Source: Coleofasciculus sp. S288 (GTDB lineage: Bacteria; Cyanobacteriota; Cyanobacteriia; Cyanobacteriales; Coleofasciculaceae). From it: a stretch of DNA of 13,267 nt. Positions 1-13,267 of the stretch are shown here, piece by piece. The notes under the pieces are model-generated. The model saw nothing but the letters and a program-made list of their open reading frames with translations, made no database searches and was not told where the DNA came from. Position 1 is the first letter of the stretch. The number at the start of each line of letters is the position of its first letter. The stretch spans positions 1 through 13,267 of the forward strand of contig JAIUYC010000011.1 of the NCBI GenBank assembly GCA_020216575.1. Direction: 5' to 3'. The position numbers were made by a program, and so were the translations under genes.

Positions 1-168
1 AGCGAGATTGGCTTCCTCCTGAGATAAACGACCTAGATAAACCAGAAGCGTAATTTGACTGCTATCAGGATGAGTGGCGATCGCTGATATTACTCTCTCC
101 AAGTCGGAGTCAAGAGACTGTCCTGAGTCAGACCAATCCGGAAAAATAATTAAATTTATTTCTCCTAA
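1..168 (-). repeat. Direct repeat copy A: shared domain at end of GT-A gene
   Basis: Copy A aligns to positions 1351-1518 with a constant offset of 1350 bp and no indels over about 168 bp. The same 8-bp HIP1 palindrome sits at matching positions (77-84 and 1427-1434). The offset is a multiple of three, and both copies are read in the same frame on the minus strand. It encodes PLKLGEINLIIFPDWS, AIATHPD and TLLV. Copy A continues beyond the left edge. Confidence 0.85.
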
Positions 169-1083
169 CTTTAAAGGTAAAGCAACATACTTTATCATAC
201 TTTTGCCTTGCTGATAATTTTCATTAGTTTTATCTCTCGAATCAAAAGTATTAATTCCCCACAATTTGATATCTCTTATTTTTTCTTTATCTCCTGTAAA
301 GTAATCTTGGATATATTGTTTTGCATATCCTTGTAAGTGGAGAGCATTGAATCTAATTTTTTTTCCTAACTCAAGATGCATGCAAAATGGCTTGTTATCT
401 ATAAATTGAATATTTTTTCTGGCATTCGACATTTCAAAGCCTTCTGAATAATTAATATTATTGTCATAGGTTGAGTTATTAAGGATTAGAGATAAATCAC
501 CAATCCGGTTAGGATCTAAATCGCGAAAAGATCGGAAGGCAACCATATCACATATAGCGCCTATTTTATTTTTAATACGATCCTGGAATTCTAGCTCCAG
601 TGCCTTAAACTTGACAGAATTCGTATAAAGCTCGACTAAAAAACTACAAAATTCTCTCAAATTTTTTAAACTATTAACAAAAACGCAGTGAGGATTCCAT
701 TTTTGATACAAGGCCAAATCAAAATCAGCGAACTTTTTTTGTTCTTCTTCTATATCGGCATATAACATTACATCAGAATCCATGCAAAAGCACTTTTCTA
801 TTCCTTTTGTTTTCATAAACTGTTTTAAGACAAACCATCTTTGGAAGCAAAAAAGTTCATAGCTAAAGGAATTATGACTGCGATGTTTGTATATCTTTTG
901 AAAGGTCAGAGCTTCCTGAAAATAATTACCAATTTCTTCATGCTCAATAAAGTTATAGTGTTTGCTAGTATAGTCTCCAATTAAAATGATATTAGAGTGA
1001 GGGTTAAATTCTCTTGCCTGAGCCAAAATCCATCTTAAATGTTCGCGCTCAGCTAGATGTATGATAATAATAGGAATGGACAT
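1..1083 (-). CDS. GT-A-like glycosyltransferase with unnamed C-terminal domain (3' end cut off)
   Basis: Reading the minus strand from the ATG at 1083 gives 361 codons without a stop up to the left edge, so the C-terminus is missing. The start MSIPIIIIHLAER resembles the first strand of a GT-A nucleotide-sugar fold, and MDSDVML at residues 101-107 is a good DXD metal/nucleotide-binding motif after a hydrophobic strand (KCFC). Together these suggest a glycosyltransferase; sugar and acceptor are unknown. From about residue 303 (PLKLGEINLIIFPDWS) to the edge the protein matches the C-terminal domain of the gene upstream in the same cluster. A modest ribosome site (AAGAG) lies about five bases before the ATG. 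It is the third gene of the minus-strand cluster, 69 bp after the GT4 gene. The GT part is about 30-35% GC, while the shared domain is about 45%, which suggests a fused or imported module. GT assignment is likely, family unassigned. Confidence 0.8.
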   Translation of the reverse strand, partial: MSIPIIIIHLAEREHLRWILAQAREFNPHSNIILIGDYTSKHYNFIEHEEIGNYFQEALTFQKIYKHRSHNSFSYELFCFQRWFVLKQFMKTKGIEKCFCMDSDVMLYADIEEEQKKFADFDLALYQKWNPHCVFVNSLKNLREFCSFLVELYTNSVKFKALELEFQDRIKNKIGAICDMVAFRSFRDLDPNRIGDLSLILNNSTYDNNINYSEGFEMSNARKNIQFIDNKPFCMHLELGKKIRFNALHLQGYAKQYIQDYFTGDKEKIRDIKLWGINTFDSRDKTNENYQQGKSMIKYVALPLKLGEINLIIFPDWSDSGQSLDSDLERVISAIATHPDSSQITLLVYLGRLSQEEANLA

Positions 1084-1152
1084 AATTCTCTTGGTAAATT
1101 GCTATCGTGCTTGTCCTACCCAAATCTGTAAAGTATTTACAAGACCATCGGA

Positions 1153-3117
1153 TTAATAGGTGGGAAGAGTTTCAGCTCTAGCTTGTGCGATCGCCTGTTG
1201 ATTTTCGTGTTCTAAAATAATTCGAGCTTGGAGGCGGGGTAACAGCGCCTTCCACTGCATTTCACTGAGGTTCCCCAGCAATGAAATTTCTAATCCCTCA
1301 GCAACATCTACATCCTCTTCCATTAGCAGATTCATCACCACGCCTGATATAGCCAGTTCAGCATCTTCGTCAGAAATTGTGCTGGTGTCTACTAACAAAG
1401 TTAAGCGATCGCGATCGGGGTGAGTTGCGATCGCTCGGATAATACTAGCCAGTTCCTGAGATAGAGTATCTTCAGACAAGCTCCAATCGGGGAAAATAAT
1501 TAGGTTGATATCTCTTAACTTGAGCGGATCGAGGTCAATAGACTCCCCTGATGCAGATTCTATACTCTTCAGCATCTCCTGCGCGGCGGCAAAATCTGGC
1601 ACGGCTTGCACAACGGTACGTAAAGCCTTTTCCGCCAAAGCAAAATCGTTGTTGTTTGTTGCCGCCTGCGCTAAGTACCACGATACCCGCCAGTGGTCTA
1701 AACCAAGATTGAGTGCAGCGAGCCATTCCGAAACAGCTTCAGCATATCGTCCCTGATACTGTCGCACTAATCCTGACCATAACCTTAAGTAACTATCATT
1801 TGGGTAATACTCTCGGTATTGCACGATTCCACCCTCTCCCATTGAGAGCAAGATAGATGAGGTAGCAATTTTTTGCTCGGCTTCAAAGAGTTCTTGAATG
1901 TTTTGGGAGGTCAGGCTGACTGTAAATTCAGGTGCTGTATTTCCTAGGGATTTAGCAAACACTTCTGCCCCAGAATATTCTTCTGGTTGCCCAGTCAAAT
2001 CCTGAAGTGAAACAGGCTGGTACAGTAAACTCGATTCGGTATCAATGCCCCATTCTCGCGTGCGCTTGGGTAATTTTATCAAACGTTCATAAATTGGATT
2101 GATCTGCTTGGCGGCATTTTCAGCGCCAAAAATTTGTTGGGCATAGTCTTTGGCATTACGCCCTAACCTAGCTCGTTCTTCTGGATGATGATACAGATAC
2201 TCGATCGCTTGCTTATATTCCAATTCGCTGCAAACTATTAGCCCTGTAAAATTATCGATAACTAACCGTTTGACTCCACCATAAGGGAATACCACGGGCG
2301 GAACTCCGCCATACATCACTTCCTGTAAATTTAGCTCAGAAGCCGCATACGTATCTTCACACAAGGGGTAACCATAAACATCCAGAATTTCAATAACGGA
2401 TTTTATATCTTCGACAGGGCCGCGAAAGTCAAATCTCTCAGCGACACCGAGTTCTTGGGCTTGCTGTTGTAAATAGTTTTGTATGCCGCCACCACACACA
2501 ATAAATTGCACATTGGGAATAGTAACCTGGCCGCTCATCGGCACATAATTCGGGTACATTTTGGCAAAACTAACATGACCGATGAAGCCAACATTAAACG
2601 TATCGTGAGGTTTGGGCTGTATATCGGCAACTCGCTCAAAGTCTGCTGCCCCATAAACCATCCCCGTTTTTTTCAATCTCACTTCGGCAGGCAAATTTTG
2701 AAAGACTGGATGTTCGTAAGTGTAGGGACTGCAAGCGAGGGCAAAATCCGAGTAGTCAACCAACTCCTTGGTGAGGATTTGCGGGGGTTTATCGCCAGCG
2801 ACGTGGAACCAAATTAGCAGGCGCATTGCTGGGAGTTCTGATTGCAGAAACTCGTACATCTGAGGATTATTCCAAAAATGGAGATGTACGATATCTGCAT
2901 TTTCTAGTTCATGGAGTATAGCCTCTGTGTCGTTTGCGATCGCCACACTCAGTCCTGCTTCTTCTGCCATGGCGATCGCACCCGGATCGACAGCCCCCAG
3001 AGAAACGACACGATGTTGGAAACTGCCTAGTTTGGATGAGTATTTTGCTGTTGCAATCAGGGCACGACCAGAACCACCCCGGTAAAACCCTTGAATGACG
3101 TGAAGGATTTTAATCAT
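1153..3117 (-). CDS. GT4 glycosyltransferase with TPR segment and unnamed C-terminal domain
   Basis: The 654-residue product probably transfers a sugar from an activated donor to a glycan, in the cytoplasm or at the inner membrane face. Residues 1-345 form a GT-B fold of family 4: MIKILHVIQGFYRGGSG opens the N-terminal Rossmann half, VHLHFWN (77-83) and VGFIGHVSFAK (176-186) follow, and ASELNLQEVMYGGVPPVVF (259-277) is the donor-binding E-x-E type region, continuing into DNFTGLIV (288-295). Residues about 440-515 contain TPR-like helices (SGLVRQYQGRYAEAV; AEKALRTVVQAVPDFA). Residues about 530-640 are the domain shared with the next gene downstream, beginning PLKLRDINLIIFPDWS. The ATG lies 15 bp after the stop of the large upstream gene, so the two are almost certainly one transcript. 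GC content is ordinary for the window. Donor and acceptor cannot be told. Confidence 0.9.
   Translation of the reverse strand: MIKILHVIQGFYRGGSGRALIATAKYSSKLGSFQHRVVSLGAVDPGAIAMAEEAGLSVAIANDTEAILHELENADIVHLHFWNNPQMYEFLQSELPAMRLLIWFHVAGDKPPQILTKELVDYSDFALACSPYTYEHPVFQNLPAEVRLKKTGMVYGAADFERVADIQPKPHDTFNVGFIGHVSFAKMYPNYVPMSGQVTIPNVQFIVCGGGIQNYLQQQAQELGVAERFDFRGPVEDIKSVIEILDVYGYPLCEDTYAASELNLQEVMYGGVPPVVFPYGGVKRLVIDNFTGLIVCSELEYKQAIEYLYHHPEERARLGRNAKDYAQQIFGAENAAKQINPIYERLIKLPKRTREWGIDTESSLLYQPVSLQDLTGQPEEYSGAEVFAKSLGNTAPEFTVSLTSQNIQELFEAEQKIATSSILLSMGEGGIVQYREYYPNDSYLRLWSGLVRQYQGRYAEAVSEWLAALNLGLDHWRVSWYLAQAATNNNDFALAEKALRTVVQAVPDFAAAQEMLKSIESASGESIDLDPLKLRDINLIIFPDWSLSEDTLSQELASIIRAIATHPDRDRLTLLVDTSTISDEDAELAISGVVMNLLMEEDVDVAEGLEISLLGNLSEMQWKALLPRLQARIILEHENQQAIAQARAETLPTY
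1351..1518 (-). repeat. Direct repeat copy B: shared domain within GT4 gene
   Basis: This is the internal copy of the repeat described at 1-168. In this gene the domain continues past the repeat to the stop at 1153, through GVVMNLLMEEDVDVAEG, ISLLGNLSEMQW and ALLPRLQARIILEHENQQ. That gives a full domain of roughly 110 residues with alternating strand and helix character. I do not recognise it as a named family. Confidence 0.85.
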
Positions 3118-3132
3118 TATCCGTCTTTCGGC

Positions 3133-6100
3133 TTAGCTTTGAGGTTTGCGATATGCCCTGATTGTAGAAAACACCCCCGGAATAATGGGCAAATATGCCT
3201 GGGTTTGAGTGGGATCGGTTGGATACAACAAGGGAAGATCGAGAACCTCACAGTGATAGGTATTCTCCATCAATTCTTGACACGCTTGCCGGATGCCTGG
3301 TTCGTTACCTGCATGGTGGAATAGTATCGCTTCCCGATTCTCATCATTGAGTGGCGGCAAATAATCGTGAAACATCATGATGCCTCCCGGTGCCAAGAGA
3401 GGAAAATAGTTAATAATGTCTTGGCGCACGCCTTCGTAAGTATGGTCGCCATCCACAAAGATAAATACGGGTAGTCTGCTGTCTTGCTCGAATACCTGCT
3501 GCAATTGAGGCACAGCTTGATGAGAAAACATGCGTAAGTGGGTTACGTCCCCTTGAAGATGGTTGAGAACGTCATAAAATTGCGGATGTCCTCCAGGTTC
3601 GATCGCAAATCCCTGCAACTGAGGGACAATTCTTTTTAAGGCTGTGCAGGTTAAAAATAGGGAACTTCCAGCAAAAGACCCAATCTCGACAAAGCGCAAA
3701 GGAGATGATGTTTCCGGCAGCAATTCCCGCAGGACATAGTACAGTTGGAATCGTTCGTTAGGCGACATTTGACTTTGAATTCCACAAGCTACTGGGTCAT
3801 CCTCAGCAAACTCAGCCACTAACATCAGGTCTAAGTCAGAATTTATTGGAAACTGGTTGGGGCAGGAGAACCATACACCTGTATCGTCGATTGGGTTAAT
3901 GTCAAACTCGATTTGCTGCGATGCCTCAAACTCCTGAACCGCTTGACGGCACTCTTCATAGTTATCAATTTGGATAAAGCCATCATTCACCACGCGGTCA
4001 TAGAGATGATGCAAAATTGTTGATGTTGACTCAGTAGCATGGCGATCAATGTGCAACAGTCCAATCATCCCCACAGTATTCCGCACTTGAGGCAATATCT
4101 CCTGAAAAGAACCTTTGATGGTGAAAACAATCTCGGAAACACCCAGTTTTGAGCAAATATCTGGCAAACTCGCTTCTCTTTCAGTTGGGCTGAGTCTCTC
4201 TTCCAAAGCATAGACCCAACGAGATTGCTGAGTGTAGCGTTTGATCACTGCTGCCATGAATGCGATCGCACCGCTATCGGCAACACCGCAGTCAATACAA
4301 TTACCGGGAATGTTTTCTATACAAACTTGTTTTACCAGTGAAAAAAGTGAATAGAGATGAGCTTCGCTCAACTGAGTATGGGGGCGGACTACTTGGAGTA
4401 ATTCCTGGAACTCAGTATCGGCGTTAATCCGATTTTGCGCTTCGTTGACTAAAATTTGCGGCTTTTGTGAAGCAGTAGTTTGAATTTTTCTCAAGAAACC
4501 GTTGGTTCCCCAGGTGACGTTATAGCCAAAAAAGTCACAATACTCGCCATCAATTTCATACTCCCCTCGATGCTCTGCCAAAAATGCCTTTAATGCCTGA
4601 TGGGGTCCGCTGCGGTGAGCGGAGTCTTGGACAATATCCGAAATAATGCCATCCTCAATAATGATATATTCGCCTTCTTTCAGATAGGGGTGAAAAAAAT
4701 CTAAAACCGCTTTACTGATTTCATAGGTGTGAGCAGCATCTTCAATAATCAGCCAGGGGCGAGGTAATGAATTGAGAAATTCTGCTGAAAATGTCTCGTG
4801 TAACGCCTCTCCATCCCCTTCTAGAAAGGTAACGCGAGGGTGAGATACCTGGGTAACTTTGACGATATCAACCGAATAAACCCGCCCATCAATCCCAAAA
4901 TTGTCCAGCAAGTCGCCAAACCATAAGGCACTCCCCCCACTTTTAGAACCAATTTCAATAATGGTGCGTGGCTTAACGTTCCAAATCAGCAGGGGATATA
5001 AGGCAAAGTCAAAGGGATTCTTAATCATCGGAACGCCCCGGTAAGAGTAGTTATGGGTAGCGTTCTGAATGGACATCATGAAATCATAAGGAATGGTTGT
5101 TCCCCAAGGACGCTGATCGGTTGGAATTTTTGGCGGTTTGGGTTTAATCAGGGCTTTGGTTAAATACTCAACTTGCGATCGCGCCTCCGCATGAGAAGGA
5201 TTATTGGCCAATTCCTGCTTAGCCGCTTCTAGCGCTTCTTCATGCCGTCCGACTGCATTCAGGCAGATGGTGCGGACATAGTGCATTCCTGGTACAAAAA
5301 CACCCAGAGAAGCAGCTTTTTCTGCCAAGCGCAGCGCCTCCACCTTTTTCCCTGTGCGGAGCAACTCCAACGCTTGTTGGAGCATTGCTTGCACGTCTCG
5401 TTCTGAGGTGGTGCATAATTCGGATAACAGGTGCTTGCCCTTTTTGTGATTCGGTACGGCGGCAAGTAAGCGATTCAGCGACTCAACCGCCTCAGAAGTA
5501 TGTCCGAGTCGCGCTTGAGCAATGGCTTTGCCGTAATTGAGTTCTGGCGTGTTGGATGAGGATGCGATCGCCTTTTCCAAAAGGCTCAATGCCTCGATAT
5601 TATTATTGGCGTTGAGGTGTGTGATCGCTTGCTGAATCACCCAATCATTAGTTACCGTCTGAGCTGCCTTTGAACTACCGCTAAACATCATTTTTTCTGT
5701 AAGATTATCAGCTTGGATATCGCGAGTTACCAAAGGCGGATGCCGAAGCGGAAAACTCATCGCTTCTGTAGGCAAATTTGCAAATTGGCTTTCGCCTTTA
5801 GTGTGGGTTGCTTCTGGACCAAAACCAATATTAGAAACTAAATTGATGTTCGGAAGAATGCTCAAGCCGTTATGGTTCCAGCAGGTAAATGTCCAAGCAA
5901 AATCCCACGTATCAAACCCCTCAAAGCCACTTTGAAAAATCCTTGACCAATGCGCAACCGCCTGATGGTCTTGTAGGATGTTCTCAAGTAGATTGCTATC
6001 TCTAAATTTTGGCCACCGTTTCATCTCCAGTTCGTACAGTTGCCATGCTCTTCGCCAACTTGCCCAACCCCATATATGGTTGTAGATGGAGAAGTAGTAG

Positions 6101-7464
6101 CTATATTCTGTACGTTTTTGTCCCAACTGAAAATTATTCCCTGAAATCGCCATTACCCGGTCGTCATGACGATATCGCTCTAGCAATTCCTCACAGAAGC
6201 GAAAGAATGTAGGATGGGGAAGGCAGTCATCTTCAAGAACAATTGCTTCCTCAACTAGCTCGAACACCCAGTTCAACCCGCTAGAAACCCGTTTTCTACA
6301 GCCTAAATTGATATCTGAATAATTCGTCAGAACTTCACAATCCCAGTCAACATGATCGATAATGGCTCGTGCTGCTGCACATTTTTCAGCTTCTCCCGGT
6401 CGGTCTGCACGCGGGCCATCAGCAACTACAAGCAACTTAGGAGGTTTTGCTTGACGGATTGCCTCAAATACTTTCGCTGTAGTATCGGGTCGCTTGAAGA
6501 TCATCAAACAAACGGGAGTTTTTAAGTGCCATTTAGTCGGGTTTTCTAGTAAAGAAGTGCCTTGACTAGTTGAGGATTGGGCTGAAGCTGGACGACTTTC
6601 ATACTTAGACTTTATTTCTTGAGGTGTAGGATTAATAATTTGAAAACATGACTTGCCCAAGCAAGATTGCTTCTCGCTTGGCAGTTCTAAACTCGACAAA
6701 AAATTGTCATTCTTAAAGAAAATAGACGTACAGTTTTTATAAGTATAGGAAGGGATAAGCCCATAAAAATCGATTCGCTTAAACCCTTTTGAACCCAAGA
6801 GGACTATTCCTTCGTTATGCCTTCTATCATCGGTATTATCAAAAACTATTAAACCATCATCCTTTAACCGACTAATTCCATATTCAACACATTTATTCCT
6901 ATTAATTCCATCTATTACAATAACATCAAAGTATTTTTCTGGATATTCAATAATTTTAGCAGCATATTGATGTTCTTCTTCAATTAAATAGAGTTCTACA
7001 TTAAAGGGTTGGCTTTCCCGAATGTAGCTAAACCAATTTGCATCATTTTCAACAGACACAACCTCCAACGCTCTTTCAGCAAACCAGAGAGTGGAGTTCC
7101 CGCTACCAAATTCAAATACTCGGAAATTTTTGCTTATCTTATTTTCAAGAAACTCTATAGCAGGGTAGGTATACCATGGCACAGGCTTGAATTCAGCATT
7201 TACAGGTTTTCCCATCCTTAAAGAATTGATCCATCCAGCTGATTCCAGATAGTTGATTCCTTCAGGTAAATGGGCAGAAACTTCCATCCAATCCACAGAC
7301 AAAATAATACTGTGTGCTAGAGTTATGCCAAGACCCGAAACAGCTAGTTCTGGATGTTCTGCAATAACAGTTCTATAGAGTTCTGCGGCTTCCCTAAATC
7401 TTCCTTGATTCCAAAAAAGTTGTGCTCTTTCTAGTTTGTCTAATTCTCGATTTATTCCAGACAT
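3133..7464 (-). CDS. Giant multi-domain methyltransferase / glycosyltransferase / TPR protein
   Basis: This 1443-residue protein has at least five enzyme folds. A short TPR-like stretch (about 8-40) leads into methyltransferase 1 (about 98-260; FEFGSGNST near 118, VIDG near 184, DGLIVFDN near 204). A GT-A glycosyltransferase follows (about 316-560; PVCLMIFKRPDTT, VLEDDCLPHP near 410 as the metal site), of the type often labelled HlpA-like. A TPR linker spans about 605-770. A CmcI-like methyltransferase lies at about 786-995 (IIEIGSKSGGSALWF, IIEDAAHTYE, YIIIEDG). A TylF-like methyltransferase lies at about 1030-1205 (CIDCGVADSG, LLHID, IQIDNYE). A fourth methyltransferase lies at about 1235-1405 (FVEIGSFAGSS, IFVDGDHTYEGV, PGGIMMFHDY). 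CmcI- and TylF-like domains often O-methylate sugars, so sugar transfer plus methylation is inferred. The ATG at 7464 is preferred over TTG at 7467 because AGGA lies seven bases upstream. It is probably the first gene of the cluster. The first methyltransferase region is AT-rich. Confidence 0.9.
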   Translation of the reverse strand: MSGINRELDKLERAQLFWNQGRFREAAELYRTVIAEHPELAVSGLGITLAHSIILSVDWMEVSAHLPEGINYLESAGWINSLRMGKPVNAEFKPVPWYTYPAIEFLENKISKNFRVFEFGSGNSTLWFAERALEVVSVENDANWFSYIRESQPFNVELYLIEEEHQYAAKIIEYPEKYFDVIVIDGINRNKCVEYGISRLKDDGLIVFDNTDDRRHNEGIVLLGSKGFKRIDFYGLIPSYTYKNCTSIFFKNDNFLSSLELPSEKQSCLGKSCFQIINPTPQEIKSKYESRPASAQSSTSQGTSLLENPTKWHLKTPVCLMIFKRPDTTAKVFEAIRQAKPPKLLVVADGPRADRPGEAEKCAAARAIIDHVDWDCEVLTNYSDINLGCRKRVSSGLNWVFELVEEAIVLEDDCLPHPTFFRFCEELLERYRHDDRVMAISGNNFQLGQKRTEYSYYFSIYNHIWGWASWRRAWQLYELEMKRWPKFRDSNLLENILQDHQAVAHWSRIFQSGFEGFDTWDFAWTFTCWNHNGLSILPNINLVSNIGFGPEATHTKGESQFANLPTEAMSFPLRHPPLVTRDIQADNLTEKMMFSGSSKAAQTVTNDWVIQQAITHLNANNNIEALSLLEKAIASSSNTPELNYGKAIAQARLGHTSEAVESLNRLLAAVPNHKKGKHLLSELCTTSERDVQAMLQQALELLRTGKKVEALRLAEKAASLGVFVPGMHYVRTICLNAVGRHEEALEAAKQELANNPSHAEARSQVEYLTKALIKPKPPKIPTDQRPWGTTIPYDFMMSIQNATHNYSYRGVPMIKNPFDFALYPLLIWNVKPRTIIEIGSKSGGSALWFGDLLDNFGIDGRVYSVDIVKVTQVSHPRVTFLEGDGEALHETFSAEFLNSLPRPWLIIEDAAHTYEISKAVLDFFHPYLKEGEYIIIEDGIISDIVQDSAHRSGPHQALKAFLAEHRGEYEIDGEYCDFFGYNVTWGTNGFLRKIQTTASQKPQILVNEAQNRINADTEFQELLQVVRPHTQLSEAHLYSLFSLVKQVCIENIPGNCIDCGVADSGAIAFMAAVIKRYTQQSRWVYALEERLSPTEREASLPDICSKLGVSEIVFTIKGSFQEILPQVRNTVGMIGLLHIDRHATESTSTILHHLYDRVVNDGFIQIDNYEECRQAVQEFEASQQIEFDINPIDDTGVWFSCPNQFPINSDLDLMLVAEFAEDDPVACGIQSQMSPNERFQLYYVLRELLPETSSPLRFVEIGSFAGSSLFLTCTALKRIVPQLQGFAIEPGGHPQFYDVLNHLQGDVTHLRMFSHQAVPQLQQVFEQDSRLPVFIFVDGDHTYEGVRQDIINYFPLLAPGGIMMFHDYLPPLNDENREAILFHHAGNEPGIRQACQELMENTYHCEVLDLPLLYPTDPTQTQAYLPIIPGVFSTIRAYRKPQS

Positions 7465-7471
7465 CAAGCTA

Positions 7472-7475
7472 TCCT
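7472..7475 (-). promoter_or_regulatory. Ribosome binding site deciding the start of the large methyltransferase/glycosyltransferase gene
   Basis: On the minus strand AGGA stands seven bases before the ATG at 7464. It would be only four bases from the alternative TTG at 7467, which makes ATG the better start. Confidence 0.55.
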
Positions 7476-7613
7476 AAGTGTTCCTTGAGAAATTTATGAA
7501 TAGTTTTTTAGTACTCAACAGACGGATGAGAAGAATAAGGGAGATAAAGTCAAATTTTGCTTGACCTTATTAGAGCCTATATTCAGTAAATCTTTTACTC
7601 CTTGGTTGCCACT

Positions 7614-8024
7614 TTATTTACTAGAGGTTTCAGGGCGATCGCTCGCCTCACCGCCGTTACCTGTCCGCTGCTTTATCTCAGCTAACAGAGCTTTGTAATC
7701 TGCCCGATCAGGATTTAGCTTAACCAACTTCTCCATCGGTTCGACAGCTCCCTCTAAATCATTCATCTGGAGTCGAGCTTGCACCAGTCCTTCCAGCGCT
7801 GCTTGATTATCTGGCTCCCGTTGTAAGACTACTTCATAACCCCGTTCTTGGGCTTCTAGTTGCGAATTTATTACAGCTGCTGCTGTTGCGGGATTGTCTT
7901 TTGGTTCTTGGAAGGCGCTAGTATACAGCCCAACCATTCCAATCACTGTAGAGCCAGCAAAAGCGATGCCAGACAAGATGATGAGAATTCGCTGAATGGG
8001 TTTCGGGGATGTATTCTGCTCCAT
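7614..8024 (-). CDS. Small membrane-anchored TPR protein
   Basis: The 136-residue product has a short polar N-terminus and one hydrophobic segment at about 11-34 (ILIILSGIAFAGSTVIGMVGLY), probably an N-terminal membrane anchor. The rest is soluble and contains about two TPR units (about 57-90 with GYEVVLQREPDNQAALEGL, and about 91-122 with AVEPMEKLVKLNPDRADYKAL). The tail is polar and low in complexity (GNGGEASDRPETSSK). TPR proteins of this form usually act as protein-protein scaffolds; the partner is unknown. A purine-rich AGAGAAG precedes the ATG at a suitable distance. It lies 146 bp upstream of the glycan gene cluster on the same strand, so co-transcription is possible but not shown. It is divergent from the plus-strand gene at 8264. 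Confidence 0.85.
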   Translation of the reverse strand: MEQNTSPKPIQRILIILSGIAFAGSTVIGMVGLYTSAFQEPKDNPATAAAVINSQLEAQERGYEVVLQREPDNQAALEGLVQARLQMNDLEGAVEPMEKLVKLNPDRADYKALLAEIKQRTGNGGEASDRPETSSK

Positions 8025-8263
8025 GTTCTTCTCTAAACTTATGTCAAGTTGTTGGTTAATGAGCTTTGCTGCTTTCTAGATAGCTGAGGCTTCGTGAAAC
8101 AGCTAGTTTTAAGTTACCCAGTCCATTGCATTTAGCGATCGCCCCCTCTCAAACTTTTCCCCAAGTAGCTAGGTAGGCGCTAACATGAGCGAGAGGTGTG
8201 ATGCTAGCCGTGCGATCGCGCCTCGCTGAACACTTGACTGCTCAGTAGTCGAGCCATGCGTGT

Positions 8264-9064
8264 ATGCTCTCACAGTTCCGTCCACCCCTAAATCAATCGA
8301 TAATAGCGTCTCTTGTTGCTCTACTATGTATTGGGAGCGTTGGGGCACTACAACTACCCCAACTGAACCGCCTGCGCCATCGAGCAAAAACTGCTTCCTT
8401 AGAGACTCTCCAGCAAGAGGTAGAGTCAGAGCGAGTACGCCTCAATCTACTTGAGAAAATTCCTGCATTTGGTTTTGATAATCTCCTGTCCGATTGGGTA
8501 TATCTAAATTTCCTACAGTACTTCGGTGATGATGAAGCTCGTGAGGTGACAGGCTATGGACTCAGTCCAGAGTATTTTGAAATTATAGTAGACCGCGATC
8601 CACATTTCTTAGGCATTTACACAGGTCTTTCTACCAGTATTGCTCTCTACGCAGCGATGCCAGAAAAGTCAATCGCCCTAATGGAGAAGGGATTAAAGTC
8701 CATGTCTCCCAAGGTTCCGCCCCAGTCTTACTATGTTTGGCGTCAGAAGGCGATTGATGAATTATTGTTTTTGGGTAATGCCCAAGCCGCAAGACAATCC
8801 TTTGAGAAGGCAGCCGAGTGGGCAAGTACGTATCCCGATGAAGAAAGTCAGATGATAGCCGCACTTTCTCGTCAAACTGCTGCATTTCTTGCCCGTAACC
8901 CCGAAAGCAAGTTAGCTCAAGTGACAACTTGGGCAATGGTTTTAAACTCTGCGACTGGCGATCGCGCTCGTCAAATTGCCATCAGTCGGATTGAGGAACT
9001 GGGTGGAAAAGTCATTGTTACACCGGAAGGAAGGGTGCAGATTCAGTTACCACAGAGCGATTGA
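8264..9064 (+). CDS. Conserved cyanobacterial membrane-anchored protein of unknown function
   Basis: The 266-residue product starts with a hydrophobic segment at about 11-32 (SIIASLVALLCIGSVGALQL), a likely uncleaved anchor or signal, then a coiled-coil-like stretch (about 43-62). The body is helical and TPR-like, with striking patches LLSDWVYLNFLQYFGD (74-89), EYFEIIVDRDPHFLGIYTG (103-121), MEKGLKSMSPKVPP (140-153) and YYVWRQKAIDELLFLG (156-171). I recall similar proteins as conserved hypotheticals across cyanobacteria but know no assigned function. An in-frame stop just upstream (TAG at 8246) means no longer start is possible beyond the ATG at 8264, and the hydrophobic segment supports that start. 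It converges on the membrane-protein gene ending at 9091, only 26 bp away. A surface or periplasmic role is inference. Confidence 0.85.
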   Translation: MLSQFRPPLNQSIIASLVALLCIGSVGALQLPQLNRLRHRAKTASLETLQQEVESERVRLNLLEKIPAFGFDNLLSDWVYLNFLQYFGDDEAREVTGYGLSPEYFEIIVDRDPHFLGIYTGLSTSIALYAAMPEKSIALMEKGLKSMSPKVPPQSYYVWRQKAIDELLFLGNAQAARQSFEKAAEWASTYPDEESQMIAALSRQTAAFLARNPESKLAQVTTWAMVLNSATGDRARQIAISRIEELGGKVIVTPEGRVQIQLPQSD

Positions 9065-9090
9065 GATGTAATGCAGGCTCGCCCCCTTAG

Positions 9091-9516
9091 CTAAATCATC
9101 TGATGTGCTACTATGCCCAGACTAAAGCCAGTTAGGGAAAAAACAGCAAGAATCCCAAAGGCTTGCCATTCCCTGTAGCCCGCCGTTTGAAGATCTAACC
9201 TAACCAATGCACCTGCTGCTATCAGAACCACGATACGGATAAAAATCCGGAATGCACAAAGGATGATAACGGCGACAAAAGCGGCGAAAATCACTGACAT
9301 AAAAGCTCTAACATCCGATTGCAGCCAACTGGTGTAAAAGCTTTTCATCAATGTCAAAGGCGCCGTCAATACTAAAGCAATTAGCAGGGTATAAACTGCT
9401 CCTACCCCCCAGACTATCCAAGAGAAATCTGTTGCCGATATTAACCAGCCAAAGACAGCATAGGTAAACACGAGGAGCAACAGTGAAATCCAAGGTAGTT
9501 TCTTCACAAACAACAT
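9091..9516 (-). CDS. Small multi-spanning membrane protein, unknown function
   Basis: From the ATG at 9516 the product is 141 residues. A TTG at 9528 would add MPSS but has no better ribosome site. Four hydrophobic stretches can be seen: about residues 6-27 (LPWISLLLLVFTYAVFGWLI), 32-57 (IVWGVGAVYTLLIALVLTAP), 71-98 (FMSVIFAAFVAVIILCAFRIFI, running into IVVLIAAGALV) and 118-136 (FGILAVFSLTGFSLGIVA). It is an integral membrane protein without visible catalytic motifs. Similar small proteins are conserved among cyanobacteria without known role, as far as I recall. A perfect CRP-type palindrome is centred 100 bp upstream of the ATG, so cAMP-receptor control is plausible. Confidence 0.75.
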   Translation of the reverse strand: MLFVKKLPWISLLLLVFTYAVFGWLISATDFSWIVWGVGAVYTLLIALVLTAPLTLMKSFYTSWLQSDVRAFMSVIFAAFVAVIILCAFRIFIRIVVLIAAGALVRLDLQTAGYREWQAFGILAVFSLTGFSLGIVAHQMI

Positions 9517-9558
9517 CGAGCTAGGCAAGTCATGTGTGGGTAAGGGTTCCTGAACACC

Positions 9559-9587
9559 AGTCTAAACCTCAGTTTAAATGAACTCAT
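9559..9587 (-). promoter_or_regulatory. Possible CRP-dependent promoter of the small membrane-protein gene
   Basis: On the minus strand TAGACT (9559-9564) could be a -10 element, with a weak -35 ATGAGT (9582-9587) 17 bases away. A start near 9552 would place the CRP palindrome centre at about -64, close to the class I activator position. A poor -35 element is expected for an activator-dependent promoter, but short matches like this arise by chance. Confidence 0.25.
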
Positions 9588-9603
9588 CGTTTTTACAGTT
9601 CTC

Positions 9604-9632
9604 TTGAATGTGATCAGATTCACAAGTAAGAC
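9604..9632 (+). promoter_or_regulatory. Possible plus-strand promoter overlapping the CRP site
   Basis: TTGAAT (9604-9609) and TAAGAC (9627-9632) are separated by exactly 17 bases. The -10 match is only fair. The CRP palindrome fills the spacer, a position where a bound regulator would repress. This promoter would feed the RNA ending at the terminator at 9757. Confidence 0.22.
9609..9624. promoter_or_regulatory. Perfect CRP/SyCRP1-type binding palindrome
   Basis: The sequence TGTGATCAGATTCACA is an exact TGTGA-N6-TCACA dyad, the consensus for CRP and for the cyanobacterial cAMP receptor SyCRP1. It lies in the gene-free stretch between the small membrane-protein gene (ATG at 9516) and the apcD 3' end. 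It could act on the minus-strand membrane-protein gene, on a plus-strand RNA, or on both. Confidence 0.55.
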
Positions 9633-9638
9633 TGATCG

Positions 9639-9757
9639 AAATCGCAATCCCTAAGGGGTGATTCCGCAATACTAAGTAACGACTGAACTCTAGCCGAGTC
9701 ATCAATAGGGAACACACTACCAGCCGACAGTTCTTCCGTAAAGACTGTCGGTTTTTT
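9639..9757 (+). ncRNA. Candidate small RNA upstream of an orphan terminator
   Basis: A strong plus-strand terminator at 9724-9757 has no plus-strand gene before it for more than 650 bp; only the minus-strand membrane-protein gene lies between. The stretch holds potential hairpins (AATCCC/GGGGTGATT around 9646-9663; GACT/AGTC around 9681-9700) and no open frame longer than about ten codons. A transcript of about 120 nt starting near 9639 is inferred. It does not show the Yfr1 core ACUCCUCAC, and I cannot assign it to a known family. The alternative is that the terminator stops read-through from the gene ending at 9064. Confidence 0.28.
9724..9757 (+). terminator. Intrinsic terminator, plus strand
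   Basis: CCGACAG (9724-9730) pairs perfectly with CTGTCGG (9745-9751). Inside, TCTT (9732-9735) pairs with AAGA (9741-9744) across one bulged T, around the loop CCGTA. Six T residues follow directly (9752-9757). On the minus strand there is no U-tract, so it acts on plus-strand transcripts only. Confidence 0.8.
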
Positions 9758-9765
9758 GTATCGAC

Positions 9766-9796
9766 AAAAAGTTGACTCCTAAAGAGTCAGGAGTCA
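9766..9796 (-). terminator. Intrinsic terminator, minus strand, probably for apcD
   Basis: TGACTCCT (9773-9780) and AGGAGTCA (9789-9796) form a perfect 8-bp stem around an 8-base loop. On the minus strand this is followed by ACTTTTTG (the A run at 9766-9770 on the plus strand). The stem is built from heptamer-repeat units. It lies about 150 bp after the apcD stop and nearly back to back with the plus-strand terminator. Confidence 0.55.
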
Positions 9797-9901
9797 AGAG
9801 TCAGAAAAGTAGAAAGTAGTTTATTTTACAGAACTTTTCCTTTTTTGGGGCTTTCTTGAATCCAGTGCGGACAAATCCTTCTTCTGACTCTCAACTCCTG
9901 A
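9784..9901. repeat. Heptameric short tandem repeat forming an inverted repeat
   Basis: The left arm has three tandem 7-mers: GAGTCAG, GAGTCAA, GAGTCAG (9784-9804). The right arm (9882-9901) is its near-perfect reverse complement: 18 of 20 bases match between 9787-9806 and 9882-9901, with about 75 bases between. This type of heptamer (STRR) is well known from filamentous and other cyanobacteria. The right arm is read soon after the apcD stop, and the left arm supplies the apcD terminator stem. Confidence 0.7.
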
Positions 9902-9942
9902 ATTCTTACTTTACCTCAAATGAAAACGTACAAACATCCAAA

Positions 9943-10428
9943 TCAGGACATGGCTTGAATGATGTAATCAAAGTAGGGAGCTGCTGCACTAGCATCCTCC
10001 TTACTGAGCAGGCTCACAGACGCTTCTTTTAAGCAGCGGATTGATTCAGCCATGCCTGCGACTGGCACGCCGAGGGAGTTGTACATTTCTCGCACCCCGA
10101 TCAGACCGATTTTTTCAATGGGTTCCTTATCACCGGAAAGGACACCATAGGTAATCAATCGCAGATACCAACCGTAGTCGCGTAAGCACAGCGCCCGTTG
10201 ACGCTCTCCGTAGGCATTGCCACCGGGAGAGATAAAGTCAGGGCGCTTCTGCCAAAGCTGCTTGCTGGCTTCCTGGACAATCTTTTTTTCATTTTCTGCT
10301 AGCGTGGAAACAATCCGCATCCGCTGTTCGCCCGTTTTTAAAAACTCATTGATCGCTTTGAGTTCGCCGGAGCTGGGATACCGGAGTTCGTCGTCTGCTT
10401 TAAGAATGACTTGGCTAACTACACTCAT
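9943..10428 (-). CDS. apcD: Allophycocyanin alpha-B subunit (phycobilisome terminal emitter)
   Basis: The 161-residue product is a full-length ApcD. It sits in the phycobilisome core as a low-energy emitter that passes excitation to the photosystems and matters for energy transfer to photosystem I. Visible family features are the start [35 protein letters not shown] (44-59), [18 protein letters not shown] (69-86) with Cys81 as the phycocyanobilin attachment site, [18 protein letters not shown] and the end [11 protein letters not shown]. The frame extends 18 codons upstream to 10482, but the family starts at MSVVSQ, so 10428 is chosen. It stands alone, divergent from rlmD with 75 bp between, away from any apcABC operon, which is usual for apcD. 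Confidence 0.97.
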
Positions 10429-10454
10429 CTTAATCGGGTTAACTCTAGGTAACA

Positions 10455-10484
10455 TTTGTAGTTTAACGACTCCGGGTAACACAA
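10455..10484 (-). promoter_or_regulatory. Possible apcD promoter
   Basis: On the minus strand TTGTGT (10479-10484) and TACAAA (10455-10460) are spaced by 18 bases, and a start near 10448 would leave about 20 bases of leader. Both hexamers are imperfect. It lies in the short gap shared with divergent rlmD. Confidence 0.25.
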
Positions 10485-10490
10485 ATAAAG

Positions 10491-10494
10491 GGAG
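10491..10494 (+). promoter_or_regulatory. Ribosome binding site for the GTG start of rlmD
   Basis: GGAG stands nine bases before GTG at 10504. It supports this non-ATG start, which also gives the usual N-terminus with the TRAM domain beginning near residue 25. Confidence 0.6.
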
Positions 10495-10503
10495 ATAAAT
10501 CCT

Positions 10504-11919
10504 GTGTCTACAACTCAGCTGCCTGATAGTGCAGATACGAGAATCGACGAACCCGCTTCAGCTCTGTGGCAACAAGGTCAATTGGTCGAGATGACGATCG
10601 CAGACCTGAACGATACAGGCGAAGGCGTTGGGCGCTTGGAAGGTCGGGTGGTTTTTGTTCCAGATACGGTACCGGGCGATCGCGTTTTGGTGCGCCTGTT
10701 ACATGTCAAATCTAACTATGCGATCGCAAAGCTTCACCAACTGTTAGAAAAGTCTCCCCATCGCATCCGACCCAGTTGTATCGTGGCGGATAAGTGCGGT
10801 GGCTGTCAGTGGCAGCATATTGATTACAACTACCAGCTAGATGTGAAACAGAATCTAGTGGTTCAAGCCTTGGAACGCATTGGCGGATTCACCTCACCCC
10901 CCGTCGCCCCGACCCTAAGCGCGGACTCTTCCCTAACCTACCGCAACAAAGCCACCTATCCCCTGAAACGGTCGGCAACGGGTCAAGTTCAGGCAGGTTA
11001 TTACCAAAAAGGAAGCCATCAGCTCATTAATTTAAATCAATGCCCCGTACAAGATTCGCGCTTGAACCCGCTTCTAGCCGAAATTAAGCAGGATATCCAG
11101 CAGCTAGGATGGTCAGTCTATAACGAACAGCGTCACCAAGGGCGGTTGCGTCACCTATCGCTGCGGATTGGACGCCGTACTGGCGAGATGCTGCTAACGT
11201 TAGTCACAACGGACTGGAACTTACAAAATCTCGACGTCCAAGCGCGAACGTGGATGAACCGCTATCCCAAACTCGTGGGCGTCTGTGTCAATCAAAACCC
11301 GCACCGCACGAATGTAATTTTTGGGCAGGAAACTCGTTGTGTTGTAGGTCAGCCCTATTTGCGCGAGGAGTTTGCCGATCTTCAGTTCCAACTGCGACCC
11401 GATACGTTTTTCCAGGTCAACACTGAGGCAGCAGAGGCTCTGTTAAATGTCATCGTAGAACAGCTAGTACTCAACGGTGATGAAGTATTAGTCGATGCCT
11501 ACTGCGGCATTGGCACGTTCACTCTCCCACTGGCCAAACGGGTAGGCCAAGCGATTGGTTTGGAGGTGCAACCCACCTCAGTGGAGCAAGCCCAGCTCAA
11601 TGCCCAGCTTAACAGTATTAGTAACGTCATTTTCCAGGCTGGAGCGGTGGAAACCTTGCTGCCTGAACTAGAGAGTGTACCAGATATCGTCTTGCTCGAC
11701 CCACCGCGTAAGGGATGCGATCGCACCGTCATCGATACTCTTCTCCACGCTTTACCCAAACGCATCATCTACATTAGCTGCAAGCCAGCAACTCTAGCCC
11801 GTGACCTCAAACTTCTTTGCCAAACAGATGACTACCAGTTAACCCACGTTCAACCTGCTGATTTCTTTCCCCAAACGCCTCATGTTGAATGTGCCGCCTT
11901 TCTACTTCGTAAGGAGTAG
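10504..11919 (+). CDS. rlmD: 23S rRNA (uracil-C5)-methyltransferase, RlmD/RumA family
   Basis: The 471-residue protein uses S-adenosylmethionine to methylate the C5 of a uridine in 23S rRNA (U1939 by E. coli numbering for RlmD; some bacterial homologues also act at U747). Residues about 23-80 form the RNA-binding TRAM domain ([20 protein letters not shown]). Cys92, Cys98, Cys101 and Cys180 ([10 protein letters not shown] ... LNQCP) match the [4Fe-4S] cluster ligands. The methyltransferase core shows [14 protein letters not shown] (300-313), [15 protein letters not shown] (330-344), [11 protein letters not shown] (396-406) and [13 protein letters not shown] (423-435), with Cys426 as the nucleophile and Glu462 in PHVEC as the likely base. 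Length and motifs are complete. The start is GTG. Exact target specificity cannot be told from sequence alone. Confidence 0.93.
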
Positions 11920-11987
11920 GTATAACTTCTCAATACCACCGACCAACTCCAATTTAAGGCAACATGCTGGTGTTCAAAAGAGTGTTT

Positions 11988-11996
11988 TGATACAAT
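11988..11996 (+). promoter_or_regulatory. Possible extended -10 promoter element for the anti-sigma gene
   Basis: TGATACAAT combines the TGn extension with TACAAT, one base from the TATAAT consensus. No convincing -35 hexamer lies 16-18 bases upstream, which extended -10 promoters can tolerate. It would give a long leader before the GTG at 12328. Confidence 0.3.
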
Positions 11997-12315
11997 GATA
12001 TGTAAAGGTTGTTCTTTAGCCTGCGACAGAATAACCACCCCTCTAGAGGCAAGAAGTTGGCGCACTACACCGTTATCCGTCGAAAAGTGGATAGTAGCTG
12101 AAGCAATTTGACGGATAGGGTCGCCGATCTAGTCCAAACCAAAGATGTAAGGTTTCACAAGTTACGTGATCTCTGCTACCTGAGGAGGTCAAGATCGAGC
12201 GACTAAACAACTATTCATGCCTGAGCCGGAGAGCCTGGTTTAGGGCTGATTGAGCTTTTATGTAAAACACAGCAACGGCTGTGTGATCTATCAAGTCCAC
12301 CCAATAATAAAGCTA

Positions 12316-12320
12316 GAGGT
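12316..12320 (+). promoter_or_regulatory. Ribosome binding site for the GTG start of the anti-sigma-type gene
   Basis: GAGGT is seven bases before the GTG at 12328 and supports this start codon. Confidence 0.55.
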
Positions 12321-12327
12321 TTTCTGA

Positions 12328-12771
12328 GTGATTGCTATATCATTGCGTCCTACGGGACGCGAGTGGGGAACGATTAGCTTCGCTTCTACCCTCTATCTTT
12401 GCCCTATTCTTGACTTGCTTCTTGAACAGATTCCCCGTAAATGGCAACCGGAAATCCGGCTTGGATTGCAAGAAGCATTAGTGAATGCGGCAAAGCATGG
12501 CAATAAATTAGACCCCAGTAAGACGGTAGTGGTTCATTATTCAGTAGTCGGTGATGAGTATTGGTGGGTGATATCAGACGAAGGTTCGGGTTTTTCTCAC
12601 GGATGCAGTCGGACTGATGCCTGTAGTTTGCCGACCGACGATTCAGAAACGGGTAGAGGCTTATGTCTCCTCCACCAAATTTTTGACCAAGTACATTGGA
12701 ATCGTCAAGGAACAGAAGTTAGGCTCTGCAAACAGGTCAACAGTCCCTCTAGATTGCCCCTAATTCCCTGA
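12328..12771 (+). CDS. RsbW/SpoIIAB-like anti-sigma factor, HATPase serine kinase fold
   Basis: The 147-residue product is a stand-alone GHKL ATPase domain like those of anti-sigma regulatory serine/threonine kinases (HATPase_c_2). The N box is LQEALVNAAKHGN (47-59), the G1 box is DEGSGF (84-89) and the G2 box is GRGLCLLHQIFD (109-120), so ATP binding should be intact. In the family such proteins bind a sigma factor or phosphorylate an STAS-domain antagonist, forming a partner-switching module. No antagonist, phosphatase or sigma gene is in the window, so partners must lie elsewhere. The GTG start is supported by GAGGT seven bases upstream. The last 12 bp overlap the convergent gene at 12760. 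The C-terminal tail is short and proline-rich. Fold is confident, exact role inferred. Confidence 0.85.
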   Translation: MIAISLRPTGREWGTISFASTLYLCPILDLLLEQIPRKWQPEIRLGLQEALVNAAKHGNKLDPSKTVVVHYSVVGDEYWWVISDEGSGFSHGCSRTDACSLPTDDSETGRGLCLLHQIFDQVHWNRQGTEVRLCKQVNSPSRLPLIP

Positions 12772-13053
12772 ACGGCCGCGATCCCCGTGAGTTGGGCAAG
12801 GAGGAGCAGAGATTGAACGGTCTAGCCATCCAGTTGCCTGGCGGAATCTGACGAGGGCTTCTTCTGGTTGTTCTTTTAGGAGAAAGACTAGGGCAGCAGC
12901 AGCTTGTTCGCTGGCTCGTGCGTTACGATTGGACTTCAATCGATGCCAATCATCGGGTCGGATGGTCAAACGCTCTGCCAGGGCTTGCGCCAGTTCAAGC
13001 GTACTCAATTCATCCAGGGGAGAGGTTTTGGTCAGTTGGATTGGTTCCGGCAT
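12760..13053 (-). CDS. Small conserved cyanobacterial protein (possibly DUF6439 family)
   Basis: The 97-residue product is predicted to be almost all helical: DELSTLELAQALAERL (14-29), WHRLKSNRNARASEQAAAAL (36-55) and a third helix ending in TGWLDRS (74-80). A conserved-looking motif SAPPCPTHGD (82-91) with Cys86 and His89 follows. The arrangement resembles a small cyanobacteria-specific family that I recall as DUF6439, without known function; the name is from memory. There is no signal peptide or membrane segment, so it is probably cytoplasmic. It converges on and overlaps the anti-sigma gene by 12 bp. It is divergent from the coiled-coil gene at 13099 with 45 bp between, which probably holds both promoters. 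No clear ribosome site precedes the ATG. Confidence 0.75.
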   Translation of the reverse strand: MPEPIQLTKTSPLDELSTLELAQALAERLTIRPDDWHRLKSNRNARASEQAAAALVFLLKEQPEEALVRFRQATGWLDRSISAPPCPTHGDRGRSGN

Positions 13054-13098
13054 GACTTTAGGTAAACTTGCATTTACTCATACTCTACTGTATCGACC

Positions 13099-13267
13099 AT
13101 GCCCGAAGAACCGTCACAGGGAGCGCCTCCTGGTTCAGAGCCGAACCAGCCAGATTCAGGTGTAGACGAGTTCGAGCAAGCCTTATCAGACGTAGAGCAA
13201 AGTCTGCAAGCTCTCAAAGAACGTTACGCTCAGGTGCAACGCGATCGCCAACGACAAGCCGAACTTC
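13099..13267 (+). CDS. N-terminus of a coiled-coil protein (cut off at right edge)
   Basis: The ATG at 13099 opens a frame of 56 codons that runs off the window. The first 22 or so residues are acidic and proline-rich (MPEEPSQGAPPGSEPNQP), then a charged heptad-like helix follows (DEFEQALSDVEQSLQALKER ending in YAQVQRDRQRQAEL), which suggests a coiled coil. A HIP1 palindrome lies inside the coding region (13241-13248), as in the neighbouring genes. No function can be assigned. The shared 45-bp gap suggests divergent transcription with the small conserved gene upstream. Confidence 0.7.
   Translation, partial: MPEEPSQGAPPGSEPNQPDSGVDEFEQALSDVEQSLQALKERYAQVQRDRQRQAEL

Follow-up and report, generated by a model that had tools for sequence, protein, structure and literature searches.

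The window, by which we mean the whole stretch of 13,267 nucleotides from Coleofasciculus sp. S288 that was analysed, corresponds to the full extent of one contig (C686) of the respective genome assembly (G000; 67% complete, 1069 contigs) and carries a run of genes on the minus strand. The multi-enzyme gene of this run (3133..7464, minus strand) comprises 1443 codons plus a stop codon and starts with an ATG at position 7464, with an in-frame TTG also present at 7467; the reading of open reading frames in the window thus bears out the original prediction of a single uninterrupted frame. The encoded protein contains, in this order, a tetratricopeptide repeat (TPR), a class I methyltransferase (MT1), a GT-A glycosyltransferase, a second TPR block, a CmcI-type domain, a degenerate TylF-type domain and a C-terminal Methyltransf_24 (MT24) domain. 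Within its own genome the only match to the protein was the gene in the window itself.

Located 15 bases downstream is a gene (1153..3117, minus strand), hereafter the partner gene, which was assigned by Pfam (PF00534, 58.3 bits) and synteny and encodes a GT4-type glycosyltransferase, a TPR and an unnamed C-terminal module; neither a GT41 nor an FkbM domain was among its Pfam matches. A third gene (1..1083, minus strand; 361 residues) is cut by the contig end and shares the unnamed module at its C-terminal end, and it had no match in Pfam or NCBIfam. According to Pfam, a phycobilisome protein gene is also found on this contig, which, together with the closest C-terminal relative in a genome from the same family (G008), marks the organism as a cyanobacterium.

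Domain composition of the multi-enzyme protein

The TPR stretches that had been predicted between the domains were identified at the N-terminus (residues 11-50; 7315..7434, minus strand), where the best stretch of Pfam TPR_16 is located, and in a central block matching Pfam TPR families (residues ~610-775; 5140..5637, minus strand), but Pfam revealed none between the CmcI-type, TylF-type and last domains. When the individual domains were compared with Pfam profiles, the CmcI-type, TylF-type and last domains scored above the curated cut-offs, while MT1 and the glycosyltransferase remained below. MT1 (residues ~70-290; 6595..7257, minus strand), scanned as a separate piece, reached 21.7 bits against PF13578 (cut-off 26.3), which makes its assignment as a methyltransferase, based on this match and on its relatives, the weaker one and only putative. 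These relatives are encoded at six loci (L004, L063, L099, L100, L115 and L123), and a stand-alone MT1 gene of 259 residues is present in the genomes G014 and G005.

The glycosyltransferase domain (residues ~311-595; 5680..6534, minus strand) was recognized by its structure model rather than by Pfam, in agreement with the predicted GT-A transferase. The model showed with high confidence a GT-A fold of the GT13 type, with GnT-I and POMGnT1 (PDB 1foa and 5ggi) as clear best matches, and a Glu-Asp-Asp sequence at residues 411-413 was invariant in 21 of 21 aligned sequences. The domain is, however, only 12-18% identical to these two enzymes of the GT13 (GnT-I) family, a hallmark of which is the beta-1,2 transfer of GlcNAc to mannose, is bacterial, and scored below the Pfam GNT-I cut-off in the piecewise scan (PF03071; 10.3 bits, E 0.29, cut-off 25.4); residues 305-600 had no match above cut-off in Pfam, NCBIfam or PHROGs. 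PDB searches with the single sequence yielded only kinases (E 0.89 and above), and a profile of 21 sequences gave the mitochondrial ribosomal protein mS35 as the best match (E 0.03), with all others weaker, all of which we attribute to chance. Neither of the two PDB searches linked the domain to a CAZy family at the sequence level.

The CmcI-type domain (CmcI / rhamnosyl O-methyltransferase type, residues 803-994; 4483..5058, minus strand) matched PF04989 with 93.6 bits as a domain piece (cut-off 23.2) and with 109 bits in the whole protein, and could be aligned to the sequence of PDB 2br3 with an E-value of 1.5e-17. Asp909, Glu937 and Asp938 align with metal-site residues of CmcI; the counterpart of Asp909 is Asp160, a metal-site residue according to the title of the PDB entry, and Glu186 and Asp187 are residues which we take to belong to the same site. 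In contrast to these stand-alone enzymes, the domain in the window is part of a long chain. The same applies to the C-terminal Methyltransf_24 domain (residues 1216-1440; 3145..3819, minus strand; 61.7 bits against PF13578, cut-off 26.3), the motifs of which are intact: its only sequence match in the PDB was the stand-alone and distant MeT1 of Mycobacterium hassiacum (6g7d, E 0.00042), a sugar O-methyltransferase. In the structure search, the listed match to MeT1 falls on the TylF-type domain and not on the C-terminal domain.

Degeneration of the TylF-type domain

The TylF-type domain (residues ~1018-1205; 3850..4413, minus strand) scored 88.9 bits against PF05711 (cut-off 23), with its best stretch spanning only positions 175-262 of the 264 profile positions. 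The fold is retained in the structure model, and the solved structural relatives include MycF and SpnH, for which sugar methylation is known from the entry titles. Unlike the family members MycF, SpnH and NovP, however, the domain has lost its SAM- and metal-site motifs by substitutions and in-frame deletions: ECGVAGGGST is changed to DCGVADSGAI, DGDWYEST to DRHATEST and DDYGHWEG to DNY---EE, and a stretch of 21 residues ahead of the SLPDIC helix is altered or missing. We assume that the glycine-rich motif represents the SAM site and the two acidic motifs the metal site.

Altogether 32 of 94 otherwise invariant columns of the TylF-type domain (nine sequences compared) were changed in the window, compared with none of 113 in MT24 (eight sequences) and 6 of 118 in the glycosyltransferase (six sequences), from which we conclude that the degeneration is confined to the TylF-type domain; the corresponding counts for the CmcI-type domain and MT1 mean little, since they are based on three sequences each. 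The TylF region comprises 198 residues in contrast to 225 in 16 intact proteins, i.e. 27 residues fewer, and the ratio of TylF to MT24 distances was 1.60, whereas it ranged from 0.84 to 1.21 across the intact proteins. Synonymous changes were saturated or non-computable in most pairs, so that only a hint comes from the comparison with G008 (TylF dN 0.27, dS 1.56; MT24 dN 0.11, dS 3.1), a genome from the same family whose protein is most closely related to the C-terminal part and harbors an intact TylF domain.

A degenerate TylF domain, with different letters, was also detected in two of 19 other aligned proteins, those of G523 and G564. In the MT24 tree the window protein pairs with the intact protein of G008 (support 89/89) and G564 with G523 (94/98), which amounts to two changes and speaks against a single origin of the degenerate domain, although one clade of the degenerate proteins was not rejected (p-AU 0.112). 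The TylF tree grouped the three degenerate proteins weakly (58/80), which may be due to mutual long-branch attraction. Judged from these sequences, the TylF-type domain in the window is very probably catalytically dead, and the loss is likely to have occurred more than once. The predicted four methyltransferase folds hold, since the fold is kept in the TylF model, but the protein probably does not contain four working methyltransferases; counted by motifs, it would consist of three methyltransferases with kept motifs and one probable pseudo-methyltransferase.

If all four domains were nevertheless active, up to four positions could be methylated and the TylF-type domain would have to operate with a rearranged active site, which appears improbable given the changed or missing glycine-rich motif, the altered stretch preceding SLPDIC, the two disrupted acidic motifs, and a rate of change exceeding that of MT24. 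The rapid divergence of this domain and the fragmented genome assembly would also be compatible with a gene in decay, in which the loss of TylF is the first step towards a pseudogene of a protein that is no longer needed. However, the frame of 1443 codons is still open, the deletions are in-frame, the invariant columns of MT24 and the glycosyltransferase are largely preserved, and the frames in G523 and G564 (1010 and 983 residues) are open as well despite their degenerate TylF domains, so that we regard decay as unlikely, too. A dead domain kept within an otherwise intact protein is our preferred reading.

Related architectures and the conserved partner gene

Relatives of the individual domains showed 60-76% identity, which is beyond chance. 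Planktothrix sp. PCC 11201 (L004, identical in position to L110) encodes MT1 in a frame of 418 residues, followed by a frame of 1387 residues, which comprises an extra methyltransferase, the glycosyltransferase, TPR, CmcI, TylF and MT24; a 63% identical frame holding five of the enzyme domains in this strain is again beyond chance. MT1, glycosyltransferase, TPR, TylF and MT24 are fused in single frames of 1240 residues in G546 (L115; contig of 6.4 Mb) and 1233 residues in G708 (L123; 7.3 Mb), and a fusion of glycosyltransferase, TPR, CmcI, TylF and MT24 exists in G576, G598 and G620 (the latter L124, 1276 residues). The protein of G390 (L058; 1720 residues, contig of 4.15 Mb) combines a GT2 domain, the glycosyltransferase, TPR, CmcI, TylF and another methyltransferase. 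The search for the same architecture in other cyanobacteria thus recovered the junctions and sub-architectures, but MT1 and CmcI occurred together only in the window protein.

The C-terminal pair of TylF and MT24 is common to 19 distinct proteins, most of them retrieved by searching with the partner gene. The class sample also yielded numerous weaker TylF matches with different architectures, which were left out of this set. The N-terminal modules vary: 11 of the 19 proteins contain a GT-A module, four a polysaccharide pyruvyl transferase (L002 and L005 according to Pfam, two according to phmmer) and two a module of a capsule-synthesis family, while two are without an assigned module. With MT24 as bait in three families, 15 of the 19 proteins and no new ones were recovered, in 13 of 89 genomes and each with the partner.

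A GT4-type gene is located directly downstream in all 18 cases with DNA beyond the gene, not counting G008, in which the contig ends after the TylF-MT24 gene. Among 388 genomes sampled from the organism's order, 35 contain the partner; in the class sample, two of 388 genomes do, and both belong to that order. In the order sample, the neighborhoods of 37 of the 41 partner matches were read and four were left out. A TylF-bearing gene was found upstream in 21 of the 37, with one further frame in between in G390 and G435, and the other 16, some of which begin near a contig end, had none, which indicates that the partner is not bound to the multi-enzyme protein only. Some partners carry additional domains, namely a GT41 (O-GlcNAc-transferase-like) domain in L003, L005 and L070 according to Pfam and an FkbM domain in L069. 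At one locus (L070) the gene pair adjoins NeuB, GNAT and GT28-C genes, a hint that nonulosonic acids may decorate a surface glycan or glycoprotein.

Since the assembly is a metagenomic one of 1069 contigs, MT1 and the glycosyltransferase are separate frames in Planktothrix and are split over two frames by a stop in G041 (L063), and no other protein found combines MT1 with CmcI, separate genes could in principle have been joined erroneously in the contig. Yet every domain junction is seen again in other cyanobacterial genomes, among them the MT1-glycosyltransferase fusion on contigs larger than 6 Mb and the three fusions that include CmcI, and the partner gene is located where expected; an assembly join is not needed and we consider it very unlikely. 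Alternatively, the protein could be a natural-product tailoring enzyme that glycosylates and methylates a small molecule instead of a surface glycan, but Pfam identified no polyketide or peptide synthase family in the window proteins or in 19 scanned neighbor proteins, and the pyruvyl transferase, capsule-synthesis and GT41 modules in the relatives argue against it, so that we give this explanation little weight.

Putative function in glycan assembly

From the domain content we infer, with moderate confidence, a role in producing a methylated glycan, in which the protein combines sugar addition with O-methylation in the assembly of a surface glycan or glycoprotein glycan. The pyruvyl transferase and capsule-synthesis modules on the same chassis (6 of 19) and the downstream GT4 gene fit with glycan building. 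The GT13-like domain would pass one sugar from a nucleotide sugar onto the growing glycan, MT1, the CmcI-type and the C-terminal Methyltransf_24 domains would carry out SAM-dependent O-methylation of sugar hydroxyls, and the GT4 enzyme of the next gene may put another sugar on the same glycan. The TPR solenoid could serve as a scaffold for the parts or as a dock for the GT4 partner or the acceptor, and the degenerate TylF-type domain would not methylate but act as a structural or acceptor-holding neighbor of the C-terminal domain, a role for which pseudoenzymes, as far as the accounts drawn on describe them (PMC5106787, PMC10211241), may provide a precedent by analogy. The original proposal, in which one protein attaches a sugar and methylates it at several positions, is the likeliest reading of the domain content, except that one of the four methyltransferases is very probably dead.

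The view that no described system has such an architecture was too strong. A064R of PBCV-1 (638 residues) contains two domains that act as rhamnosyltransferases and one that acts as a 2-O-methyltransferase (PMC9614988) and, together with A061L, resembles the window protein in that a glycosyltransferase and a SAM-dependent methyltransferase in one polypeptide add sugars, one of which is O-methylated; by this description rather than by sequence, it differs in being viral, in having two glycosyltransferases and one methyltransferase, and in lacking TPRs (PMC9614988). Similarly, ORF6 of Klebsiella O7 combines methyltransferase and glycosyltransferase modules in one polysaccharide-building protein, consisting, in the sections drawn on, of a methyltransferase-kinase chain terminator, a coiled-coil spacer and two glycosyltransferases, and cyanobacterial orthologues of its N-terminal part are mentioned there (PMC11231755). 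The window protein differs from it by its TPRs, the GT13-like glycosyltransferase and three further methyltransferase folds. A chain terminator of the WbdD/O7 ORF6 type would have a kinase domain next to the methyltransferase and a coiled-coil spacer; Pfam assigned no kinase family in the window, although the O7 kinase domain was itself unannotated (PMC11231755). A search of open-licence literature revealed no paper on such an architecture in cyanobacteria. Three features seem to be new: how many methyltransferase folds the chain contains, the chassis with exchangeable modules and a GT4 partner, and the fact that one active site has been lost while the rest of the protein is intact.

We tentatively propose, as a possibility somewhat short of an even chance, that TPR, TylF and Methyltransf_24 form a constant chassis for swapped N-terminal transfer modules (the GT13-like glycosyltransferase with or without extra methyltransferases, pyruvyl transferase or capsule-synthesis type), followed by one GT4 partner gene, and that the TylF domain of this chassis has died more than once and is kept to hold the acceptor for, or to pair with, the adjoining live methyltransferase; such proteins would constitute assembly-line-like glycan synthetases of this order. 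Cyanobacterial surface glycans are hard to link to genes, and a conserved gene pair with exchangeable modules would make the glycan structure guessable from sequence and would offer concrete targets for deletion, including a pair in the named strain Planktothrix sp. PCC 11201. The dead domain in an otherwise intact chain, set against the active form in the near relative G008, would offer a natural comparison for the role of a pseudoenzyme within a multi-enzyme protein.

Further multi-enzyme frames and a shared module

Other cyanobacteria carry a second type of multi-enzyme architecture, seen in frames of 1788-1820 residues at loci L059, L060 and L062, which combine GT4, Methyltransf_24 and TylF with a C-terminal GT41 domain and an unnamed module. 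The unnamed module, which measures about 120 residues and contains IIFPDW in its window version, lies on the minus strand of the window at 1156-1527 and 1-168, and remained without a match in the Pfam search of the window proteins. It is also present in L004, L058, L059-L069, L072, L073, L075, L115 and L123, and in these genomes it either closes many glycosyltransferase and methyltransferase proteins or lies between them.

Giant frames start with a GT4 domain of the window-partner type, followed by GT2, GT4 or GT41 domains, at L132 (1032-11525, minus strand, 3498 residues), L133 (8535-18017, plus strand, 3161 residues) and L139 (8769-16520, plus strand, 2584 residues). A Pfam scan covering L132 and L139 revealed four methyltransferase stretches in the former and one in the latter.

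Apparently broken and dispersed versions

The copy in genome G539 (L122, 4484-8840, minus strand) looks broken or rearranged, since its frame stops after TylF as the last domain and the frame of the N-terminal methyltransferase, MT1, is short. In genome G435 (L128, 2545-8746, minus strand), the same modules are found on separate adjoining genes in the order GT-TylF-MT11, TPR-CmcI and GT4 partner.

Neighbouring genes

The window also encodes a phycobilisome protein (9943-10482, minus strand), which is perhaps a divergent subunit; its closest model, allophycocyanin alpha, scored 227.3 bits and thereby missed the model cut-off of 270. At L070 (9899-12837, minus strand), genes for NeuB, a GNAT acetyltransferase and a GT28-C protein, which we read as PseG-like, are located upstream of the gene pair, and their presence there suggests a nonulosonic acid in the glycan.
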